Shown: positions 1 to 64,000 of the stretch, piece by piece
How positions within the stretch are numbered: position 1 is the first letter of the stretch
Layout: each line of letters begins with the position of its first letter
Assembly (NCBI GenBank): GCA_027485235.1
Contig: JAIXRJ010000030.1
Span: forward strand, 1 to 64,000
Source: Comamonadaceae bacterium
GTDB taxonomy: Bacteria > Pseudomonadota > Gammaproteobacteria > Burkholderiales > Burkholderiaceae_C
Reading direction: 5' to 3'
Length of the DNA stretch: 64,000 bases
Translations under genes and position numbers: made by a program
Notes under the pieces: model-generated
What the model was told of the DNA's origin: nothing
What the model saw: only the letters and a program-made list of their open reading frames with translations
Databases searched by the model: none

Positions 1-887
1 CCAACATGAAGACCAACCCCAACTGCATGCTGAGCCTGCACAAGGACGTGATCTTCACCAACGTGGCCCTCACGGACGACGGCGACGTGTGGTGGGAAGG
101 CATGGAAAAAGACACCGGCCAACTGCCCGACCATCTGATCGATTGGCAAGGCAAAGACTGGACCCCCCAGATCGCCAAAGAGACCGGCGCCAAAGCCGCT
201 CACCCCAACGCCCGTTTCACCGTGGCCGCGACCAACAACCCCGCACTCGACCCCGCCTGGGACGACGCTGCAGGCGTGCCGATCGATGCCTTCATGTTTG
301 GCGGTCGCCGCTCGACCACCGTGCCGCTGGTGACCGAAGCGCGCAGCTGGACCGAAGGCGTGTACATGGCCGCGACCATGGGCTCTGAGACCACCGCCGC
401 CGCCTTTGGCGCGCAAGGCGTGGTGCGCCGCGACCCCTTCGCCATGCTGCCGTTTTGCGGCTACAACATGAGCGACTACTTCCAGCACTGGCTGGACACC
501 GGTGCCAAGGCACAGGTGCAGGCCCAGGCCGCTGGCCACAAGTTGCCCGCCATGTTCTGCGTGAACTGGTTCCGCAAGGGCGAAGACGGCGCTTTTGTGT
601 GGCCCGGCTATGGCGACAACATGCGCGTGCTCAAGTGGATGATCGATCGCCTCGAAGGCCGTGCCAAAGGCGAAAACACCCTGTTCGGCATCGCCCCCAC
701 TTACGGCGAAATCAATTGGACCGGCTTGGACTTCAGCGCCGAGCAGTTCAAGGCGGTGACCAACATCGACAAAGCCGCCTGGCAAGCCGAGTTCAAGTTG
801 CACGACGAGCACTTTGCCCAACTTTCCTACCACCTGCCTCAGGCTTTGTTGGACACCAAAGTGGCGTTGCAAGCCCAACTGGCTTGA
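1..887 (+). CDS. pckG: Phosphoenolpyruvate carboxykinase (GTP), C-terminal part
   Basis: Converts oxaloacetate and GTP to phosphoenolpyruvate, CO2 and GDP, the entry step of gluconeogenesis, in the cytosol. The reading frame is already open at base 3 and enters from outside the window, so the internal ATG at base 6 is not the real start. About 295 residues are visible against roughly 600 in the family, so the N-terminal half with the P-loop lies upstream. The stretch [17 protein letters not shown] followed by [14 protein letters not shown] and the [22 protein letters not shown] block are typical of the GTP-dependent class rather than the ATP-dependent class. An intrinsic terminator follows about 50 bases downstream. 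Confidence 0.93.
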
Positions 888-939
888 AGTGGACTGACAA
901 CCGCGCCCTCAAGGGCCAAGGCCTGCAAGCGCCTCGGCC

Positions 940-959
940 AAAACCGGGGCGGTTTTTTT
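940..959 (+). terminator. Intrinsic terminator of pckG
   Basis: AAAACCG and CGGTTTT form a perfect 7-bp stem around a GGG loop, followed directly by further Ts. It lies 53 bases after the pckG stop and before the next start. Confidence 0.75.
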
Positions 960-980
960 GGGCGGCACAACCTGTTTCTT

Positions 981-1904
981 ATGCCTTTTTTGACAAGCCC
1001 GCCATCACGCCAGCGCCTGGCCTTGTGGCTTTTGTGGATCACGCCCGCCATGTGGTCGGTCAATTACCTGGTCGCCCGCACCGCACCCGACGTCGTGCAA
1101 CCGCATGTGCTGGCTTTGGGCCGTTGGGGTTTGGCCGGTTTGGTGCTGGCCTTCATTGCACGGCAGGAAATTTGGCGTCAGCGAAACAACATCCGCCAAT
1201 GCGCTTGGCAATATGTGGTGCTGGGTGCCTTGGGCATGCTCATTTGTGGCGCTTGGGTTTACCGTGGCGCGCAGACCACCACCGCCATCAACATTGCGCT
1301 GATTTACGCCGCCTCGCCCGTGCTCATCGCCTTGGGTGCCGTGCTGTGGTTGGGTGAGCGCTTTTCTTGGCAGCAGGCCTTCGGCGTGGCGATCGCCATG
1401 GCGGGTGTCTTTCATGTGGTCGTACAAGGCCAATGGCTGTCATTGGCCCAAGTCCAATGGGTGGCCGGAGACGGTTGGATCGTGCTGTGCATGGTGGCCT
1501 GGGCCGCTTATGCCTTGTTGCTCAAGAAATGGCACAGCCCCCTCGGGGCCACGGCCCGCTTGGCCACCACCGCGTTGGGGGGCTCTTTGGTTTTGTTGCC
1601 GTTTGCCGTGGCCGAATGGCTCTCGCCTGACCGTCCGGCTTGGTCAAACACCGCCACAAGCCTGGTCTTGCTGGCCGCCTTCGTGCCGGGCATCGGGGCC
1701 TATTGGGCTTATGGTTTTTGCCAAAAAATACTTGGGGCCAGCCGCGTCGCGGCCAGTTTGTACCTCGGTCCTTTGTACGGTGGACTGACGGCTTGGGGTG
1801 TCTTGGGTGAACCCATGGGCTGGCACCACATTGTGGGTGCCGGCCTGATCCTGCCTGGCATCTATTTGGCCTCGCGTCAGAACCAACAGCTCAAGAAGCC
1901 ATGA
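981..1904 (+). CDS. EamA/DMT-family transporter
   Basis: 307-residue inner-membrane protein of the drug/metabolite transporter superfamily, likely an exporter of amino acids or other small metabolites. About ten hydrophobic segments form two EamA repeats: the first begins at LWLLWITPAMWSVNYLVAR near residue 15, and the second near residue 150 after the LAQVQW linker. No clear Shine-Dalgarno sequence precedes the ATG. It starts 21 bases after the pckG terminator and is probably transcribed alone. Substrate cannot be read from sequence. It is not a close copy of the second EamA protein in this window. Confidence 0.82.
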   Translation: MPFLTSPPSRQRLALWLLWITPAMWSVNYLVARTAPDVVQPHVLALGRWGLAGLVLAFIARQEIWRQRNNIRQCAWQYVVLGALGMLICGAWVYRGAQTTTAINIALIYAASPVLIALGAVLWLGERFSWQQAFGVAIAMAGVFHVVVQGQWLSLAQVQWVAGDGWIVLCMVAWAAYALLLKKWHSPLGATARLATTALGGSLVLLPFAVAEWLSPDRPAWSNTATSLVLLAAFVPGIGAYWAYGFCQKILGASRVAASLYLGPLYGGLTAWGVLGEPMGWHHIVGAGLILPGIYLASRQNQQLKKP

Positions 1905-1928
1905 AAAAAGGCCTCCGCAGGAGGCCTT
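1904..1928. terminator. Convergent intrinsic terminator
   Basis: AAGGCCTCC (1908-1916) pairs perfectly with GGAGGCCTT (1920-1928) around GCA. On the minus strand the hairpin is followed by six Ts, so it is the stronger terminator for the minus-strand gene at 1968-2441; it probably also stops the EamA transcript. Confidence 0.8.
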
Positions 1929-1967
1929 GTTCGGGTGTTGGGGCTGGTGCCCGTCAGGGCCTTGCCT

Positions 1968-2441
1968 TCAGATGTAATGCAAGCCACTGTTGACAATGCG
2001 TGCAGCGCGGCGGTTCATCCAGTTCTTGGTGTCTTTGGCGGGCGTGCTGTCTGCGTCGTCACGGTCCATGGCGGTCTGCAGGTCGCGCATCATGCGGGTG
2101 TCGCTCTGGGCCATGGCCCACAGGCGCTGGTCCGAGCGGCGACGCGCCACTTGGGCCGACCAGCCATCCAGGCCGGCCATCAGGTTTTGCGCGAGCATGC
2201 GGGTGAAGCCGCGCAAAGTCGCCATGGCCAGCACCGCCACAGCCCACAGAGCGAGCCAAGAAGCCACCACATGGGTGTGGGCCCAGTCGTCGATCCATTG
2301 GTCGGCCATGACAACCCAGGCGGCCACGCCGGCAGCGAGCAGCAAGGTCGACAAGGTTTGGGCCGAGGTGGCCGGTGTTGCGGCTTGGGCGGTGGTGGCG
2401 GGCATCTGGCCCAGAACGGATTTGGCAGCGCTGGCGTTCAT
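1968..2441 (-). CDS. Small membrane protein of unknown function
   Basis: 157 residues. I do not recognise the family. After an Ala/Thr-rich N-terminus there are two hydrophobic segments, roughly residues 30-47 and 57-75, separated by a short DQWIDDWAHTH loop. The charged C-terminal half contains RRRSDQRLWAMAQSDTRMM and is probably cytoplasmic and helical. A GGGA-type ribosome site lies about 8 bases before the ATG, which supports a real gene. It is transcribed alone, divergent from the LysR gene, and ends at a strong terminator. The two genes share a 152-base AT-rich intergenic region, so the LysR protein may control it. Confidence 0.6.
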   Translation of the reverse strand: MNASAAKSVLGQMPATTAQAATPATSAQTLSTLLLAAGVAAWVVMADQWIDDWAHTHVVASWLALWAVAVLAMATLRGFTRMLAQNLMAGLDGWSAQVARRRSDQRLWAMAQSDTRMMRDLQTAMDRDDADSTPAKDTKNWMNRRAARIVNSGLHYI

Positions 2442-2593
2442 TTTGCATTCCCTTTCAAGGGGTTTTTTGACACTTTAAAAATCAAAGTTTGTTAAAACTA
2501 TGACTCCATATTAGGGTTTACTCGAGTATTGTTCAACTTTATATTGATGATGTGTATCATTCATGGGAGTGATGGATTGACCTTCGCCACCCC

Positions 2594-3571
2594 ATGAACA
2601 CCCCCATCCCTGCCGCTTTTCGAACCCTCGACCTGAACCTGCTTCGGGTCTTTGACGAAGTCATGGCCGAACGCAGCCTGACCCGGGCGGCGCGCAATTT
2701 GTCGCTCACCCAGCCTGCCGTCAGCAACGCCTTGCGCCGCCTGCGCGATGCGCTGGACGACGAGTTGGTGCGCCGCCACGGTCAAGGCATCGAGCCCACG
2801 CCACGCGCTTTGGCCCTGTGGCCCAGCGTGAGCGAAGCCCTGCGCCAGCTGCAAGCAGCCATTGTGCCCAGCCCGTTTGTGCCGGCCCAAGCCAGCAGCA
2901 CCTTGGTGCTGGCCATGGCCGATGCCACGGCGGCCGAACTCATGGGCGGTCTGGCCCGCCTGCTGCAAACCGAAGCACCCGGCGTCTCGTTGCGCGTCGT
3001 GCCGCTGACCACCCGCGACCCGCGCCGCCTGCTCAGCGAAGGGGCCGCCGACATGGCCCTGGGCTACTTTCCAGCGGTGCTCACCGATTTGACCGCCCGT
3101 GCCCAAGCGGGCGAAGCCGTGACCTTTGAGCACCAGCGCCTGTACGCCGGTGAATACGTGTGTGTGATGCGCAAAGGCCATCCCATGGCCGAACAGCCGC
3201 TGACGATTCAAGATTACTGCGATGCCCGGCATTTGCTGGTGAGCTTTTCGGGCAGGCCTTACGGCTTTGTCGATGAAGCCCTGGCTTCCATCGGCCAACA
3301 GCGGCGCATCGTGATCACCGTCAACCAGTTCTTCACCGCAGGGCAGGTCGTGGTCAACTCCGATTTGCTCACCGTGCTGCCACGCCACTTTGTGCCCACC
3401 ACCGGCATGGCCGCGCAGTTGGTGCTGCGCGAGTTGCCTTTTGATGTGCCGCCCGTGCACGTCGAAGCCTTGTGGCACCGCCGCCTGGAGCACGACAGCG
3501 CTCACCAATGGCTGCGCGAGCAGTTGCTGCAAGTCGCGCGCCAGGCCTTCAACCCCGAGACCCGCCCATGA
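2594..3571 (+). CDS. LysR-type transcriptional regulator
   Basis: 325 residues. The N-terminal winged helix-turn-helix spans about residues 10-70, with DLNLLRVFDEVMAERSLTRAA followed by LTQPAVSNALRRLR, which is the recognition helix. The remaining effector-binding domain includes FVPAQASSTLVLAMADATAAELMGG, resembling the NodD/NahR-like branch. Its stop overlaps the next start (ATGA at 3568-3571), so it is translationally coupled to a metallophosphoesterase. That is an unusual partner for a LysR protein. The AT-rich upstream region shared with the divergent membrane-protein gene is the likely binding site. Confidence 0.85.
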   Translation: MNTPIPAAFRTLDLNLLRVFDEVMAERSLTRAARNLSLTQPAVSNALRRLRDALDDELVRRHGQGIEPTPRALALWPSVSEALRQLQAAIVPSPFVPAQASSTLVLAMADATAAELMGGLARLLQTEAPGVSLRVVPLTTRDPRRLLSEGAADMALGYFPAVLTDLTARAQAGEAVTFEHQRLYAGEYVCVMRKGHPMAEQPLTIQDYCDARHLLVSFSGRPYGFVDEALASIGQQRRIVITVNQFFTAGQVVVNSDLLTVLPRHFVPTTGMAAQLVLRELPFDVPPVHVEALWHRRLEHDSAHQWLREQLLQVARQAFNPETRP

Positions 3572-4428
3572 ACATCCAACTGCTGTCAGACCTGCACCTG
3601 GAGAGCAACCCGGACTTCATGCCCACGCCCGCTCCCGGTGCCGACGTGCTGGTGCTGGCCGGTGACATTGGTTCTTACCAAAACCATTCAGCCCTCAGCG
3701 CATCGGGCGACACCGACTTTGGCCTGGGCCGCTTCTCGCCCCAGCAGGGCTGGCCCACGCCGGTGCTGTTCGTGCCCGGCAACCACGAGTACGACGGCAT
3801 GGACTTCGACACCGCGCACCAGCGCTTGCAAGAGACCTGCGTCCGGCTGAGCATCACCTGGCTGGAGCGTGAAGTGGTGCAGTTGGGCACGGTGCGCTTT
3901 GTGGGCACCACGCTGTGGGCCGACTTTGACGCGCTGGGGCCACTGGCAGGGCAAGCACTGCCCGACAAAATCCCGGCGCACTTCAGCCACCCGAACAGCC
4001 CTTACACCCGCCAGCTCAAAGCGCGCCACAAAGCCTTTCGAGCCGCCAACCATTACCTGCGCAAAACCGGCACACAGCGCGCAGGCGAGCCCTGGCTGGC
4101 CGAGGGCATGCGCGAACAAGCGCTGTTGTGTCAGGACTGGTTGAGCGCCGCATTGCGTGAACCGTTTGACGGCCCCACCGTGGTCGTGACGCACTTTGCC
4201 CCCAGCCTGCACAGCGCCGATCCGCGCTACGGACACACACCCGGCACCGCCGGTTTTTGCAACGGACTCGATGGCTTTTTGCACAAGGCGCAATGGTGGT
4301 TGCATGGCCACCTGCATTGCCCCAGCCGTTACACGCTCAACGGCTGCCAAGTCGTGGCCAACCCCCTGGGCTATGCACACAAGGGGGAGCAAGTGCGGTT
4401 CAAGCCCACACACTTGATCGCGGTTTGA
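3568..4428 (+). CDS. Calcineurin-like metallophosphoesterase
   Basis: 286 residues, cytoplasmic, probably hydrolysing a phosphomono- or diester with two metal ions. The family motifs appear in order: SDLHLE (residues 6-11), GDIG (about 32-35), GNHEYDG (about 71-77), then TH (about 211) and the closing GHLH. The start at 3568 is chosen because MNIQLLSDLHLE matches the usual beginning of the fold and because it overlaps the LysR stop by four bases; a longer in-frame reading would add an Arg/Pro-rich tail that looks like out-of-frame LysR sequence. Substrate unknown. Confidence 0.82.
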   Translation: MNIQLLSDLHLESNPDFMPTPAPGADVLVLAGDIGSYQNHSALSASGDTDFGLGRFSPQQGWPTPVLFVPGNHEYDGMDFDTAHQRLQETCVRLSITWLEREVVQLGTVRFVGTTLWADFDALGPLAGQALPDKIPAHFSHPNSPYTRQLKARHKAFRAANHYLRKTGTQRAGEPWLAEGMREQALLCQDWLSAALREPFDGPTVVVTHFAPSLHSADPRYGHTPGTAGFCNGLDGFLHKAQWWLHGHLHCPSRYTLNGCQVVANPLGYAHKGEQVRFKPTHLIAV

Positions 4429-4472
4429 CCTGCACGCCGGCCTGCTTTTTGACACCAGAACAGCACTCACAA

Positions 4473-4513
4473 TTGACTTGCGTCAATACATGCCCAGCAT
4501 GTGCCCGTTAAGC
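4473..4513 (+). promoter_or_regulatory. FNR/Anr-type box and -10 element of the stress protein gene
   Basis: TTGACTTGCGTCAA (4473-4486) is a perfect palindrome with the FNR layout TTGAY-N4-RTCAA. A TTAAGC -10-like hexamer is at 4508-4513, which puts the box centre about 41 bases before the expected transcription start near 4521. That is the classical class II activator position. The predicted leader is then about 20 bases and contains the AAGGAG ribosome site. Confidence 0.6.
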
Positions 4514-4540
4514 TGAGGGCTCTGTTTCAAGGAGCACCTG

Positions 4541-4963
4541 ATGAAAGTTTTATTGGCCATTGACGGCAGCGAGTACACCAAAAAAATGCTGGCTTACCTG
4601 GCCACGCACGACGACATGTTCAGCCCCTCGAACAAGTACACCCTGATCACCGTGCAGCCCCAATTGCCGCCACGCGCACGCTCGGTGGTGGGCAAAGAAG
4701 TGGTCGAGACCTACCAACGCGAAGAGGCCGAAAAAGTGCTGGCCCCCGTGTCTGCCTTTTTGACCCGCCACGGCATCGACGCCAAAAGCATGTTCAAGGT
4801 CGGGCACGCGGGCGAAATCATTTCGAAGACCGCCGACAGTGGCAAATTCGACATGGTGGTGATGGGTTCACACGGCCATGGCACGCTGGGCAACCTGATC
4901 ATGGGCTCGGTGGCCACGCAGGTGCTGGCGCATTGCAAAGTGCCGCTCTTGTTGGTGCGTTGA
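4541..4963 (+). CDS. Universal stress protein, UspA family
   Basis: 140-residue single-domain cytoplasmic protein. It opens with MKVLLAIDGSEYTKKML and ends with the ATP-binding signature MGSHGHGTLGNLIMGSVATQVL spread over about residues 107-128, so it belongs to the nucleotide-binding UspA-like subgroup. A strong AAGGAG lies 6 bases before the ATG. The upstream FNR-type palindrome suggests induction when oxygen falls, as is known for several proteobacterial Usp genes. It is followed by a palindromic repeat rather than another gene. Confidence 0.88.
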   Translation: MKVLLAIDGSEYTKKMLAYLATHDDMFSPSNKYTLITVQPQLPPRARSVVGKEVVETYQREEAEKVLAPVSAFLTRHGIDAKSMFKVGHAGEIISKTADSGKFDMVVMGSHGHGTLGNLIMGSVATQVLAHCKVPLLLVR

Positions 4964-4975
4964 AATCGGGCAAAG

Positions 4976-5006
4976 CATGGGTCCCGGATCAAGTCCGGGA
5001 TGACGC
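4976..5006. repeat. Palindromic intergenic repeat
   Basis: TCCCGGA (4982-4988) and TCCGGGA (4994-5000) form a 7-bp stem around TCAAG, followed by TGACG. The CCCGGATCAAGTCCGGGATGAC core resembles a dispersed intergenic palindrome seen in many proteobacterial genomes. It could act as an mRNA-end stabiliser for usp. No T-run follows, so it is not a classical terminator. Confidence 0.55.
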
Positions 5007-5106
5007 GTGCGCAGCCGGGATGGCGCACCCTCGGCCTTTGCGCGTGGGCCCCAGATGAACCATGGCGACTGTGCCGCCTGAGGCCAACGGTCCGAGGCAC
5101 GGCACA

Positions 5107-6000
5107 ATGTCCGCCATGAATTCACGCAAAGCGCATTTGGACGGTCTGGCGGTCGGCACCTTGTTGGTCTGCTGCATGTTTTGGGGCCTGCAGCAGGTGC
5201 TGGTCAAATCGATCATGGACGAGGTGGCGCCGTTGTTTCAGGCCAGCTTGCGTTGTCTGGGCGCATGCGTGTTGCTGCTGATTTGGTGCCAGATGCGCGG
5301 CATTCGCTTGTTTGAGCGCGACGGCTCTTTGTGGGCAGGTCTGCTGGCCGGTGGCTTGTTTGCCGCCGAGTTCGCCTGCATTTACCTGGGCTTGCGCTAC
5401 ACCTCGGCCTCGCGCCTGACGGTCTTCCTCTACACCTCGCCATTTTGGGTCGCGGCTTTTGTGCCTTTGTTTGTGAAGTCTGAGCGCCTGCGGCCCCTGC
5501 AATGGCTGGGCTTGGCCTGCGCTTTTGTGGCGGTGGTCTTTGCCATGCGAGAGGGCTTGAGCGCGGGCAAGGACGGCGCCCTGGGGGATTTCTTGGGCCT
5601 GACGGCGGGGGCTTTGTGGGGCCTGACCACGGTGTCTATCCGTGCCAACAACCTCACCCGCATCTCGCCCGAGAAGCTGCTTTTCTACCAAATCGCCGCC
5701 ACCGCCGTGGTCTTGCCTGGCTTTTCTGTGGCTTTGGGCGAAAGCTGGAACTTGCAATGGAGCGCTCTGGCTTGGGGCTCGATGCTGGCGCAAACCGTGA
5801 TCGGTGCCTTTGCCAGCTACCTGGCCTGGATGTGGATGCTGGGGCGTTACCCCGCCACTAAAATCTCCGTCTTTGTGTTTTTGACCCCGCTGTTTGCCTT
5901 GCTGTTTGGCACGCTGCTGCTGGGCGAGTCGGCCACCGCCACCATGTTGCTGGCCCTGGGCCTGGTGGCGGTGGGCATTGTGTTGGTCAACCGCAAATGA
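5107..6000 (+). CDS. EamA/DMT-family transporter
   Basis: 297-residue inner-membrane protein with two EamA repeats and about ten hydrophobic helices, for example LAVGTLLVCCMFWGLQQVL near the start and the FVFLTPLFALLFGTLLLGE block in the last third. The ATG at 5107 is preferred because a GAGG lies 9 bases before it; an ATG three codons later is the alternative, and the longer upstream reading has no ribosome site. Probably a metabolite exporter. It is followed by a pair of REP-like inverted repeats and then acuI. Confidence 0.8.
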   Translation: MSAMNSRKAHLDGLAVGTLLVCCMFWGLQQVLVKSIMDEVAPLFQASLRCLGACVLLLIWCQMRGIRLFERDGSLWAGLLAGGLFAAEFACIYLGLRYTSASRLTVFLYTSPFWVAAFVPLFVKSERLRPLQWLGLACAFVAVVFAMREGLSAGKDGALGDFLGLTAGALWGLTTVSIRANNLTRISPEKLLFYQIAATAVVLPGFSVALGESWNLQWSALAWGSMLAQTVIGAFASYLAWMWMLGRYPATKISVFVFLTPLFALLFGTLLLGESATATMLLALGLVAVGIVLVNRK

Positions 6001-6022
6001 TTCTCCCGTGGAAGCCCCACCC

Positions 6023-6129
6023 TGTGGGAGCCGCACCCTGTGCGCGATGGATTGTGTACCCTTGATGCTGAGATCGCGCACAGGGTGCGGCTCCTACAAA
6101 GACCCCATGACAGGGTGCAGCTCCTACAC
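6023..6129. repeat. REP-like inverted pair plus a third partial copy
   Basis: A 26-base element at 6023-6048 (it begins TGTGGGAGCCGCACC) and its reverse complement at 6073-6098 match with one mismatch and are separated by 24 bases, so the RNA or single strand could form a long hairpin. A shorter copy in the second orientation is at 6109-6129. Related copies occur near 22.7-22.9 kb and 23.9 kb. Confidence 0.8.
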
Positions 6130-6161
6130 TTCACCCATTGCCAATTGAAAAGAGACAAGCC

Positions 6162-7148
6162 ATGAGCTACCAAGCCCTTCAAATCAACAAAGACGACGCC
6201 GGTTACCGCTGCACCCTGAAAACGCTGGACGACAGCGCCTTGCCCGAGGGCGATGTGACGGTGCAAGTCGATTACTCCACGATCAACTACAAGGATGGCC
6301 TGGCGATCACCGGCAAAAGCCCGGTGGTGCGCAAGTTCCCGCTCACGCCCGGCATCGACCTGTCGGGCACGGTGACCGAGAGCCAGCACCCGCTGTTCAA
6401 AGCGGGTGACCCCGTTGTTTTGAACGGCTGGGGCGTGGGCGAGAGCCACAGCGGTGGCTTGGCACAAAAGGCACGCCTCAAGGGCGACTGGCTGGTCAAG
6501 CTGCCTGCCGCTTTCACGCCCCGCCAGGCCATGGCCATTGGCACCGCCGGTTACACCGCCATGCTGTGCGTCATGGCGCTTGAAAAACACGGCGTGACAC
6601 CCGTCAGCGGCGACATCTTGGTCACCGGTGCAGGCGGCGGCGTGGGCAGCGTGGCGATTGCGCTGCTGGCCAAACTGGGTTACCGCGTGGTGGCCAGCAC
6701 CGGCCGCCTGCAAGAAGCCGATTACCTGCGCCAGCTGGGTGCGGCCGACGTGATCGACCGGGCCGAACTGAGCGCCCCCGGCAAGCCGCTGGCCAAAGAG
6801 CGTTGGGCCGGTGTGGTGGACACCGTGGGCAGCCACACCTTGGCCAACGCCTGCGCCAGCACGAAATACGGCGGCGTGGTCACCGCCTGCGGTTTGGCGC
6901 AAGGCATGGACTTTCCGTCGAGCGTGGCGCCCTTCATCTTGCGCGGCGTGACCTTGGCCGGCATCGACAGCGTGATGGCCCCACGTGCCGTGCGCGAAGC
7001 CGCTTGGGCGCGTTTGGCGCAAGACCTGGACACCGCACAACTGGAACGCATGACGCGCGAAGTGGGCCTGGCCGACGCCGTGGGTCTGGGCGCAGAAATT
7101 TTGGCGGGGCAGGTGCGTGGTCGGGTGGTGGTGAACGTCAACCGCTGA
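6162..7148 (+). CDS. acuI: Acrylyl-CoA reductase (NADPH), YhdH/AcuI family
   Basis: 328 residues, a zinc-free medium-chain dehydrogenase that reduces acryloyl-CoA to propanoyl-CoA with NADPH in the cytosol, removing a toxic intermediate of 3-hydroxypropionate or DMSP metabolism. Characteristic stretches are [25 protein letters not shown], the Rossmann core [21 protein letters not shown] near residue 150, and the C-terminal GRVVVNV. The start MSYQALQ has an AGAGA ribosome site; a longer reading adds eight residues without support. Annotated by family resemblance; the physiological substrate in this organism is inference. Confidence 0.85.
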
Positions 7149-7149
7149 A

Positions 7150-7170
7150 GGGCGCTTTCAAAAAAGCCCC
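7150..7170. terminator. Possible convergent stem-loop
   Basis: GGG-c-GCTTT pairs with AAAGC-CCC around CAAA with one bulged C, between the convergent ends of acuI and the molybdenum hydroxylase operon. A second small hairpin, CGCAC-AGAA-GTGCG, sits at 7179-7192. Neither has a clean T-run, so termination here is only suggested. Confidence 0.35.
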
Positions 7171-7193
7171 CTCCCGATCGCACAGAAGTGCGC

Positions 7194-9644
7194 TCAGGCC
7201 ACCCGACCCAAAGCGCGCAGCACTTTCTCTGGCGTGATCGGTTGCGACCAGAGCTCGACCTTGAACGGCGCCAAAGCATCGTTGATCGCATTCATGACCG
7301 CAGCAGGTGCACCCGCAGTGCCTGCCTCGCCTGCGCCCTTGGCCCCCAGCTGGCTGCTGCGCGTGGGTGTCTGCACATGCGCCACCTCGATGTCGGGCAT
7401 TTCGCCACTCATGGGCACCAGGTAATCGGCCATGTTGGCGTTGCGCATCAGCCCTTCATCGTCGTACAGGCACTCTTCAAACAACGCGCCGCCGATGCCC
7501 TGCACAATGGCCCCGCGAATTTGCTCGTCCACGAGTTTGGGGTTGAGAACGCGGCCGCAATCCTCGACCGCCCAGTGTTTGAGCAGCTTCACAAAACCGG
7601 TGTCCGGGTCCACTTCAACATAAGAGGCCTGCACACCGTTGGTGAAGATGAAGGGGTAGTCGCGCTGCGCATAGTGGCGCGTCACCATCAGCTCGGGCGT
7701 GAAATCATTGGGCAAAAGGTCCGATCGGAAGTAGGCGATGCGGCCAAGTTCAGCAAAGTCCAGCACCGACGCCAGCGTCTGGGCGTCCACCACATGGCCA
7801 CGGCGCACGGTCAATTCGGCCTCGCTGCGCTTGAGAATGACAGCGGCCAACTTGAGGATGTTGGCGCGCAGTGCTTGGGAAGCCAGCAAAACCGCCTCAC
7901 CACCCACACCCGCACCGCGCGAGGCCCAAGTGCCCCCGCCATAGGGCGTCACATCGGTGTCGCTCATGACGAGTCGCACTTTTTCAAGGTCAACGCCGAC
8001 ACCATCCGCCGAAATCTGTCGGTAAATACCGTCGTTGCCCTGGCCCTGTTCGCCCACGCTCACGCTCACGCTGATGGCACCCGAGGGGTCCAGACGGATG
8101 GTGCAGCCGTCCTGAGATGCGATGCGCGCGCCACCCACCCCGTAAAAGGCCGCACTCGGGTTGGTCAGCTCAATCAGGGTGGCAAAGCCAATGCCGCGGT
8201 AAATGCCTTGTTCACGCAACTGGGCAATCTCTGCCTTCAGACGTGGGTAATCCATCATCTTCTCGATCTTGTTCAGGCAGGCCTCATGTGACAAGACTTC
8301 GAGTTTGATGCCGCTGGCCCCAGTGGCGGGATACGCATCGTCGGGAATCACGTTCTTCTTGCGAAACTCCAGCGGGTCCATGCCAATGGCCCGCGCCGCC
8401 TGGTCGACCAATCCTTCGGTCACGGCGCAGGCGATGGGGTGGCCCACCCCGCGGTACTGGCATGTGGGCGTCTTATTCTGGAACACCACGTCCAAATGCG
8501 CCCGGTAGTTGGCGTGCTTGTAGGGGCCGCCCACCAAATTGACCACCTGGTTGCCCTCGATCGCGCTGGTGCGCGGGAACATGGAGTACGGACCAATGCC
8601 CGTCAGGTCGTACATCTCGAAAGCCAGGATCTCTCCGCCCTTGCTGGCGGCAATGCGGGCCGTGACGCGGTGGTGCCGGGCGTGGATGTCGCTGGTGAAA
8701 CTCTCAATGCGATCGGCCACAAACTTGACCGGGCGTCGGCACATCATCGACAAGGCGACCGTGGCAAAGTCATCCGGATAAGCGTGCACCTTGATGCCAA
8801 ACGAGCCGCCCACATCCTTGCAAATCACCCGCACCGCGTGTTCTGGCAGGTCGAACTGCCTGGCGTACAGGTCCTGCATCATGTGCGGTGCCTGGAATGA
8901 GTGGTACACGGTGAGCTTCTGATCGGCCACGTTCCAATCCGCAATCTGGCAACGGGGCTCCAACGTCACGCCCGTGTGTCGTCCGAATTCAAAGGTGGTC
9001 TCGACCACCGCATCGGCCTTGTCAAAAGCCTCGTCCACCTGGCCCACATTCAGCTTGCGGGTAAAGCACAGGTTGTCGCCCAGCTCGGGATGGATGAGTG
9101 GCGTCGCAGGGTCGAGCGCGGTCTCCATGTCCACTACGGCGGGCAATTGTTCGATTTCGATGTGGATGAGTTGGAGCGCATCCTCGGCCTGCTCCCGCGT
9201 TTCTGCAACGATGGCCACCACCGGCTCCCCCTGCCAGCAGGCACGGTCCAGGGCCAAGGGGTACTGCGGTGCCGATTTCATGCCCGCCAAATGGCCCAGA
9301 ACCGCGACCCATGGCTTGCATATTTTGGCCAGGTCATGGCCGTCAGCCACCAGAATCACCCCGGGCATGCTGCGCGCCACAGCGGCATCAATGCGGATGA
9401 TCTTGCAATGCGCGACAGGGCTGCGCCAGTACACGACATGGGCCATACGCGGCAATTCAATGTCGTCGATGTAGGTGCCCTGGCCTTGCACCAATTTGCG
9501 GGCACTGGGGCGTTCAATGTTTTGGCCAATGTAGCGGGGGTCCTCGGTCAAGGCATGCAGAGGCTTTTCTTCATGGCTGACCTTGGGGCTGTCCTGCACT
9601 TCGGACCCCGCTTGTTCCAACATGCTCTGTGTGGTGGTGTTCAT
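7194..9644 (-). CDS. Xanthine dehydrogenase-family molybdopterin-binding large subunit
   Basis: 816-residue catalytic subunit of a molybdenum hydroxylase (CoxL/XDH family), which inserts an oxygen from water into its substrate. It has the N-terminal RPSARKLVQGQGTYIDDIELP block, GGSFGIK near residue 280, and the C-terminal GAKGAGEAGTAGAP with the conserved active-site Glu. The loop that carries the copper-ligating Cys in true CO dehydrogenases (AYRCSFR) reads CQYRGVGHP here, so CO oxidation is unlikely and an organic substrate is expected. The ATG at 9644 has an AAGGTGAG ribosome site and overlaps the small-subunit stop by four bases. Substrate unknown. Confidence 0.87.
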   Translation of the reverse strand: MNTTTQSMLEQAGSEVQDSPKVSHEEKPLHALTEDPRYIGQNIERPSARKLVQGQGTYIDDIELPRMAHVVYWRSPVAHCKIIRIDAAVARSMPGVILVADGHDLAKICKPWVAVLGHLAGMKSAPQYPLALDRACWQGEPVVAIVAETREQAEDALQLIHIEIEQLPAVVDMETALDPATPLIHPELGDNLCFTRKLNVGQVDEAFDKADAVVETTFEFGRHTGVTLEPRCQIADWNVADQKLTVYHSFQAPHMMQDLYARQFDLPEHAVRVICKDVGGSFGIKVHAYPDDFATVALSMMCRRPVKFVADRIESFTSDIHARHHRVTARIAASKGGEILAFEMYDLTGIGPYSMFPRTSAIEGNQVVNLVGGPYKHANYRAHLDVVFQNKTPTCQYRGVGHPIACAVTEGLVDQAARAIGMDPLEFRKKNVIPDDAYPATGASGIKLEVLSHEACLNKIEKMMDYPRLKAEIAQLREQGIYRGIGFATLIELTNPSAAFYGVGGARIASQDGCTIRLDPSGAISVSVSVGEQGQGNDGIYRQISADGVGVDLEKVRLVMSDTDVTPYGGGTWASRGAGVGGEAVLLASQALRANILKLAAVILKRSEAELTVRRGHVVDAQTLASVLDFAELGRIAYFRSDLLPNDFTPELMVTRHYAQRDYPFIFTNGVQASYVEVDPDTGFVKLLKHWAVEDCGRVLNPKLVDEQIRGAIVQGIGGALFEECLYDDEGLMRNANMADYLVPMSGEMPDIEVAHVQTPTRSSQLGAKGAGEAGTAGAPAAVMNAINDALAPFKVELWSQPITPEKVLRALGRVA

Positions 9645-10153
9645 GCGCTCACCTTTTCGGATGGACGGCTGGGCGCATTCTTGGCGCGCTCGGCCAGGGT
9701 TTCGCAAATGGCATCGACGATCGCGTGGTAGCCGGTGCAGCGGCAATAGTTGCCACTCATCCACTCACGCACTTCTTCCCGGGTCGCATCGGGCTTGGCC
9801 TCCAGCAACTCCTTGGCCGCCATCACCATGCCCGGCGTGCAAAACCCGCACTGCAAGGCGTTGTTCCTCACAAAGGCTTCCTGCAGGTCACGCACATCGC
9901 CATCGGCACTGAGGCCTTCGATCGTGCGCACCTTGCCGCCTTGGGTTTGAACGGCCAGCGTCAGGCAACCGCGAACGATGCGCCCATCCACCTCGACGGT
10001 GCATGCGCCACAAACACCGTGTTCGCAACCCAGATGTGAGCCTTTGAGGCCGAGTTCGTTTCGAATGAAGTCCACCAGATGCTGGCGTGGTGCCACGCTG
10101 CGCACTTGCGCTTGACCGTTGACTTCGACGTGAAGCGTTTGAAGAGATGTCAT
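9641..10153 (-). CDS. Molybdenum hydroxylase (2Fe-2S) small subunit
   Basis: 170-residue electron-transfer subunit of the same hydroxylase. The plant-type [2Fe-2S] ligands are CEHGVCGAC with a later Cys in GCLTL (about residues 43-63). The second, all-helical cluster domain has CGFCTPG (about 102-108) and CRCTGY (about 136-141). The length fits CoxS-type subunits; the C-terminal SRPSEKVSA tail overlaps the large-subunit start. It lies 19 bases downstream of the FAD subunit. Confidence 0.92.
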   Translation of the reverse strand: MTSLQTLHVEVNGQAQVRSVAPRQHLVDFIRNELGLKGSHLGCEHGVCGACTVEVDGRIVRGCLTLAVQTQGGKVRTIEGLSADGDVRDLQEAFVRNNALQCGFCTPGMVMAAKELLEAKPDATREEVREWMSGNYCRCTGYHAIVDAICETLAERAKNAPSRPSEKVSA

Positions 10154-10172
10154 GAGGTTCTCCCGGAATGGA

Positions 10173-11048
10173 TCAGGCAGCGATCACGCTGCGACTGGCG
10201 TGAGCAGCCGATAGCAAACGCCGCGCCAGTACAGTGGCCAAATGCCGCTTGGTTTCGGGGCTGTGGGTCAGGTCTGGGAGGGGATCGAGCTCGGCCTTGA
10301 GCGAGGCCACCGCAATCTCCACCGTTGCAAAATCCAGCGTCTTGCCCGCAAGCAAGGCTTCGGTTCGGCTTGCACGCCAAGGGATAGCCCCAATACCCAA
10401 GAAAGCCAGATTCACACGCTGGGCCACCGTGCCTGTGAAGCTGGCAGCCACAGCCAAACCTGCCACCGCATAATCGCCATGGCGCCGTGCCAGTTCATCG
10501 AAAGCAAACCAGTCGGCCTGGCCTGCCATGGGCACATCGGCCCCCACGACGACTTCATCCGGCGCGAGTGCGGTCGTGTACAAGTCCACGAAAAAATCGG
10601 TGGCCGAAATCTTGCGGCGTCCACTGGGGCTTTGCAGATGGATCTGGCCGTCCATGGCGCAGAGGCAACATGGCCATTCCGCCGCCGGGTCTCCGTAAGC
10701 AATCGATCCCCCCCAAGTGCCTGAATTGCGAATCGCCCGGTGGGCAATGTGGGGGGCGGCCATGGCCAGCATCGGGGCATGCTGGCTGACCAGGGCGCTG
10801 TTTTCAATTTCGGTGTGCGTGGTCAGTGCGCCAATGAAGAGGCGGTCGCCCTCCTGGCGAATGCCCCGCAACTCACTCAGGCCCGTGATGTCAATCACCA
10901 GTTGCGGTTCGGACAAGCGCATGTTCAGCGTGGCCAGCAAGGTCTGTCCTCCCGCCAAAATTCGGGCGTCATCCCCGTGGGTTTGAAGCAAATCGAAGAG
11001 CTCGGCCATCGTGGCGGGCTTGACGTAATCAAATGCAGCGGATTTCAC
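10173..11048 (-). CDS. Molybdenum hydroxylase FAD-binding medium subunit
   Basis: 291-residue CoxM-type flavoprotein that passes electrons from the iron-sulfur subunit to the acceptor. Typical motifs are FDYVKPATMAELFDLL at the start, the FAD loops ILAGGQTLL and IRNSGTWGGSIAYGDPAAE, and a C-terminal CO_deh_flav_C-like region. A GTG start at 11048 is chosen because GGAAGA sits 6 bases before it and the protein then starts like its relatives. An ATG at 11078 would add ten residues and is the alternative. It follows the CoxG gene in the same orientation. Confidence 0.85.
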   Translation of the reverse strand: MKSAAFDYVKPATMAELFDLLQTHGDDARILAGGQTLLATLNMRLSEPQLVIDITGLSELRGIRQEGDRLFIGALTTHTEIENSALVSQHAPMLAMAAPHIAHRAIRNSGTWGGSIAYGDPAAEWPCCLCAMDGQIHLQSPSGRRKISATDFFVDLYTTALAPDEVVVGADVPMAGQADWFAFDELARRHGDYAVAGLAVAASFTGTVAQRVNLAFLGIGAIPWRASRTEALLAGKTLDFATVEIAVASLKAELDPLPDLTHSPETKRHLATVLARRLLSAAHASRSVIAA

Positions 11049-11098
11049 GGTGGGTCTTCCAGTTTTTGTGTTCAACATCGGCCATACAAGGCCTCGCC

Positions 11099-11767
11099 TC
11101 AGAGTTGGGCGCCAAGCCAAACGCCAAAGGCTGTGGCCAACACCCCCAAGGCGAACCATTTCATTCGCAACCATTCCGTATCGTCTGGCAATTGGCCGGT
11201 AGGCGGCGGCGCAACCGTTGCACCTGCCACCGTCAAGTCTGGGCTTCGGGCATGGGCGACCCTTGGGTTCTCTGGGGCCGCTTCAGCCGCCTCAGACTCT
11301 GTCGGTCGCTTGTCGGCATCCGCTTGGGCTGGCGCAAGGTGTGACTGGAAGGCGTTGAAAAACTGATCCGCCATCTGCTTGGCGGCCCCATCAATCATGC
11401 GCCCCCCCACCAAACCCAGCTTGCCCGCCACGGAAGCCTGAACCGTGTAGCGCAACCGTGTGTTTTCGCCTTCATCGCTGAGCTGGACCTGCGAGCGACC
11501 ACGGGCCATACCGGCTGCACCGCCCGACCCTTCGAAAGTCATGGCGCAACTTTCAGCTTCGATCACGTCGCTCATCAAAATTCGACCGCTGAACTTGGCA
11601 CGAACCGGCCCCACCTTGACCATCATTCGAGCGGTCTTTTCAAGGGGCCCGACCTGCTCCACAGCCTCGCAGCCGGGAATACAAGCCGTCAGGACAACTG
11701 GATCATTCAGTGCCATCCAAACACGCGAGCGAGCCGCGTTGATTACAACGTCACCTGTCAATTCCAT
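11099..11767 (-). CDS. CoxG-like SRPBCC-family protein
   Basis: 222 residues. The first ~145 match the CO dehydrogenase subunit G fold: MELTGDVVINAARSRVW, LTACIPGCE, VKVGPVRAKFSG and a closing MADQFFNAF. In the cox cluster CoxG recruits the molybdenum enzyme to the membrane. Here an Ala/Pro-rich linker leads to a single C-terminal hydrophobic segment (WFALGVLATAFGVWLGAQL), consistent with membrane anchoring. It is the first gene of the hydroxylase operon, with AAGAAG before the ATG, and is divergent from a TetR gene. Confidence 0.83.
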   Translation of the reverse strand: MELTGDVVINAARSRVWMALNDPVVLTACIPGCEAVEQVGPLEKTARMMVKVGPVRAKFSGRILMSDVIEAESCAMTFEGSGGAAGMARGRSQVQLSDEGENTRLRYTVQASVAGKLGLVGGRMIDGAAKQMADQFFNAFQSHLAPAQADADKRPTESEAAEAAPENPRVAHARSPDLTVAGATVAPPPTGQLPDDTEWLRMKWFALGVLATAFGVWLGAQL

Positions 11768-11802
11768 GGGCGCTTCTTTGGGGTTTTCACGGGGTTGCTT
11801 TG

Positions 11803-11856
11803 TTTACCATACGTTCAATAATCCTATTCCAAATTGACCACACGGTAAATAGGATG
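11803..11856. promoter_or_regulatory. Candidate TetR operator in the divergent promoter region
   Basis: Two 16-base elements face each other: TTTACCATACGTTCAA (11803-11818) and, on the other strand, TTTACCGTGTGGTCAA (11849-11834). They agree at 12 of 16 positions. A second inverted repeat, ATCCTATT (11821-11828) and AATAGGAT (11848-11855), is interleaved and reaches the TetR start. The position between coxG and the TetR gene fits autorepression plus control of the hydroxylase operon. Confidence 0.5.
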
Positions 11857-12606
11857 CCCCTACAGACAAACCCTGATCGGGCGATTGACTCCGCTGCCGG
11901 GTTAGCGTGCGAGCCTCCTCGAATGCGGCGGCGCTTGGGTGTTGCCGAGCGTGAGCGACAAATTTTGGACGGCGCCATTGGTTTTTTTGCACAAAACGGA
12001 TTCGGCGCTCAACTGCGAGATTTGGGCCGCAGCATCGGCGTGACACACGCTCTTCTGTACCATTATTTCCCCACCAAACAAGCCTTGATCGACCGGGTTT
12101 ATCTGGAGGTTTTCGAAGGACGCTGGAACCCAGCTTGGGAAGCCTTGCTGGATGACCCCGAGAAAACACCCGAAGAAAAACTCACCGGCTTTTACGACGA
12201 CTACATCAACTCCGCATTGAACCGTGAGTTCACCCGGATCTTGGTGTTCTCGGGCCTTTCCGATCACGCCATCACCGACCGTTTCTTTTCGCTGCTTCGT
12301 CAGCGACTGTTCCCGCGCCTGATCCGAGAGACGCGGCGCTTTCGCGGCGTGACCAGTCGCGCCAAAGCCAGCGAGCGTGAGTTGGAACTGCTGATGGGAT
12401 TGCACGGCGGCTTCTTCTACAACCCGATGCGGCGCTGGATTTACGGCCAAGGTGTGGCCAACGACCAAGCCCCTGAGCGTTTCAGCCATTCACTTGTCCA
12501 TGACCGCGTGCTGGGCTATCTGATTGCCAGTCAGACATTGTTTGGCCAAGCCACTGTTTCGGCATCTTCTAAGACCGGTGGCGGCACAAGAAAACGCAAC
12601 CCATGA
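11854..12606 (+). CDS. TetR/AcrR-family transcriptional regulator
   Basis: 250 residues. The N-terminal helix-turn-helix lies at about residues 30-75, with RERQILDGAIGFFAQNGFGAQLRDLGRSIGVTHALLYHYFPTKQ spread over it; GVTHALLYHYF is the recognition helix. The rest is the helical ligand-binding and dimerisation domain, which is not conserved enough to name a ligand. The ATG at 11854 is next to an AAATAGG sequence; a longer upstream reading would run through the operator. It is divergent from the molybdenum hydroxylase operon and just upstream of the TRAP genes, so it may respond to the substrate of both. Confidence 0.82.
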   Translation: MPLQTNPDRAIDSAAGLACEPPRMRRRLGVAERERQILDGAIGFFAQNGFGAQLRDLGRSIGVTHALLYHYFPTKQALIDRVYLEVFEGRWNPAWEALLDDPEKTPEEKLTGFYDDYINSALNREFTRILVFSGLSDHAITDRFFSLLRQRLFPRLIRETRRFRGVTSRAKASERELELLMGLHGGFFYNPMRRWIYGQGVANDQAPERFSHSLVHDRVLGYLIASQTLFGQATVSASSKTGGGTRKRNP

Positions 12607-12694
12607 GCCATTTTTTTCACCCCGCTGCAGCCTACCGGCTTCGGCAATCACAGCGCGGCAATTGACTGCCGCTATTCAACCAAAAGGAGAATGC

Positions 12695-13765
12695 ATGAAA
12701 CTCAACAAGTTGGCCCTTTCCGGGTTGATCGCACTCGGTTGCGCAACTGCTGCCAGCACTGCAGTTGCCCAACAGCGCATCAACGTCAACATCGGTGCAA
12801 GCCACCCGACCACCAACATCTGGGCCTACGCCATGAAAGAGGTGTTTCAGCCCGAAGTCGATCGGCTGCTCAAAGAAGGTGGGGGTAAGTTTGAAGTGCG
12901 TTGGCGTGAAAATTACGGCGGCACGCTTTACAAGTTTTCTGAAACACGCGCCGCCGTCAAGGACGGCATTGTGGATGTGGGCATGGTGGGCACGGTCTGG
13001 GAAAATTCTGCCATGCCTTTGCAGAACGTCACCTATTTCACACCGTTCGCCACCACCAACCACGAGTTGCTGATCAGCATTTTCGACAAGCTCAACGACA
13101 CGCACCCAGCGCTCAAGGCCAGCTGGACCGCGCAGAACATGGTGCCACTGTCGTCGCTCATCACCGACACCTATGACATTTATGCCAACTTCCCCGTGAC
13201 CAATATGGCCGCGTTGCAAAACAAAAAAATCCACGCACCCGGCACCTCAGCCAACTGGATGCGCGACACCGGTGCAACGCCGGTTGAGGGCGCCTTGACC
13301 ACTTACTACACCAACATACAGACGGGTGTGACCCAAGGCGCCCTGAGTTTTGCCAGCGGCATCGGCCCGGCCCGTGTCTACGAAGTGGCCAAGCATTTGA
13401 CACGTGTGGATGTCGGTGCCATGTATTTGGGCAGCGTTGCGGCCAACAAAAGCTTCTTTGACAAATTGCCCAAGGAAGTTCAGGAAGCCTTCATCAAGGC
13501 TGGCAAGTCCACATCGGTCGCCCACGGCAAACATGTCACCACCTCCGCGGTGAAAGCCATGGAAACCATGCGCGCCGCCGGTCTTCAGGTGAGCGATCTT
13601 CCAGCCGCTGAGCGTGCCAAATGGATCAACGGCCTGCCGGACATCGTCACCCCATGGTTGCAGACCACGGGTGATGCGGGCAAGTCCCTGCTCCGCGCTT
13701 ATTTTGACGAGTTGCGCGCCAACGGTGTGAAGCCTCTGCGTGACTGGGACAAAGCGGCCCGCTGA
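12695..13765 (+). CDS. TRAP transporter substrate-binding protein (DctP family)
   Basis: 356-residue periplasmic receptor of a TRAP transporter, which captures carboxylate-type solutes for sodium-driven uptake. The signal peptide MKLNKLALSGLIALGCATAASTAVAQ is expected to be cleaved after ...VAQ. The mature part has the family's SHP..N.WAYAMKEVF opening and SFASGIGPARVYEVAKH near residue 230. AGGAGA precedes the ATG; longer readings have no signal peptide at their start. First gene of a dctP-dctQ-dctM unit. Substrate unknown, but the location between a molybdenum hydroxylase and a BKACE gene suggests an organic acid. Confidence 0.88.
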   Translation: MKLNKLALSGLIALGCATAASTAVAQQRINVNIGASHPTTNIWAYAMKEVFQPEVDRLLKEGGGKFEVRWRENYGGTLYKFSETRAAVKDGIVDVGMVGTVWENSAMPLQNVTYFTPFATTNHELLISIFDKLNDTHPALKASWTAQNMVPLSSLITDTYDIYANFPVTNMAALQNKKIHAPGTSANWMRDTGATPVEGALTTYYTNIQTGVTQGALSFASGIGPARVYEVAKHLTRVDVGAMYLGSVAANKSFFDKLPKEVQEAFIKAGKSTSVAHGKHVTTSAVKAMETMRAAGLQVSDLPAAERAKWINGLPDIVTPWLQTTGDAGKSLLRAYFDELRANGVKPLRDWDKAAR

Positions 13766-13854
13766 CCCACCATTTGACCGCATTGATGTCTGCAGAGCCC
13801 GCCTCCAACGGCGGACCCTGCAGCCCATTTGCGCATCCACACGAGGAGCCTATC

Positions 13855-14421
13855 TTGCACGCCGACCCCCATACAGAAGCACCTGCCATACCACGGCATC
13901 CCTTGGACTTCCCAGCCAACATGCTTGCATCCCTGGGCACCGTCTGGATTTTCCTGATCATGGCGTTGGTGGTCGCCGATGTGATCGGTCGGAGTTTTTT
14001 GAATCAACCCATCACCGGGGTGGCTGAGTTCTCCTCTCGCTCGGTCGGCGCCATTGTTTTTCTTCAACTGGCCGCTGCCGTTTGCAGCAACCGGATGACG
14101 CGCAGTGATTTTTTGCTCAACCTGATTGGCAAGCGTTCGGCCAGAGGTGTCGTGGCACTCAATGTCTTCAACGCCTTGGTGGGTGCGGGCTTGTTTGCGG
14201 CCTTGGCCTGGATTGGTGGGTCCGAATTCAGCAACTCGTGGACCAGCAACGAGTTCTACGGCGTGCAGGGCGTCTACAGCGTTCCGGCTTGGCCGTTCCG
14301 TGGCCTGCTGGTTGCAGGCTCTGCAGCGGGTGCATTGTGCTACGTGTTGAGCATCCCCGGCATCCTGAAACAAGCAGGAGCCACAGGTCTTGCTGACGAT
14401 CCCTTGGGAGGTGGCATATGA
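13855..14421 (+). CDS. TRAP transporter small permease (DctQ family)
   Basis: 188 residues with four hydrophobic helices: about 25-45 (LGTVWIFLIMALVVADVIGRSF), 65-82, 105-125 and 150-170. It pairs with the large permease in the inner membrane. I prefer the TTG at 13855 because GAGGAG lies 6 bases before it and the product then has the usual short N-terminus. An ATG at 13786 would add 23 low-complexity residues without a ribosome site. The stop overlaps the dctM start (ATGA). Confidence 0.75.
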   Translation: MHADPHTEAPAIPRHPLDFPANMLASLGTVWIFLIMALVVADVIGRSFLNQPITGVAEFSSRSVGAIVFLQLAAAVCSNRMTRSDFLLNLIGKRSARGVVALNVFNALVGAGLFAALAWIGGSEFSNSWTSNEFYGVQGVYSVPAWPFRGLLVAGSAAGALCYVLSIPGILKQAGATGLADDPLGGGI

Positions 14422-15746
14422 GCGATTTGGGCATGGGCGGCTTGCTCATTGGTGTGCTGGTTGTGCTGGTATTGCTGGGTATACACATTGGTGTGGCTTT
14501 GCTGGCAGTCGGTTTTGCTGGCGTCTGGCTGGTGCGAGACAACCTCGACATGGCCATCAAATTGTTTTACATGTCGGCCTACAACGGCGTGGCCGACTAT
14601 GTGTTTGCAACCATTCCGCTGTTTGTGCTGATGGGACTGCTGGTGAGCATTTCCAACGTCGGCAAGGACACGTTCACGGTCGCAGAAGTCCTGCTTCGCA
14701 AGCTCCAGGGCGGCCTCGGTGTGGCCACGGTGGCCGCCAACACGGTTTTCGCAGCGGTCACAGGGGTCTCCATCGCGTCGGCAGCGGTGTTCACCCGGGT
14801 GGCCGTACCCGAAATGGTCAAACACGGTTACCGCACCACCTTTGCCACCGGCACCGTGGCTGGCAGCTCGGTGTTGGGGATGATGATTCCACCCAGCTTG
14901 CTGATGATCATTTACGGCGTATTGGCCGAGCAATCGATTGGCAAATTGTTTGTGGCCGGCGTCATTCCGGGCTTCTTGCTGGCCATTGTCTTCGCCGTGA
15001 TGATCATGCTGATGGCGCGATTCACGCCGGGCCATGTCTTTGACCCTCAACACCCCTCTCAATTGCAGCGAGGACGCCAGATAGAAGTGACCCTGACCGG
15101 GCTGCAGATGGTCAATAAACTGGTACCCATTGCTGCGCTGGTGGCGTTGGTTCTGGGGGGGCTGTACGGTGGCTTTTTCACACCCACCGAAGCCGGTGGT
15201 GTGGGCGCCTTTGGTGCGCTGCTCATTGCCCTGATGCGGCGCTCTTTGGGCAAAGGCAAGCTATGGCAGGTTCTGCACGAAACCGGCAGCGTGTCGTGCA
15301 CCATCCTGATCCTGCTGGTGGCCGCCAGTTTCTACAGCCGCATGCTCAGTGTGGCGGGTGTGCCTGTGGCCATCAGCGATCTGGTGCGTGACGCGGGTCT
15401 TGGACCGTATGGATTTCTGACCTTGTACATCGGGATCGTGCTGCTGCTGGGGATGATCTTGGACTCCAGCTCCATTTTGTTGATCATGACGCCGGTGGCG
15501 GCACCCATCGCAGCCAGCTTCGGTTTCGACCTGATCCACTTCGGCGTGATCACCGTGCTGGCTGTCGAAATGGGCTTGCTGACGCCCCCCTTCGGCATCT
15601 CGGTGTTCACGGTCAAGTCCACCTTGAACGACCCCAAGATTTCAGTGGAAAGCATCTTTGCCGGATGCATGCCATTTCTCGGGGCAATGTTGGCGGTGCT
15701 GGTTTTGGTCTGCGCCTTCCCTTGGTTGTCCTTGGCGCTGATTTAA
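14418..15746 (+). CDS. TRAP transporter large permease (DctM family)
   Basis: 442-residue inner-membrane protein with about twelve hydrophobic helices that carries the sodium-coupled translocation path. The family signatures TGVSIASAAVFTRVAVPEM and GSSVLGMMIPPSLLMIIYG (about residues 110-170) and PPFGISVFTVKS near residue 390 are present. It overlaps dctQ by four bases, so the two permeases are translationally coupled. A GC stem-loop follows the stop. Confidence 0.92.
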   Translation: MSDLGMGGLLIGVLVVLVLLGIHIGVALLAVGFAGVWLVRDNLDMAIKLFYMSAYNGVADYVFATIPLFVLMGLLVSISNVGKDTFTVAEVLLRKLQGGLGVATVAANTVFAAVTGVSIASAAVFTRVAVPEMVKHGYRTTFATGTVAGSSVLGMMIPPSLLMIIYGVLAEQSIGKLFVAGVIPGFLLAIVFAVMIMLMARFTPGHVFDPQHPSQLQRGRQIEVTLTGLQMVNKLVPIAALVALVLGGLYGGFFTPTEAGGVGAFGALLIALMRRSLGKGKLWQVLHETGSVSCTILILLVAASFYSRMLSVAGVPVAISDLVRDAGLGPYGFLTLYIGIVLLLGMILDSSSILLIMTPVAAPIAASFGFDLIHFGVITVLAVEMGLLTPPFGISVFTVKSTLNDPKISVESIFAGCMPFLGAMLAVLVLVCAFPWLSLALI

Positions 15747-15755
15747 GGGCGATCT

Positions 15756-15771
15756 CCCCGGCCCGCCGGGG
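15756..15771 (+). other. GC-rich stem-loop after dctM
   Basis: CCCCGG and CCGGGG pair perfectly around CCCG ten bases after the dctM stop. No T-run follows, so it could protect the transcript end or give Rho-assisted termination, but it is not a standard intrinsic terminator. Confidence 0.4.
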
Positions 15772-15876
15772 GCGTTGCGCTGTAACCCATGTGTCTGCCC
15801 TTAGGGGTTAACGTGGTGTGCCACACTGTGACTCGTCCTTACGATGGCGCGACATTCAAACTCAACAGTCCATCCG

Positions 15877-16800
15877 ATGAACAAAGTCATCATCACTTGT
15901 GCCGTCACCGGCGCCATCCACACGCCGTCCATGTCGCCCTATCTGCCGGTGACGCCCGAGGAAATCATTGAGGCTTCGGTGGAAGCGGCCGAGGCGGGTG
16001 CGGCCATCATCCACTTGCATGCACGCGACCCGGTCACGGGCAAGCCCGATCAAAGCCCCGAAGCCTTTGGCAAATTTTTGCCGCACATCAAAAGCCGTAC
16101 CAACGCCGTGCTCAACCTGACCAGTGGCGGATCACCCTTCATGACCATTGATGAACGGATTCAGCCGTCGATGCGGTTTGCGCCGGAGGTGGCCTCGCTC
16201 AATCTGGGGTCGTTCAACTTCGCACTCTTCCCAATGCTCGACCGCTTCACCGAGTTCAAGCACGAGTGGGAACGCCAGCACCTGGAAAACAGCCGCGACC
16301 TGATCTTTCGCAACACCTTCAAGGACATCGAATACGCCCTGAAGGCCTGCGCCGAAAACAACACCCGTTTTGAACTCGAGTGCTACGACATCGGGCACCT
16401 CTACAACCTGGCGCACTTTGCCGACAAAGGGCTGATCAAGGGGCCGTTTTTCATCCAGTCGGTCTTCGGCATTCTGGGCGGCATTGGCAACCACCCCGAA
16501 GACGTGATGCACATGCGCCGCACCGCCGACCGCCTGTTTGGCGACCAATACCAGTGGTCGGTGCTCGGCGCGGGCCGGCACCAGATGCGCATCGCTGCCA
16601 TGGGCGCCAGCATGGGCAGCCATGTGCGCGTGGGCCTGGAAGACAGCCTGTGGCTGGGCAAGGGCACGCTGGCCAAGAGCAATGCCGAGCAGGTGCGCCA
16701 AGCGCGACAGATCATCGAGGGCCTGGGCCTGCAAATCGCCACGCCCGAAGAGGCCCGGCAAATTTTGGCCCTGAAAGGCGCGCAGAAGGTCAATTTCTAG
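15877..16800 (+). CDS. Beta-keto acid cleavage enzyme (BKACE, formerly DUF849)
   Basis: 307 residues. The family condenses a beta-keto acid with acetyl-CoA and splits it into acetoacetate and a new CoA ester, using a zinc ion. The zinc-binding IIHLHARDP (His at about residues 46 and 48), LTSGGSP, and the C-terminal VRVGLEDS containing the conserved Glu are visible. The start MNKVIITCAVTGA matches the usual beginning of the fold; an upstream in-frame ATG adds eleven residues without support. The preceding 130 bases hold no gene. The substrate class cannot be assigned without active-site modelling. The context of transporters and a hydroxyacid dehydrogenase suggests catabolism of an imported acid. 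Confidence 0.85.
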   Translation: MNKVIITCAVTGAIHTPSMSPYLPVTPEEIIEASVEAAEAGAAIIHLHARDPVTGKPDQSPEAFGKFLPHIKSRTNAVLNLTSGGSPFMTIDERIQPSMRFAPEVASLNLGSFNFALFPMLDRFTEFKHEWERQHLENSRDLIFRNTFKDIEYALKACAENNTRFELECYDIGHLYNLAHFADKGLIKGPFFIQSVFGILGGIGNHPEDVMHMRRTADRLFGDQYQWSVLGAGRHQMRIAAMGASMGSHVRVGLEDSLWLGKGTLAKSNAEQVRQARQIIEGLGLQIATPEEARQILALKGAQKVNF

Positions 16801-16821
16801 CCCTTGGCCCTGACCCTCCAC

Positions 16822-16842
16822 CTTCCATCTTCCATCTTCCAT
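16822..16842 (+). repeat. Three tandem 7-base units before the Bug receptor gene
   Basis: CTTCCAT is repeated three times without interruption, followed by an eight-T run at 16845-16852, between the BKACE stop and the ribosome site of the next gene. Its length could vary by slippage and change the leader. Confidence 0.6.
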
Positions 16843-16873
16843 CGCTTTTTTTTAAACCACAGGAGACAACACC

Positions 16874-17857
16874 ATGAAACGCCGCCATTTGATGGCCCTC
16901 GCTGCCGCCACCACGCTCAGCGCCATGCCCACTGCCTTTGCGCAAACTGCCGCTTACCCCAACCGCCCCATCAAATTGGTGGTGCCGTTTCCGGCCGGCA
17001 TCTCGCCCGATGTGGTGGCCCGCTTGATTGGCGACAAGCTGAGCACCGCCCTGGGCCAACCCGTGTTGGTCGACAACCGGCCCGGCGCGGGCGGCATGAT
17101 CGGCGCCGTGGCGGCCGCCACCTCGCCGGCCGATGGCTACACCCTGTTTTTCAGCGTCAAGGCCTCGCACGCCATTGCCCCCAATGTGTACAAAGACGCC
17201 AAGTTCAACCCGCCGCGTGATTTCAAGGCCGTTGCCCAAATTCTGCAAGTGCCCCATGTGTTGACCGCCACACCCAAAGCGCCTTACAACAACATGAAAG
17301 AGTTGGTGGCCTACGCCAAGGCCAATCCCGGCAAGATCGACTTTGCTTCACTGGGTGTCGGCTCGCAGCCCCATGTAGCGCTGGAGGTGTGGTCACAGCG
17401 GCTGGGCATCAAGCTCAACCACGTGCCTTACAAAACCAACCCCTCGCCCGATGTGATGAGTGGCCTGATCAGCCTGTCGGTCGAAGCGTCGACCACGGCG
17501 ATTCCGCTCATCAAGTCGGGCAAGGTCAAGGCCCTGGGCATCTCGGGCGCGCAGCGCATCCCCGGCCTGCCCGATGTGCCCACCATGACCGAGTTTGACG
17601 CCAACCTCGACGTCAACGGTGTGATCGGCAGTTCTTGGCACGGCGTCTTTGCGCCCACCGGCACGCCCAACGACATCATTGCCAAGCTCAACACCGAGAT
17701 CGTCAAGATCGTGAAATTGCCCGAGATCCAGGCCCGCCTGATTGAGCTGGGCCTCACGCCCACGGGCACCAGCGCCGCTGCGCTCGACACCGTGGCCAAC
17801 GGCGACTACGCCTTCTGGAACAAGGTCATCAACGACCTGGGCATCAAGGCCGAGTGA
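16874..17857 (+). CDS. Bug/TctC-family periplasmic solute-binding protein
   Basis: 327 residues. The signal peptide MKRRHLMALAAATTLSAMPTAFAQ is followed by the family opening YPNRPIKLVVPFPAG and NRPGAGGMIGA (about residues 75-85). Bug proteins bind carboxylates, amides or similar small acids, usually by a water-mediated carboxylate contact. No TctA/TctB permease is nearby, as is common for orphan Bug genes in Burkholderiales. AGGAGA precedes the ATG. It overlaps the following dehydrogenase gene by four bases (GTGA), so the two are likely made together. Confidence 0.9.
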   Translation: MKRRHLMALAAATTLSAMPTAFAQTAAYPNRPIKLVVPFPAGISPDVVARLIGDKLSTALGQPVLVDNRPGAGGMIGAVAAATSPADGYTLFFSVKASHAIAPNVYKDAKFNPPRDFKAVAQILQVPHVLTATPKAPYNNMKELVAYAKANPGKIDFASLGVGSQPHVALEVWSQRLGIKLNHVPYKTNPSPDVMSGLISLSVEASTTAIPLIKSGKVKALGISGAQRIPGLPDVPTMTEFDANLDVNGVIGSSWHGVFAPTGTPNDIIAKLNTEIVKIVKLPEIQARLIELGLTPTGTSAAALDTVANGDYAFWNKVINDLGIKAE

Positions 17858-18810
17858 GTCCAGCGCAGCACGCCCACATGAGCCGTTCAGTCCCAAAACC
17901 CCGGGCCTCCCAAGCGGCCCGGCCCGCCCCTCAAAGGGGGAAGATCGAACGCGTGGGCATGCTGGGCGTGGGCATCATGGGCCTGGCCATGGCCGTGAAC
18001 CTGATGAAGGCGGGCTTTCAGGTGACGGGCTACGACCCCGACCCCAAAGCCATGAAGCGCCTGAAAGCGGCCGGGGGCACGGCGCGCAAATCGGCGGCCG
18101 ATCTGGCGCTCGATGCCCAAGTCATCATCTGTTCGCTGCCCGGGCCTGAGGCCTTGCACGGTGCGGCGCAACAGATCGCCGCGGTCGGCCAGCGCCACTT
18201 GCTGGTGGTGGAAACCAGCACGCTCGACATCGCCGACAAAACCGCCGCACGCGACACCCTCAAAGCCCAAGGCATCGTCCTGCTCGACTGCCCCCTGTCG
18301 GGCACCGGCGCACAAGCGGTGCACAAAGACCTGACGGTGTATGCCAGCGGCCCCAAGGCGGCGATCAAGCAATTGGCGCCGGTCTTTGCAGGTTTCTCGA
18401 AAAGCACCTATGACCTGGGCGCCTTTGGCAAGGGCATGAAGATGAAGCTGATGGCCAATTTGCTGGTGGCCATCCACAACGTGTCCACCGCCGAAGCCCT
18501 GCTGTTGGGGCAACGCTGGGGCATCCGACCCCAAGACGCGGTCAAAGTGCTCAGCGACGGCGCTGGCGGCTCGCGCATGTTGCAAGTGCGTGGCCCCCTG
18601 ATGCAAGACCAAGGCTGGGACACCGCCACCATGAAAGTCGGCATCTGGCAAAAAGACATGCAGCTGATTGCCGCCGCACTGGCCGACGCCCAAGTGCCCG
18701 CGCCGCTGTTTGCCGCCACCGTGCCCATTTACAACGCCGCCATGGCGCTGGGCCACGCCGAGCACGACACGGCGGCGGTGTTTGATGTGTTGTCGAGGAT
18801 GTCGTCTTAG
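17854..18810 (+). CDS. NAD(P)-dependent beta-hydroxyacid dehydrogenase
   Basis: About 318 residues, 3-hydroxyisobutyrate dehydrogenase family, oxidising a 3-hydroxy acid in the cytosol. The Rossmann motif GMLGVGIMGLAMAVNLMKAG is at about residues 36-55, the substrate loop CPLSGTGAQA near 149-158, and the catalytic-Lys helix GKGMKMKLMANLLV near 190-203. The first ~30 residues (many Pro, Arg and Ala) precede the fold and look unconserved. The GTG at 17854 overlaps the Bug stop; an ATG at 17878 is an equally possible start. Substrate unknown. Confidence 0.82.
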   Translation: MSPAQHAHMSRSVPKPRASQAARPAPQRGKIERVGMLGVGIMGLAMAVNLMKAGFQVTGYDPDPKAMKRLKAAGGTARKSAADLALDAQVIICSLPGPEALHGAAQQIAAVGQRHLLVVETSTLDIADKTAARDTLKAQGIVLLDCPLSGTGAQAVHKDLTVYASGPKAAIKQLAPVFAGFSKSTYDLGAFGKGMKMKLMANLLVAIHNVSTAEALLLGQRWGIRPQDAVKVLSDGAGGSRMLQVRGPLMQDQGWDTATMKVGIWQKDMQLIAAALADAQVPAPLFAATVPIYNAAMALGHAEHDTAAVFDVLSRMSS

Positions 18811-18832
18811 CTTTCACACCCGGCCCACCGAC

Positions 18833-19777
18833 ATGACGTCGCCACTCTCCGTCGACCAATGGCAATTGTTTCTTCAAATCGCGGATTGCGGCAGTTTGAC
18901 GGACACCGCCGCCGCACGCGATGTCGCCCAATCGGCGATCAGCCGTCAACTCGGGGCCATTGAACGGTCCTGTGGTGGACAACTCTTTGAGCGAACGGCC
19001 CGCGGTGTGCGTCTGAACGAAATCGGTCAACGCCTTTATCCGCGCGTGCAGGCCTGGGTTCAGTCGGGACAATTGCTGACCGAGGACGCTGCCGGCATGC
19101 TCCGGGAACCTGCCGGACTGGTTCGCTTGGGCATCATCGACTCCCTGGCCGATGCGCTGTTGGGGCCGATTTATGCAGAACTCGAACGCTTGTTCCCCAA
19201 GGTCCGGCTGCACTTGGTCAGTGGCATGAGCGGGCGGGTTTCCGCATGCCTCGAACGTGGCGAGCTGGACATCGCGCTCTTTTCCGAGAACACACGCGGC
19301 CGCAGTGGCCGGGGGGACGGCATCGCCAGAATGCCGCATGTGCTGATCAGCGCGCCCGGGGACCCCTTGACAGCCGCACAGACGATCGCTTTCGATCTGC
19401 TGCATGGCATTCCTTTGGTCGTTCCAGGTCGCCCTTATGCCTTCCACAATGTGCTCGAGCATTGGGCCCGCCGTCGGGGCATTCATCTGAACATCAAGCT
19501 GGAATGTGACAGCCTGAATCTGCAGAAGAAATTGGTTGCCGCAGGGGGTCTTTATGCCATCGTCGGGATGAGCGCTGTGCGCGCAGATGTTGCCCGGAAT
19601 GAACTGCAAGCCGCTCGCATCGTCCAGCCGAGCTTTGACCGCGACATCGTGCTCCGGCTTTCACCGCTGGCCGCGCCGACTCAGGCATGCCAAGCGGTCC
19701 ATGGCGTGGTGCAAGGCCATGTGAAAGAGGTTTTCCCCATCCTCTCCAATTGGATCGCCCAGCACAGCGGGGCTTGA
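18833..19777 (+). CDS. LysR-type transcriptional regulator
   Basis: 314 residues. The helix-turn-helix covers about residues 8-65 (VDQWQLFLQIADCGSLTDTAA, AQSAISRQLGAIE), followed by a substrate-binding-like effector domain starting near LVRLGIIDSLADALLG. It starts 22 bases after the dehydrogenase stop in the same orientation and is followed by a 151-base regulatory gap and a Bug receptor-sulfatase pair. It may therefore control these neighbours. A longer reading from 18668 is out-of-frame dehydrogenase sequence and is rejected. Confidence 0.84.
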   Translation: MTSPLSVDQWQLFLQIADCGSLTDTAAARDVAQSAISRQLGAIERSCGGQLFERTARGVRLNEIGQRLYPRVQAWVQSGQLLTEDAAGMLREPAGLVRLGIIDSLADALLGPIYAELERLFPKVRLHLVSGMSGRVSACLERGELDIALFSENTRGRSGRGDGIARMPHVLISAPGDPLTAAQTIAFDLLHGIPLVVPGRPYAFHNVLEHWARRRGIHLNIKLECDSLNLQKKLVAAGGLYAIVGMSAVRADVARNELQAARIVQPSFDRDIVLRLSPLAAPTQACQAVHGVVQGHVKEVFPILSNWIAQHSGA

Positions 19778-19928
19778 CGCTGGCCCACACTGTGACGTCA
19801 ACACGGTATATCTCCAAAGGCATGGGGCTGGTGCTTGCCAAGGCCATACCGCAGGCCCGCACCAGGCATTAAATTAAGGGCAGCCTGACCGCCGCTTGGT
19901 TTGGGCCCATCACGACCGGAGATCCCCC

Positions 19929-20957
19929 ATGCAACCCATCACTGGCCCATCCTGGCTTTCAAGCGAGCGCTTGACCGAGGTCTCGCTCTCGCGTCGCACC
20001 CTGCTGGGGACGGCATCGGCCGGCGTGGCCGCAGCGTTGTTGCCCTTCACTGCAGCCGCCCAGCCCAGCTATCCGAGCAAAGCCCTCACGCTGATCGTGC
20101 CGAACCCACCCGGTGGCAACACCGACATCTTGGCGCGCATTTTCTCGGTGCCGCTGGCCAAAGCACTCGGCCAGCCGGTGGTGGTGGAAAACCGTGCCGG
20201 TGCAGGGGGCGTGATCGGCATGACGGCCGCCGCCCGAGCCGCCGCAGATGGCCACACCCTCGGGCTGGGCAATCTGAGCGACCTGGTGGTGAGCCGGTAC
20301 GCGCAGCCCAACGTGCCCTACGATCCTGCGAAGGACTTTGTCTCGGTCTCGACTTTGGCGAAAGTCTCCATCGTGGTGACTTGCTTGCCGACTTTTGCCG
20401 CGGGTTCATTCCAGGAGTTTCTGGCACTGGCCAAAGCCAACCCCGGCAAATACAAATGCGGCACGGCCGGCAACGGCACCATGGGCCATCTGTGCCTTGA
20501 AGCCTTGCAGGCCGCGGCGGGTCTGGACATCGTCCACGTGCCCTACCGCGGTGGTGCGCCAGCGCTCAATGACTTGCTGGGCGGGCACATCGACTTGTTG
20601 ATCGACGGCAGCGCCCTGTCGCAGGTCAAGGCGGGCAAACTCAAAGCCTTGGCGGTGACCGCTGAGCGCATTCCGGTGCTGCCCAACGTCCCGACAGTCG
20701 GTGAGTCGGGCGTGCCGGGCTTCTCGTTTGGCAACTATTGGGGTTTGCTGATGCCGACGGGTTCGCCGGCCCTTGCCGTGAGCCGGGTCAACGCCGAAAT
20801 CAAGCGGCTGCTGGAGCAGCCCGACATTCGCCAGCAACTGGAAAACGCCGGATTTGCCCCGTTCGCATCCAGCCCCGTGGAGTATGCGCAGGCGCTGCAA
20901 AAGTCCTACGACCAGATCGGTCAACTCATCAAAAAAGCGAAGATCAGCTTCGACTGA
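19929..20957 (+). CDS. Bug/TctC-family periplasmic solute-binding protein
   Basis: 342 residues. Unlike the Bug protein at 16874, the export signal starts late: after ~25 residues comes SLSRRTLLGTASAGVAAALLP with a twin-arginine-like SRRTLL, so Tat export is possible. The mature part begins near QPSYPSKALTLIVPNPPGG and has NRAGAGGVIGMTAAA and a central IVHVPYRGGAPALNDLLGGHIDL segment. GGAG lies upstream of the ATG. It is directly upstream of a sulfatase gene, so the receptor may bind the sulfatase's substrate or product. Confidence 0.87.
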   Translation: MQPITGPSWLSSERLTEVSLSRRTLLGTASAGVAAALLPFTAAAQPSYPSKALTLIVPNPPGGNTDILARIFSVPLAKALGQPVVVENRAGAGGVIGMTAAARAAADGHTLGLGNLSDLVVSRYAQPNVPYDPAKDFVSVSTLAKVSIVVTCLPTFAAGSFQEFLALAKANPGKYKCGTAGNGTMGHLCLEALQAAAGLDIVHVPYRGGAPALNDLLGGHIDLLIDGSALSQVKAGKLKALAVTAERIPVLPNVPTVGESGVPGFSFGNYWGLLMPTGSPALAVSRVNAEIKRLLEQPDIRQQLENAGFAPFASSPVEYAQALQKSYDQIGQLIKKAKISFD

Positions 20958-20994
20958 TCTGCACTCCCTGCGGTGACCCTTGAATGCAAGACCC

Positions 20995-22608
20995 ATGGCC
21001 AAGCCACCCAACGTACTCCTGATCCTGGCCGATGACATGGGTTTTTCTGACATCGCTTGTTACGGCAGCGAGATTGAAACCCCCCACATCGACCGGCTGG
21101 CGGCCGGCGGTGTGCGCTTCTCCCAGTTTTACAACACCGCCCGCTGCAGCCCCTCCAGGGCCTCGCTGTTGACGGGCCTGCACCCGCACCAGACGGGCAT
21201 CGGCATCCTCACCAAGGACGATCGCCCACATGGCTACCCGGGCTCGCTCAACGAGCGCTGCACCACGGTGGCCGAAATCCTGTCTGCAGCCCGTTATGCC
21301 ACAGCCCTGGTGGGCAAGTGGCATCTGGCCTCCGACATCCGGCAGCCCAACGCCGCATGGCCCACACGGCGCGGCTTCGATCACTTTTACGGCACCTTGG
21401 CCGGTTCGTGCTCCTACTTCCAGCCCGCATCGCTGACCCGTGGTGAACGCAACGCAGAAGGCGAAGCCACGGCGCAAGCGGACTACTACTACACCGACGC
21501 GATCTCGCAAGAAGCCTGCACCTTTGTTCGTGAAAAGTCTCAGCACCAGCAACCTTTCTTCATGTATGTGGCCTACACCGCGCCGCACTGGCCACTCCAG
21601 GCGAGCGAAGAGGACATCGCCAAAAACCGTGGCCGTTACGACGAAGGCTGGGATGTGCTGCGTGAGCGGCGGATGCAGCGCCTGCGTGAATCCGGGCTGC
21701 TGGCCGGTGCCGTGCCGGCCTGCGAGCGCGATCCCGAGGAGCCGGCCTGGGATGATGCGCAGGACAAAGCCTGGGAAGCTCGCCGCATGGAGGTCTACGC
21801 CGCCCAAGTGCAGCGGATGGATCAGGGGATTGGCGACATCCTCGCCACGCTCGAGGAGACCGGTCAACTGGACAACACCTTGGTGTTCTTCATGTCGGAC
21901 AACGGGGCTTGTGCTGAAGTGCTTCCGCTGGACGGCAGCGCGCAAGCGTTCAAAAAACGCCGGCCGGACCTGGATCGCCTGAAACCACGCAATGGCCGCG
22001 ATCTGCAAGTCGGCAACGAACCCGCCATCGTTCCCGGGCCGGAGGACACCTACGCCAGCTATGGCCGCGCCTGGGCCAACTTGTCCAACACGCCTTTTCG
22101 ACTCTACAAGCGCTGGACGCATGAAGGCGGTATCGCCACCCCCTTGATCGTGCACTGGCCCGCAGGCGGACTGGCCAATGGCGCCATTGTTCGATCGCCT
22201 TTTCAGCTCACCGATGTGTTGCCCACCATCCTGGAAGCCACGCAGGTTGCCTACCCGGACAAAGACAAGGTGCCCCATGTCCCCCCCGCCGAAGGCTGCA
22301 GCATGTTGTCTGCTTTGCGCGGCCAGCCAACGAACGACCACACCTTGTATTGGGAGCACACAGGCAACGCGGCTGTCCGGCGCGGGCGCTGGAAGCTGGT
22401 GCGCGAGTACCCCAAGCCCTGGGAGCTTTACGACATGGACACCGATCGGGCTGAAACCTCCGACCTGGCTGCACGGCACCCGCACATCGTGGGCGAACTG
22501 GTCGCGCAGTGGCAAGCTTGGGCCGACCGTGTGGGGGTGGTGCCGTGGGATGAGGTGCTGGCGGCTTATCGCGCTGCTGGCAAAAATGAGGCAGAAGCTG
22601 CAGGTTGA
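20995..22608 (+). CDS. Arylsulfatase-like sulfatase (cysteine type)
   Basis: 537 residues. It hydrolyses sulfate esters through a formylglycine made from Cys in CSPSR (about residues 49-53, within NTARCSPSRASLLTG). The metal-binding start NVLLILADDMGFSD, the GKWHLA block and the C-terminal GRWKLVREYPKPWELYDMDTD are classic for the AtsA-like family. No signal peptide is present, so the enzyme looks cytoplasmic and its substrate would have to be imported. No formylglycine-generating enzyme gene is in the window. It starts 37 bases after the Bug gene, probably in one transcript. Confidence 0.88.
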   Translation: MAKPPNVLLILADDMGFSDIACYGSEIETPHIDRLAAGGVRFSQFYNTARCSPSRASLLTGLHPHQTGIGILTKDDRPHGYPGSLNERCTTVAEILSAARYATALVGKWHLASDIRQPNAAWPTRRGFDHFYGTLAGSCSYFQPASLTRGERNAEGEATAQADYYYTDAISQEACTFVREKSQHQQPFFMYVAYTAPHWPLQASEEDIAKNRGRYDEGWDVLRERRMQRLRESGLLAGAVPACERDPEEPAWDDAQDKAWEARRMEVYAAQVQRMDQGIGDILATLEETGQLDNTLVFFMSDNGACAEVLPLDGSAQAFKKRRPDLDRLKPRNGRDLQVGNEPAIVPGPEDTYASYGRAWANLSNTPFRLYKRWTHEGGIATPLIVHWPAGGLANGAIVRSPFQLTDVLPTILEATQVAYPDKDKVPHVPPAEGCSMLSALRGQPTNDHTLYWEHTGNAAVRRGRWKLVREYPKPWELYDMDTDRAETSDLAARHPHIVGELVAQWQAWADRVGVVPWDEVLAAYRAAGKNEAEAAG

Positions 22609-22720
22609 TCGGGCAAGGTGGAGATGCTGAACCCGCTTGAGCACGCGCGCCGATTCAATCCGCCCACCGCACACCATCGCTTGCGGGGCGCGGCACCTGC
22701 AGGGTAAGGGGCACGCCTCT

Positions 22721-22933
22721 CACAGGGGGTGGGGGTGCGGCTCCCACAAGGGGTGAGGGGGTGAGGGGGTGAGGGGGTGCGGGGGTGCGGGTTTGTGGGA
22801 GCAGCACCCTGTGCGCGATTTGTCGCCAAGCACACTCCATCGCGCGCAGGGCGCGGCTCCCACAAGTGGTGAGGGGCGCGGCTACCTACGGGGGTTAAGG
22901 GGTGCGGGTTTGTAGGTGCAGCACCTTGCGCGC
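22721..22933. repeat. REP-like cluster downstream of the sulfatase
   Basis: Four copies of the element also seen at 6.0 kb. One is partial, at 22721-22749. A full copy at 22794-22819 and an opposite one at 22839-22865 form an inverted pair with a 19-base spacer. A degenerate copy at 22911-22933 overlaps the last codons of the HpcH/HpaI lyase gene, so the repeat supplies that protein's C-terminus. Confidence 0.7.
22751..22790. repeat. Five tandem octamers
   Basis: GGGTGAGG occurs three times and then GGGTGCGG twice, end to end, next to REP-like copies. G-rich on the plus strand, it could expand or contract by slippage, or form a quadruplex. Confidence 0.75.
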
Positions 22934-23731
22934 CAGCAGCAGCACAGGCGGGTCGACCATCTTGCCGTCGATGCTGAACGCGCCGCCACCGGCAGCGATT
23001 TCGGCCGCCAGCACGCGGCGCGCCCAATCGCATTCGGCTTCGGTCGGGGCCAAGGCTTGGTGCACGCCCGCCACCTGCGCGGGGTGGATGCACAGCTTGG
23101 CACCAAAGCCAAAGCGGCGGCTGCGCTGCGCGTCTTGCGCCAACACCTGCGCGTCGGTTGTGGCGGTGGTCACGCCGTCCACGGGGGCAGGCAAACCGGC
23201 GCGGCGTGAGGCCACCACCAGGGCCAGTCGGATGGGGGCCAGCTCTGCTTCGTCGGGCCCGCAGCTGAGACCCAGATCGGCCTGCAGATCGATGTGGCCC
23301 AAACCCATCCGCAGCACACCCGGGGCACGGGCCATCGCGTCCATCTGCCCCACGCCTTCGGCGCTCTCGATCAGGGGCAGCACCGGCACACCACAGGCCG
23401 TGAAGACCCGCGCAATCTGCTGCGGGTTTTCGGCCTTGGGCAGCATGAGCGCGCCCAGACCGGGCCAATGTCCGAGAGCGGCCAAGTCGGCCTCGTGCCA
23501 AGGGGTGGCCAGAGGGTTCACGCGCACCAAGAGGCGGGCACGTTGGTCCGCGTCAAAGTCTGGCCAGGCTTGCGCCAGTGCGTTGCGTGCTGCGGCCTTG
23601 GCGTCCAGCGGCACGGCGTCTTCCAGGTCGATGATGACCGCGTCGGCGCCGCTGACCAGGGCCTTGGCAAAGCGCTCGGGCCGGTGGCCAGGCACAAACA
23701 AGAAGCTGCGGGCTTGAGACAGCCGCGTCAT
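22895..23731 (-). CDS. HpcH/HpaI-family CoA ester lyase (CitE-like)
   Basis: 278 residues of the citrate lyase beta-subunit-like aldolase family, which cleaves or forms C-C bonds in malyl- or citramalyl-CoA-type esters with Mg2+. Motifs: SFLFVPGHRPERFAKAL at the start, DAVIIDLEDAVP (about residues 30-41), the Glu of PLIESAEGV and the Asp of GHIDLQADLG for metal binding. The final residues (KVLHLQTRTP) are encoded by a degenerate REP copy. The start overlaps by four bases a 25-residue stub that appears to be the remnant of another gene. Confidence 0.85.
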   Translation of the reverse strand: MTRLSQARSFLFVPGHRPERFAKALVSGADAVIIDLEDAVPLDAKAAARNALAQAWPDFDADQRARLLVRVNPLATPWHEADLAALGHWPGLGALMLPKAENPQQIARVFTACGVPVLPLIESAEGVGQMDAMARAPGVLRMGLGHIDLQADLGLSCGPDEAELAPIRLALVVASRRAGLPAPVDGVTTATTDAQVLAQDAQRSRRFGFGAKLCIHPAQVAGVHQALAPTEAECDWARRVLAAEIAAGGGAFSIDGKMVDPPVLLLARKVLHLQTRTP

Positions 23732-23805
23732 GGCAGCAAGGCGCCGACTGTGGGCCCGCTGCGCAGATGCGCCACCTGGCCGGCGTCAAGGGGGGTGGTG
23801 TTCAT
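23728..23805 (-). pseudogene. 25-residue stub resembling the start of the MaoC-like gene
   Basis: A short reading frame whose first residues, MNTTPLDAGQVAHLR, align with MSTPTNLDADQVAPLR of the MaoC-like gene at 26974. The bases upstream also match: both have ATTCGG(G)CGAAGAT about 8-20 bases before the ATG and an ACAGACC farther up. The stub ends on an ATGA overlap with the lyase gene. I read it as a leftover 5' end of a duplicated or deleted operon gene. It may still serve as a leader that couples translation of the lyase. Confidence 0.5.
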
Positions 23806-23891
23806 GGCCGTATCTTCGCCCGAATAAGGCGGGTTTGGGTCTGTCTTTGTGAAAGCCTGTCTTTGACCATCATGAAGGGCATTGGCGCACC

Positions 23892-23917
23892 ATCGCGCAC
23901 AGGGTGCGACTCCCACA
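23892..23917 (-). repeat. REP-like element, single copy
   Basis: A 26-base copy in the same orientation as the 6073-6098 copy, with two base differences from it, lying in the gene-poor stretch between the stub and the toxin relic. I see no gene in the rest of 23806-24125. It ends in an AT-rich patch with ATTGA(TTTAAT)TCAAT at 24089-24104, probably the old promoter or operator of the toxin-antitoxin unit. Confidence 0.65.
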
Positions 23918-24125
23918 GGACGCACAAGCACGCGCCGGCTGCCACTCCACCCCTCAACGCCCAAAGCCGCGCAGGCGCTGGGCCCCGCGCGCGATGGGCA
24001 TGGAACATGCCCTGCAAAGAGCGCCTCACACGGCTTGACTGCACCGGCCAGCAACTTTGCTTCAAGGGTGCTGATAGTCATCTCCTGAATTGATTTAATT
24101 CAATGTACAATTAAATATCCTGACG

Positions 24126-24309
24126 GTGATCAAAACACCCGTTTTCAGTCGACGGTCGAAGCCATTTGGACGCCATCAGAGCGCGAAGATTTCGCGGTTT
24201 TCATCAGTGAGCATCCGTTAGCGGGAGATGTCATCCCTCAAACCGGGGGCTTCGAAAGCTGCGTTGGTCGCGTCAAGGCATGGGCAACATGGAAGGAAGC
24301 CTGCGATGA
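24126..24309 (+). pseudogene. RelE/HigB-type toxin, two frameshifts and a missing C-terminus
   Basis: Three frames read in sequence rebuild a toxin. A GTG frame gives VIKTPVFSR. After a 1-base loss near 24152 another frame gives TVEAIWTPSEREDF, then ISEHPLAGDVIPQTGG. After a second 1-base loss in the G-run near 24251 the third frame gives LRKLRWSRQGMG and stops at 24309. The usual RVIYF end of the family is absent. The first frame alone ends at an early TAG. The last frame overlaps the antitoxin ATG. Toxicity is therefore expected to be lost. Confidence 0.7.
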
Positions 24310-24596
24310 GCCAGCCTGAACCGATTGAAATGGATGCCGAAACCGCAGCATTTGCAGACAGTGTGCGTTTGAGCCTGATGCAGGCCAAGCAGGGCCAAGC
24401 CGCACGCACTTATTCGCCTGAAGAACTTCAAACCATCAAGGCCAAACGGGGTCGCCCCACAGGCAGCAAGCAGGCCACCGTGAAAGTCCCCACCACGCTG
24501 AGACTGGATGAAGCGGCGCTTGAGCGCTGGCGGGCCTCAGGCAAAGGCTGGCAATCAAGAGCCGCCCTTGTGCTGGCGCAACACGCGCCGGATTGA
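24306..24596 (+). CDS. BrnA-like antitoxin of a broken toxin-antitoxin pair
   Basis: 96 residues. The acidic first half (EPIEMDAETAAFADSVRLSL) would contact the toxin. The second half, RGRPTGSK...VPTTLRLDEAALERWRASGKGWQSR, resembles the ribbon-helix-helix-like DNA-binding end of BrnA-type antitoxins. The frame is intact although the toxin next to it is broken, so it is an orphan that may still bind its promoter or neutralise related toxins elsewhere. The start codon overlaps the end of the toxin relic. Confidence 0.7.
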   Translation: MSQPEPIEMDAETAAFADSVRLSLMQAKQGQAARTYSPEELQTIKAKRGRPTGSKQATVKVPTTLRLDEAALERWRASGKGWQSRAALVLAQHAPD

Positions 24597-24790
24597 AATC
24601 TGTGGCGACAATTTCCAGCCCAACTGTGCGCGTGCCCAGCGTCCAAGAGGACAAGGCCATCACCGCTGCAGCCCGCAACGATCAGGATGCGCTGCCGCCC
24701 ACGCCCACGCCATTGAAGGCCATGGTCACGCTCAAAAATTTGCGTGGACGGCCCCAATCCGAGAACAAAAAACAATGGGTATCAGCCCGC
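24593..24790 (+). pseudogene. Second antitoxin-like fragment, truncated
   Basis: From about residue 15, PSVQEDKAITAAARNDQDA, then LKAMVTLKNLRGRP and NKKQWVSAR follow the pattern of another BrnA-like antitoxin, but the sequence leaves the family at the point where the DNA-binding segment should continue. At that same place (24787-24790) the opposite strand becomes a fragment of a CaiB-type CoA-transferase, which indicates a recombination junction. The beginning is uncertain; only a TTG at 24593 is available. Confidence 0.5.
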
Positions 24791-24903
24791 GCAAAGTCGC
24801 CCATGCCGGGTCGCTCGACCTTGATGACGCGTGCGCCCAAATCGGCCAGCTGCCGCGTGCAAAACGGCGCAGCGATCGCGTGTTCAGCCTGAATCAGAAC
24901 GAT
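24787..24903 (-). pseudogene. CaiB/BaiF-type CoA-transferase fragment
   Basis: Thirty-nine codons, out of frame with the upstream acyl-CoA dehydrogenase and overlapping its last 10 bases, read AEHAIAAPFCTRQLADLG then ARVIKVERPGMGDFAR. This is the well-conserved N-terminal block of class III CoA-transferases, which are usually about 400 residues. The first ~10 residues and everything after GDFAR are missing. It marks a gene that once followed the dehydrogenase. Confidence 0.65.
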
Positions 24904-26054
24904 CGGGGCAGCCCGAGGATGTGCTCGGCCACGTAGCTGAAAATCATGTTGGTTGAGACCGGCGCGACTTGGTACAGGCGGGTTTCGCGGAACTTGCGCT
25001 CGATGTCGTATTCACACGCAAAGCCAAAGCCACCGTGGGTTTGCAGGCAGACGTTGGCCGCTTCCCAGCTGGCCTTGGCCGCGAGGTACTTGGCCATGTT
25101 GGCTTCGGCCCCGGCGTTTTGCAGGGTGTCGATTTTTTCGCAGGCTTTCCAGCGCATCAGGTTGGCGGCTTCCAGCTCAATGAAGGCGTCGGCAATCGGG
25201 AACTGCACGCCCTGGTTCTGGCCTATCGGGCGGCCAAACACCACGCGGTCTTTGGCGTATTGGGTGGCGCGGTCGATGAACCAGTAACCGTCGCCAATGC
25301 ACTCGGCCGCGATCAGCACGCGCTCGGCGTTCAGTCCATCGAGCAGGGTCTTGAAGCCCTGGCCTTCCTCGCCCAAGAGCGCGTCTTCGGGGATCTCCAG
25401 GTTGTCAAAAAACAGCTCGTTGGTCTCGTGGTTGACCATGTTCAAAATCGGCCGCACCGTGAGGCCCTTGCCGATGGCCTGCTTCAAATCAATCAAGAAA
25501 CACGACAGGCCTTCAGAGCGCTTGGTCACCTGGTCGGCAGGCGTGGTGCGGGCCAGCAAGATCATCAGGTCGCTGTGCTGGATGCGAGAGATCCAGACCT
25601 TTTGGCCGTTGATGACCCAGCGGCCGTCTTTCTTGACAGCGGTGGTTTTGAGTTGGGTGGTGTCGCTGCCCGTGGTGGGTTCGGTCACGCCCATGGACTG
25701 GATGCGCAACTCGCCGGTGGCGATCTTGGGCAAGAGCGTGTTTTTTTGCGCGTCAGAGCCGCTGCGTACGATGGAATTCATGACGTACATCTGGCCGTGG
25801 CAAGCGCCCGAGTTGCCGCCCGAGCGGTTGATCTCTTCCATGATGACCGAAGCCTCGGCCATGGACAGGCCCGAGCCGCCGTATTGCTGCGGAATCAGCG
25901 CGGCCATCCAGCCGGCTTGGGTCAGGGCGTCGACAAACGCTTCGGGGTAGCCACGTTTTTCGTCCACCTGGCGGTGGTACTCGTCAGGGAACTGGGCGCA
26001 CAAGGCGCGCACCGCGTCGCGGATGTCTTGGTAGGGGTCGGGAGTGGTTTGCAT
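24894..26054 (-). CDS. Acyl-CoA dehydrogenase family protein
   Basis: 386-residue FAD enzyme introducing a double bond into an acyl-CoA in the cytosol. Blocks seen: QQYGGSGLSMAEASVIMEE (about residues 57-75), MGVTEPTTGSDTTQLKT, which is the FAD/substrate loop near 120-136, GQKVWISRIQHSDLMILLAR, and FGFACEYDIERKFRE near the C-terminus. It lies 38 bases after the MaoC-like gene in the same orientation. Its end abuts a deleted CoA-transferase gene, so the pathway in which it worked may be interrupted. Confidence 0.88.
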   Translation of the reverse strand: MQTTPDPYQDIRDAVRALCAQFPDEYHRQVDEKRGYPEAFVDALTQAGWMAALIPQQYGGSGLSMAEASVIMEEINRSGGNSGACHGQMYVMNSIVRSGSDAQKNTLLPKIATGELRIQSMGVTEPTTGSDTTQLKTTAVKKDGRWVINGQKVWISRIQHSDLMILLARTTPADQVTKRSEGLSCFLIDLKQAIGKGLTVRPILNMVNHETNELFFDNLEIPEDALLGEEGQGFKTLLDGLNAERVLIAAECIGDGYWFIDRATQYAKDRVVFGRPIGQNQGVQFPIADAFIELEAANLMRWKACEKIDTLQNAGAEANMAKYLAAKASWEAANVCLQTHGGFGFACEYDIERKFRETRLYQVAPVSTNMIFSYVAEHILGLPRSF

Positions 26055-26092
26055 GGTGGCGGTACCGGTGAGAAGTGTCAGGCCAAACAGCG

Positions 26093-26974
26093 TCAGACCA
26101 GCGTGGCCTGCGCCTGCATCGTGAGCCAGCCTTCATGGTCGCAAGCCCACAGCTCAATGGTTTGGCCATCGGCAGACGGTCGGCCGTTCAGGCGGAAGGG
26201 GTGCTGGTCAAAGGTGGGGCGCACCGCGCGGAACTGGAACGAGGCCAGGCGCGCACCGGGCATTTGGCGGCGCACCAGGTCCACCAACAAGGTGGCGATC
26301 AGCGGGCCGTGCACGATCAGGCCGGGGTAGCCTTCTTCTTGCGTGACGTAGCTGCGGTCGTAGTGGATGCGGTGGCCGTTGAAGGTGAGTGCCGAATAGC
26401 GAAACAGCGACACCGGGTCGGGCACAAACTCGCGCTGCCAGGGCGCGCCGGTCTCGGCCGCGGTGGGCGGCACTTCAGGGGCACCGGGCACGGCCGCAGC
26501 GCGGTACACGATGTCGTGGGTTTCGGTCAGGCACAGGCCCTGGGCGTTGCTGAAAGCATGCTCCACCTCGACAAACAGCAGATCGCCCGTGCGGCCGGCC
26601 TTGTGCTTGACCGACGCGATGCGCGACTGCTTTTGCGCGGCGTCGCCCACGCGCAAGGGGTTGTTGCTTTGCCACTGCAGGCGACCGCCAGCCCACATGC
26701 GGCGCGGCAGCGGCACGGGCGGCAAAAAACCCCCGCGCAAAGGGTGGCCGTCCGGCCCGATCTGGCTTTGCGGGGCCTGCGGCAAAAAGTACAGCCAATG
26801 CCACAGCGGCGGCACTTCGCTGCCTGCGGTTTGGCGGGCATCATCACGGTCGAGCAAGGCGCTTTGGCCCCGCAAGGGCGCGGCCACGATCTCGTCGGTG
26901 AGGGTTTCGCTGCGACCTTCCCAGCGGCGCAGCGGCGCCACCTGATCGGCGTCTAAGTTGGTGGGGGTGCTCAT
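26093..26974 (-). CDS. MaoC/HTD2-like acyl-CoA dehydratase
   Basis: 293 residues, a double hot-dog hydratase of the FAS1-like dehydratase/mesaconyl-C4-CoA hydratase group, which adds or removes water at an enoyl-CoA. The C-terminal hot-dog holds SALTFNGHRIHYDRSYV, then GYPGLIVHGPL, carrying the catalytic-type Asp/His surroundings. The N-terminal half contains PPLWHWLYFLP and the linker GRLQWQSNNPLRVGD. The start MSTPTNLDADQV is chosen because upstream residues of the longer frame are not conserved in style. A matching 5' stub occurs at 23805. Lyase, dehydrogenase and hydratase together suggest a C5 or branched dicarboxylate CoA pathway. Confidence 0.78.
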   Translation of the reverse strand: MSTPTNLDADQVAPLRRWEGRSETLTDEIVAAPLRGQSALLDRDDARQTAGSEVPPLWHWLYFLPQAPQSQIGPDGHPLRGGFLPPVPLPRRMWAGGRLQWQSNNPLRVGDAAQKQSRIASVKHKAGRTGDLLFVEVEHAFSNAQGLCLTETHDIVYRAAAVPGAPEVPPTAAETGAPWQREFVPDPVSLFRYSALTFNGHRIHYDRSYVTQEEGYPGLIVHGPLIATLLVDLVRRQMPGARLASFQFRAVRPTFDQHPFRLNGRPSADGQTIELWACDHEGWLTMQAQATLV

Positions 26975-27392
26975 GGGCTTGATCTTCGCCGAATCCGATC
27001 TGATCGCGGTCTGTTTTTGGAAAAGCAGGGGTTCAGATGACGCGAAGGCAACACAATTCAAACCCATGCCCACGGTTGGCGCCGGATCCTGCGAAGTGCG
27101 CATCAAGGTGGGCACGCAGTGGCGGGTCATTTGCCCGCGCCGGGCAGAAGGTAGCGATCGACATGCACGCCTGAGCTGTTGCACCGCCCAACGGTATGGG
27201 TGGGCTTTCAGGGTTTGGATGGCATCATTTTTTGCAGAAGCTCAAGACTTTGTCTTCCCAAGCTTGAGCAAAATCTTTCTCTTTATCCCCCAAGTTGTGG
27301 ACACATCGACGTTCTTTTTTGTTCGGATGGCCTGATTTTGGTGTGAAAAGCGGGCACACCGCAGCCCAATAACGACAGGCTTGACTCCAGCG
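26975..27392. other. 418-base gap without a convincing gene
   Basis: No open frame here has codon use or motifs that I trust. The 5' portion should hold the promoter of the minus-strand MaoC operon. A nested hairpin, GCTCAAG (27240-27246) with CTTGAGC (27263-27269) enclosing AAGAC-TTT-GTCTT, lies in the middle, and GGTGTG/CACACC form another short inverted repeat near 27342-27362, close to the end of the next gene. Either might end the TRAP transcript, but neither has a good T-run. Confidence 0.4.
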
Positions 27393-29306
27393 TTAGGCAG
27401 ACGCACCCAACAGCTTTGGCAAACCCGTAGCAAGCCATGGCACTGACGCGATGGCCAGTGTGCCCAAGAAGATCGCAAACAAGGCGGGCAGCACCGCCAC
27501 GGCCACTTCACTCACCGGCTTTTTGAACATGGCCGATGAAAAGTAAATGTTCATGCCTGCCGGTGGGCACAAAAAGCCCATCTCCATGGCGGCCAGGAAA
27601 ATGATGCCAAAGTGAACCGGGTCAATGCCATAGCTCATGGCCACCGGCAACAGCAAGGGCACCAAGACCACGATGGCCGCATAAATTTCCATCAGCGCAC
27701 CGGCCAGCAGCAAAAACACCGTCAAAGCCAACAAGAACAAAAATTTGTCCGGAATGGCGCCTTGCACAGCTTCAATGGCCGCATCCGGGATGCCCGCATC
27801 GATCAAGAAATTGGTCAAGGCCAATGCCATGCCCAAAATCAACAAGACACCGCCGATGATCTGGGCCGATTCGCTCAGGCATTTGAACAACAAGCGCCAT
27901 CCCAATTCGCGGTGCCCCCAAGCTTGGGTCAGGATGGCATAGAAGGCGGTGACGGCCGCGCTTTCGGTGGGCGTGGCCAAGCCACTGACCAAGGAACCAA
28001 TGGCCACCACAGGGGCCAGAATTTCCCATTTGGCGGCCCAAACAGCGGGCCAAAGCAAGGGGCGCGCCGCCAGGGGCAAGGACGGATTGGGGGCCAGGTC
28101 TGAAAGCGACTCGCCACGGGGTCGGCGCAAATACCCGCCAAACACCAGTAAAAAAGCCACCATGACCAAGGCCGGCAACAGGCCCGCCAAAAACATGGTG
28201 TTGATGGGCACGCGGGCCATGATGGCGTACATGATGAGCGGCACCGACGGTGCCAACAGAACACCCAAAGCGCTGGCACTGGTGACCAAACTGATGCCTC
28301 GCTTCTCGGGGTAACCCGATTTGAGCAACAAAGGCAACAACAAGCCGCCCAAAGCCAATATGGTCACGCCACTGCCACCGGTGAACGCGGTAAATCCTGA
28401 GCACAACAATGCGGTCGCCAGCACTGTGCCCTTGGCACCATGCCCCAACAAAGCCACAAACAATGTGCCCAATCGCTGCGCAGCCCCTGTGCGCGCCAAC
28501 ACCAAACCCGCCAAAGTGAACAAAGGCAGCGCGGGCAAGGACGGGTTCACCGTGATTTGGTAGTGCGACAGAGACACCGACGCCAAGGGCATGCCGTCTT
28601 GCCAAAACAAAGCCAAGGCCAAACCGCCCAGCACCGCAAAAATCGGCGCTCCGGCGAACAAAGCGACGCACAAGAGCATGAACGCGGGCCACGCAGAAAA
28701 AGCCCTGCTGTCGAATTGCGCCACCAAAGCGGCGCCGCAGAGCACCAGCAAGCAAGCTGTCAGCCACTGAAATGGCAAAGCTCGCGCATGAAACCCACAG
28801 CGCGCACCCAGCTTGACCCCCAGCAAAGCAAAGCCCAAAGGCATGCTGGCCTGGACCCACCAAACCGGTATGCCGTAAGCCAACACTTGGGCGGCCTCGC
28901 GTTCACTGTCCACCAAACGCCAGCTGCTCATGGCCAACATGCCGCACACCAAGGCGGCCAAGCCGTAAGCCAAGGGCTGAAGCCAAGCAGTGACCCCGCT
29001 GCTTGGCCGCTCGCCGACTCGGCGCATGCCGCCGCCCATCGTGGTCAGGTGGCCATGCCGCTCGGCCGCCAAAGCACCCCACATCGTCAACACCAAGCCC
29101 AGGTGCTGGACCAAGACAGGGGCGTTTTCGATGCCACGGCCCATCCAGGGACGCATGGCGATTTCAATGACCGGAATCAGCACCATCAAGGCCAACGCTG
29201 CCGATGACAGCCATTCGTCGATGGCCCAAGTGCTTTGGGGTGGCGCTTCAGGCGAGGTTTCGGGTGGGGTCGCAGTCTGTTGCTGGGCCTCTGAAGTGGC
29301 GCTCAC
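27393..29306 (-). CDS. TRAP transporter fused permease (DctQM / TatQM)
   Basis: 637-residue inner-membrane protein in which the small and large TRAP permeases are one chain. Residues ~28-210 form the DctQ-like part (WLSSAALALMVLIPVIEIAMR, TMWGALAAERHGHL). From ~215 the DctM-like part continues with GFTAFTGGSGVTILALGGLLLP, LLAPSVPLIMYAIMARVPINTMF and near the end GFLCPPAGMNIYFSSAMFKK. It starts within the stop of the receptor gene (ATGA overlap). Fused QM permeases accompany the TatT lipoprotein in TPAT systems. Confidence 0.88.
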   Translation of the reverse strand: MSATSEAQQQTATPPETSPEAPPQSTWAIDEWLSSAALALMVLIPVIEIAMRPWMGRGIENAPVLVQHLGLVLTMWGALAAERHGHLTTMGGGMRRVGERPSSGVTAWLQPLAYGLAALVCGMLAMSSWRLVDSEREAAQVLAYGIPVWWVQASMPLGFALLGVKLGARCGFHARALPFQWLTACLLVLCGAALVAQFDSRAFSAWPAFMLLCVALFAGAPIFAVLGGLALALFWQDGMPLASVSLSHYQITVNPSLPALPLFTLAGLVLARTGAAQRLGTLFVALLGHGAKGTVLATALLCSGFTAFTGGSGVTILALGGLLLPLLLKSGYPEKRGISLVTSASALGVLLAPSVPLIMYAIMARVPINTMFLAGLLPALVMVAFLLVFGGYLRRPRGESLSDLAPNPSLPLAARPLLWPAVWAAKWEILAPVVAIGSLVSGLATPTESAAVTAFYAILTQAWGHRELGWRLLFKCLSESAQIIGGVLLILGMALALTNFLIDAGIPDAAIEAVQGAIPDKFLFLLALTVFLLLAGALMEIYAAIVVLVPLLLPVAMSYGIDPVHFGIIFLAAMEMGFLCPPAGMNIYFSSAMFKKPVSEVAVAVLPALFAIFLGTLAIASVPWLATGLPKLLGASA

Positions 29307-30349
29307 TTGGCTTGGCCTGCACGGTAGGTTTTCAGGTGGGCCATCACTTCATCAAACGTTTCGATGGGCACCATGGTGCCGCGAATGCGCGGATACAGCT
29401 TTTCGGCCAAGTCGTTCCACTCTTTCATTTGCGCTGCATTGGGTTTGTTGACCATGAGGCCTCGTTTTTTCATCGCGTCCACCGCTTCTTCGACCTCTTG
29501 CCGGGCTTTGGTCCGAATTTGCGCACCGGCTTTGTCGCTGGCTGCACGCACCGCGGTTTGGACATCGAGCGACATGCCGTCCCACGCTTTGCGGGTCACC
29601 ACCAAGGCCCCCACAATCGGGGCCCAGTTGATGTCCAGCATGTGGGGAGCGGTGTTGTAGACCTGGGTGGCCAAGGCAAAATAGGGTGTGGACGGCACCA
29701 CATTGATCATGCCGGTCTGGATGGCGGGCAAGATGTCGGTGGTCTCCAGCGGCACGGGTGTGTAACCCAAGCTTTTCATGATGTTTTGCTGGTCAGGCTC
29801 CGAGCCCCAGGCAAAAAATTTCATGCGCTTGTAGTCATCGGGCCGCAGCGCGGCTTCTTTGGAAAAGAAACGCACCCAACCCGCATCGCCCCAAGCCAGC
29901 ACCACAAAGCCTTTGTCCAGGAACTTCTTTTCCATGGCAGAACGCATTTTCTCGCGCACGAAGTCGAGTTCTTCCCAACTGCGAAACAACAGTGGCATGG
30001 ATTGCAGTGCCGCGATCGAAGGCTCGATTTCGCGCAAACCCACCACCGACAACAAGGCGCCTTGGAGTTGGCCGATGCGCATGCGTCGCGCCATCTCGGC
30101 CTCGCCCCCTTGGGAGCCATCGGGGTAGACCAGGTACTTTGCGCCGGCACCCTGCGCTGTGCGCCAGCTCTCGGCCACGTCCAGCAACTGGCGGTGGTAG
30201 AGAGAATTTTTGGGCACCAAAGAACCGATGCGCAGTTGCTGGTTGTTGGCCTGCGCGGTGGGTACCACCGACATGCCCAAGACCACGAGCGCCGCACTCA
30301 GCCCTTTGGGCCACCACTTTGCAAATGTCAAAACCATTTTCAAACCCAT
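29303..30349 (-). CDS. TRAP substrate-binding protein, TPAT type (TatP)
   Basis: 348-residue periplasmic DctP-like receptor. The signal sequence runs to about residue 35 (GLSAALVVLGMSVVPTAQA). The mature chain has the LRIGSLVPKNSLYHR opening and GYTPVPLETTDILPAIQTGMINVVPSTP (about residues 200-228), which forms the ligand cleft in this family. The start overlaps the TatT stop by one base (TAATG) and its stop overlaps the permease start, so three products are tightly coupled. In TPAT systems of other bacteria the ligand is thought to be hydrophobic; here it is unknown. Confidence 0.85.
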   Translation of the reverse strand: MGLKMVLTFAKWWPKGLSAALVVLGMSVVPTAQANNQQLRIGSLVPKNSLYHRQLLDVAESWRTAQGAGAKYLVYPDGSQGGEAEMARRMRIGQLQGALLSVVGLREIEPSIAALQSMPLLFRSWEELDFVREKMRSAMEKKFLDKGFVVLAWGDAGWVRFFSKEAALRPDDYKRMKFFAWGSEPDQQNIMKSLGYTPVPLETTDILPAIQTGMINVVPSTPYFALATQVYNTAPHMLDINWAPIVGALVVTRKAWDGMSLDVQTAVRAASDKAGAQIRTKARQEVEEAVDAMKKRGLMVNKPNAAQMKEWNDLAEKLYPRIRGTMVPIETFDEVMAHLKTYRAGQAK

Positions 30350-31269
30350 TAAAAAAGATCATCCGCATTGTCGAGCAACCATTGCGCACGCTGACGCATG
30401 ATTTGGCTGGACAAGTCGGTGTGCTTGGCGCTCACCGTCAGCGCCTGTTGCAACAACGCTTCAAAGGCTGGCCGATCGCCCGCCGCTTGGGCAATCGCCT
30501 CGGCCTTGGCGACAAAAGGCCCTGCGGTTTGACCCCCACTGGCCGCAATGGCTTGGTCAAAATACGCGGCCGCTTTGGCGGCAGAGCCTCCGGGGCGTGC
30601 AGCCTCGATGTTGCCCATCAAACTGGCCAAAGCGCCTTGGCCGTGGTCAGGTGAAGTGCGCCACGCCAATTCGGCCAAGCGACCAACCAAGGGCACGTCG
30701 GCCACCGCATCGGGGTCGTCTTTGGACAGCGCAATGTAAGCCCCCCAAGAGGCTGCGGCCCAATAGGCCACGCCCACCTGATCGGGTCGCAGCACAGGCC
30801 AACGCGAGGCTTGTGGCTGCGCCAGGGCCGCAGAAAATCCGGGGCTTGTCTGGTTCAACGCGGCCATGGCGTGGCGGTGTGCGCGCCAATACATGCGCTG
30901 CGCGCGCTGGTTAAGCTGATGCGCGGCCTTGGCATCGGTGCTGACCAGGCGTTCGGCTTCGAAACCCACAAAAGCGTAAGCATATTGCGTGAAGCCCGAA
31001 GCGACCGACTCGGCCAAGGGCAAATGACCGGGTGACTGTTTCAACAACGATTCGGACAGTTTGAGGTAAAAGGCACTGGCCTCACGGGCCAAGCCCATGT
31101 CCTCTTCAGCCGCTTGGCCTTGCGCCGTCAGTGCGTCGGCAGCACTGTTGACCAACAATTGGCGCGGCATGCAGGCGCCCAGCAAGCCGGCCATCAAAAG
31201 CAGGCCCACCAGCCGCCAAAGCGCGGTGAAACTGTCAAAGGCTCCTGACGAGGTTTGGGTGTGTGACAT
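30349..31269 (-). CDS. TRAP-associated TatT-family lipoprotein
   Basis: 306 residues. An N-terminal signal ends in the lipobox LLGAC (Cys at residue 33 from the chosen start), so the mature protein is a lipid-anchored periplasmic factor. The rest is Ala-rich and helical with TPR-like segments (ESLLKQSPGHLPLAES, AKAAAYFDQAIAASGG), matching the TatT component of tetratricopeptide-repeat-associated TRAP transporters, which forms a trimer that can dock receptor subunits. The ATG at 31269 gives a normal signal peptide, but no good ribosome site supports it; starts at 31302 or 31344 are possible. Confidence 0.75.
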   Translation of the reverse strand: MSHTQTSSGAFDSFTALWRLVGLLLMAGLLGACMPRQLLVNSAADALTAQGQAAEEDMGLAREASAFYLKLSESLLKQSPGHLPLAESVASGFTQYAYAFVGFEAERLVSTDAKAAHQLNQRAQRMYWRAHRHAMAALNQTSPGFSAALAQPQASRWPVLRPDQVGVAYWAAASWGAYIALSKDDPDAVADVPLVGRLAELAWRTSPDHGQGALASLMGNIEAARPGGSAAKAAAYFDQAIAASGGQTAGPFVAKAEAIAQAAGDRPAFEALLQQALTVSAKHTDLSSQIMRQRAQWLLDNADDLF

Positions 31270-31405
31270 GGTGACGGCGGTGGCAAAAAGTCGAGCAAAC
31301 ATGGTTCGGGGAGCGTCTCCGTTGGGCACCGTGGTGCTCACCACTGCATGTGCCGAAAATCGACCCAGTGGATTTTTGCCAGTTTATGTAAGACACGTGA
31401 ACAAT

Positions 31406-31432
31406 TTGTGACACACAAGCTTCCGCGATAAT
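31406..31432 (+). promoter_or_regulatory. dapD: Candidate dapD promoter
   Basis: TTTGTG/TTGTGA at 31405-31411 and GATAAT at 31427-31432 are 15-16 bases apart and would start transcription near 31439, just upstream of the hairpin in the leader. Confidence 0.45.
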
Positions 31433-31452
31433 CTCGCCAACCTTGATGCAAC

Positions 31453-31475
31453 GGCCCCAGACTGGGGCTATTTTT
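31453..31475 (+). promoter_or_regulatory. dapD: Terminator-like hairpin in the dapD leader
   Basis: GCCCC and GGGGC pair around AGACT and are followed by TATTTTT; the ribosome site CGGAG starts right after. No plus-strand gene lies upstream, so this hairpin does not end another transcript and is a candidate attenuator or a translational block for dapD. Confidence 0.5.
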
Positions 31476-31487
31476 CGGAGCCACAAC

Positions 31488-32465
31488 ATGAGCACTTTTC
31501 AAACCACCGGCGCGCGCGCCACGGGCCTGGCCACTTTGGCCGCTGACGGCACCGTGCTGGACACCTGGTTCCCGGCCCCTGAGCTGGCCAACGGCATTGC
31601 CGCCAGCGGCAGCACCCGCCTGACCGCGGCAGAAGCCGTGGCGGCTCTCGGCGCTGACGTGGCCCAGGCCCTGAGTGCCTGCGCGGTGCGTGGCACCACC
31701 GTGGTGGCGGTGCGCACCGAGATCAAATCGCTGGCCGATGCGCCGGCCGACACACACGACGCCTACCTGCGCTTGCACCTGCTGAGCCACCGCCTGGTTC
31801 AGCCACACGGCGCGAACATGACCGGCATCTTTGGCCTGCTGGCCAATGTGGCCTGGACCAACTTCGGTCCTTGCGCCGTGGCCGATGTGCCTGCCGCGCG
31901 CCTGAAGGCCCGCGCCAGCGGCCGTGTCCTCGAAATCAAAGGCGTGGACAAGTTCCCCCAAATGACCGACTACGTGATCCCCTCGGGCGTGCGCATCGCC
32001 AACGCCGACCGCGTGCGCCTGGGCGCGCACCTGGCCAGCGGCACCACCGTGATGCACGAAGGCTTTTGCAACTTCAACGCCGGCACGCTGGGCGCGAGCA
32101 TGGTCGAAGGCCGCATCAGCGCAGGCGTGGTGGTCGATGACGCCAGCGACATCGGCGGCGGCGCGTCCATCATGGGCACGCTGTCGGGTGGCGGCAAAGA
32201 AGTCATCAAGGTCGGCAAGCGCTGCTTGCTGGGCGCCAACGCCGGCATCGGCATCTCGCTGGGCGACGACTGCATTGTGGAAGCCGGCTGCTACATCACC
32301 GGCGGCAGCCGCGTGCAGATGCCCGACGGTTCGGTCATGAAAGCCAAAGAGCTGTCCGGCAAAAACGGCATCTTGTTCCGCCGCGATTCACAGTCGGGCG
32401 CACTGCACGCGATCCCGCGCAACAAGAGCTGGGGCGAATTGAACGCCGAGTTGCACAAGAACTGA
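31488..32465 (+). CDS. dapD: Tetrahydrodipicolinate N-succinyltransferase, DapD2 type
   Basis: 325 residues. Transfers succinyl from succinyl-CoA to tetrahydrodipicolinate in the succinylase branch of lysine and diaminopimelate synthesis. The C-terminal half is a left-handed beta-helix of hexapeptide repeats (TDYVIPSGVRIANADRVRLG, ASDIGGGASIMGTLSGGG, GANAGIGISLGDDCIVEAG read in blocks). The N-terminal domain, starting MSTFQTTGARATGLATL, is the longer type seen in Pseudomonas and actinobacteria, not the E. coli form. CGGAG lies 7 bases before the ATG. An in-frame ATG at 31446 sits inside the hairpin and is unlikely. A strong terminator follows. Confidence 0.9.
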   Translation: MSTFQTTGARATGLATLAADGTVLDTWFPAPELANGIAASGSTRLTAAEAVAALGADVAQALSACAVRGTTVVAVRTEIKSLADAPADTHDAYLRLHLLSHRLVQPHGANMTGIFGLLANVAWTNFGPCAVADVPAARLKARASGRVLEIKGVDKFPQMTDYVIPSGVRIANADRVRLGAHLASGTTVMHEGFCNFNAGTLGASMVEGRISAGVVVDDASDIGGGASIMGTLSGGGKEVIKVGKRCLLGANAGIGISLGDDCIVEAGCYITGGSRVQMPDGSVMKAKELSGKNGILFRRDSQSGALHAIPRNKSWGELNAELHKN

Positions 32466-32487
32466 TTTTTCAGTCCTTGCTCAAAGG

Positions 32488-32522
32488 AAACGGCGTGCAC
32501 GCGAGCGCGGCACGCCGTTTTT
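32488..32522. terminator. Intrinsic terminator of dapD, overlapping the aacS stop
   Basis: AAACGGCGTGC (32488-32498) pairs perfectly with GCACGCCGTTT (32510-32520), then Ts continue to 32522. The last bases include the complement of the aacS stop codon, so one hairpin closes both convergent genes; on the minus strand the T-run is interrupted. Confidence 0.85.
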
Positions 32523-34617
32523 ACGCTTTGGCCAAATGCTGATTTGCCAACTCCACGTACCAGTCCAAACAAGCCGGATTGGCCATGGCGTCCCGGTTGA
32601 CGACCTTTTCCAAGGGCTGGCCGAGCATGAGCTTTTTGATGGGCAGCTCCTGCTTTTTGCCGGACAGGGTGCGCGGGATCTCGGCCACCTGGAAGATCTC
32701 GTTCGGGATGAAGCGGGGGCTGAGCGCCACCTTGATGGCGTTGTTGAGCTTGGCCTTGACCGCATCATCCAGCGCCGTGCCCGGGCGCAGCACCACAAAC
32801 AGCGGCATGTAACTTTCTTTGCCCAGGTACTCCAGGTCCACCACCATCGAGTCCATGACTTCGGGCAGGGCCTCGACCGCGCTGTACAACTCGCTGGTGC
32901 CCATGCGCAGGCCGTAGCGGTTGATGGTGGCATCGCTGCGGCCAAAAATCACGCAGCCTTCGCCCACGCCTTGCGTATCGCCAATGCGCAGCCAGTCGCC
33001 GTGCCGCCAGACGCCGCCCATGCTGGCCGGACCGTGGCCGCCGCCGGGTAGGCGGCCATGGCCTGCGGGGTACATCTCAAAATAACTGGCGAGGTAGCGG
33101 GCGTTGTCCTGGTCGTTCCAGAAGTACAGGGGCATGGACGGGATGGGCTGCGCGCAGACCAGCTCGCCGACCTCGCCCAACACGGGCTCGCCCGCTTCGT
33201 TCCAGGCCTCGACCGCGCAGCCGAGCTCGCGGCACTGCATGACGCCGGGCACTTGCGGCAGCTCGCGGTGGCCGCCCAAAAAGGCCCCCGCAAAGTCGGT
33301 GCCGCCCGAGATGTTGCACCACCAGATGTCGGTGCCGATGGCCTGAAATTGCGCCGTGCCCCAGCTTTGGGTCTCGGGCGACAAGGGCGATCCAGTGGTG
33401 CCCAGGGCGCGCACCCCCGACACATCACCACAACGCGAAATAGCCACACCCGCCTTTTGGCAATTGGCAAAAAAGGCCGCGCCCGCCCCAAAAAAGGTGA
33501 CCTTTTCTTCGGCCGCCATGCGCCACAAAATGCCCCAGTCGGGCTTGTCTTTGCTGCCGCCGGGGTTGCCGTCGTAGATCACGCAGGTCACGCCGTTCAG
33601 CAAACCCGCCACCTGCGCGTTCCACATGACCCAGCCGGTCGAGCTGTACCAGTGAAAGCGCTCGCCCCAGCTGTTGGGCTGGTAGCTGCAGCCGATGTCG
33701 TTGTGCAAAATCTTGTTGGCCAGCGCCACGATCACCGTGCCGCCGTGGCCGTGCACGATGGGCTTGGGCAGGCCGGTGGTACCGCTCGAATACACAATCC
33801 ACAGCGGGTGGTCAAAGGGCAGCCACAGCGGCTCAAAGGCTTGCACGGCGGCGTCGTCGCGCGCGGTGATGACCGACATCTGCACACTGGCGCCCACGGC
33901 ACACTGGGCCAGGTCCAGTGTGCCCAGGTTGTCGTGCACGATGACGTGCTGCACGGTCGGCAGCGCGTCGCGCAGCTCCTGCACCACGTCCATGCGGTCA
34001 AAGTCGCGCCCGCCGTAGCTCACGCCGTCCACCGCGATCAGCACCTTGGGCTCGATTTGCTTGAAGCGGTCGAGCACAGCGTGGGTGCCCATGTCGGGCG
34101 CACAAATGCTCCACACGCCGCCCACGCTGGCCGTGGCCAAAAACGCCACCATCGCTTCAGGAATGTTGGGCAGGTACGCCGCCACCCGGTCCCCCGGCTG
34201 CACACCCTGGGCTTGCAGGTGCAGCGCCATGGCCGCCACCTGGCGGCGCAGCTCGGGCCAAGTCATCTCGCGGCGCAGGCCTTTTTCGTTGTGGCTGATG
34301 ACCGCCAGAAACCCCGCCGCGTGCGCGGGCTGCACATGGCGCAGCACCTGGTGCGCGTAATTGGTCTGGGCCCCCGGAAACCACTTGGCCCCCGGCATGA
34401 CGTTGTTCGCCAAGACGGCTGTGTGCGGCGTGGGCGACTGGAAGTCGAAGTAATCCCAGATGCTTTGCCAAAACGCGTCCAGCTCGGTCACCGACCAGCG
34501 CCAGAGCTCGTTGTAGGTGGCAAAGGTCAACCCGCGTTCATCGCGCAGCCAGTTTTGGTAGAGCCTGATCTGGGGCAGGTAGGGAGCAGGGGCAGCAGGT
34601 CGTGTCGCGGTGTTCAT
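32521..34617 (-). CDS. aacS: Acetoacetyl-CoA synthetase (acetoacetate-CoA ligase)
   Basis: 698 residues of the adenylate-forming family, activating acetoacetate to acetoacetyl-CoA with ATP. The N-terminal ACAS-type segment includes FDFQSPTPHTAVLANNVMPGAKWF. The AMP-binding motif YSSGTTGLPKP is near residue 270, the GTTGSPLSPE and WWCNISGGTDFAGAF blocks follow, and the C-terminal catalytic Lys region reads RTLSGKKQELPIKKL. The last visible features match AacS better than acetyl-CoA synthetase. It could recycle the acetoacetate released by the BKACE enzyme at 15.9 kb, which is inference. It shares a terminator hairpin with dapD. Confidence 0.9.
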   Translation of the reverse strand: MNTATRPAAPAPYLPQIRLYQNWLRDERGLTFATYNELWRWSVTELDAFWQSIWDYFDFQSPTPHTAVLANNVMPGAKWFPGAQTNYAHQVLRHVQPAHAAGFLAVISHNEKGLRREMTWPELRRQVAAMALHLQAQGVQPGDRVAAYLPNIPEAMVAFLATASVGGVWSICAPDMGTHAVLDRFKQIEPKVLIAVDGVSYGGRDFDRMDVVQELRDALPTVQHVIVHDNLGTLDLAQCAVGASVQMSVITARDDAAVQAFEPLWLPFDHPLWIVYSSGTTGLPKPIVHGHGGTVIVALANKILHNDIGCSYQPNSWGERFHWYSSTGWVMWNAQVAGLLNGVTCVIYDGNPGGSKDKPDWGILWRMAAEEKVTFFGAGAAFFANCQKAGVAISRCGDVSGVRALGTTGSPLSPETQSWGTAQFQAIGTDIWWCNISGGTDFAGAFLGGHRELPQVPGVMQCRELGCAVEAWNEAGEPVLGEVGELVCAQPIPSMPLYFWNDQDNARYLASYFEMYPAGHGRLPGGGHGPASMGGVWRHGDWLRIGDTQGVGEGCVIFGRSDATINRYGLRMGTSELYSAVEALPEVMDSMVVDLEYLGKESYMPLFVVLRPGTALDDAVKAKLNNAIKVALSPRFIPNEIFQVAEIPRTLSGKKQELPIKKLMLGQPLEKVVNRDAMANPACLDWYVELANQHLAKA

Positions 34618-34700
34618 GCGTTGCAGCGTATCAGCGGCCCGGCACCGCTGTCACGCGCATCAACCCTGACATGTGCACCTAGGTGACAGGCCCACAAGCT

Positions 34701-35267
34701 TCAGGCGGCCGGGTCCTTTTGCATGCGTGCACTCTTCCAGTACACGTCGTCGCCGCCGTTCATGCGGTTGAGCACGCGGGCCAGCACAAACATCAGGTCC
34801 GACAGGCGGTTGAGGTATTGGCGCGGTGTGTCGTTCAAGGCCTCTTCGTTGCCCAGCGCCACACACGCGCGTTCGGCCCGGCGCGCCACGGTACGGCACA
34901 CATGGGCCTGTGATGCGCCGCGGGTGCCTGCGGGCAAGATGAATTCCTCGAGCTTGGGCAGTTGGGCGTTGTGCATTTCGAGGGCCTCGTCGAGGGCCGC
35001 CACGGCTTCCTCCTTGAGCAGCTCAAAGCCAGGAATGGACAGCTCGCCGCCCAAGTTGAACAACTGGTGCTGGACCTCCACCAACACATCCCGCACGCCG
35101 TCGGGCATGTCTTCGCACAGCAGCAGGCCGATGTGCGAGTTCAGTTCGTCCACCTCACCCATGGCGTGCACACGCAAGCTGTTTTTGGACACGCGCTGGT
35201 TGTTGCCCAAGCCGGTGGTGCCGTTGTCCCCGGTGCGGGTGGCGATTTGTGTGAGTCGGTTGGCCAT
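34701..35267 (-). CDS. PduO-type cob(I)alamin adenosyltransferase
   Basis: 188-residue cytosolic enzyme making adenosylcobalamin from cob(I)alamin and ATP. It has the ATP-binding start TRTGDNGTTGLGNNQRVSK (about residues 10-28) and the conserved CRTVARRAER (about 122-131), with RLSDLMFVLARVLN near the end. It is transcribed alone with an AAGAGAG ribosome site, divergent from the FAD-linked dehydrogenase. Presence of this enzyme implies a B12-dependent mutase elsewhere, for instance methylmalonyl-CoA mutase handling propionyl-CoA from AcuI. Confidence 0.9.
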   Translation of the reverse strand: MANRLTQIATRTGDNGTTGLGNNQRVSKNSLRVHAMGEVDELNSHIGLLLCEDMPDGVRDVLVEVQHQLFNLGGELSIPGFELLKEEAVAALDEALEMHNAQLPKLEEFILPAGTRGASQAHVCRTVARRAERACVALGNEEALNDTPRQYLNRLSDLMFVLARVLNRMNGGDDVYWKSARMQKDPAA

Positions 35268-35468
35268 GGTCTTGCTCTCTTTGTTTCTTCGCTCAAGTGT
35301 GCGGGATCAGGAAAATGGCCCACAGGGATGGGCTCCTGCACAGGCCTTTGATTGTCGGGCAACTGACCACAACTTGTCTGACAACGGACAGCAAGGCCTC
35401 TGTTTGCGGCGTAAACTGCGTTTTCGAATGTTTGGCGGATTTGGCCCGCCACCAATGGAGACACGCCC

Positions 35469-36896
35469 ATGAACGCCCCCACCCCCGCCGCCCACCTGGC
35501 CCCCGAAATCGCGCAACGCGCTGTGCCCGAAGCCTTTTTAACGGCCCTCAAAGCCCGCTTTGGTCACAACTGCTCCACCGCACTGGTGGTGCGCGAACAG
35601 CATGGGCGGGACGAGTCGGCTTTCACCACGGTGCCGCCTCCGGCCGCGGTGGTGTTTGCCGAAAACACACAAGATGTGCAGGACGCCGTCAAGCTGTGCG
35701 CCGAGCACAAGGTGCCGGTCATTCCCTTCGGCGTGGGCTCTTCTCTGGAAGGCCATTTGCTGGCGGTGCAAGGCGGCATCAGCATCGACCTGACGCGCAT
35801 GAACAAGGTGCTGGCCATCAACGCCGAAGACCTGACGGTGACGGTGCAGCCGGGCGTGACGCGCAAGCAGCTGAACGAAGAAATCAAATCCACCGGGCTG
35901 TTTTTCCCGATCGATCCCGGCGCCGACGCCACGATTGGCGGCATGAGTGCCACACGCGCCAGCGGCACCAACGCCGTGCGCTACGGCACCATGCGCGAGA
36001 ACGTGCTGGCCATGGAGGTGGTGACCGCCCAGGGCGAAGTCATCCGCACCGGCACCCGCGCCAAAAAATCCAGCGCCGGCTACGACCTGACGCGCCTGAT
36101 GGTGGGCAGCGAAGGCACACTGGGCGTGATCACCGAAGTGACGGTGCGCCTGTACCCTTTGCCCGAAGCCATTTCGGCCGCGATTTGCTCCTTCCCGAGC
36201 ATCGAAGCCGCGGTGCGCACCGTGATCCAGACCATCCAGCTCGGCGTGCCGATTGCCCGCGTGGAGCTGATCGACCACAACACCGTGCGCATGGTCAACG
36301 CCTACGCCAAGCTGGGCCTGCGCGAAGAAGCATTGCTCTTGATGGAATTCCACGGCTCCCCTGCGGGCGTCAAAGAACAGGCCGAAACGGTGCAAGAAAT
36401 TGCCAGCGAATTCGCTGGCAACGCCTTTGAATGGGCCACCACGCCCGAAGAACGCACGCGCCTGTGGACGGCGCGGCACAACGCCTACTTTGCCGCCGTG
36501 CAAAGCCGCCCCGGCTGCCGCGCCATCAGCACCGACACCTGTGTGCCGATCAGCCGCCTGGCCGACTGCCTGCTCGACTCGATCACCGAAACCGACGCCA
36601 GCGGCCTGCCCTACTTCTTGGTCGGCCATGTGGGCGACGGCAACTTCCATTTCGGCTATTTGATCGACCCGAACAATGCACAAGAGTGTGAAACCGCCGA
36701 GGCGCTGAACCAGCAACTGGTCAGCCGCGCCTTGCGCTTAGGGGGCACCTGCACGGGCGAGCACGGCATTGGCCTGCACAAGATGGACTTCTTGCGCACC
36801 GAAACCGGCGAAGGCGCGGTGGACATGATGCGCACCATCAAGCGCGCGCTGGACCCGCACAACATCATGAACCCAGGCAAGATTTTCTCGATGTGA
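35469..36896 (+). CDS. FAD-linked 2-hydroxyacid dehydrogenase (GlcD/D-lactate dehydrogenase family)
   Basis: 475 residues. Oxidises a 2-hydroxy acid, most likely D-lactate or glycolate, passing electrons to the respiratory chain. The PCMH-type FAD domain covers about residues 45-230 (VPVIPFGVGSSLEGHLLAV, FPIDPGADATIGGMSATRASG, VGSEGTLGVITEVTVRLYP). The C-terminal FAD-oxidase domain has HVGDGNFHFGYLID and GTCTGEHGIGLHKMDFL. No GlcE or GlcF partners follow, which points to a one-subunit D-lactate dehydrogenase (cytochrome-type) rather than glycolate oxidase. GGAGA precedes the ATG. A degraded REP-like sequence may lie at 35321-35342 in the upstream gap. Confidence 0.88.
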   Translation: MNAPTPAAHLAPEIAQRAVPEAFLTALKARFGHNCSTALVVREQHGRDESAFTTVPPPAAVVFAENTQDVQDAVKLCAEHKVPVIPFGVGSSLEGHLLAVQGGISIDLTRMNKVLAINAEDLTVTVQPGVTRKQLNEEIKSTGLFFPIDPGADATIGGMSATRASGTNAVRYGTMRENVLAMEVVTAQGEVIRTGTRAKKSSAGYDLTRLMVGSEGTLGVITEVTVRLYPLPEAISAAICSFPSIEAAVRTVIQTIQLGVPIARVELIDHNTVRMVNAYAKLGLREEALLLMEFHGSPAGVKEQAETVQEIASEFAGNAFEWATTPEERTRLWTARHNAYFAAVQSRPGCRAISTDTCVPISRLADCLLDSITETDASGLPYFLVGHVGDGNFHFGYLIDPNNAQECETAEALNQQLVSRALRLGGTCTGEHGIGLHKMDFLRTETGEGAVDMMRTIKRALDPHNIMNPGKIFSM

Positions 36897-36960
36897 AGGC
36901 GCACCAGGGTCTGCCCAAAGACCCCGCACAGGTTCACCAGGACAAATCGCTGGCCATGGC

Positions 36961-38703
36961 TCAAGGCAGCAGCAACTGTTCGATGCGCTGGCACAGTTGT
37001 TCAGGTTCAAACGGCTTGAGCATCACACCGCTCAGGCCAGCCGATTTGAAGCGGTCCAGGTCCAGGGGGTTGACGTTGGCGGTCAAGCCCAGCACCGGCA
37101 CTTGCTGGATGCGCTCCACCGCATCTTGGCGAATGAGCCGGGTGGCGTCGATGCCGTCCATGATCGGCATGACCATGTCCATGAAGACCAGGTCCACCCC
37201 TTGCTCTCGCAGCACATCCAGCGTCTTTTGCCCGTCTACCGCCTCCAGGACGGTGCTGTGAGGCCACGCGTTCTGCAGCACCTGTTTGAGGAGCAAGCGG
37301 TTCACCGGGTGGTCATCGGCCACCAAAAAGGTCCAAGCGCGGTCGGCACTTTGCAAGAGGTGCGGGTGCTGCTCGGCCGACTTGGCCGGGGGCGTGGCCG
37401 ACGTCAAGGGCAGTTGCAGCCAAAAGCGCGAGCCTTGACCGGGTTCACTTTCAAAACCAATTTCACCCCCGAGCAATTGGGCCAATTTCTGTGAAATGGC
37501 CAGCCCCAGACCATTCCCTCCGTACAGGGCTTGGGTGTCGTTTTCAGCTTGGGTGAAGCGTTTGAAAATCTGGTCTTGCCGCTCTTTGACGATGCCGATG
37601 CCGGTGTCGCGCACCGAAAACGCCACCCCGGGATCGGTCCAGCGCACCTGCAAAACCACCGAGCCTTGGTGCGTGAACTTGAGCGCATTGCCCAGCAAGT
37701 TCACCAGCACCTGCATCAGGCGGTGGCGGTCGGTGTGCACCCAAACGGGCAAGGCCGGGTCCAGCTCCAGGCGGTACTCCAGGTTCATGCTGGCCACGCG
37801 GGGCTTGAACAACTCGAAAGCATGTTCTGCGGTGTGGCGCAACTCAAAGGTTTCGGGCTGGATGGTCAATTGCCCCGACTGAAGTTGCGAGTAATCCAGG
37901 ATGTCGTTGATCACCGTCATCAGGTGGTCGGCCGATTGGCGTGTGTGGTTGAGCACCTTGAGGGCTTCGGGCTTGCCTTGCACCTTGGCCAGCAGCAAAG
38001 CATTGAAGCCCAAGATGGCGTTCATGGGTGTGCGCAACTCATGGCTCACGGTGGCGATGAAGTGCTCACGCAGCTTAGAGGTGTGTTCCAGTTCCTCGCG
38101 CCCGGCCTCCAGTTCGCGTTGGTGCTCACGGCTTTCTTCCAGCGCCTGGCGGTACATGCGGTCGTACATCAAGGGCACCACAATCAGCAAGCAGGTGACC
38201 AGCGTGTAAGTCATCAGCGAATTGAGCACATGCGCCATGCCCGTTTCAAAGGATTGAATCCAGCCCAGATGGTTGGAGATGGCCATGGCCAGCTGCAAGG
38301 CCATCACGACCACCAGCCAAAAAATGCCCGCCTTGCGGTGGATCACGTAAAAAGGGGTCAGGGGCAAGATCAACATCCAGGCCAAGCGAGGCGAATGAAC
38401 CCCCCCGGTGACCCAGGCTGCATAAAACAAGATCACGGCCCCCAGGCCTGTGCCCAGATGGGTCGCCCAAATCAAAGAGAAACCGTTGTTCGTCAAGACC
38501 AACAGCACCATCAGGCAGAACGCAAAACCGCTGAACATCACGTTGGCGTAAGGATAGGGGCTGAGCACGGCGTAGGCCAACAGCACCACGATCACCGCGG
38601 CCACAAAGAAGAACACGTAGGGCATCTTGCCCTGTTGAAAACGGGCGGGCAAACGGCCGGCCATGTGGGCCATTGCTGCGCGTGTCCAAGCCATGGCGCT
38701 CAC
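36961..38703 (-). CDS. Hybrid sensor histidine kinase/response regulator
   Basis: 580 residues. Residues ~28-180 hold about six hydrophobic helices with hardly any periplasmic domain, so the sensor is membrane-embedded. A short coiled coil (EESREHQRELEAGREELEH) leads to the H-box FIATVSHELRTPMNAILGF with His near 221. The ATPase boxes NLLGNALKF, DTGIGI and GGNGLGLAIS follow, then a receiver domain with phospho-Asp near 509 (VFMDMVMPIMDG) and LKP. The start is a GTG overlapping the previous kinase stop (GTGA), with an ATG three codons later as alternative. Last gene of the parAB run. Confidence 0.88.
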   Translation of the reverse strand: MSAMAWTRAAMAHMAGRLPARFQQGKMPYVFFFVAAVIVVLLAYAVLSPYPYANVMFSGFAFCLMVLLVLTNNGFSLIWATHLGTGLGAVILFYAAWVTGGVHSPRLAWMLILPLTPFYVIHRKAGIFWLVVVMALQLAMAISNHLGWIQSFETGMAHVLNSLMTYTLVTCLLIVVPLMYDRMYRQALEESREHQRELEAGREELEHTSKLREHFIATVSHELRTPMNAILGFNALLLAKVQGKPEALKVLNHTRQSADHLMTVINDILDYSQLQSGQLTIQPETFELRHTAEHAFELFKPRVASMNLEYRLELDPALPVWVHTDRHRLMQVLVNLLGNALKFTHQGSVVLQVRWTDPGVAFSVRDTGIGIVKERQDQIFKRFTQAENDTQALYGGNGLGLAISQKLAQLLGGEIGFESEPGQGSRFWLQLPLTSATPPAKSAEQHPHLLQSADRAWTFLVADDHPVNRLLLKQVLQNAWPHSTVLEAVDGQKTLDVLREQGVDLVFMDMVMPIMDGIDATRLIRQDAVERIQQVPVLGLTANVNPLDLDRFKSAGLSGVMLKPFEPEQLCQRIEQLLLP

Positions 38704-40451
38704 ACCAGACCCTTTCTCGCCAAAGCCACATGGTGACCCACCGTGCGCATCAGCGTGGCCGTGTCCATGGGTTTGTGCAGCACCTCCTTCATGCCGGCGG
38801 CCAAGCAGCGTTCGCGGTCCACCGGGTTGGTGTTGGCCGTGAGTGCCAAGATGGGCATGCGGGCCGCGATGGCAGGAAACTGCTGAAGAATTTGCCGTGT
38901 GACCTGCATGCCGTCCATGTCCGGCATGACCATGTCGATGAAGGCCACATCAAATCCTTGCTGCGTGATCAGGCTGAGTGCTTGAGCGCCACTGTCCACG
39001 GTGGTGATCTGCGCCTGGGGCCAACATTTTTGCAATTGCAACTGAGCCACCATCAGGTTGACCTTGCTGTCGTCCACCACCAGGATGCTCAGCGGCTCTT
39101 CGCTCAAGCGGTCATCGATCCAGGCGACGAACGGGTCTGTGCTCTGCGCCGCTTGCAAGGGGAGCTCTAACCAAAAACAAGCGCCGCGTCCCTCCTGACT
39201 GTCCACCCCGATCTGGCCCCCGTGCAGCAGCACCAACTTTTCGCACAGCGTTAAACCCAGGCCCGTGCCCCCAAAAGCCCGGTTGGTTTGCACATCGGCG
39301 TGTTCAAAGCGGCGGAAAATGTGCGCCTGCCGTTCATGGGGAATGCCCCGTCCGGAGTCCTGCACTTCCAACCGAATGCAATCACCTTGGGCCTTCATGC
39401 GCACCGTCACCGAACCCTCTTCGGTGAATTTGATGGCGTTGTCGACCAGTTGGTTGAGGATTTGCAGCCACCGATTGGGGTCGCCGTGCACCCGCGCAGG
39501 CAAGTCAGGGTCCCGCTCAAAATGCAAGGCCAAGCCTTTGTCGTGTGCTTTGTCACCGTGCCCTTGCTGCAACTCGTCTTGCAGGGTCTGCAGCGCAAAG
39601 TCCACCGGGTTCAAGCGCAGTTTGCCCGCCTGCAATTGCGAAAAATCCAAGATGTCGTTGACCACCTGCAGCAAATGCTCGGTTGATCGGCGGATGTGCC
39701 CGACCACCGCCAAGGTTTCGGGCTCGTCGGCCAACTCACGGTGGAGCACGCCGTTGAAGCCCAAAATCACATTCATGGGGGTGCGCAGTTCGTGGCCAAC
39801 GGCGGCCACAAATTCGTCTTTGTGTGCCTGTGCCAGGATCAGCGCTTCATGCGTGGCCTTGAGCGCATCGTTGCGCTGGTCGAGTTTGCGCAGCTGCACC
39901 TTGTGCAGGTGTTCATAAATGCGCACCCCCATCATCAGGTTCAAAAGTGCCAGCACATGGTTCAGATAAGCCCAGGTCACCACCGACGGGGACACCTCGA
40001 CGTGGCTGTCCACAAGGCCCCACCAGGTCATCGCGGTCAAGCCCAGAATGGCCAACAGCATGATGCCGATCCAGACCAAGGTGGCCGCACGCCCCAGCAT
40101 CAGCAAAACCGGCACCGACAAGACGTTGAGCCAAACCACGGCGGTGGAGTTGATGCCACCCGTGTGCATGGCCGTCAACACCACCAACAAGGCCGTCAGC
40201 GCAGTCACGGCGTGCACAAGGTGCTCAAACAGGGCCCGGATGTGCACCACGGCCAACAAGCAAACCGCCAACACCGACACCACCAAGTTGGCCTGCGCCA
40301 CCGGCTCAATGGGCGTGAACGCATAACCCAAAAAGGTGGTGCCGCACACCAGCATCAAATAGATGGTGAGCATTTCCTGACGCAAAAAACCATCGCGGCG
40401 AAACAGCCGTCGCCACCCTGCTTTGGACCCGCTTTGAACCGATGGCAACAA
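38700..40451 (-). CDS. Hybrid sensor histidine kinase/response regulator, paralogue of the next gene
   Basis: 583 residues with the same architecture as its neighbour: five to six N-terminal helices (residues ~28-175), H-box FVAAVGHELRTPMNVILGF with His near 220, ATP-binding boxes QLVDNAIKF, DSGRGIP and GGTGLGLTL, and a receiver with phospho-Asp near 506 (AFIDMVMPDMDG). The start is a TTG four bases after the parB stop with GAGG 8 bases upstream; no better start exists. The close spacing puts it in one transcript with parB. Confidence 0.87.
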   Translation of the reverse strand: MLPSVQSGSKAGWRRLFRRDGFLRQEMLTIYLMLVCGTTFLGYAFTPIEPVAQANLVVSVLAVCLLAVVHIRALFEHLVHAVTALTALLVVLTAMHTGGINSTAVVWLNVLSVPVLLMLGRAATLVWIGIMLLAILGLTAMTWWGLVDSHVEVSPSVVTWAYLNHVLALLNLMMGVRIYEHLHKVQLRKLDQRNDALKATHEALILAQAHKDEFVAAVGHELRTPMNVILGFNGVLHRELADEPETLAVVGHIRRSTEHLLQVVNDILDFSQLQAGKLRLNPVDFALQTLQDELQQGHGDKAHDKGLALHFERDPDLPARVHGDPNRWLQILNQLVDNAIKFTEEGSVTVRMKAQGDCIRLEVQDSGRGIPHERQAHIFRRFEHADVQTNRAFGGTGLGLTLCEKLVLLHGGQIGVDSQEGRGACFWLELPLQAAQSTDPFVAWIDDRLSEEPLSILVVDDSKVNLMVAQLQLQKCWPQAQITTVDSGAQALSLITQQGFDVAFIDMVMPDMDGMQVTRQILQQFPAIAARMPILALTANTNPVDRERCLAAGMKEVLHKPMDTATLMRTVGHHVALARKGLV

Positions 40452-40455
40452 GGAC

Positions 40456-41364
40456 TTAGCCTCGCAATTTGTCGATCAGCCCGTTGAGCTCCTCGAGCGA
40501 ACCAAACTGGATGCTCAACTCACCCATTTCTTCCATCTTGCCCAAACGCTTGACGCGTTTTTTGACGCGCACCTCGACCTGGGCCATCAACAGGTCTGAC
40601 AACTCTTCTTCAACTTGGCGCACGTCACGCGACTTTTCCTTTTGGGGCTTTTGTGCGACCAAGTTGAACTCGGCACCGAGTTTTTTGGCCAGACTTTCCG
40701 CCTCACGCACCGACAGTTTTTTGCCCGCAATCTGATGGGCAGCCGTGATTTGGGCCGCTTTGTCCAAGGGCAAGAGGGCGCGGGCGTGGCCCATGTCCAG
40801 ATCGCCCGCCATCAGCATGGTTTGCACCGGTTCGGCCAGGTTGAGCAAACGCAGCAAGTTGCTGGCGGCACTGCGCGAGCGGCCAACCGCTTGCGCAGCT
40901 GTTTCGTGAGTGAGCCCAAACTCTTTGATCAAGCGTTGCAGGCCCTGGGCTTCTTCCAGCGGGTTCAGGTCTTCACGCTGGATGTTTTCGATCAGGGCCA
41001 TGGCCGCAGCGGCTTCGTTCGGCACATCGCGCACCAAGACAGGGACCGTCTCCAGGCCCGCCAGGCGTGAGGCGCGAAAGCGGCGCTCGCCAGCGATGAT
41101 TTCGTACTTGCCGGCGTTGGGGCCATCGGTGAGCTGGCGCACCAGAATCGGCTGCATGATGCCCTGCGCCTTGATCGACTCGGCCAGTTCGTACAAGGCA
41201 CCTTCGTCCATGCGGGTGCGGGGTTGGTACATGCCGGCCACCATCTGCTCGAGCTTGAGTTGGCTGGGCTGCCCGCTGTTGGCCACAACCGGTGCATCTT
41301 CCACTTTGGGGCCCAGCAGGGCCTCCAGCCCGCGGCCCAATCCTTTGGGTTTTTTGGTGACCAT
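40456..41364 (-). CDS. parB: Chromosome partitioning protein ParB
   Basis: 302-residue CTP-dependent clamp that loads at parS and recruits ParA and condensin. MVTKKPKGLGRGLEALLG at the start is typical of chromosomal ParB. The nuclease-like CTPase part holds GKYEIIAGERRFRASRLAGL and ENIQREDLNPLEEAQG, followed by the helix-turn-helix GLTHETAAQAVGRSRSAASNLLRLL (about residues 140-165) and a C-terminal dimerisation segment. AAGGA lies 6 bases before the chosen ATG. It is 2 bases from the upstream hydrolase stop and 4 bases from the downstream kinase start. Confidence 0.95.
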   Translation of the reverse strand: MVTKKPKGLGRGLEALLGPKVEDAPVVANSGQPSQLKLEQMVAGMYQPRTRMDEGALYELAESIKAQGIMQPILVRQLTDGPNAGKYEIIAGERRFRASRLAGLETVPVLVRDVPNEAAAAMALIENIQREDLNPLEEAQGLQRLIKEFGLTHETAAQAVGRSRSAASNLLRLLNLAEPVQTMLMAGDLDMGHARALLPLDKAAQITAAHQIAGKKLSVREAESLAKKLGAEFNLVAQKPQKEKSRDVRQVEEELSDLLMAQVEVRVKKRVKRLGKMEEMGELSIQFGSLEELNGLIDKLRG

Positions 41365-41366
41365 GG

Positions 41367-41951
41367 TCATTCCTTCATGAGGGTTTGCAAAAGCGCGTGG
41401 CCTTGCGGCCAAGCGCCTAAAGATGAATCGGCGTTGATGTGGCCAGCCCGTCCCAAGTCCAGCCATTGGGCGCCCCAATCTTGAGCCAGGGCTTGGGCGC
41501 GGTCTGCGCGGCAATAGGGGTCATTTTGGCTGCCCACCAAAATGCTTTTGAAAGGCAAAGGCCGGCGCACAATGGGCGTCCAACCGGAAAAGCGGTCTCG
41601 CATCTCTGGCGCCTCCACGTCACCGGGCGCCACCAGCAAGGCACCGTGCACACGGTTGGTGTGGCGTGAAAACGAAGCCCAAGCCGCCGCCAAAATACAG
41701 CCCAAACTGTGGGCCACCAACACCACTGGACTTGGTGCATCGATGACCACCTCGTCCAACCGGGCCAGCCAGTCACCGCGCAGGGGATGCAGCCAGTCGT
41801 TTTGCTCGACCACGGTGTGCCCATACAAACGTGCCCAGTGCATTTGCCAATGGTCGGGGCCGCTGCCTTGCCAGCCGGGCAAGGTCAACACGCTGACTGG
41901 GACCCTTTTCGAGCTTGGGCCTGAGCCTGTGTCATCGGTCAAATCGGTCAT
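41367..41951 (-). CDS. RBBP9/YdeN-family alpha/beta hydrolase
   Basis: 194 residues, probable serine hydrolase of unknown substrate. TLPGWQGSGPDHWQMHW at the start and the nucleophile elbow VLVAHSLGCILAAAW (Ser near residue 85) are diagnostic of this family; a late Asp in DPYCRAD and the His of AGHINADSSLG complete a plausible triad. The ATG at 41951 is preferred to a TTG farther up. It sits between parA and parB with gaps of 20 and 2 bases, an insertion in an otherwise standard pair. Confidence 0.82.
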   Translation of the reverse strand: MTDLTDDTGSGPSSKRVPVSVLTLPGWQGSGPDHWQMHWARLYGHTVVEQNDWLHPLRGDWLARLDEVVIDAPSPVVLVAHSLGCILAAAWASFSRHTNRVHGALLVAPGDVEAPEMRDRFSGWTPIVRRPLPFKSILVGSQNDPYCRADRAQALAQDWGAQWLDLGRAGHINADSSLGAWPQGHALLQTLMKE

Positions 41952-41971
41952 GGCGCGAAGGGTCTCTCGGC

Positions 41972-42742
41972 TCAAAGCGTGGGCGCACGCTTGACCATTT
42001 CGCGGGCAAACTCCACGTAGGCTTGGCTGCCCTTGGCCGACGGGTCAAACACCACGCCAGGCAAACCGTAACTGGGGGCCTCGGCCAAGCGCACGTTGCG
42101 CGGGATCACGGCGTCAAACACTTTGTCGCCAAAGTGCGCCTTGAGTTGGTCACTGACCTGCAGCTGCAATGTGATGCGTGGGTCGAACATGACCCGCAAC
42201 AGGCCGATGAGTTTCAAATCCTTGTTCAAGTTGGCATGCACCTGTTTGATGGTGTTGACCAGATCTGTCAAACCCTCCAAGGCAAAGTACTCACACTGCA
42301 TGGGCACGATCACCCCATGGGCCGCACACAAGCCATTGAGGGTGAGCATGGACAAGGACGGCGGGCAATCGATGAGCACAAAATCGTAATCTCCGTCCAC
42401 AGCGGCCAAGGCGGTTTTCAGCCGCTGGTCCCGGTGCGCCAATTGCACCAATTCCACCTCCGCACCGGCCAGCTCACGGTTGGCACTGAGCACGTTGTAA
42501 CCACACTTGTCGGCCAGAACAACCGCTTCGGTCACCGATGCCGACTCCAGCAGCACGTCGTAAACGCTCAATTCCAAGTGCCTCTTGTCAATGCCCGAAC
42601 CCATGGTGGCATTGCCTTGGGGGTCCAAATCAACCAACAACACGCGCTGACCGACTTTGGCCAGGCCTGCGGCCAGGTTGACGGTGGTGGTGGTTTTGCC
42701 TACGCCACCTTTTTGGTTGGCAATGCAGAAGATCTTGGCCAT
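41972..42742 (-). CDS. parA: Chromosome partitioning ATPase ParA
   Basis: 256 residues. The deviant Walker A motif KGGVGKTTTTVNLAAGLA is at about residues 10-27, the switch region DLDPQGNATMGSG near 40-52, and DFVLIDCPPSLSMLTLNGL near 120-138. ParA drives movement of ParB-parS complexes over the nucleoid by ATP-dependent DNA binding. It is near parS sites in rsmG and mnmG. Preceded 14 bases upstream by a LysE-type exporter gene. Confidence 0.95.
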   Translation of the reverse strand: MAKIFCIANQKGGVGKTTTTVNLAAGLAKVGQRVLLVDLDPQGNATMGSGIDKRHLELSVYDVLLESASVTEAVVLADKCGYNVLSANRELAGAEVELVQLAHRDQRLKTALAAVDGDYDFVLIDCPPSLSMLTLNGLCAAHGVIVPMQCEYFALEGLTDLVNTIKQVHANLNKDLKLIGLLRVMFDPRITLQLQVSDQLKAHFGDKVFDAVIPRNVRLAEAPSYGLPGVVFDPSAKGSQAYVEFAREMVKRAPTL

Positions 42743-42756
42743 GTTCGTACCCTGAT

Positions 42757-43374
42757 TTATTTAGAAACGGCCAGCTTGATGCCAAAGCCAATGAGAAAAA
42801 CACCCGCCAATTTTTCAAGCACACGACCGACGCGGGGGTTGGCACGCATGCGCTTTGCCAAGTGGTGCGTCAGCAAGGTCATGCCCAAGCCATACAAAAA
42901 AGTCAAACCCGCAATGGTCGCCGCCATGGTGCCAAAGCTGATCAAGCCCAAGTGGGTTTGAGGGTCCACGAACAAGGGGAAAAAGGCCATGTAAAAGACG
43001 ATCGCCTTGGGGTTGAGCAAGGTGATGGCCAAGGCCTGCTGGAAATACTGCCGGGGCCGGATGTTCAAGACGGGCGCGTCACCCGGTTTGGCCGACAGCA
43101 TCTTCCAGCCCAACCAGGCCAGGTAGATCGCCCCCATCCATTGGATGGCCACAAACGCCGCCGGATGGGTGGCCAGCACCGCCGCCACACCTGCCACCGC
43201 CAGCCACATGAGCACCTGGTCGCCGGCGATCACGCCCAAAGTGGCCATGAGACCCCCGGCCACGCCGCCCTTGCTGGTGGAGGTGATGAGGGCCAGATTA
43301 CCCGGGCCGGGAATGGCCAAAAACACCACAATGGCCACCACAAACGCGCCGTAATCCGATATGCCAAAGAACAT
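42757..43374 (-). CDS. LysE/RhtB-family exporter
   Basis: 205-residue inner-membrane protein, six hydrophobic segments, likely exporting an amino acid. It has the family start FGISDYGAFVVAIVVFLAIPGPGNLALI and the internal ITLLNPKAIVFYMAFFPLFVD. It is clearly a tandem duplicate of the gene at 43414-44028, with the same block order and similar ends (FLIGFGIKLAVSK against LLGFGFRMVLAK). Confidence 0.87.
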   Translation of the reverse strand: MFFGISDYGAFVVAIVVFLAIPGPGNLALITSTSKGGVAGGLMATLGVIAGDQVLMWLAVAGVAAVLATHPAAFVAIQWMGAIYLAWLGWKMLSAKPGDAPVLNIRPRQYFQQALAITLLNPKAIVFYMAFFPLFVDPQTHLGLISFGTMAATIAGLTFLYGLGMTLLTHHLAKRMRANPRVGRVLEKLAGVFLIGFGIKLAVSK

Positions 43375-43413
43375 GTGAAGCTTTCCGAAAAATGAGAAGG
43401 TCTGGTGTGCCGC

Positions 43414-44028
43414 TTATTTGGCCAGCACCATCCTGAAGCCAAAACCGAGCAAGCACAAACCGGCCAACTTTTGCAGCCCAGACGACAGTTTGGGATGGGC
43501 GCGGATGCGTTCGGCCATGTTGTGGGTGACCCAAACCACACCGAAACAATACACAAAACCCAATACCGCAATCGTCAAAGCCATCACCACAAAAGTCACC
43601 CACCCTTGGTGATGGACCGGATCAATGAACTGTGGAAAAAACGCCAGATAGAACATGATGGCTTTGGGGTTGAGCAAGGTGATCAACATTGTTTCCCGAA
43701 AATAATGCCCCGGCGTGATTTGCAAACCCAGCCCCTTACCCTGTTTGGACAAGAGCATCTTGCCGCCCAACCACACCAGGTAGGCTGCGCCCGCCCATTG
43801 AAGCCCGATGAACAAGGGTGGATAGGTTTTGAGCAAAGTCGCCACACCAGCGACCGTGAGCCACAACAAAATCTGGTCGCCCAACAACAGCCCCAGCACA
43901 GAAGCCATGCCGCCTGCCCATCCTCCTTTGCTGGCCGAACTGATCAAGGCCAAATTACCCGGCCCAGGCAAAAACAAAAGCAACACAAAGGCCGCAGCAA
44001 AAGCACCGTAATCCGAGATACCAAACAT
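43414..44028 (-). CDS. LysE/RhtB-family exporter, tandem paralogue
   Basis: 204 residues, six hydrophobic helices. MFGISDYGAFAAAFVLLLFLPGPGNLALIS at the start and ITLLNPKAIMFYLAFFPQF in the middle define the family. The ATG at 44028 is used because it starts exactly like its paralogue; a GTG two codons earlier is possible. A perfect parS site lies in the 87-base gap between its start and rsmG. Substrate unknown. Confidence 0.87.
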   Translation of the reverse strand: MFGISDYGAFAAAFVLLLFLPGPGNLALISSASKGGWAGGMASVLGLLLGDQILLWLTVAGVATLLKTYPPLFIGLQWAGAAYLVWLGGKMLLSKQGKGLGLQITPGHYFRETMLITLLNPKAIMFYLAFFPQFIDPVHHQGWVTFVVMALTIAVLGFVYCFGVVWVTHNMAERIRAHPKLSSGLQKLAGLCLLGFGFRMVLAK

Positions 44029-44090
44029 GTGCACGCTTTCAGGGGAATGTCCGAGTGTAAGTGATGGCCACTTGAGCGTCTGCCCTGCGG

Positions 44091-44106
44091 TGTTTCACGT
44101 GAAACA
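44091..44106. promoter_or_regulatory. parS site, perfect
   Basis: TGTTTCACGTGAAACA, the 16-base chromosomal parS palindrome with no mismatch, in the gap between rsmG and the LysE-type gene. Confidence 0.92.
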
Positions 44107-44115
44107 CCTTCTGAT

Positions 44116-44763
44116 TCAAACCGTTTTGGCCTTCATCCACACCATGCAGCGCTCGACATCGAGGCCTGGCACGGCCAATGGTTCCACGTGAAACACTTGC
44201 ACATCGGCAGGCAAAGCGTCAATTTCGCTCTGTGGGTGTTTGCCCTTCATGGCCATCCACACCCCGCCCTCGGCCAGAGCCGAGCGGGACCAGGTCACAA
44301 AATCGGGCAAAGAAGCAAAGGCGCGTGAGCAAATGACCTGGTAAGGATCAGCAAGAGACTCAACCCGTGCATGCAAGCCGCGCAAGTTGGGCAGCTTCAG
44401 GCTCACGGCCACTTGCTGCACAAAAGCGGCCTTTTTAGCGACCGTGTCCACACAGCTCACACTCAATTCGGGCATACAGATGGCCAAGACCACGCCGGGC
44501 AAACCACCGCCCGAACCCACGTCCAAAACCCGGGCGGGCTGCCCCTGGGTGTGCCGACGCAAAGGGGCGATGGCGGTCAAACTGTCCAAGAGGTGGTGCG
44601 TCAGCATCTCCGCCGGATCGCGCACAGCGGTCAGGTTGTAGACCTTGGTCCATTTCTGGATCAGCGCCAAGTAGTCCAACAGATGCTGGATTTGCTCGTC
44701 GGACAGGCTCAAACCCAGGGCCGCGACACCCGAACGCAGGCCCGCCTCCAAGTTGACGCTCAT
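44116..44763 (-). CDS. rsmG: 16S rRNA (guanine-527-N7) methyltransferase RsmG
   Basis: 215 residues. Methylates G527 in the 530 loop of 16S rRNA with S-adenosylmethionine. [29 protein letters not shown] (about residues 35-63) and the SAM-binding [17 protein letters not shown] (about 80-96) are diagnostic. The ATG overlaps the mnmG stop by four bases. A parS-like sequence falls within its last codons, which encode VFHVEP on the minus strand. Confidence 0.94.
44180..44195. promoter_or_regulatory. parS-like site, two mismatches
   Basis: GGTTCCACGTGAAACA inside the 3' part of rsmG. Only one half is perfect, so ParB binding would be weaker. Confidence 0.6.
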
Positions 44764-46730
44764 GCCTGAGCGCCTTCCTCGGCAGCTTGCATGAAACCCT
44801 TGAAGCCACCCTTTTTCAGGTGAATCAACAGCAGGGACACGCTGGCCGGCGTGATGCCCGAAATGCGCGAGGCCTGGCCCAAGGTTTCGGGGCGATGTTT
44901 GGCCAACTTTTGACGCGCCTCAATCGACAAGGCCGAGACCTGCATGTAGTCCAGGCTTTCGGGCAAACGCAGGTGTTCGTAAAAAGCCGCCCGCGCCACC
45001 TCCCCTTTTTGGCGGTCGATGTAGCCGGAATACTTGGCGGCAATTTCCACCTGCTCGATCACCGGGGCGCTCAGATCGCCCAGCGTTTCACGTGAAACAT
45101 CGGTGCTGGCCATGCGGCCACCATCCAACGTCATGAGAGCTGGATAGGTCACATTGGGTCTGCGCAACAAGTCAAACAGGTTGTGCTCGTGCTCAATGGC
45201 TTTGCCCAACACCCGCTCAGACTCGGCCGCCGGCAAGTTGCGCGGATTCACCCAGACCGACTTCAGCCGTTCTGTTTCACGTGAAACAGCGTCGCGCTTG
45301 CGGCTGAAAGCATCCCAACGCGCGTCATCGACAAGACCCATCTGCCGCCCCACTTCGGTCAAACGCGCATCGGCATTGTCTTCACGCAGCTGCAGGCGGA
45401 ATTCGGCCCGGCTGGTGAACATGCGGTAAGGCTCGGTCACGCCCTGCGTCACCAAGTCGTCCACCAAGACCCCCAAATAAGCTTGGTCGCGCGCTGGCAA
45501 CCAAGCAGATTCGCCCCGGCATTGCAGAGCGGCGTTGATGCCCGCAAACAAACCCTGGGCGGCCGCTTCTTCGTAACCGGTGGTGCCGTTGATCTGCCCC
45601 GCAAAGAACAAGCCATTGATCTGCCGCGTCTCAAAACTGTTTTTCAGTGCCCGCGGGTCAAAGTAGTCGTATTCGATGGCGTAACCGGGCCTGAGGATGT
45701 GGCAGTTCTCCAGCCCCTTCATCGAGCGCACCAGCTCGTACTGGATGTCGAACGGCAAGCTGGTCGAGATGCCGTTGGGGTAATACTCGTGCGTCGTCAG
45801 GCCTTCGGGCTCCAGAAAAATCTGGTGGCTGTCTTTGTCGGCAAAGCGGTTGATCTTGTCTTCCACACTCGGGCAATAGCGCGGGCCCACGCCCTCGATC
45901 TTGCCGGTGAACATGGGGCTGCGGTCAAAACCGGAACGGATGATGTCGTGTGTGCGCTCGTTGGTATGGGTGATCCAGCACGGCACTTGCTGCGGATGCA
46001 TGCTGGCTTGGCCCATGAAACTGAACACCGGCACCCCACCCTCGGGATTCATGCCGCCGGGCACGCCATCACCGGGTTGCTCGGAGCACTTGGCAAAATC
46101 GATGGTGCGGCCATCCAGGCGCGGCGGCGTGCCGGTTTTCAGGCGGCCTTGCGGCAACTGGAGTTCTTTCAATCGCGCCGACAGGCTGACCGCTGGCGGA
46201 TCGCCTGCCCTGCCCGCCGCGTAGTTCTGCAGGCCCACATGGATCTTGCCGTCGAGGAAGGTGCCCGCGGTCAGCACCACGGTGCGTGAACGGAAACGGA
46301 TGCCCACTTGCGTGACGGCGCCCACCACCCGGTCGCCTTCCACCATCAGGTCGTCCACGGCTTGCTGGAACAGCCACAGCTTGGGCTGGTTCTCCAACAT
46401 GCGGCGAATCGCGGCTTTGTAGAGAATGCGGTCGGCCTGGGCGCGTGTGGCGCGCACGGCCGGGCCTTTGGATCTGTTCAGGATGCGGAACTGGATGCCG
46501 CCTTCGTCGGTGGCCAGCGCCATGGCGCCGCCCAAAGCGTCCACCTCTTTGACGAGGTGGCCCTTGCCAATGCCGCCTATGCTGGGGTTGCAGCTCATCT
46601 GCCCCAACGTTTCAATGTTGTGAGACAAAAGCAAGGTTTTGCAGCCCATGCGGGCAGCCGCCAACGCGGCTTCGGTTCCGGCATGGCCGCCGCCGACCAC
46701 GATCACATCGAACTCTTGAGGGTAAAGCAT
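44760..46730 (-). CDS. mnmG: tRNA uridine-5-carboxymethylaminomethyl modification enzyme MnmG
   Basis: 656 residues, FAD protein that with MnmE modifies U34 of certain tRNAs. The Rossmann start [45 protein letters not shown], and [22 protein letters not shown] are invariant family blocks; the C-terminal [18 protein letters not shown] is the MnmE-binding helical end. [18 protein letters not shown] is the natural start. Two parS sites occur inside the gene. A hairpin and T-run lie just upstream (46757-46785). Confidence 0.95.
45084..45099. promoter_or_regulatory. parS site, one mismatch
   Basis: CGTTTCACGTGAAACA inside mnmG, where it encodes VSRET on the minus strand. Confidence 0.82.
45273..45288. 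promoter_or_regulatory. parS site, perfect
   Basis: TGTTTCACGTGAAACA inside mnmG, again encoding VSRET, 189 bases from the previous site. Confidence 0.92.
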
Positions 46731-46756
46731 GCGTGTTTGCCCCAAATGGAGGCCCC

Positions 46757-46785
46757 AAAAAAGGCGCGGCTGACGCCAAAGCCGC
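46757..46785 (-). terminator. Hairpin and T-run between lrp-type gene and mnmG
   Basis: On the minus strand GCGGCT and AGCCGC pair around an 8-base loop and six Ts follow three bases later. It should end the Lrp-type transcript. It lies only 27 bases before the mnmG start, leaving little room for an mnmG promoter, so it may instead be an attenuator in a shared leader. Confidence 0.55.
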
Positions 46786-46846
46786 CCAGCCACGCGGTCG
46801 GCCAAAGTTGCTGATTTTACAGGCAGACCCCAAGAACCGGCTGAAA

Positions 46847-47314
46847 TCAGAACTTCAGAGGCAAGGCGGCTGGGGCTTTGACTTCGCCCAAGGAAAAACT
46901 GGTGTGCAGGTCCTTCACATTGGGCAGGTTGATCAGCACATCACGGGCAAATTGGCTGAAGGTGTTCAGGTCCTTGCTGACCACTTGCAATTCGAAGGTG
47001 CCGGTGCCGCTGATGTAGTGGCAGGACACCACTTCGGGGATTTTGAGGATCGCCTCTTCCAATTGGCGCGTGATGTCGCCCCGGTTGCGCTCGGCATCCA
47101 GGCGCACGAAGGCCAACACGTCCAAGCCCACCTTTTGCCGGTCAATTTCAGCGCGGTAGCCTTTGATGACGCCCGACTCCTCCAAGGCGCGCACCCGCCG
47201 CCAGCAAGGCGCAGCGGACAAACCCACCCGCTGCGCCAACTCGGCGTTGGTCAAACGGCCCTGGGTTTGCAGTTCATTCAATATCGCCCAGTCAAATTTG
47301 TCCAATGTTTCCAA
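46847..47314 (-). CDS. Lrp/AsnC-family regulator
   Basis: 155 residues. The N-terminal helix-turn-helix ([30 protein letters not shown], about residues 3-32, with [14 protein letters not shown]) is followed by the RAM ligand-binding domain ([28 protein letters not shown]). A TTG start at 47314 is chosen because AAAGGA lies 6 bases before it and the protein then begins like its relatives. Divergent from the indolepyruvate oxidoreductase gene, the usual arrangement for local control by aromatic amino acids or keto acids. Confidence 0.86.
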
Positions 47315-47435
47315 AACAGGTCCTTTAGAGCAAGATTCTTTCAAATCATAGGGCAAATCCTGTCGCCTAAAGCAAGCACTTGTCCGCGGTCTCGCCCTAC
47401 ACTGTGTATTCCTTTTCTGCCGCAGGACAACGCCC

Positions 47436-50400
47436 ATGAACGCCCCTTTGCCCGATTCGATTCGCCAAGCACTGGAAACGGTGACCCTGGACGACAAATA
47501 CAGCCTGGATGTCGGCCGCGCTTTCATGAGCGGGGTACAGGCCCTGGTCAAACTGCCCATGTTGCAACGCCAGCGCGACGCGCTGCAAGGCAAAAACACG
47601 GCGGGCTTCATCAGCGGCTACCGAGGCTCGCCGCTGGGCGGCTACGACCAGTCGCTTTGGAAAGCCAAGGAACACCTCAAGGCGCAGCACATCGTGTTTC
47701 AGCCCGGCGTGAACGAAGAATTGGCCGCCACCGCTTTGTGGGGGACACAACAGCTGGGATTTGCACCCCCAGGCACCAACAAGTTTGATGGCGTGTTTGG
47801 CATCTGGTACGGCAAAGGACCCGGCGTGGACCGCTGCTCCGACGTCTTCAAACACGCCAACATGGCAGGCACCACACCGTGGGGCGGCGTATTGGCCGTG
47901 GCGGGCGATGACCATGTGGCCAAGAGCTCGACCGCTGCACACCAAAGCGACCACATCTTCAAGGCCTGCGGCCTGCCCGTGTTCTTTCCAGCCAGCGTAC
48001 AAGACATCCTCGACCAGGGCCTGCACGCCATCGCCCTGAGCCGCTTTGCCGGCATTTGGTCGGGCATGAAAACCATCCAGGAAATCGTCGAGTCCAGTGC
48101 CACCGCGCACATCGATCCCGAACGCGTGCAAATTGTCCTGCCCGAATTTGTCATGCCACCCGGTGGCGTGCACATCCGTTGGCCCGACACCGCGCTGGAA
48201 CAAGAAGCACGCTTGTTTGATTACAAATGGTACGCCGCCCTGGCCTACATCCGCGCCAACAAGCTCAACCACAACGTCATCCAAGGCCCGAATGATCGTT
48301 TTGGCTTGATCGCCAGCGGCAAAGCCTACAACGACACGCGCCAGGCCCTGCTCGATCTGGGTCTGGACGACGCCACTTGCCAGCGCTTGGGCATCCGCTT
48401 GCACAAAGTGGGCGTGGTCTGGCCGCTTGAAGCGCAAACCACCCGCGAATTTGCCACCGGCCTGCGTGAGATTTTGGTGGTCGAAGAAAAACGCCAGGTC
48501 ATCGAATACCAACTCAAGGAAGAACTGTACAACTGGCGTGACGATGTGCGCCCCCACATCTTGGGCAAGTTCGACGAAGCCGAGGGCGATGTGTCCGGCG
48601 GCGAATGGTCCATCCCCAACCCGAGCGAACGCACCTTGCTACGGGCCAATGCCGATCTGACGCCGGCCCTCATTGCAAGGGCCATTGCCAAGCGCCTGAA
48701 AAAGCTGGGTGCAGATGCCGACACAACCGCTCGCATCGACGCCCACTTGGCCGTGCTGGACGCCCAAGAAAAATCCTTGCAAACCTTGACCCTGGGTGCA
48801 GCGGCTGAGCGCACGCCATGGTTCTGCTCGGGTTGTCCCCACAACACCTCCACCAAGGTGCCCGATGGCTCACGCGCCATGGCCGGCATTGGTTGCCATT
48901 TCATGAGCCTCTGGATGGACCGCAGCACCACGGGCTTCACCCAAATGGGTGGTGAGGGCGTGCCATGGACTGGCCAACAGCCCTTCTGCACCGACCAACA
49001 CATCTTTGCCAACATCGGCGACGGCACTTATTTTCACAGCGGCATTTTGGCCGTGCGCCAGAGCGTGGCATCGGGTGTGAACATCACCTACAAAATTTTG
49101 TACAACGACGCAGTGGCGATGACGGGCGGCCAACCCATCGGCGAGCGGTCGGAGGGCCACAGCGTGGTGCAGATCGCCATGAGCATGAAAGCCGAAGGTG
49201 CACAACGCATCGTGGTGGTCACCGACGAGCCCGAGAAATACAAGGACGTGGCTTTGGCCGAAGGCGTGCGCGTGTTCCACCGCGACGAACTGGATCGCAT
49301 TCAACGCGAAATGCGCGTGATCAAAGGCACCACCGTCATCATCTATGACCAAACCTGTGCCACCGAAAAGCGCCGCCGCCGCAAGCGCAGCACCCTGGTC
49401 GACCCTGCGGTGCGGGTGATGATCAACGAGGAGGTCTGCGAAGGCTGTGGCGACTGCGGCGTGCAGTCGAACTGCTTGTCGGTCGAGCCGCTGGAAACCC
49501 CTTTGGGTCGCAAACGGACCATCAACCAAAGCACCTGCAACAAGGACACCAGCTGCCTCAAGGGTTTTTGCCCGAGCTTTGTCACGGTGGAAGGCGGTAC
49601 CTTCAAAAAGAAAGCCACATCCACCCACGCAACACCCCACCCAGCCACTTTGGGCGCCTTGCCTGAGCCGGAACTGCCCCTCATCGGCCAGCCTTGGGGC
49701 ATGGTGGTGGCGGGTGTGGGCGGCACGGGGGTCATCACCATTGGCCAGTTGCTCGGGATGGCTGCTCACATGGAAGGCAAAGGCATCGTCACACAAGACT
49801 CGGCGGGCCTGGCCCAAAAAGGCGGTGCCACCTGGAGCCACATCTTGGTGGCCAACACCCAAGACGAGATCCGAACGACCCGTGTGGGCATGGCCGCAGC
49901 CGATCTGATCATTGGGTGCGACCCCATCGTCAGTGCCTCCAAAGAAACTACTGTGCGCATGCGCGCTGGCCGCACCCATGTGGCCCTGAACAGCAACAGC
50001 ACCCCCACTGCGGCTTTTGTGAAAAATGGCAATTGGCAAAACCCAGCCGAACAATGTGTGGCCGAGATCACAGCGCAAGTGGGTGTGTCAGGCGTTGGCG
50101 CTTTTGATGCCGATGCCCTGGCCAAACAACTCATGGGCGACACGATTTATGTGAACCCCATGCTGCTGGGCTATGCATGGCAAAAGGGCTGGGTGCCCTT
50201 GCGGCTTGAGTCTTTGGTGCGGGCCATTGAGCTCAACGATGTACAGGTCAAAAACAACCTGGCGGCTTTCGAATGGGGCCGTCACGCGGCGTACCAACTC
50301 AACGCACTGATGCAAACCCTGCAGCCCGTGCAAGTGATCCAATTCAAAAAGCGTGACAGTTTGGAAGATCTGATCGCCGACCGGATGAAGCGATTGACCG

Positions 50401-50972
50401 ACTACCAAGACACGGCTTATGCCCAGCTTTACCAAAGCATCGTGGATCGCGTACAAGCCACCGAAGCGCCTTTGGGCAAGACCCTGCTCAGCGAAACCGT
50501 GGCACGTCAACTGTACCGCCTGATGGCCTACAAAGACGAATACGAAGTGGCCCGTTTGCACACCCAAACGGGGTTTATGGAACGCATTCAAAACAGTTTT
50601 GAGGGCGACTTCAAAGTTCACTACCACTTGGCCCCACCGCTTTGGTCCAAGCGCAACAGCCAAGGTGAATTGGTCAAGAGAAAGTTCGGCCCCATCATGC
50701 TCACGGGCTTCAAAGTGCTGGCCAAACTCAAAGGTTTGCGTGGCACCAAGCTCGACTACTTTGGTAAAACCGAGGAACGGCAGACCGAACGGGCCTTGAT
50801 CCGCGAGTACATGCAACACATTGATGCCGTACTGAACACCTTGACTGCCGATTCACACGCCCATGCGGTCAGTGTGGCGCAGGTGCCAGAAAACATCAAA
50901 GGGTTTGGCCACGTCAAAGAACGCAACATCCGTGCCGCCCGATCCTTGTGGACAACATTGCTGCATTCATGA
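47436..50972 (+). CDS. Indolepyruvate ferredoxin oxidoreductase, fused subunits
   Basis: 1178 residues. Oxidatively decarboxylates aryl-pyruvates from transaminated aromatic amino acids to aryl-acyl-CoA. The N-terminal part (KNTAGFISGYRGSPLGGYDQ) is the pyrimidine-binding half; TPP and Mg contacts lie around NIGDGTYFHSG...YNDAVAMTGGQ near residues 525-565. A 4Fe-4S motif EEVCEGCGDCGVQSNC sits near 665, and the C-terminal gamma-type domain starts at GVGGTGVITIGQLLG near 765. It thus joins IorA- and IorB-like parts in one polypeptide, the form typical of aerobic proteobacteria. AGGA precedes the ATG. Divergent from the Lrp-type gene. Confidence 0.92.
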   Translation: MNAPLPDSIRQALETVTLDDKYSLDVGRAFMSGVQALVKLPMLQRQRDALQGKNTAGFISGYRGSPLGGYDQSLWKAKEHLKAQHIVFQPGVNEELAATALWGTQQLGFAPPGTNKFDGVFGIWYGKGPGVDRCSDVFKHANMAGTTPWGGVLAVAGDDHVAKSSTAAHQSDHIFKACGLPVFFPASVQDILDQGLHAIALSRFAGIWSGMKTIQEIVESSATAHIDPERVQIVLPEFVMPPGGVHIRWPDTALEQEARLFDYKWYAALAYIRANKLNHNVIQGPNDRFGLIASGKAYNDTRQALLDLGLDDATCQRLGIRLHKVGVVWPLEAQTTREFATGLREILVVEEKRQVIEYQLKEELYNWRDDVRPHILGKFDEAEGDVSGGEWSIPNPSERTLLRANADLTPALIARAIAKRLKKLGADADTTARIDAHLAVLDAQEKSLQTLTLGAAAERTPWFCSGCPHNTSTKVPDGSRAMAGIGCHFMSLWMDRSTTGFTQMGGEGVPWTGQQPFCTDQHIFANIGDGTYFHSGILAVRQSVASGVNITYKILYNDAVAMTGGQPIGERSEGHSVVQIAMSMKAEGAQRIVVVTDEPEKYKDVALAEGVRVFHRDELDRIQREMRVIKGTTVIIYDQTCATEKRRRRKRSTLVDPAVRVMINEEVCEGCGDCGVQSNCLSVEPLETPLGRKRTINQSTCNKDTSCLKGFCPSFVTVEGGTFKKKATSTHATPHPATLGALPEPELPLIGQPWGMVVAGVGGTGVITIGQLLGMAAHMEGKGIVTQDSAGLAQKGGATWSHILVANTQDEIRTTRVGMAAADLIIGCDPIVSASKETTVRMRAGRTHVALNSNSTPTAAFVKNGNWQNPAEQCVAEITAQVGVSGVGAFDADALAKQLMGDTIYVNPMLLGYAWQKGWVPLRLESLVRAIELNDVQVKNNLAAFEWGRHAAYQLNALMQTLQPVQVIQFKKRDSLEDLIADRMKRLTDYQDTAYAQLYQSIVDRVQATEAPLGKTLLSETVARQLYRLMAYKDEYEVARLHTQTGFMERIQNSFEGDFKVHYHLAPPLWSKRNSQGELVKRKFGPIMLTGFKVLAKLKGLRGTKLDYFGKTEERQTERALIREYMQHIDAVLNTLTADSHAHAVSVAQVPENIKGFGHVKERNIRAARSLWTTLLHS

Positions 50973-50999
50973 AAAAACCAAGCCACCGTTGAAGGTGGC
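50972..50999 (-). terminator. Intrinsic terminator of the min operon
   Basis: GCCACC (50982-50987) and GGTGGC (50994-50999) form a 6-bp stem, extended by CCA/TGG after a mismatch. On the minus strand six Ts follow (50977-50972). It separates minE from the convergent oxidoreductase. Confidence 0.7.
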
Positions 51000-51022
51000 C
51001 TGGGCGGACAGAAGCGGTCTTC

Positions 51023-51283
51023 TCAACGACTGTCGGGCAATTCGATTTTGACTTCCAACACTTCCAGATTGTCCTGACGTTCCAAATTGACTTTGATGTC
51101 GTCAGGATTGATCTTGATGTACTTGCTGATCACCGCGATCAATTCACGTTGCAAATCAGGCAGGTAATCGGGCTCAAGGGCGTTTCGGCCACTGCGCTCG
51201 TGTGCGAGGATGATTTGCAGGCGTTCCCTGGCCACACTCGCGGTCTGCTTCTTTTCGCCCAAGAGGAAGGAAAGAACGGACAT
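51023..51283 (-). CDS. minE: Cell division topological specificity factor MinE
   Basis: 86 residues. [30 protein letters not shown] carries the membrane-targeting and anti-MinCD helix; the rest, from [24 protein letters not shown], is the dimeric topological-specificity domain. It releases MinD from the membrane to produce pole-to-pole oscillation. Separated from minD by 3 bases. Confidence 0.95.
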
Positions 51284-51286
51284 GGT

Positions 51287-52102
51287 TTACTTGCCTCCGA
51301 ACAGACGTTTGAATAAACCTGGTTTTTCGGCATCCGTGAAGCGCATGGGCTTGTCTTCACCCAGAAAGCGCTCGATCACATCCTTGTAGGCTTCCGACAC
51401 GTCACTGTTGGCCATGTGGATAACAGGCGTGCCCTGATTGGACGCTTGCAGCACATTTTCGCTTTCGGGAATCACGCCCAACAATTGAATTCGCAAAATA
51501 TCTTGAATGTCTTGCAAAGACAGCATTTGACCGTCTTCAACACGGTTGGGGTTGTAGCGCGTGATCAAAAGATGTTCTTTGATCGGCTCCAAGCCTTCAA
51601 TGGCGCGCTTGGTTTTGCTGCCCAGCATGCCCAAAATGCGGTCGGAATCCCTGACCGAAGACACTTCGGGGTTGGTCACCACCAAAGCTTCATCGGCAAA
51701 GTGCATGGCCATCAGAGCGCCAGTTTCGATACCGGCAGGTGAATCACACACGATGTATTCAAAACCCATGTCGCTCAAATCATTCAAGACCTTGGCCACA
51801 CCTTCCTGCGACAGCGCTTCTTTGTCGCGCGTCTGTGAGGCAGCCAACACAAACAGATTGCCGCACTGCTTGTCCTTGATCAAAGCCTGGTTCAGGTTGG
51901 CTTCGCCCTGAATCACATTGATCAAGTCATACACCACACGGCGTTCACAACCCATGATCAAGTCCAGATTGCGCAAACCCACATCAAAGTCGATCACGGC
52001 AGTTTTAAAGCCTTTCAAAGCCAAGCCGGTCGCGAAACTGGCGCTGGTCGTGGTTTTGCCCACACCACCTTTGCCGGAGGTCACTACAACAATTTTTGCC
52101 AT
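51287..52102 (-). CDS. minD: Septum site-determining ATPase MinD
   Basis: 271 residues. Deviant Walker A SGKGGVGKTTTSASFATGLA (about residues 8-27), DFDVGLRNLDLIMGCERRVVYD, and a C-terminal amphipathic membrane helix ending GLFKRLFGGK. It binds MinC and MinE on the membrane. The ATG at 52102 starts the conserved MAKIVVVTSGKGG; a start seven codons earlier is unlikely. It lies 27 bases after minC. Confidence 0.96.
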   Translation of the reverse strand: MAKIVVVTSGKGGVGKTTTSASFATGLALKGFKTAVIDFDVGLRNLDLIMGCERRVVYDLINVIQGEANLNQALIKDKQCGNLFVLAASQTRDKEALSQEGVAKVLNDLSDMGFEYIVCDSPAGIETGALMAMHFADEALVVTNPEVSSVRDSDRILGMLGSKTKRAIEGLEPIKEHLLITRYNPNRVEDGQMLSLQDIQDILRIQLLGVIPESENVLQASNQGTPVIHMANSDVSEAYKDVIERFLGEDKPMRFTDAEKPGLFKRLFGGK

Positions 52103-52129
52103 GGGGGTTTCTTTCTTCGTCAAAAATAA

Positions 52130-52894
52130 TCAAAGTTTCAAAGGTGATATCAACAATTTGTCGCCATCAGGGCCAGATTGCAAACAAATCTGGGCAGGCA
52201 AGCCCAAGACTTCCGAAGGAAAAGGATTCTCGCTGGTGCGGTAAACACCGGCGATGGAAATCAGTTCGGGTTCCATCGCCTGCGCAAAAATCAGTGCATC
52301 GGTGTTCCCTCTCGCGCCAGCAATCGCCTTGCCACGCAAGGTGCCATACACATGGATATGGCCGTCAGCGATCACCTCTGCACCCGCATTGACCATGCCC
52401 ATCACAATCAAATCGCGCCCTTTGGCATACACCTGTTGACCCGAACGCAAAGATTTGTCGATGCGCATAGCACCGGAGACTGCAGGTGAAATGGTGAATG
52501 GATCGGCCAGAGGCTCTGCTGGTGCTTGTGGCTCAACAAGGGGGGTAGATCGCCGAATGCGGGCATCAGACGCATCGACCAAGCCTGCCCCCTTGGCCAG
52601 ATCCAAAAGTGCAGCAGAAGCGCCTTTGATGGCCAAAGGCACCAGTTGGTGCTGCCTCAAAAGGGTCATGAGGGCGCTCAAATCCAGGGCTTCTTGCGCC
52701 ACCAGACTCAAACCACTGACATCGATCACCATCGGGTCATGGTCAAAAAACCCGGGACTTTCAGCCATTTGCTGGTCCAAAGCGCGTGACAGCGCCACTT
52801 TGTCGCTTGTTTTGAGCACCAAAGCCACCAAGGACAAATCAGCGCCTTTGATTTCGTAACAGGGGTTGGAAGGGTCTTCTGAAACGATCGCCAT
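52130..52894 (-). CDS. minC: Septum site-determining protein MinC
   Basis: 254 residues, inhibitor of FtsZ ring assembly. The N-terminal FtsZ-interacting domain is the first ~115 residues. After a Pro-rich linker (PLVEPQAPAEPLADP) the C-terminal MinD-binding beta-helix has LRSGQQVYAKGRDLIVMG, VNAGAEVIADGHIHVYG and LRGKAIAGARGNTDALIFA. The start MAIVSEDPS is chosen although the ribosome site is weak. First gene of minCDE. Confidence 0.93.
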   Translation of the reverse strand: MAIVSEDPSNPCYEIKGADLSLVALVLKTSDKVALSRALDQQMAESPGFFDHDPMVIDVSGLSLVAQEALDLSALMTLLRQHQLVPLAIKGASAALLDLAKGAGLVDASDARIRRSTPLVEPQAPAEPLADPFTISPAVSGAMRIDKSLRSGQQVYAKGRDLIVMGMVNAGAEVIADGHIHVYGTLRGKAIAGARGNTDALIFAQAMEPELISIAGVYRTSENPFPSEVLGLPAQICLQSGPDGDKLLISPLKL

Positions 52895-53471
52895 GGTGCC
52901 GTCAGGGATAAAAAGGAACAAATCTTAACAGCGCACTTGTTTGTTTGTTTCTTCTTAATGTTTTATATCTCTGTATAGTTGTAGTAGTAAAGGGCTGTAA
53001 CTGATGGGGACAAGTGCTGATTCTTGAACAGTGACAAGGACTTGGGGTGACTCCAAACGTGTGGGTGACCGTGTTTTTGGCGGGTTCACAAAAATGAACA
53101 ACTTTTAAAAACTGGACCAAGCTGTGGATAACCAGAGGTTGACACGCCTTTTATCCACAGCTTTTTCCAGGCGTCAGGGGCCGCTGTTCGTCCCGCCGAG
53201 GATGATCCCTTGCGCAACAAAGCCCATACGGTGCTGGTTTGGCCTGTTTGTGAAAAAAAATCTCCGGCCAGTTCAAACGCCCACGTTCTTCATGGACCTG
53301 TTCATGGGCCTGTTCAGGGGCACGGTTTGGGGCCTGTGGCGGTCGATGCGGTGAACACAGCACCGAGCTCAGCGGCCGGGCGATCAGGGCGTTGGACCTG
53401 GAGCCAAGGGCAAAAGCTGGTCAGCAGCCTTTGGGTGTTGCTGCCAGTGGTCATCAAACTGCGACAGGGGT
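52895..53471. other. 577-base gene-poor region upstream of minC
   Basis: No convincing coding frame. The 100 bases next to minC are AT-rich and include TTTGTTTGTTTCTTC and TATACA (minus strand, 52977-52972), a candidate -10 for minCDE. Two inverted DnaA boxes follow at 53121-53161. Farther on, a 12-base unit CATGGACCTGTT/CATGGGCCTGTT is directly repeated near 53292-53315. Open frames on either strand here lack any recognisable domain. Confidence 0.5.
53121..53161. promoter_or_regulatory. Pair of inverted perfect DnaA boxes
   Basis: GCTGTGGATAA (53121-53131) and TTATCCACAGC (53151-53161) are exact inverted copies, each containing the consensus DnaA box TTATCCACA. A TTGACA promoter-like hexamer lies between them (53139-53144). 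Confidence 0.75.
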
Positions 53472-53966
53472 TCAATGGCGGCCGTGATCGCCAAGGTGTT
53501 GCCTGGCGTGGCGGTCTGAGCTTCGCACCATGCGGGCCGTTGTTTCGTCAAACACCTGTTTTTGATCCGCGCTCAAAGTGAGGTAAAAAGTTCGGATAGC
53601 ATCGGCACGTTGTTGCATGCGGGCATCACGCTCGGTTTTCATGGCCTGCATCTGATCCAGGCGTTCGGGGGTGGTCATGGGCCCCCATGCGGCACGCGAT
53701 GGCAACGCCATGGGGGCCGGAGGCTGCATCGATTGGCTGAACGTGTTCCACGCCGGCTCTTGAGAAGCCTGCAAGGACAGTTTGGATTTCAGCTCGGTCA
53801 AATGCTGGGTGTGGCGCTTGGCTTGGTGTGCGCGCATGTTCTCCATGTGACCAACACGGGGGCTCTCGGTGGGGGCCGGGGTGTTTTGGGCCAAAGCCAG
53901 ACCAGTCAGACCGGTCAGACCGGCCATCAAGGCCGCTGCAAACAAGGGGGTGCGAATCGATATCAT
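53472..53966 (-). CDS. Spy/CpxP-like LTXXQ-family periplasmic protein
   Basis: 164 residues. The signal peptide MISIRTPLFAAALMAGLTGLTGLALAQ is followed by a helical, Met/Gln/Arg-rich chain with TPERLDQMQAMKTERDARM and LTLSADQKQVFDE, the repeated LTxxQ-like pattern of Spy and CpxP chaperones, which protect envelope proteins and bind metal-stress signals. AAGGATG precedes the ATG. Its position next to copper genes fits a role in metal-induced envelope stress. An N-terminally longer frame lacks a signal peptide at its start and is rejected. Confidence 0.7.
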   Translation of the reverse strand: MISIRTPLFAAALMAGLTGLTGLALAQNTPAPTESPRVGHMENMRAHQAKRHTQHLTELKSKLSLQASQEPAWNTFSQSMQPPAPMALPSRAAWGPMTTPERLDQMQAMKTERDARMQQRADAIRTFYLTLSADQKQVFDETTARMVRSSDRHARQHLGDHGRH

Positions 53967-54052
53967 GGAAACATCCTTGGGTTGATGGGATGCATGCAGT
54001 CTGATCCGCCCATGTGTCCGCGTTGTGCCCGGATGCTGTTGATTTGTAAAGG

Positions 54053-54247
54053 TCAAGTATTTCTATTCTTGCAGGTGTTGATGCCCAGCAAGCTGTAAGG
54101 TGGGCACCAACCGACCAAGCCGGTGCCCAAAGGCAGCAGTCCCAGCCAGCCCCAGACGCCCACGGTATTGGAGGCCGCCAATGCGATCAAGACGAGGCCA
54201 GCCACAATGCGGATGATGCGTTCGGTGTTGCCAATGTTCAGGGTCAT
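54053..54247 (-). CDS. DUF2892 (YgaP-like) small membrane protein
   Basis: 64 residues with two hydrophobic hairpin segments and the family pattern NIGNTERIIRIVAGLVLIAL, GLLPLGTGLVGWCPPYSLLGINT. Function unknown; relatives often accompany rhodanese or metal-handling genes. GGGAG lies before the ATG. It is in line with the CopZ-like gene 27 bases upstream. Confidence 0.85.
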   Translation of the reverse strand: MTLNIGNTERIIRIVAGLVLIALAASNTVGVWGWLGLLPLGTGLVGWCPPYSLLGINTCKNRNT

Positions 54248-54274
54248 GTGAAACTCCCGGGGGATTGAAAAAAT

Positions 54275-54472
54275 TCAGGCGCTGACGCGGTAACCCTCAT
54301 CTACCATGGCCTGGGCCAGTGTGTCTCGCTCCACAGTGGAATCGATTTCAACGCGCTGCACTGTGCGGTCAATCACAATGCACGCCTGCGCATCCAGTGC
54401 CAACATAGCTTGGGTGATGGCTTTCTCACAATGGCCACATGTCATGCCCTGAACGGTGAAAATTTGGTTCAT
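54275..54472 (-). CDS. Heavy-metal-associated domain protein (CopZ-like chaperone)
   Basis: 65 residues, one ferredoxin-like HMA fold that carries a soft metal ion, probably Cu(I). The binding loop GMTCGHC is at residues 9-15 and the end IDSTVERDTLAQAMVDEGYRV completes the fold. Divergent from the copper ATPase gene at a distance of 76 bases, which fits joint regulation; it would deliver copper to the ATPase. Confidence 0.88.
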   Translation of the reverse strand: MNQIFTVQGMTCGHCEKAITQAMLALDAQACIVIDRTVQRVEIDSTVERDTLAQAMVDEGYRVSA

Positions 54473-54500
54473 GATGGTTCTTCTTCAATGAATTGCACAG

Positions 54501-54514
54501 GACCCGATGGGGTC
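54501..54514. promoter_or_regulatory. Palindrome in the copZ-copA intergenic region
   Basis: GACCC-GATG-GGGTC is a perfect inverted repeat just downstream of TTGCAC. MerR-family regulators such as CueR bind palindromes in the promoter spacer, so this is a candidate metal-response operator. It does not closely match the E. coli CueR box, and no regulator gene of that family is in the window. Confidence 0.35.
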
Positions 54515-54548
54515 TCGCCTGAGCTTAGGTCATCCAAAACTTCATGCC

Positions 54549-56780
54549 ATGACACAGATCAAGAAGGACTCTCCCATCGCCTGCGACATCGGCATTGGAG
54601 GCATGACCTGCGCATCGTGCGTGGTGCGGGTCGAGAAAGCCCTGAAGAAAATCCCCGGTGTGCTCAGCGTCACGGTCAATTTGGCCACCGAGTCGGCCCG
54701 CATCGAAGTGGCTTCGGGCGACGTGACCGATGCCCGCTTGCGCCGCGCGGTGCGCGATGCCGGTTATGAGCCCCGCACACCCGAAGCACAAGCCGATGTG
54801 GGCCGTGCTTCACCCTGGGCCGGATTCCTGCCGGTCGGTGTGGGCCTGCTGCTGACCACACCTTTGGTTTTGCCCATGTTGGGGGCGTTGTGGGGCGGGC
54901 ATGGGATGCTGCCCGCCTGGCTGCAGTTTGCTTTGGCCACGCCGGTGCAGTTCGTGTTGGGCGCACGTTTTTACAAAGCCGGATGGCACGCGCTCAAAGC
55001 GATGACGGGCAATATGGATTTGCTGGTGTCCTTGGGCACCACCGCAGCTTGGGCTTTGTCGGTTTGGTTGTGGGTCACAGCGCACACAGGCCACACCCCG
55101 CACCTGTACTTCGAAGGTTCGGCCGTGGTCATCACGCTGGTCATGTTGGGCAAATGGCTGGAGACGCGCGCCAAGCGCCAGACCACCGAGGCGATCCGCG
55201 CCTTGCATGCCTTGCGCCCCGACAAGGCGCATTGGCTGGGTCAGGCCGGCGAAGTCGATGTGCCTGTGGATGAAATTCTCATGGGCGACCAGATCGTGGT
55301 GCGGCCCGGAGAACGTTTTCCGCTCGACGGCGAATTGCTGCAGGGTCAAAGCCAGGTCGACGAATCCATGCTAACGGGTGAGCCTTTGCCAGTGAGCAAA
55401 GGGCCCGGCGCGGCTTTGACCGGCGGGTCGATGAATGGCGAAGGGCGTGTGCTCATGCGCGTGACGGCGGTGGGCCACGAAACCGTGCTCTCGCACATCA
55501 TTCGCCTGGTCGAAGACGCGCAAGCGGCCAAAGCGCCCATTCAGCGGCTGGTGGACAAAGTGGCCGAAGTGTTTGTGCCCGTGGTGTTGCTGATCTCGCT
55601 GCTCACCTTGGGGGCCTGGATGGCGATGGGGTCTGACTTTGAAACCGCACTCATCCACGCGGTCGCTGTGCTGGTCATCGCCTGCCCTTGCGCCTTGGGC
55701 CTGGCCACCCCTGTGGCCATCATGGCGGGCACGGGTGTGGCGGCCCAACACGGCATCTTGATCAAAGACGTGCAGGCGTTGGAGTTGGCGCACCGCGTGC
55801 AAACCGTCGCCTTTGACAAAACGGGCACGCTCACCGTGGGCCAGCCGCGCTTGCTGGCCCATGTGCCCGCCCCAGGACACGATGCGCCTACGGCTTTGGC
55901 TTTGGCCGCACGCGTGCAAAGCGGCAGCGAACACCCCTTGGCGTGCGCGGTGGTGAGCGCGGCCGAAAAGCAAGGCCTGACAGGCCCCACCGCCCAAGAC
56001 CTGCAAGCCCTGCCCGGCAAGGGCGTGTTGGCCAAGGTGGATGGCAAGCAGCTGATGCTGGGCAGCTTGCGTTGGCTGCAAGAAGAAGGTCTGGACATCG
56101 GCATGTGGCAGCCAGACATCCAAGCCTTGCAGGGGCAAGGCGCCAGCTTGTCGGCGCTGGCCGAGCGCACCGATGCCGGTTTGCACGCCCTGCTGCTGAT
56201 GGCCTTTGGCGACGAGCCCAAAGTGGGCGCTGCGCAAGCCTTGAGCACTTTGCGCGAACGCGGCCTGAAGTTGGTGATGATCTCGGGCGATAACCAGGCC
56301 GCCGCCGAAGCCATGGCGCGCCGCTTGGGGCTACGCCCCGAGGCCGGAGAAGTGCTGGCCAATGTGCTGCCTGGAGACAAGTCGGCACAGGTGCAAAAAC
56401 TGCGCGCGGGTGGCCAAGTGGTGGCCATGGTGGGCGACGGGGTGAACGACGCGCCCGCTTTGGCCGCCGCCGATGTGGGCATGGCCATGGGCAACGGCAC
56501 GGATGTGGCCATGCACGCGGCGGGCATCACCCTCATGCGCGGCGAAGTGGCCTTGGTGGGTGCGGCGCTCGACATCTCGGCCCGCACCGTGGCCAAGATC
56601 CGACAAAACCTGTTTTGGGCCTTTGCCTACAACGTGGCGGGCATCCCCTTGGCCGCGATGGGCTACCTCAACCCCATGCTGGCGGGCGCCGCCATGGCGC
56701 TCAGTTCGGTGAGCGTCATGGCCAACGCCTTGCTGCTCAAGCGTTGGAAACCCGGTGACGGAGGCAGCACAGGGGCATGA
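54549..56780 (+). CDS. copA: Copper-exporting P1B-type ATPase
   Basis: 743 residues, inner-membrane pump for Cu(I). One N-terminal metal-binding domain with GMTCASC (about residues 18-24), eight membrane helices, the ion site [10 protein letters not shown] near 385, phosphorylation site DKTGT near 425, HP locus SEHPLA, and GDGVNDAP near 635. YN in helix 7 and MALSS in helix 8 define the Cu(I) P1B-1 class. MTQIKKDSP is taken as the start; a 14-residue extension is possible. It ends 6 bases from the stop of the convergent RND gene with no terminator visible between. Confidence 0.93.
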
Positions 56781-56786
56781 CCTTGA

Positions 56787-59700
56787 TCACGCTGCTTCGG
56801 GCCGGCGGTGTGACTTGGCAAACCAGGACGCGTAGAGCACGGGCAAGACCACCAAGGTCAGCAAGGTGGCGGTGATCAGCCCACCGATCACCACGATGGC
56901 CAAGGGGCGCTGGGTTTCCGAGCCAATGTCGTGGCTCAGCGCCATGGGCAGCAGGCCCAGGGCCGCCAGCATGGCCGTCATCAGCACCGTGCGCAGGCGT
57001 TGTTGCGCCCCCTCCTTGACCGCCTCGAGCACGGAATAGCCCCTGTTTTGCAGCTGCTGGAACACCGACAGCATCACCACGCCGTTGAGCACCGCTTGGC
57101 CCGACAAGGCAATGAAGCCGATGGCCGCGGACACCGACAAGGGGATGTTGAACAGCCAAAGCGCGACAAACCCCCCGATGAGCGCGAGGGGCACGTTGAA
57201 CAAAATCAGCGTGGCCGATTTCAAGGAACCGAAAGCATCGAACAACAGCACAAAAATCAACAGCAGCGAGATCGGCACCACCACCGACAGGCGTTGCATC
57301 GCGCGCTCTTGGTTTTCAAACTCGCCGGACCATTTGACGCTGTAGTTTTCTGGAACCTTGACGTTCGCATGGATGCGCTCTTTCATGTCGGCCACCACCG
57401 AGCCCATGTCGCGGCCTTTGATGAAAATGCCAATGGCCATGGTGCGCTGGCCCAACTCGCGGGCGATGTTCATTGCCCCGCTGGTTTCCTCGATGGTGCT
57501 CACAGCGCCCAAATTCACATAGCCGCCGTCGGGCCGTGGAATGGGAATGGCCGCCAGCTCGGAGATGCTGCGGCGCTCTTTGGGCAAGCGAACCGCCACG
57601 TCAAAGCGCCGCTCGCCCTCCCACAAAGTGGTGGCCCCTTTGCCCGCCAGTGCGGCTTCGATCACGTCCTGCACATCGCCCACGTTGAGGCCATAACGTG
57701 CCGCTTGCTCGCGCTGGATGTTGATCAGCAACTGAGGCAATTCGCCTTTGCGGTCGATTTCGGCCCGACTCACGCCTTTGACTTGCTTGACTTCGCGCTC
57801 AATGGCTTCGGCGGTTTGCCTGAGTTGCCCCAGGTCATCCCCGGCGATCTTGATCACGATCTGGCCGTCGATTTGAGAAATGGATTCGAGCACGTTGTCG
57901 CGGATCGGCTGCGAGAATGTGGGCTCCATGCCGGGCAGCACCGAAACGGCCCGGTCCATTTCGTCGATCAGTTTTTCTCGGGTCAGACCGTCGCGCCACT
58001 GCTCTTGCGGTTTGACGCCCACAAACACTTCGGCCATGCTGATGGTTTTGGGGTCTGTGCCATCTTCGGGTTGTCCGGCTTTGGACACCGTGGTCTGCAC
58101 CTCGGGGATGGTCAGCAGGGCCTGGCGCACTTGGCGCAAGATGCGGGAGGCCTCGTCGTTGGACACACTGGAGGGCAGGCGCAGGTTCACCCAAATCGTG
58201 CCTTCGTTGAGTTCGGGCAGAAACTCTGAGCCCAAACGCGAGGCCACGCCCATGGACAGCACAAAGCAGCCGATGGCGATGCCCACCACTTTGCGGCGGT
58301 GCGCGAGTGCCCATTCCAGTGCAGGACGGTAAATGGCTTTGGCTTTGGCCACGACCCGGTTGTCACCGTGGGGCAATTTTTTACGCAACATCCAGTAGGC
58401 CAGCAAAGGCACCAGCGTCAGGGAGAAGATGAGCGCACCGATCAACGCAGCGGTCACCGACAAGGCCATGGGCTGGAAGATGCGGCCCTCATGGCGCTGC
58501 AGCGCAAAGATCGGGATGTGCGCGGCAATGATGATCAGCATCGAAAACACAGTGGGACGCGCCACCTCGTGGGTGGCTTCGATGACGAGATGTTTGCGCT
58601 CTTTGTCGGTCATGTCCTCACCCCGCTCCGCCAAGCGGTGCATGATGTTTTCGACCACGATCACCGCCCCATCGACGATGATGCCGAAATCAATCGCACC
58701 CAGGGCCAGCAAATTTGCCGGGATGCCCATGATCTTGAGGCCCATGAAGGTGGACAGCAAAGCCAGTGGAATCAACACCACCACGGCCAAGCTGGCACGC
58801 AGGTTGGATAAAAAAACATAAAGGACCAGGGCGACCAGCAAGGCGCCTTCGATTAAATTTCTGAAAACGGTGGTCAGTGTTTTGTTCATCAGCCAGGTGC
58901 GGTCATAAAACGGCACGACTTGCACCCCCTTGGGCAGTCTGCGGTCGTTCAACTCCTGAAGTTTCTCCTTGACGCCCTTGAGCACCACGCTCGGATTTTC
59001 ACCTTTGCGCATGATCACGATGCCCGTGACCACATCGTTGTCCAAGTCCTGGCCCACCACGCCCAAGCGCGGCACGGCACCCACCTGCACACTGGCCACG
59101 TCACGTACCAAAATCGGCGTGGCGTTGCGCGTGGCCACCACCACCTGTCCAATTTCTTCGGGCGAGCGCAACAGGCCAATGCCACGAATGGCGAACTGCT
59201 GCAGACCCTGTGCAACGTAACTGCCGCCCGCGTTGGCATTGCCCCGCCCCAGGGCGTCGAGCAGGTTTTGAAATGTCAAGTGGTGCGCACGAAGTTTTTC
59301 CATGTCCGGCTGCACTTCGAATTGCTTGATGAAGCCGCCCAGGGCGACCACATCGGCGACACCGGGGACTTGCCGCAAGGCCCTTTCAACCACCCAGTCT
59401 TGCAGCGTTCGCAGCTCGGTGGTGGACTGACCATCGCCGCGCAAGCGGTAACGCATGATTTCGCCTACGGGCGTGGCGTTGGGTGCGATGTTCGCTTCCA
59501 CGCCCGGGGGCAGTGCGACCCCGCGCAAGCGTTCGTTGACTTGCTGGCGAACAATGTTCACATCGGCGTTGTCGTTGTAGGTCACCACGGTGAACGACAA
59601 ACCGAACTGGGTGTGCGAAAAGACCCGAATCGAGTTGGGCAAACCGGCCAATGCCACCTCGATGGGCAGCGTCACTTGTTTTTCGACTTCTTCGGCCGCG

Positions 59701-59864
59701 CGACCCGGGTAGAGCGAAATCACCGTCACTTGGGTGTCCGTGACATCGGGAAAGGCTTCGACCGAGAGGTTTTTGAAGGCGATGATGCCGGCCATCACAA
59801 ACAGCAGCGTGCCCAGTACGATGAACAAGGGCTGGTGCAGGGCGTAATGGATGATCTTTTTCAT
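56787..59864 (-). CDS. Heavy-metal RND efflux pump (CzcA-like)
   Basis: 1025 residues, inner-membrane proton-driven pump of a tripartite efflux complex. The signature in transmembrane helix 4 reads DFGIIVDGAVIVVEN near residue 405, the pattern of Zn/Co/Cd pumps; the Cu/Ag pump CusA lacks these DFG/D residues. The divalent-cation prediction contrasts with the neighbouring Cu(I) ATPase. Twelve hydrophobic helices and two large periplasmic loops are evident. The start overlaps the adaptor stop by four bases. Confidence 0.9.
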   Translation of the reverse strand: MKKIIHYALHQPLFIVLGTLLFVMAGIIAFKNLSVEAFPDVTDTQVTVISLYPGRAAEEVEKQVTLPIEVALAGLPNSIRVFSHTQFGLSFTVVTYNDNADVNIVRQQVNERLRGVALPPGVEANIAPNATPVGEIMRYRLRGDGQSTTELRTLQDWVVERALRQVPGVADVVALGGFIKQFEVQPDMEKLRAHHLTFQNLLDALGRGNANAGGSYVAQGLQQFAIRGIGLLRSPEEIGQVVVATRNATPILVRDVASVQVGAVPRLGVVGQDLDNDVVTGIVIMRKGENPSVVLKGVKEKLQELNDRRLPKGVQVVPFYDRTWLMNKTLTTVFRNLIEGALLVALVLYVFLSNLRASLAVVVLIPLALLSTFMGLKIMGIPANLLALGAIDFGIIVDGAVIVVENIMHRLAERGEDMTDKERKHLVIEATHEVARPTVFSMLIIIAAHIPIFALQRHEGRIFQPMALSVTAALIGALIFSLTLVPLLAYWMLRKKLPHGDNRVVAKAKAIYRPALEWALAHRRKVVGIAIGCFVLSMGVASRLGSEFLPELNEGTIWVNLRLPSSVSNDEASRILRQVRQALLTIPEVQTTVSKAGQPEDGTDPKTISMAEVFVGVKPQEQWRDGLTREKLIDEMDRAVSVLPGMEPTFSQPIRDNVLESISQIDGQIVIKIAGDDLGQLRQTAEAIEREVKQVKGVSRAEIDRKGELPQLLINIQREQAARYGLNVGDVQDVIEAALAGKGATTLWEGERRFDVAVRLPKERRSISELAAIPIPRPDGGYVNLGAVSTIEETSGAMNIARELGQRTMAIGIFIKGRDMGSVVADMKERIHANVKVPENYSVKWSGEFENQERAMQRLSVVVPISLLLIFVLLFDAFGSLKSATLILFNVPLALIGGFVALWLFNIPLSVSAAIGFIALSGQAVLNGVVMLSVFQQLQNRGYSVLEAVKEGAQQRLRTVLMTAMLAALGLLPMALSHDIGSETQRPLAIVVIGGLITATLLTLVVLPVLYASWFAKSHRRPEAA

Positions 59865-61021
59865 GGTTTTGCCTGTGTTGCCGCTTGGGCGGTTTCCTGT
59901 GCAATGCGCAATTCACGCGCCAACAGCAAACCGTTTTGGCTGACCACTTGTTCACCCGGTTGGAGGCCTTCGCTGAGCAAAATCCGTTTGGCGCCGCCAT
60001 AGAACACGGTCACGTCACGCGACTCGAACACGCCGGGCTGAATTTGCACGAACACATAATGTTGGTCCCCACGCAACAACACCGCGCTGGCCGGCACGTC
60101 CAGTTTTTCGCCCACTTGACGGTCGTAGCGCACTTTGGCCAGCATTTCGTTCTTCAGCAAGCGTTGGGGGTTGTTCACCAGGGCCCGGATTTTGATTGTG
60201 CGTGTGGTGGGGTCGATTTGGTCGGTCACCGCCTGCACCACCGCCTCGAATTTTTGATCGGGCAAGTTGGGCAACACCAAACGGACTTTGGCGCCCGGAC
60301 GCAAATCCTTGACATCGGCTTCTTGCGCATCAATCTGGACCCACAAGGTGCTGGGGTCCGATACCACGAACAGCGCTTGGCCGGCCCCGTCAGGGCGTAT
60401 TTCTTGGCCCGGGTTCAGGTTGCGCTGGACGACCACCCCCCGCATGTCGCTGCGCAGGCCCAGCTGCTGGTTAACACCCGAGGCGCTGCCGTACAGGCTG
60501 GTGCGCGCTTGCGCACGGGCCACTTCGGCTTGGGCGCGTGCGGTGTCGGCTTCGGCCTGCTCCAGGTCCTTGCGCGCCACCACGCCGGCCTCAAACAACT
60601 CTTTTTGGCGTTGCAGGGTCTGGCGTGCCAGCTTTGCGTCGGCTTGCGCGCGCGAGGTGTCGGCCTGAGCGGAACCGAATTCTGGCGAGGCCAGCTGTGC
60701 CAGCACTTGCCCGGCACCGACGGTTTGTCCCACGTCGGCTGTGATGTGGGTCACCCGGCCCGCAAACGCAGGGAAAATGCGTTGGGTTTTTTCTTCGTTC
60801 CACACCAGGCGTGCCGGCAACTCGACCGTGATGGCCTTGGCTGATTCGGCAGGTGTACTGACCAGCAAGGGCAATTGTGGGTGCCCGGCGGGGTAGCGCA
60901 GCTGCTTATTCTGGATGATGGGCATGGGCGCGGCCGCCAGGGGCTCGATTTTGTCTTGACAGGCGGCGAGGGCCGCCAAGCTCAAGATCGCGATCAGTGT
61001 GTGGGTTTTTTTCAAAGACAT
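59861..61021 (-). CDS. RND efflux periplasmic adaptor (CzcB-like)
   Basis: 386 residues, membrane fusion protein joining pump and outer-membrane channel. A lipobox-like LAALAAC at about residues 15-21 suggests lipid anchoring. The barrel-sandwich half AFAGRVTHITADVGQTVGAGQVLAQL, an Ala/Gln-rich helical hairpin (residues ~115-175), and the returning GVVVQRNLNPGQEI segment are clear. No His-rich metal-binding N-terminus as in some CzcB proteins is present. It lies 33 bases after the channel gene. Confidence 0.88.
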   Translation of the reverse strand: MSLKKTHTLIAILSLAALAACQDKIEPLAAAPMPIIQNKQLRYPAGHPQLPLLVSTPAESAKAITVELPARLVWNEEKTQRIFPAFAGRVTHITADVGQTVGAGQVLAQLASPEFGSAQADTSRAQADAKLARQTLQRQKELFEAGVVARKDLEQAEADTARAQAEVARAQARTSLYGSASGVNQQLGLRSDMRGVVVQRNLNPGQEIRPDGAGQALFVVSDPSTLWVQIDAQEADVKDLRPGAKVRLVLPNLPDQKFEAVVQAVTDQIDPTTRTIKIRALVNNPQRLLKNEMLAKVRYDRQVGEKLDVPASAVLLRGDQHYVFVQIQPGVFESRDVTVFYGGAKRILLSEGLQPGEQVVSQNGLLLARELRIAQETAQAATQAKP

Positions 61022-61054
61022 GGTGTGTTCAAGGTGTGCGGTGGACAGCGGGCA

Positions 61055-62362
61055 TCAGGGTTTGGGGGACTGGCTGGCGCTGCGCAGATGCCAGGCGCCC
61101 AGGGCTTTGGCGTGTTCACTGCGCACGGCCAGGGCTTCGAGTTGGGTGTTTCTGAGGGTGCGGCGCGCCTCGATCAAATCGGTCAGCGGCAGGCCCCCTT
61201 TGCTGTAGGCCAACTCGGCTTGAGTGGCCAGCTGAGCGGCTTGCACGAGGATCTCTTCGTCGTAAATCTTCAGCCGCCCCACGCTGGCTTGCCAGCCCTG
61301 CATCAGGGCCATCAGTTCGCTGCGCGCGTGCACGCGGGTTTTTTGCAGCAGATCCTGGCTCTGTTGTTCTTGCGCCAGGGCGCGGCCGATCTCGCCGTCA
61401 AAACGCTGGCCGCTGGTGAGCGGCACGGCAATGCGCAGGGCCAGCAAACGGGTCGAGGTGCCAGGGTAATGGTCCAAGGAGGTGCCGATGCTGGGGTCGG
61501 TGCTGCGCAGGGCCTGCGCGGCTTGCAGCGCGGCTTGGGCTGCGGCCACGCGCTCGCGCGCGGCCACCACATCCGGGCGCTCTTCGACCAGGGCGTCGAC
61601 AACGCCTTCTGTTCCGGCGCTCATGGTGTGGAAGGCCGGCCAGGTGCCTTGCGCCGTCCAGCTCCCCACAGGGGGTGGCTGCCCGGTCCAGATCGACAGG
61701 ACTTGCGTCGCTTGCTGTTGTTCCAGTCGGGCGCTGTGCACCTCGGCGCGGGTACGCTCGGCCTCGATGCGGGTGCGTGCGGCCTCTTGTGCCGACATGT
61801 CGCCCGCCTTGAGTCGGCGTGCCGCGGTGTCGGCCAGTTGCTGGGCGCTTTGGGCGATGGCCTGCACGGTTTGCAGGCGCTCTTGCGCGGCCAGCAGGTC
61901 ATAAAACGCGTTTTGCGCGCCGATTTGCTGGATGAGCTTCACTTCCTTGCCCTCGGCAAGGGCAGCGCGGGCGCTGCGCTCGGCCACCTCGGTGCGCAGG
62001 GCGCGCTTGTTGCCGCGCTCCCAGGTCCAGTCCAGCCCCAGAGATTTGTCCAGGCGCTTTTGTGCCCAGAACGAGCCCCCGCCCACACCGTTTTGCAGGT
62101 CAATGGACGAGACGCCTGCCGACAACGTGGGCGCGGGTGCGCGGTCGGCGGCCTGCACGTCGGCCCGGGCGGCTTCGGCCGCACGCTGTGCCGCCATCGC
62201 GTCAGGGTTCTGCCGGGCCGCTTGCAGCACCTGCTCCAAGCGCAAGGCCGTCCCTGCAGCAGCAGGGACCACGAGGGTGTCCGCGGCGAGGGCCGCCGGA
62301 CCCATCCATGGGGTGGCTGTGCCCATCAGGGCCAGCACGAAAAACAAGTGTCGTATGCTCAT
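61055..62362 (-). CDS. TolC-family outer membrane channel (CzcC-like)
   Basis: 435 residues with an N-terminal signal peptide (MSIRHLFFVLALMGTATPW to about ALAA). Long Ala/Gln/Arg-rich helices in two repeats are typical of outer-membrane efflux proteins: LEQVLQAARQNPDAMAAQR in the first half and ERPDVVAARERVAAAQAAL in the second. It is the first gene of the channel-adaptor-pump operon. The chosen ATG is the only one giving a signal peptide; longer readings run into the regulator's promoter. Divergent from the two-component system. Confidence 0.87.
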   Translation of the reverse strand: MSIRHLFFVLALMGTATPWMGPAALAADTLVVPAAAGTALRLEQVLQAARQNPDAMAAQRAAEAARADVQAADRAPAPTLSAGVSSIDLQNGVGGGSFWAQKRLDKSLGLDWTWERGNKRALRTEVAERSARAALAEGKEVKLIQQIGAQNAFYDLLAAQERLQTVQAIAQSAQQLADTAARRLKAGDMSAQEAARTRIEAERTRAEVHSARLEQQQATQVLSIWTGQPPPVGSWTAQGTWPAFHTMSAGTEGVVDALVEERPDVVAARERVAAAQAALQAAQALRSTDPSIGTSLDHYPGTSTRLLALRIAVPLTSGQRFDGEIGRALAQEQQSQDLLQKTRVHARSELMALMQGWQASVGRLKIYDEEILVQAAQLATQAELAYSKGGLPLTDLIEARRTLRNTQLEALAVRSEHAKALGAWHLRSASQSPKP

Positions 62363-62450
62363 GCCTTGTTTATCTGCGATGCCGCCTGACCAACACCTGA
62401 CTCGGGTGTCTCGGGGGTGATGCGCAGGGTCTGACAAGGGCTGGAGGGGC

Positions 62451-63143
62451 ATGCGCATTCTTTTGGTGGAAGACGATCCGGTGCTGCAAACCGTCATGCA
62501 GCGCAGTTTGGCCGCTGCGGGTCATCGGGTGGACCCTGCGTCGGACTTGGCCACAGCCGTCCACCTGTGGCGGGTGCAGGCGTTTGACGCCGTGCTGCTG
62601 GACCTGAACCTGCCCGCCTCTGACCGCCAGCGCTCGGACATGGGCAGTGGCCTGGCCTTGCTGCGCGAGATGCGTGCCAAGGGTGACAAAACCCCGGTGT
62701 TGGTGCTCACGGCCCGCAACCGCACCGAAGAGCGCATTGCCGGGCTGGACGCCGGTGCCGACGATTACCTTGGCAAACCCTTTGAGCTGGCGGAAGTCGA
62801 GGCCCGTTTGCGTGCTTTGGTGCGCCGCAGCCAGGGCACGGACGACCAGACCCAGGTGGGCCAGCTGGTGCTCGACCGCAAAGGCCGCCGGGTGTTGGTG
62901 TCCGCTGAAGAGTTGGTGCTGCCCGCCCGTGAGCTTGAAGTGCTGTGGGAGCTCATGACCCCCCCGGGGCGGACGGTGAGCAAGAAAGACCTGTCCCACA
63001 AACTCTCGGATTTTGATGGCGCGCTGGCCGACAACGCGCTGGAAACCTTCATTTCACGGCTGCGTAAAAAGCTGGCGCACTCTGGGGCGTCGATCCGCAC
63101 TTTGCGCGGCATTGGCTACCGCATGGAAGAAGAGCGGCCATGA
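62451..63143 (+). CDS. OmpR/PhoB-family response regulator
   Basis: 230 residues. Receiver domain with acidic pair EDD (7-9), phospho-Asp 51 in LLDLNLP, Thr of LTARN and Lys of GKPFE. The C-terminal winged-helix covers about residues 130-228 (LPARELEVLWELMTPPGRTVSKKDL, ALETFISRLRKKL, IRTLRGIGYRM). GGAGG lies before the ATG. Divergent from the RND operon with 88 bases between, so it probably activates the efflux genes when metal is sensed. Confidence 0.92.
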   Translation: MRILLVEDDPVLQTVMQRSLAAAGHRVDPASDLATAVHLWRVQAFDAVLLDLNLPASDRQRSDMGSGLALLREMRAKGDKTPVLVLTARNRTEERIAGLDAGADDYLGKPFELAEVEARLRALVRRSQGTDDQTQVGQLVLDRKGRRVLVSAEELVLPARELEVLWELMTPPGRTVSKKDLSHKLSDFDGALADNALETFISRLRKKLAHSGASIRTLRGIGYRMEEERP

Positions 63144-64000
63144 ACGCCGCCCCACCGGCGCCGTGGTCTTTGCGCTCGCGCTTGCTGCTGCACGTGATCG
63201 TGCCGTTGGCCGTGACCTGGTTGCTGGGCACGCTGCTTGCTTTTGGGGTGGCGCGTTACTTCACCCAGCACGCGTTTGACCGTGCCTTGCTCGACGACGC
63301 GTATGCGGTGGCCCGCCATGTGCATGCGGTCGACGGGGGCGGCTTGACGCTGGGCCTGACGCCGGCAGAATTCGGCACCTTGCTGTTTGACCAGAACGAG
63401 TCGATTTATTTTGCGGTGTATGCGCAAGACGGCCGCTTGTTGGCCGGTCACCCGAGCCTCAAGCTTCCCCAGGATGGTGCGCTGGCTTCGCCCCGGTTTT
63501 CGGAAGTCATGTTCCAAAACCGCGCGCTGCGCGCTGCCGTGTTGGCGCGCCAGCTGCCCCTGCCCTTCACGGTGGTGGTGGCGCAGACCACCAACATCCA
63601 GGACCTTTTGTTCCAGCGTTTGTTTTTCATTTCGCTGGCACCGCAAGCCTTCTTGCTGATCTGCTTGGCCTTGTGGTTGCGCCGCGTGATTCAGGAAGAA
63701 GTGCAGCCCCTGATGGACCTGGAGCAGGCCGTGGCCCAGCGTGACGCGCGCGACTTCACCCCGGTGCAGGTCTCCCGTCGCACGCGCGATGTGCAGCGCT
63801 TGGGCGAATCCATCAACGCCCTGCTCTTGCGCATTGGCCACAGCGTGCGTGCGCAAAAAGAATTTGCAGGCAATGTGGCGCACGAGTTGCGCACACCGCT
63901 GGCCGGGGTGCGTGCGCTGGCCGAGTACGCCTTGTCGCAGTCCGACCCCAGGATTTGGCAAGAGCAGTTGCGCAGCATCGCCCAAAGCCAAGAGCGCGCC
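63140..64000 (+). CDS. Sensor histidine kinase, truncated by the window end
   Basis: 287 codons visible. First transmembrane helix about residues 17-38, a periplasmic sensor of ~115 residues, second helix about 162-180, a HAMP-like linker, then the H-box FAGNVAHELRTPLAGVRALAEYAL with His 248. The ATP-binding domain lies outside. The sensor region resembles the two-component sensor kinase N-terminal (2CSK-N) type of TctE/QseC-like kinases. The ATG overlaps the regulator stop (ATGA), so it is coupled to it and presumably phosphorylates it. Confidence 0.9.
   Translation, partial: MNAAPPAPWSLRSRLLLHVIVPLAVTWLLGTLLAFGVARYFTQHAFDRALLDDAYAVARHVHAVDGGGLTLGLTPAEFGTLLFDQNESIYFAVYAQDGRLLAGHPSLKLPQDGALASPRFSEVMFQNRALRAAVLARQLPLPFTVVVAQTTNIQDLLFQRLFFISLAPQAFLLICLALWLRRVIQEEVQPLMDLEQAVAQRDARDFTPVQVSRRTRDVQRLGESINALLLRIGHSVRAQKEFAGNVAHELRTPLAGVRALAEYALSQSDPRIWQEQLRSIAQSQERA

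What the first reader, a model, noticed from the sequence alone, without database searches (positions are those of the whole stretch)
36961..42742. Two hybrid histidine kinases packed onto the chromosomal parA-parB genes
parA, a small hydrolase, parB and two paralogous membrane-embedded hybrid kinases follow with gaps of 20, 2, 4 and -4 bases, which predicts one transcript with coupled translation. Neither kinase has a partner regulator with an output domain nearby. Chromosome partition genes co-expressed with sensor kinases would tie segregation or ParB level to an envelope or metabolic signal. I know of no described system of this form.
Basis: partly seen in the sequence, partly recalled or inferred. 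Interest (0 to 1): 0.68.

Follow-up and report, generated by a model that had tools for sequence, protein, structure and literature searches.

The report
Paired membrane receptor kinases behind parB
In Limnohabitans, common freshwater bacteria, two co-translated sensor kinases sit right behind the chromosome-partition gene parB; their membrane sensors look like those of adenylyl cyclases and the quorum-sensing kinase CqsS, and the evidence suggests a portable signalling pair parked there rather than a control on chromosome segregation.

Summary
In detail: parA, a small hydrolase, parB and two hybrid kinases run head to tail, with no promoter-like site inside. The linkage is conserved: by match ends kinase 1 follows parB in 35 of 60 genomes of the genus and in the 3 positive genomes of a second genus; no other genus sampled had it at the cut-off used. 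Named relatives are mostly Limnohabitans and Comamonadaceae MAGs. The kinases overlap by 4 bases in 61 of 81 measured cases and duplicate as a pair. Both carry a six-helix membrane sensor predicted to fold like membrane adenylyl cyclases (VIA-align Z 16.9 and 15.8), the design published for the quorum-sensing kinase CqsS. One Hpt was found in the genome; in one relative the pair lies beside its 48%-identical counterpart. The segregation reading is weak: pairs also sit behind other genes, and two near neighbours lack kinases behind parB, one keeping a fused remnant. I read it as a portable CqsS-like receptor pair feeding a shared phosphorelay; signal and response regulator are unknown.

The parts
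41972..42742 (-). parA, chromosomal partition ATPase
   Evidence: Pfam AAA_31 E 8.9e-64
41367..41951 (-). small serine hydrolase (PF06821); a start at 41975 would overlap parA
   Evidence: Pfam Ser_hydrolase E 4.5e-59
40456..41364 (-). parB (alternative start at 41370)
   Evidence: ParB_N, HTH_ParB, ParB_C; the better of two ParB_N matches in the genome
38700..40451 (-). kinase 1 (HK1), 583 aa: six-TM sensor, HisKA, HATPase, receiver
39837..40394 (-). HK1 six-TM sensor domain (residues 20-205), adenylyl-cyclase-type fold predicted
   Evidence: AF2 pLDDT 81.8; VIA-align Z 16.9 to 7yzk_A
40146..40160 (-). conserved GGINS turn between TM3 and TM4 of HK1 (residues 98-102)
   Evidence: Gly98 and Ser102 invariant in 71 rows
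39624..39821 (-). HK1 HisKA
   Evidence: Pfam residues 211-276
39153..39485 (-). HK1 HATPase_c
   Evidence: Pfam residues 323-433
38742..39086 (-). HK1 receiver domain
   Evidence: Pfam
38700..38703 (-). GTGA overlap joining HK1 stop and HK2 start
   Evidence: -4 overlap in 61 of 81 cases
36961..38703 (-). kinase 2 (HK2), 580 aa: six-TM sensor, HisKA, HATPase, receiver
38089..38646 (-). HK2 six-TM sensor domain (residues 20-205), same fold predicted
   Evidence: AF2 pLDDT 88.7; VIA-align Z 15.8 to 7yzk_A
38392..38406 (-). conserved GGxxS turn between TM3 and TM4 of HK2 (residues 100-104)
   Evidence: both Gly and the Ser nearly invariant in 71 rows
37873..38070 (-). HK2 HisKA
   Evidence: Pfam residues 212-277
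37402..37731 (-). HK2 HATPase_c
   Evidence: Pfam residues 325-434
36979..37326 (-). HK2 receiver domain
   Evidence: Pfam
35469..36896 (+). convergent FAD-linked oxidase that bounds the unit
   Evidence: Pfam; found within the locus in 51 of 76 relatives, counted by eye

Best explanation
HK1 and HK2 are a co-translated pair of six-TM receptor hybrid kinases, built like the quorum-sensing kinase CqsS. A small, probably lipophilic ligand is read inside the membrane bundle around the GGxxS turn (inferred). The signal passes down the sixth helix to set autophosphorylation of the HisKA histidine, then to the attached receiver, then to the one Hpt protein found in the genome, which relays it to a response regulator encoded elsewhere (inferred from architecture). 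HK1 and HK2 work together, as two inputs to one Hpt or as a heterodimer (inferred from pairing). The place behind parB gives steady origin-proximal expression and a stable site for cassette exchange or loss; it does not control segregation (inferred). Shown here: gene order, conserved spacing, catalytic residues, purifying selection, predicted fold, one Hpt match.
For: Linkage and spacing. Pair moves as a unit: HK1 and HK2 form separate clades, and the second pair of the four-kinase loci groups with the second genus in both. Phospho-accepting His in all 64 kinases; His, Asn, receiver Asp, Thr and Lys invariant in the 17 HK1 and 17 HK2 rows aligned. Fold: for both sensors the top 12 (HK1) and top 8 (HK2) VIA-align rows are membrane adenylyl cyclases, the next is ImcA (a diguanylate cyclase, recalled), and the first unrelated rows drop to Z 8.1 and 6.0. 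CqsS has the same six-TM design, its sensor regulates the cyclase Rv1625c in chimeras, and it signals through LuxU (an Hpt) to LuxO (passages of PMC4821796; PMC3310172). One Hpt match in the genome, found in 57 of 60 genus genomes; the pair abuts a 48%-identical Hpt in L185. dN/dS 0.108-0.205.
Against: No ligand, synthase or response regulator was identified; a model that I recall as CqsA/LqsA synthase matched in 0 of 60 genomes. Foldseek E-values are modest (4.2e-3 and 2.7e-2, none under 0.001), a sequence profile of the HK1 sensor finds no cyclase in the PDB, and the human cyclases score Z 10.3-12.9 against HK2, under the tool's caution level of about 13 for helical bundles. Fold does not show function. 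The Hpt also occurs in genomes without the pair at parB, so it serves other kinases, and 30 Hpt loci of about 3 kb in the genus show no kinase. The Hpt neighbour in L185 is one MAG and convergent, not an operon.
Confidence: 0.6

Rival explanations
1. The kinases are functionally tied to chromosome partition: an envelope or metabolic signal sets ParB level or activity through the shared transcript.
For: Tight spacing conserved across two genera; parB is the commonest upstream neighbour among the 76 loci, though the query was built from parB-linked kinases; one isolate carries a second, 99.7% identical parB before a second kinase pair.
Against: Pairs lie behind other genes; five of seven genomes hold several pairs; no kinase 1 listed behind parB in 23 of 60 genus genomes.
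Confidence: 0.1
2. The output partner is the LuxR-type regulator that follows the kinases in some relatives; together they form a local signalling unit that the window's genome has reduced.
For: LuxR-type gene downstream of kinase 2 in 17 of 76 fetched relatives, the closest one (L121) included.
Against: The two copies scanned have no receiver domain; no copy in the window or in the other 59 loci, some of them cut short; retained in G027, whose kinases are gone.
Confidence: 0.12
3. The sensors read redox or quinone state like RegB/PrrB, whose GGxxNPF turn (recalled) lies in a similar place.
For: Conserved GGxxS turn between TM3 and TM4 beside GGxxNP in 11 RegB-like sequences.
Against: Profile comparison with these sensors is at the level of shuffled controls; the 11 sequences themselves score under the RegB family cut-off, so the test is not final.
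Confidence: 0.1
4. Plain hitchhiking: a duplicated kinase pair with no relation between its two members or with its neighbours.
For: Varied neighbours.
Against: The -4 overlap and joint duplication of HK1 with HK2.
Confidence: 0.08

Closest known systems
CqsS (Vibrio) and LqsS (Legionella) six-TM sensor kinases
   Same: Six-TM sensor without large loops; CqsS also has kinase core, attached receiver and relay through a free Hpt (passages of PMC4821796, PMC3310172; section 11 of PMC3376566)
   Different: Two paralogues in tandem; no synthase gene found beside them; placed behind parB; ligand unknown
Membrane domain of class III adenylyl cyclases (Rv1625c/Cya, human AC5, AC8, AC9)
   Same: Predicted fold of both sensors; fatty acids act on Rv1625c through this domain (abstract of PMC12505454)
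   Different: Effector is a histidine kinase; 11-12% sequence identity to Rv1625c
RegB/PrrB redox kinases
   Same: GG turn in the membrane domain of RegB-like sequences
   Different: No detectable profile similarity
MASE6 (PF20966)
   Same: Weak full-length similarity of the HK1 sensor (best E 0.0075 among relatives)
   Different: The window's HK1 is below the curated cut-off; 5 of 17 HK1 and 2 of 17 HK2 rows match at E 1

Membership tests
CqsS/LqsS quorum-sensing kinases | six-TM sensor, HisKA, HATPase, attached receiver (the last in CqsS) | tested here: met
CqsS/LqsS quorum-sensing kinases | autoinducer synthase gene (CqsA/LqsA type) with the kinase | tested here: inconclusive
   None seen in the ORF lists, not every ORF being scanned; NF005526, recalled as this family, 0 of 60 genomes at E 1e-60, but its controls included no known producer
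CqsS/LqsS quorum-sensing kinases | phosphotransfer to a free Hpt protein | not testable with these tools
   One free Hpt match in the genome is consistent; transfer needs an assay
CqsS/LqsS quorum-sensing kinases | ligand residues (W104, S107, F160/F162/F166, C170 of V. cholerae CqsS) | not tested
   No CqsS sequence was fetched; residues named in PMC3376566
Adenylyl-cyclase-type six-TM receptor domain | fold of the membrane domain | tested here: met
   Predicted models: VIA-align Z 16.9, rmsd 3.0, 179 of 186 residues; Z 15.8, rmsd 3.1, 178 of 186
RegB/PrrB kinases | sequence-profile similarity of the membrane domain | tested here: inconclusive
   Scores at the level of shuffled controls, but the comparison set is under the RegB cut-off
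MASE6 | score above the curated cut-off | tested here: not met
   HK1 sensor of the window 15.0 bits against 27.4
Chromosomal parABS locus | ParA ATPase and ParB with N-terminal, HTH and C-terminal domains | tested here: met

The most novel reading that the evidence does not exclude
HK1 and HK2 form an obligate heteromer that puts two different six-TM receptor domains side by side, a bacterial kinase counterpart of the TM1/TM2 pair of mammalian adenylyl cyclases, and the pairs are strain-specific receptor alleles swapped as cassettes at parB for a lipid-like cell-to-cell signal.
Probability: 0.15. Interest if true: 0.75.

Novelty: new variant of a known kind. Interest (0 to 1): 0.5.

Why it matters
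The ligands of adenylyl-cyclase-type membrane domains are a long-standing open question; a conserved bacterial kinase pair with this predicted fold and a readable phosphorelay would give an assay for such ligands. It also warns that operon membership with parB need not mean a role in segregation.

Tried and rejected
RegB-like quinone sensor: profile comparison negative, real local scores (18.4 and 17.7) below the best of 20 column shuffles (21.7 and 23.6); HK1 against HK2 as positive control gave 99.7%. A first extraction script found no rows because its H-box pattern was too strict. MASE6: weak; the family rang nowhere, in 80 genomes or in the controls, so its absence is not shown. Plasmid carriage of HK1: no match at 1e-70 in 72,556 plasmid records. 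Recent horizontal transfer by fourfold sites, in 45 loci (window and 44 of 76) with all six genes: 0 of 984 pairs with flank divergence over 0.25 had kinase divergence under 0.6 of the flanks; control 0 of 979. So the tree conflict (AU p at most 4.9e-6 on a quick tree, for three clades of the flank-gene tree, picked after I had seen the first kinase tree) may be old exchange or differential loss of paralogous pairs. Order-level search in 300 genomes: outside the family the listed matches begin at query residue 140 or later, so only the kinase core matched; four candidates were scored per genome. Literature: no paper held Limnohabitans with parB and histidine kinase, nor hybrid histidine kinase with parAB, operon and chromosome segregation; MASE6 with histidine kinase gave none and MASE6 alone one unrelated paper; no listed title or 93 describes the arrangement. 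The library lacks most subscription journals.

Full report
OBSERVATION. On the minus strand the window reads mnmG, rsmG, two LysE-type genes, parA, a small serine hydrolase, parB, HK1, HK2, and then a convergent FAD-linked oxidase (Pfam for all but mnmG and one LysE-type gene). The stated gaps are correct. HK1 and HK2 are paralogues, 33% identical over 562 columns, both with HisKA, HATPase and receiver domains. No promoter-like site lies in the unit and terminator-like sites are at chance.

CONSERVATION. In 60 genomes of the genus I compared the places of HK1 and ParB by eye: HK1 lies behind parB on the same strand, within 300 bases by match ends, in 35; in 2 (G016, G057) HK1 is present but parB is not on the same contig; in 23 no HK1 match is listed behind parB, among them G058 and G059, where no ParB was found. 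The match list was cut; 13 of the 23 were read and none has the pair. In 299 genomes of the family (141 genera) 8 had a match at E 1e-80: 4 of the window's genus (the window's own genome included), 3 of one other genus, all three behind parB, and 1 of a third genus, not at parB. A scan of named genomes gave 76 loci, mostly Limnohabitans isolates and Comamonadaceae MAGs. By match ends parB lies within 300 bases of HK1 in 59; in 5 it is further, of which L171, L181 and L192 at 323-405, L133 holds a second parB, and L176 has other genes between; in 12 no parB is in the locus, 5 of these being cut off just upstream. Measured stop to start, 60 of 63 parB-HK1 junctions are -20 to 36 bases (the others 107, 127 and 343), and the HK1-HK2 junction is -4 in 61 of 81 cases. 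Starts were chosen by rule, cut at -20, so the lowest gaps are not exact.

THE PAIR IS A UNIT. In a tree of 64 kinases HK1 and HK2 form two clades (the outgroup row from G273 is a long branch of unsure place). The second pair of the four-kinase loci groups with the second genus in both clades; in G011 HK2 alone was doubled. The phospho-accepting His is present in all 64 (whose other motif lists show only the eight commonest forms). In the 17 HK1 and 17 HK2 rows aligned in full the key residues of kinase core and receiver are invariant; one locus (L042) has an altered G2 box in HK1. Kinase dN/dS is 0.108-0.205 over five relatives.

NOT BOUND TO PARTITION. L184 and L173 carry the pair behind an rbgA-like GTPase, L191 behind an aconitase-like gene, and L187, L188 and L190 at other places; these gene names are from my reading of the protein starts, not from a family search. 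Of the seven genomes behind such loci five hold further pairs, that of L190 further single copies, and that of L185 one pair only, at E 1e-60. A tree of ParA, ParB, GlcD and GidB from 40 rows (L067 left out, window added) needs at least five changes of kinase presence; G023 and G027, without kinases, nest beside the window. In G027 a 114-residue ORF joins the start of an HK1-like sensor to the end of an HK2-like receiver, a remnant of a deletion (the HK1 half judged by eye). In the isolate Limnohabitans sp. 2KL-1 (L133) the order is parB-HK1-HK2-parB-HK1-HK2, the two parB copies being 99.7% identical in DNA, which suggests arrival of a second cassette by recombination at parB. Kinase and flank trees conflict, but fourfold sites show no recent transfer.

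SENSOR. Profiles of the two membrane domains (70 of 79 and 70 of 81 available locus stretches plus the window) share a GGxxS turn between TM3 and TM4. AlphaFold2 gives six long helices for both, with a broken TM4 and a long sixth helix (pLDDT 81.8 and 88.7). Foldseek ranks the adenylyl cyclase Rv1625c/Cya first for both at modest E-values of 4.2e-3 and 2.7e-2. VIA-align gives it Z 16.9 (rmsd 3.0, 179 residues) and Z 15.8 (rmsd 3.1, 178 residues), followed by human AC5, AC8 and AC9 and by ImcA, then unrelated rows at 8.1 and 6.0. The Rv1625c scores exceed the tool's caution level of about 13 for helical bundles; the other cyclase rows are at 12.1-14.8 for HK1 and 10.3-12.9 for HK2. A sequence profile of the HK1 sensor finds no cyclase. 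Papers: passages of PMC4821796 say that the six-TM sensor of CqsS is of identical design to the Rv1625c anchor and regulates it in chimeras, and that CqsS-like sensors occur in beta-proteobacteria; passages of PMC9433096 treat the Cya membrane domain as a putative receptor; the abstract of PMC12505454 reports inhibition of Rv1625c by C18 mono-unsaturated fatty acids through this domain; passages of PMC3310172 give CqsS to LuxU to LuxO and the convergence of hybrid kinases on LuxU; section 11 and passages of PMC3376566 describe six-TM CqsS/LqsS and homologues in Ralstonia, Burkholderia and Polaromonas; passages of PMC3285556 were seen too.

RELAY. The genome has one Hpt match at E 0.001, a free small protein, and three proteins with both kinase core and receiver among the receiver loci read: HK1, HK2 and a 665-residue one. 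Several response regulators have no kinase next to them by a home-made profile (L111, L114, L115, L116, L117), so an Hpt hub is plausible. In L185 the pair is convergent with, and by longest ORFs overlaps, a 116-residue Hpt that is 48% identical to the window genome's Hpt, followed by genes that I read by eye as fliS, fliA, flhG and flhF. The Hpt is in 57 of 60 genus genomes, also without the pair.

VERDICT. A conserved, co-translated pair of CqsS-like six-TM hybrid kinases that uses the place behind parB. It works like CqsS in design; it is not filed as CqsS because no synthase was found and no ligand residue was tested. Link to segregation: possible, not supported.

Noticed in passing
L133:7000-16088: Limnohabitans sp. 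2KL-1 carries parB twice (99.7% identical DNA), each before a different kinase pair.
   Followed up: partly
L052:8962-9306: Remnant ORF joining the start of an HK1-like sensor to the end of an HK2-like receiver behind parB.
   Followed up: partly
L121:11597-12334 and 16 other loci: A LuxR-type gene, 79-96% identical to the L052 copy, downstream of the kinases; a Tat amidase and a BenE-type transporter sit nearby in some loci.
   Followed up: partly
L185:5233-11466: Kinase pair beside an Hpt gene and flagellar-type genes (by eye) in a MAG labelled Hydrogenophaga intermedia.
   Followed up: partly
L173 and L184 genomes (G653, G647): Four kinase pairs in each genome, a lineage-specific expansion.
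   Followed up: no
L176:2987-7698: Several genes, by eye a tricarboxylate receptor and a Rieske-type dioxygenase, lie between parB and HK1; L062 has similar genes behind parB without kinases.
   Followed up: no
L155:3801-4713: parB matches in three pieces, a broken gene or assembly error.
   Followed up: no
L126: Record titled Akkermansia muciniphila MAG carries a typical Limnohabitans locus; probably mislabelled.
   Followed up: no
window 42757-44034: Two LysE-type transporter genes in tandem between rsmG and parA; relatives have one or both.
   Followed up: no
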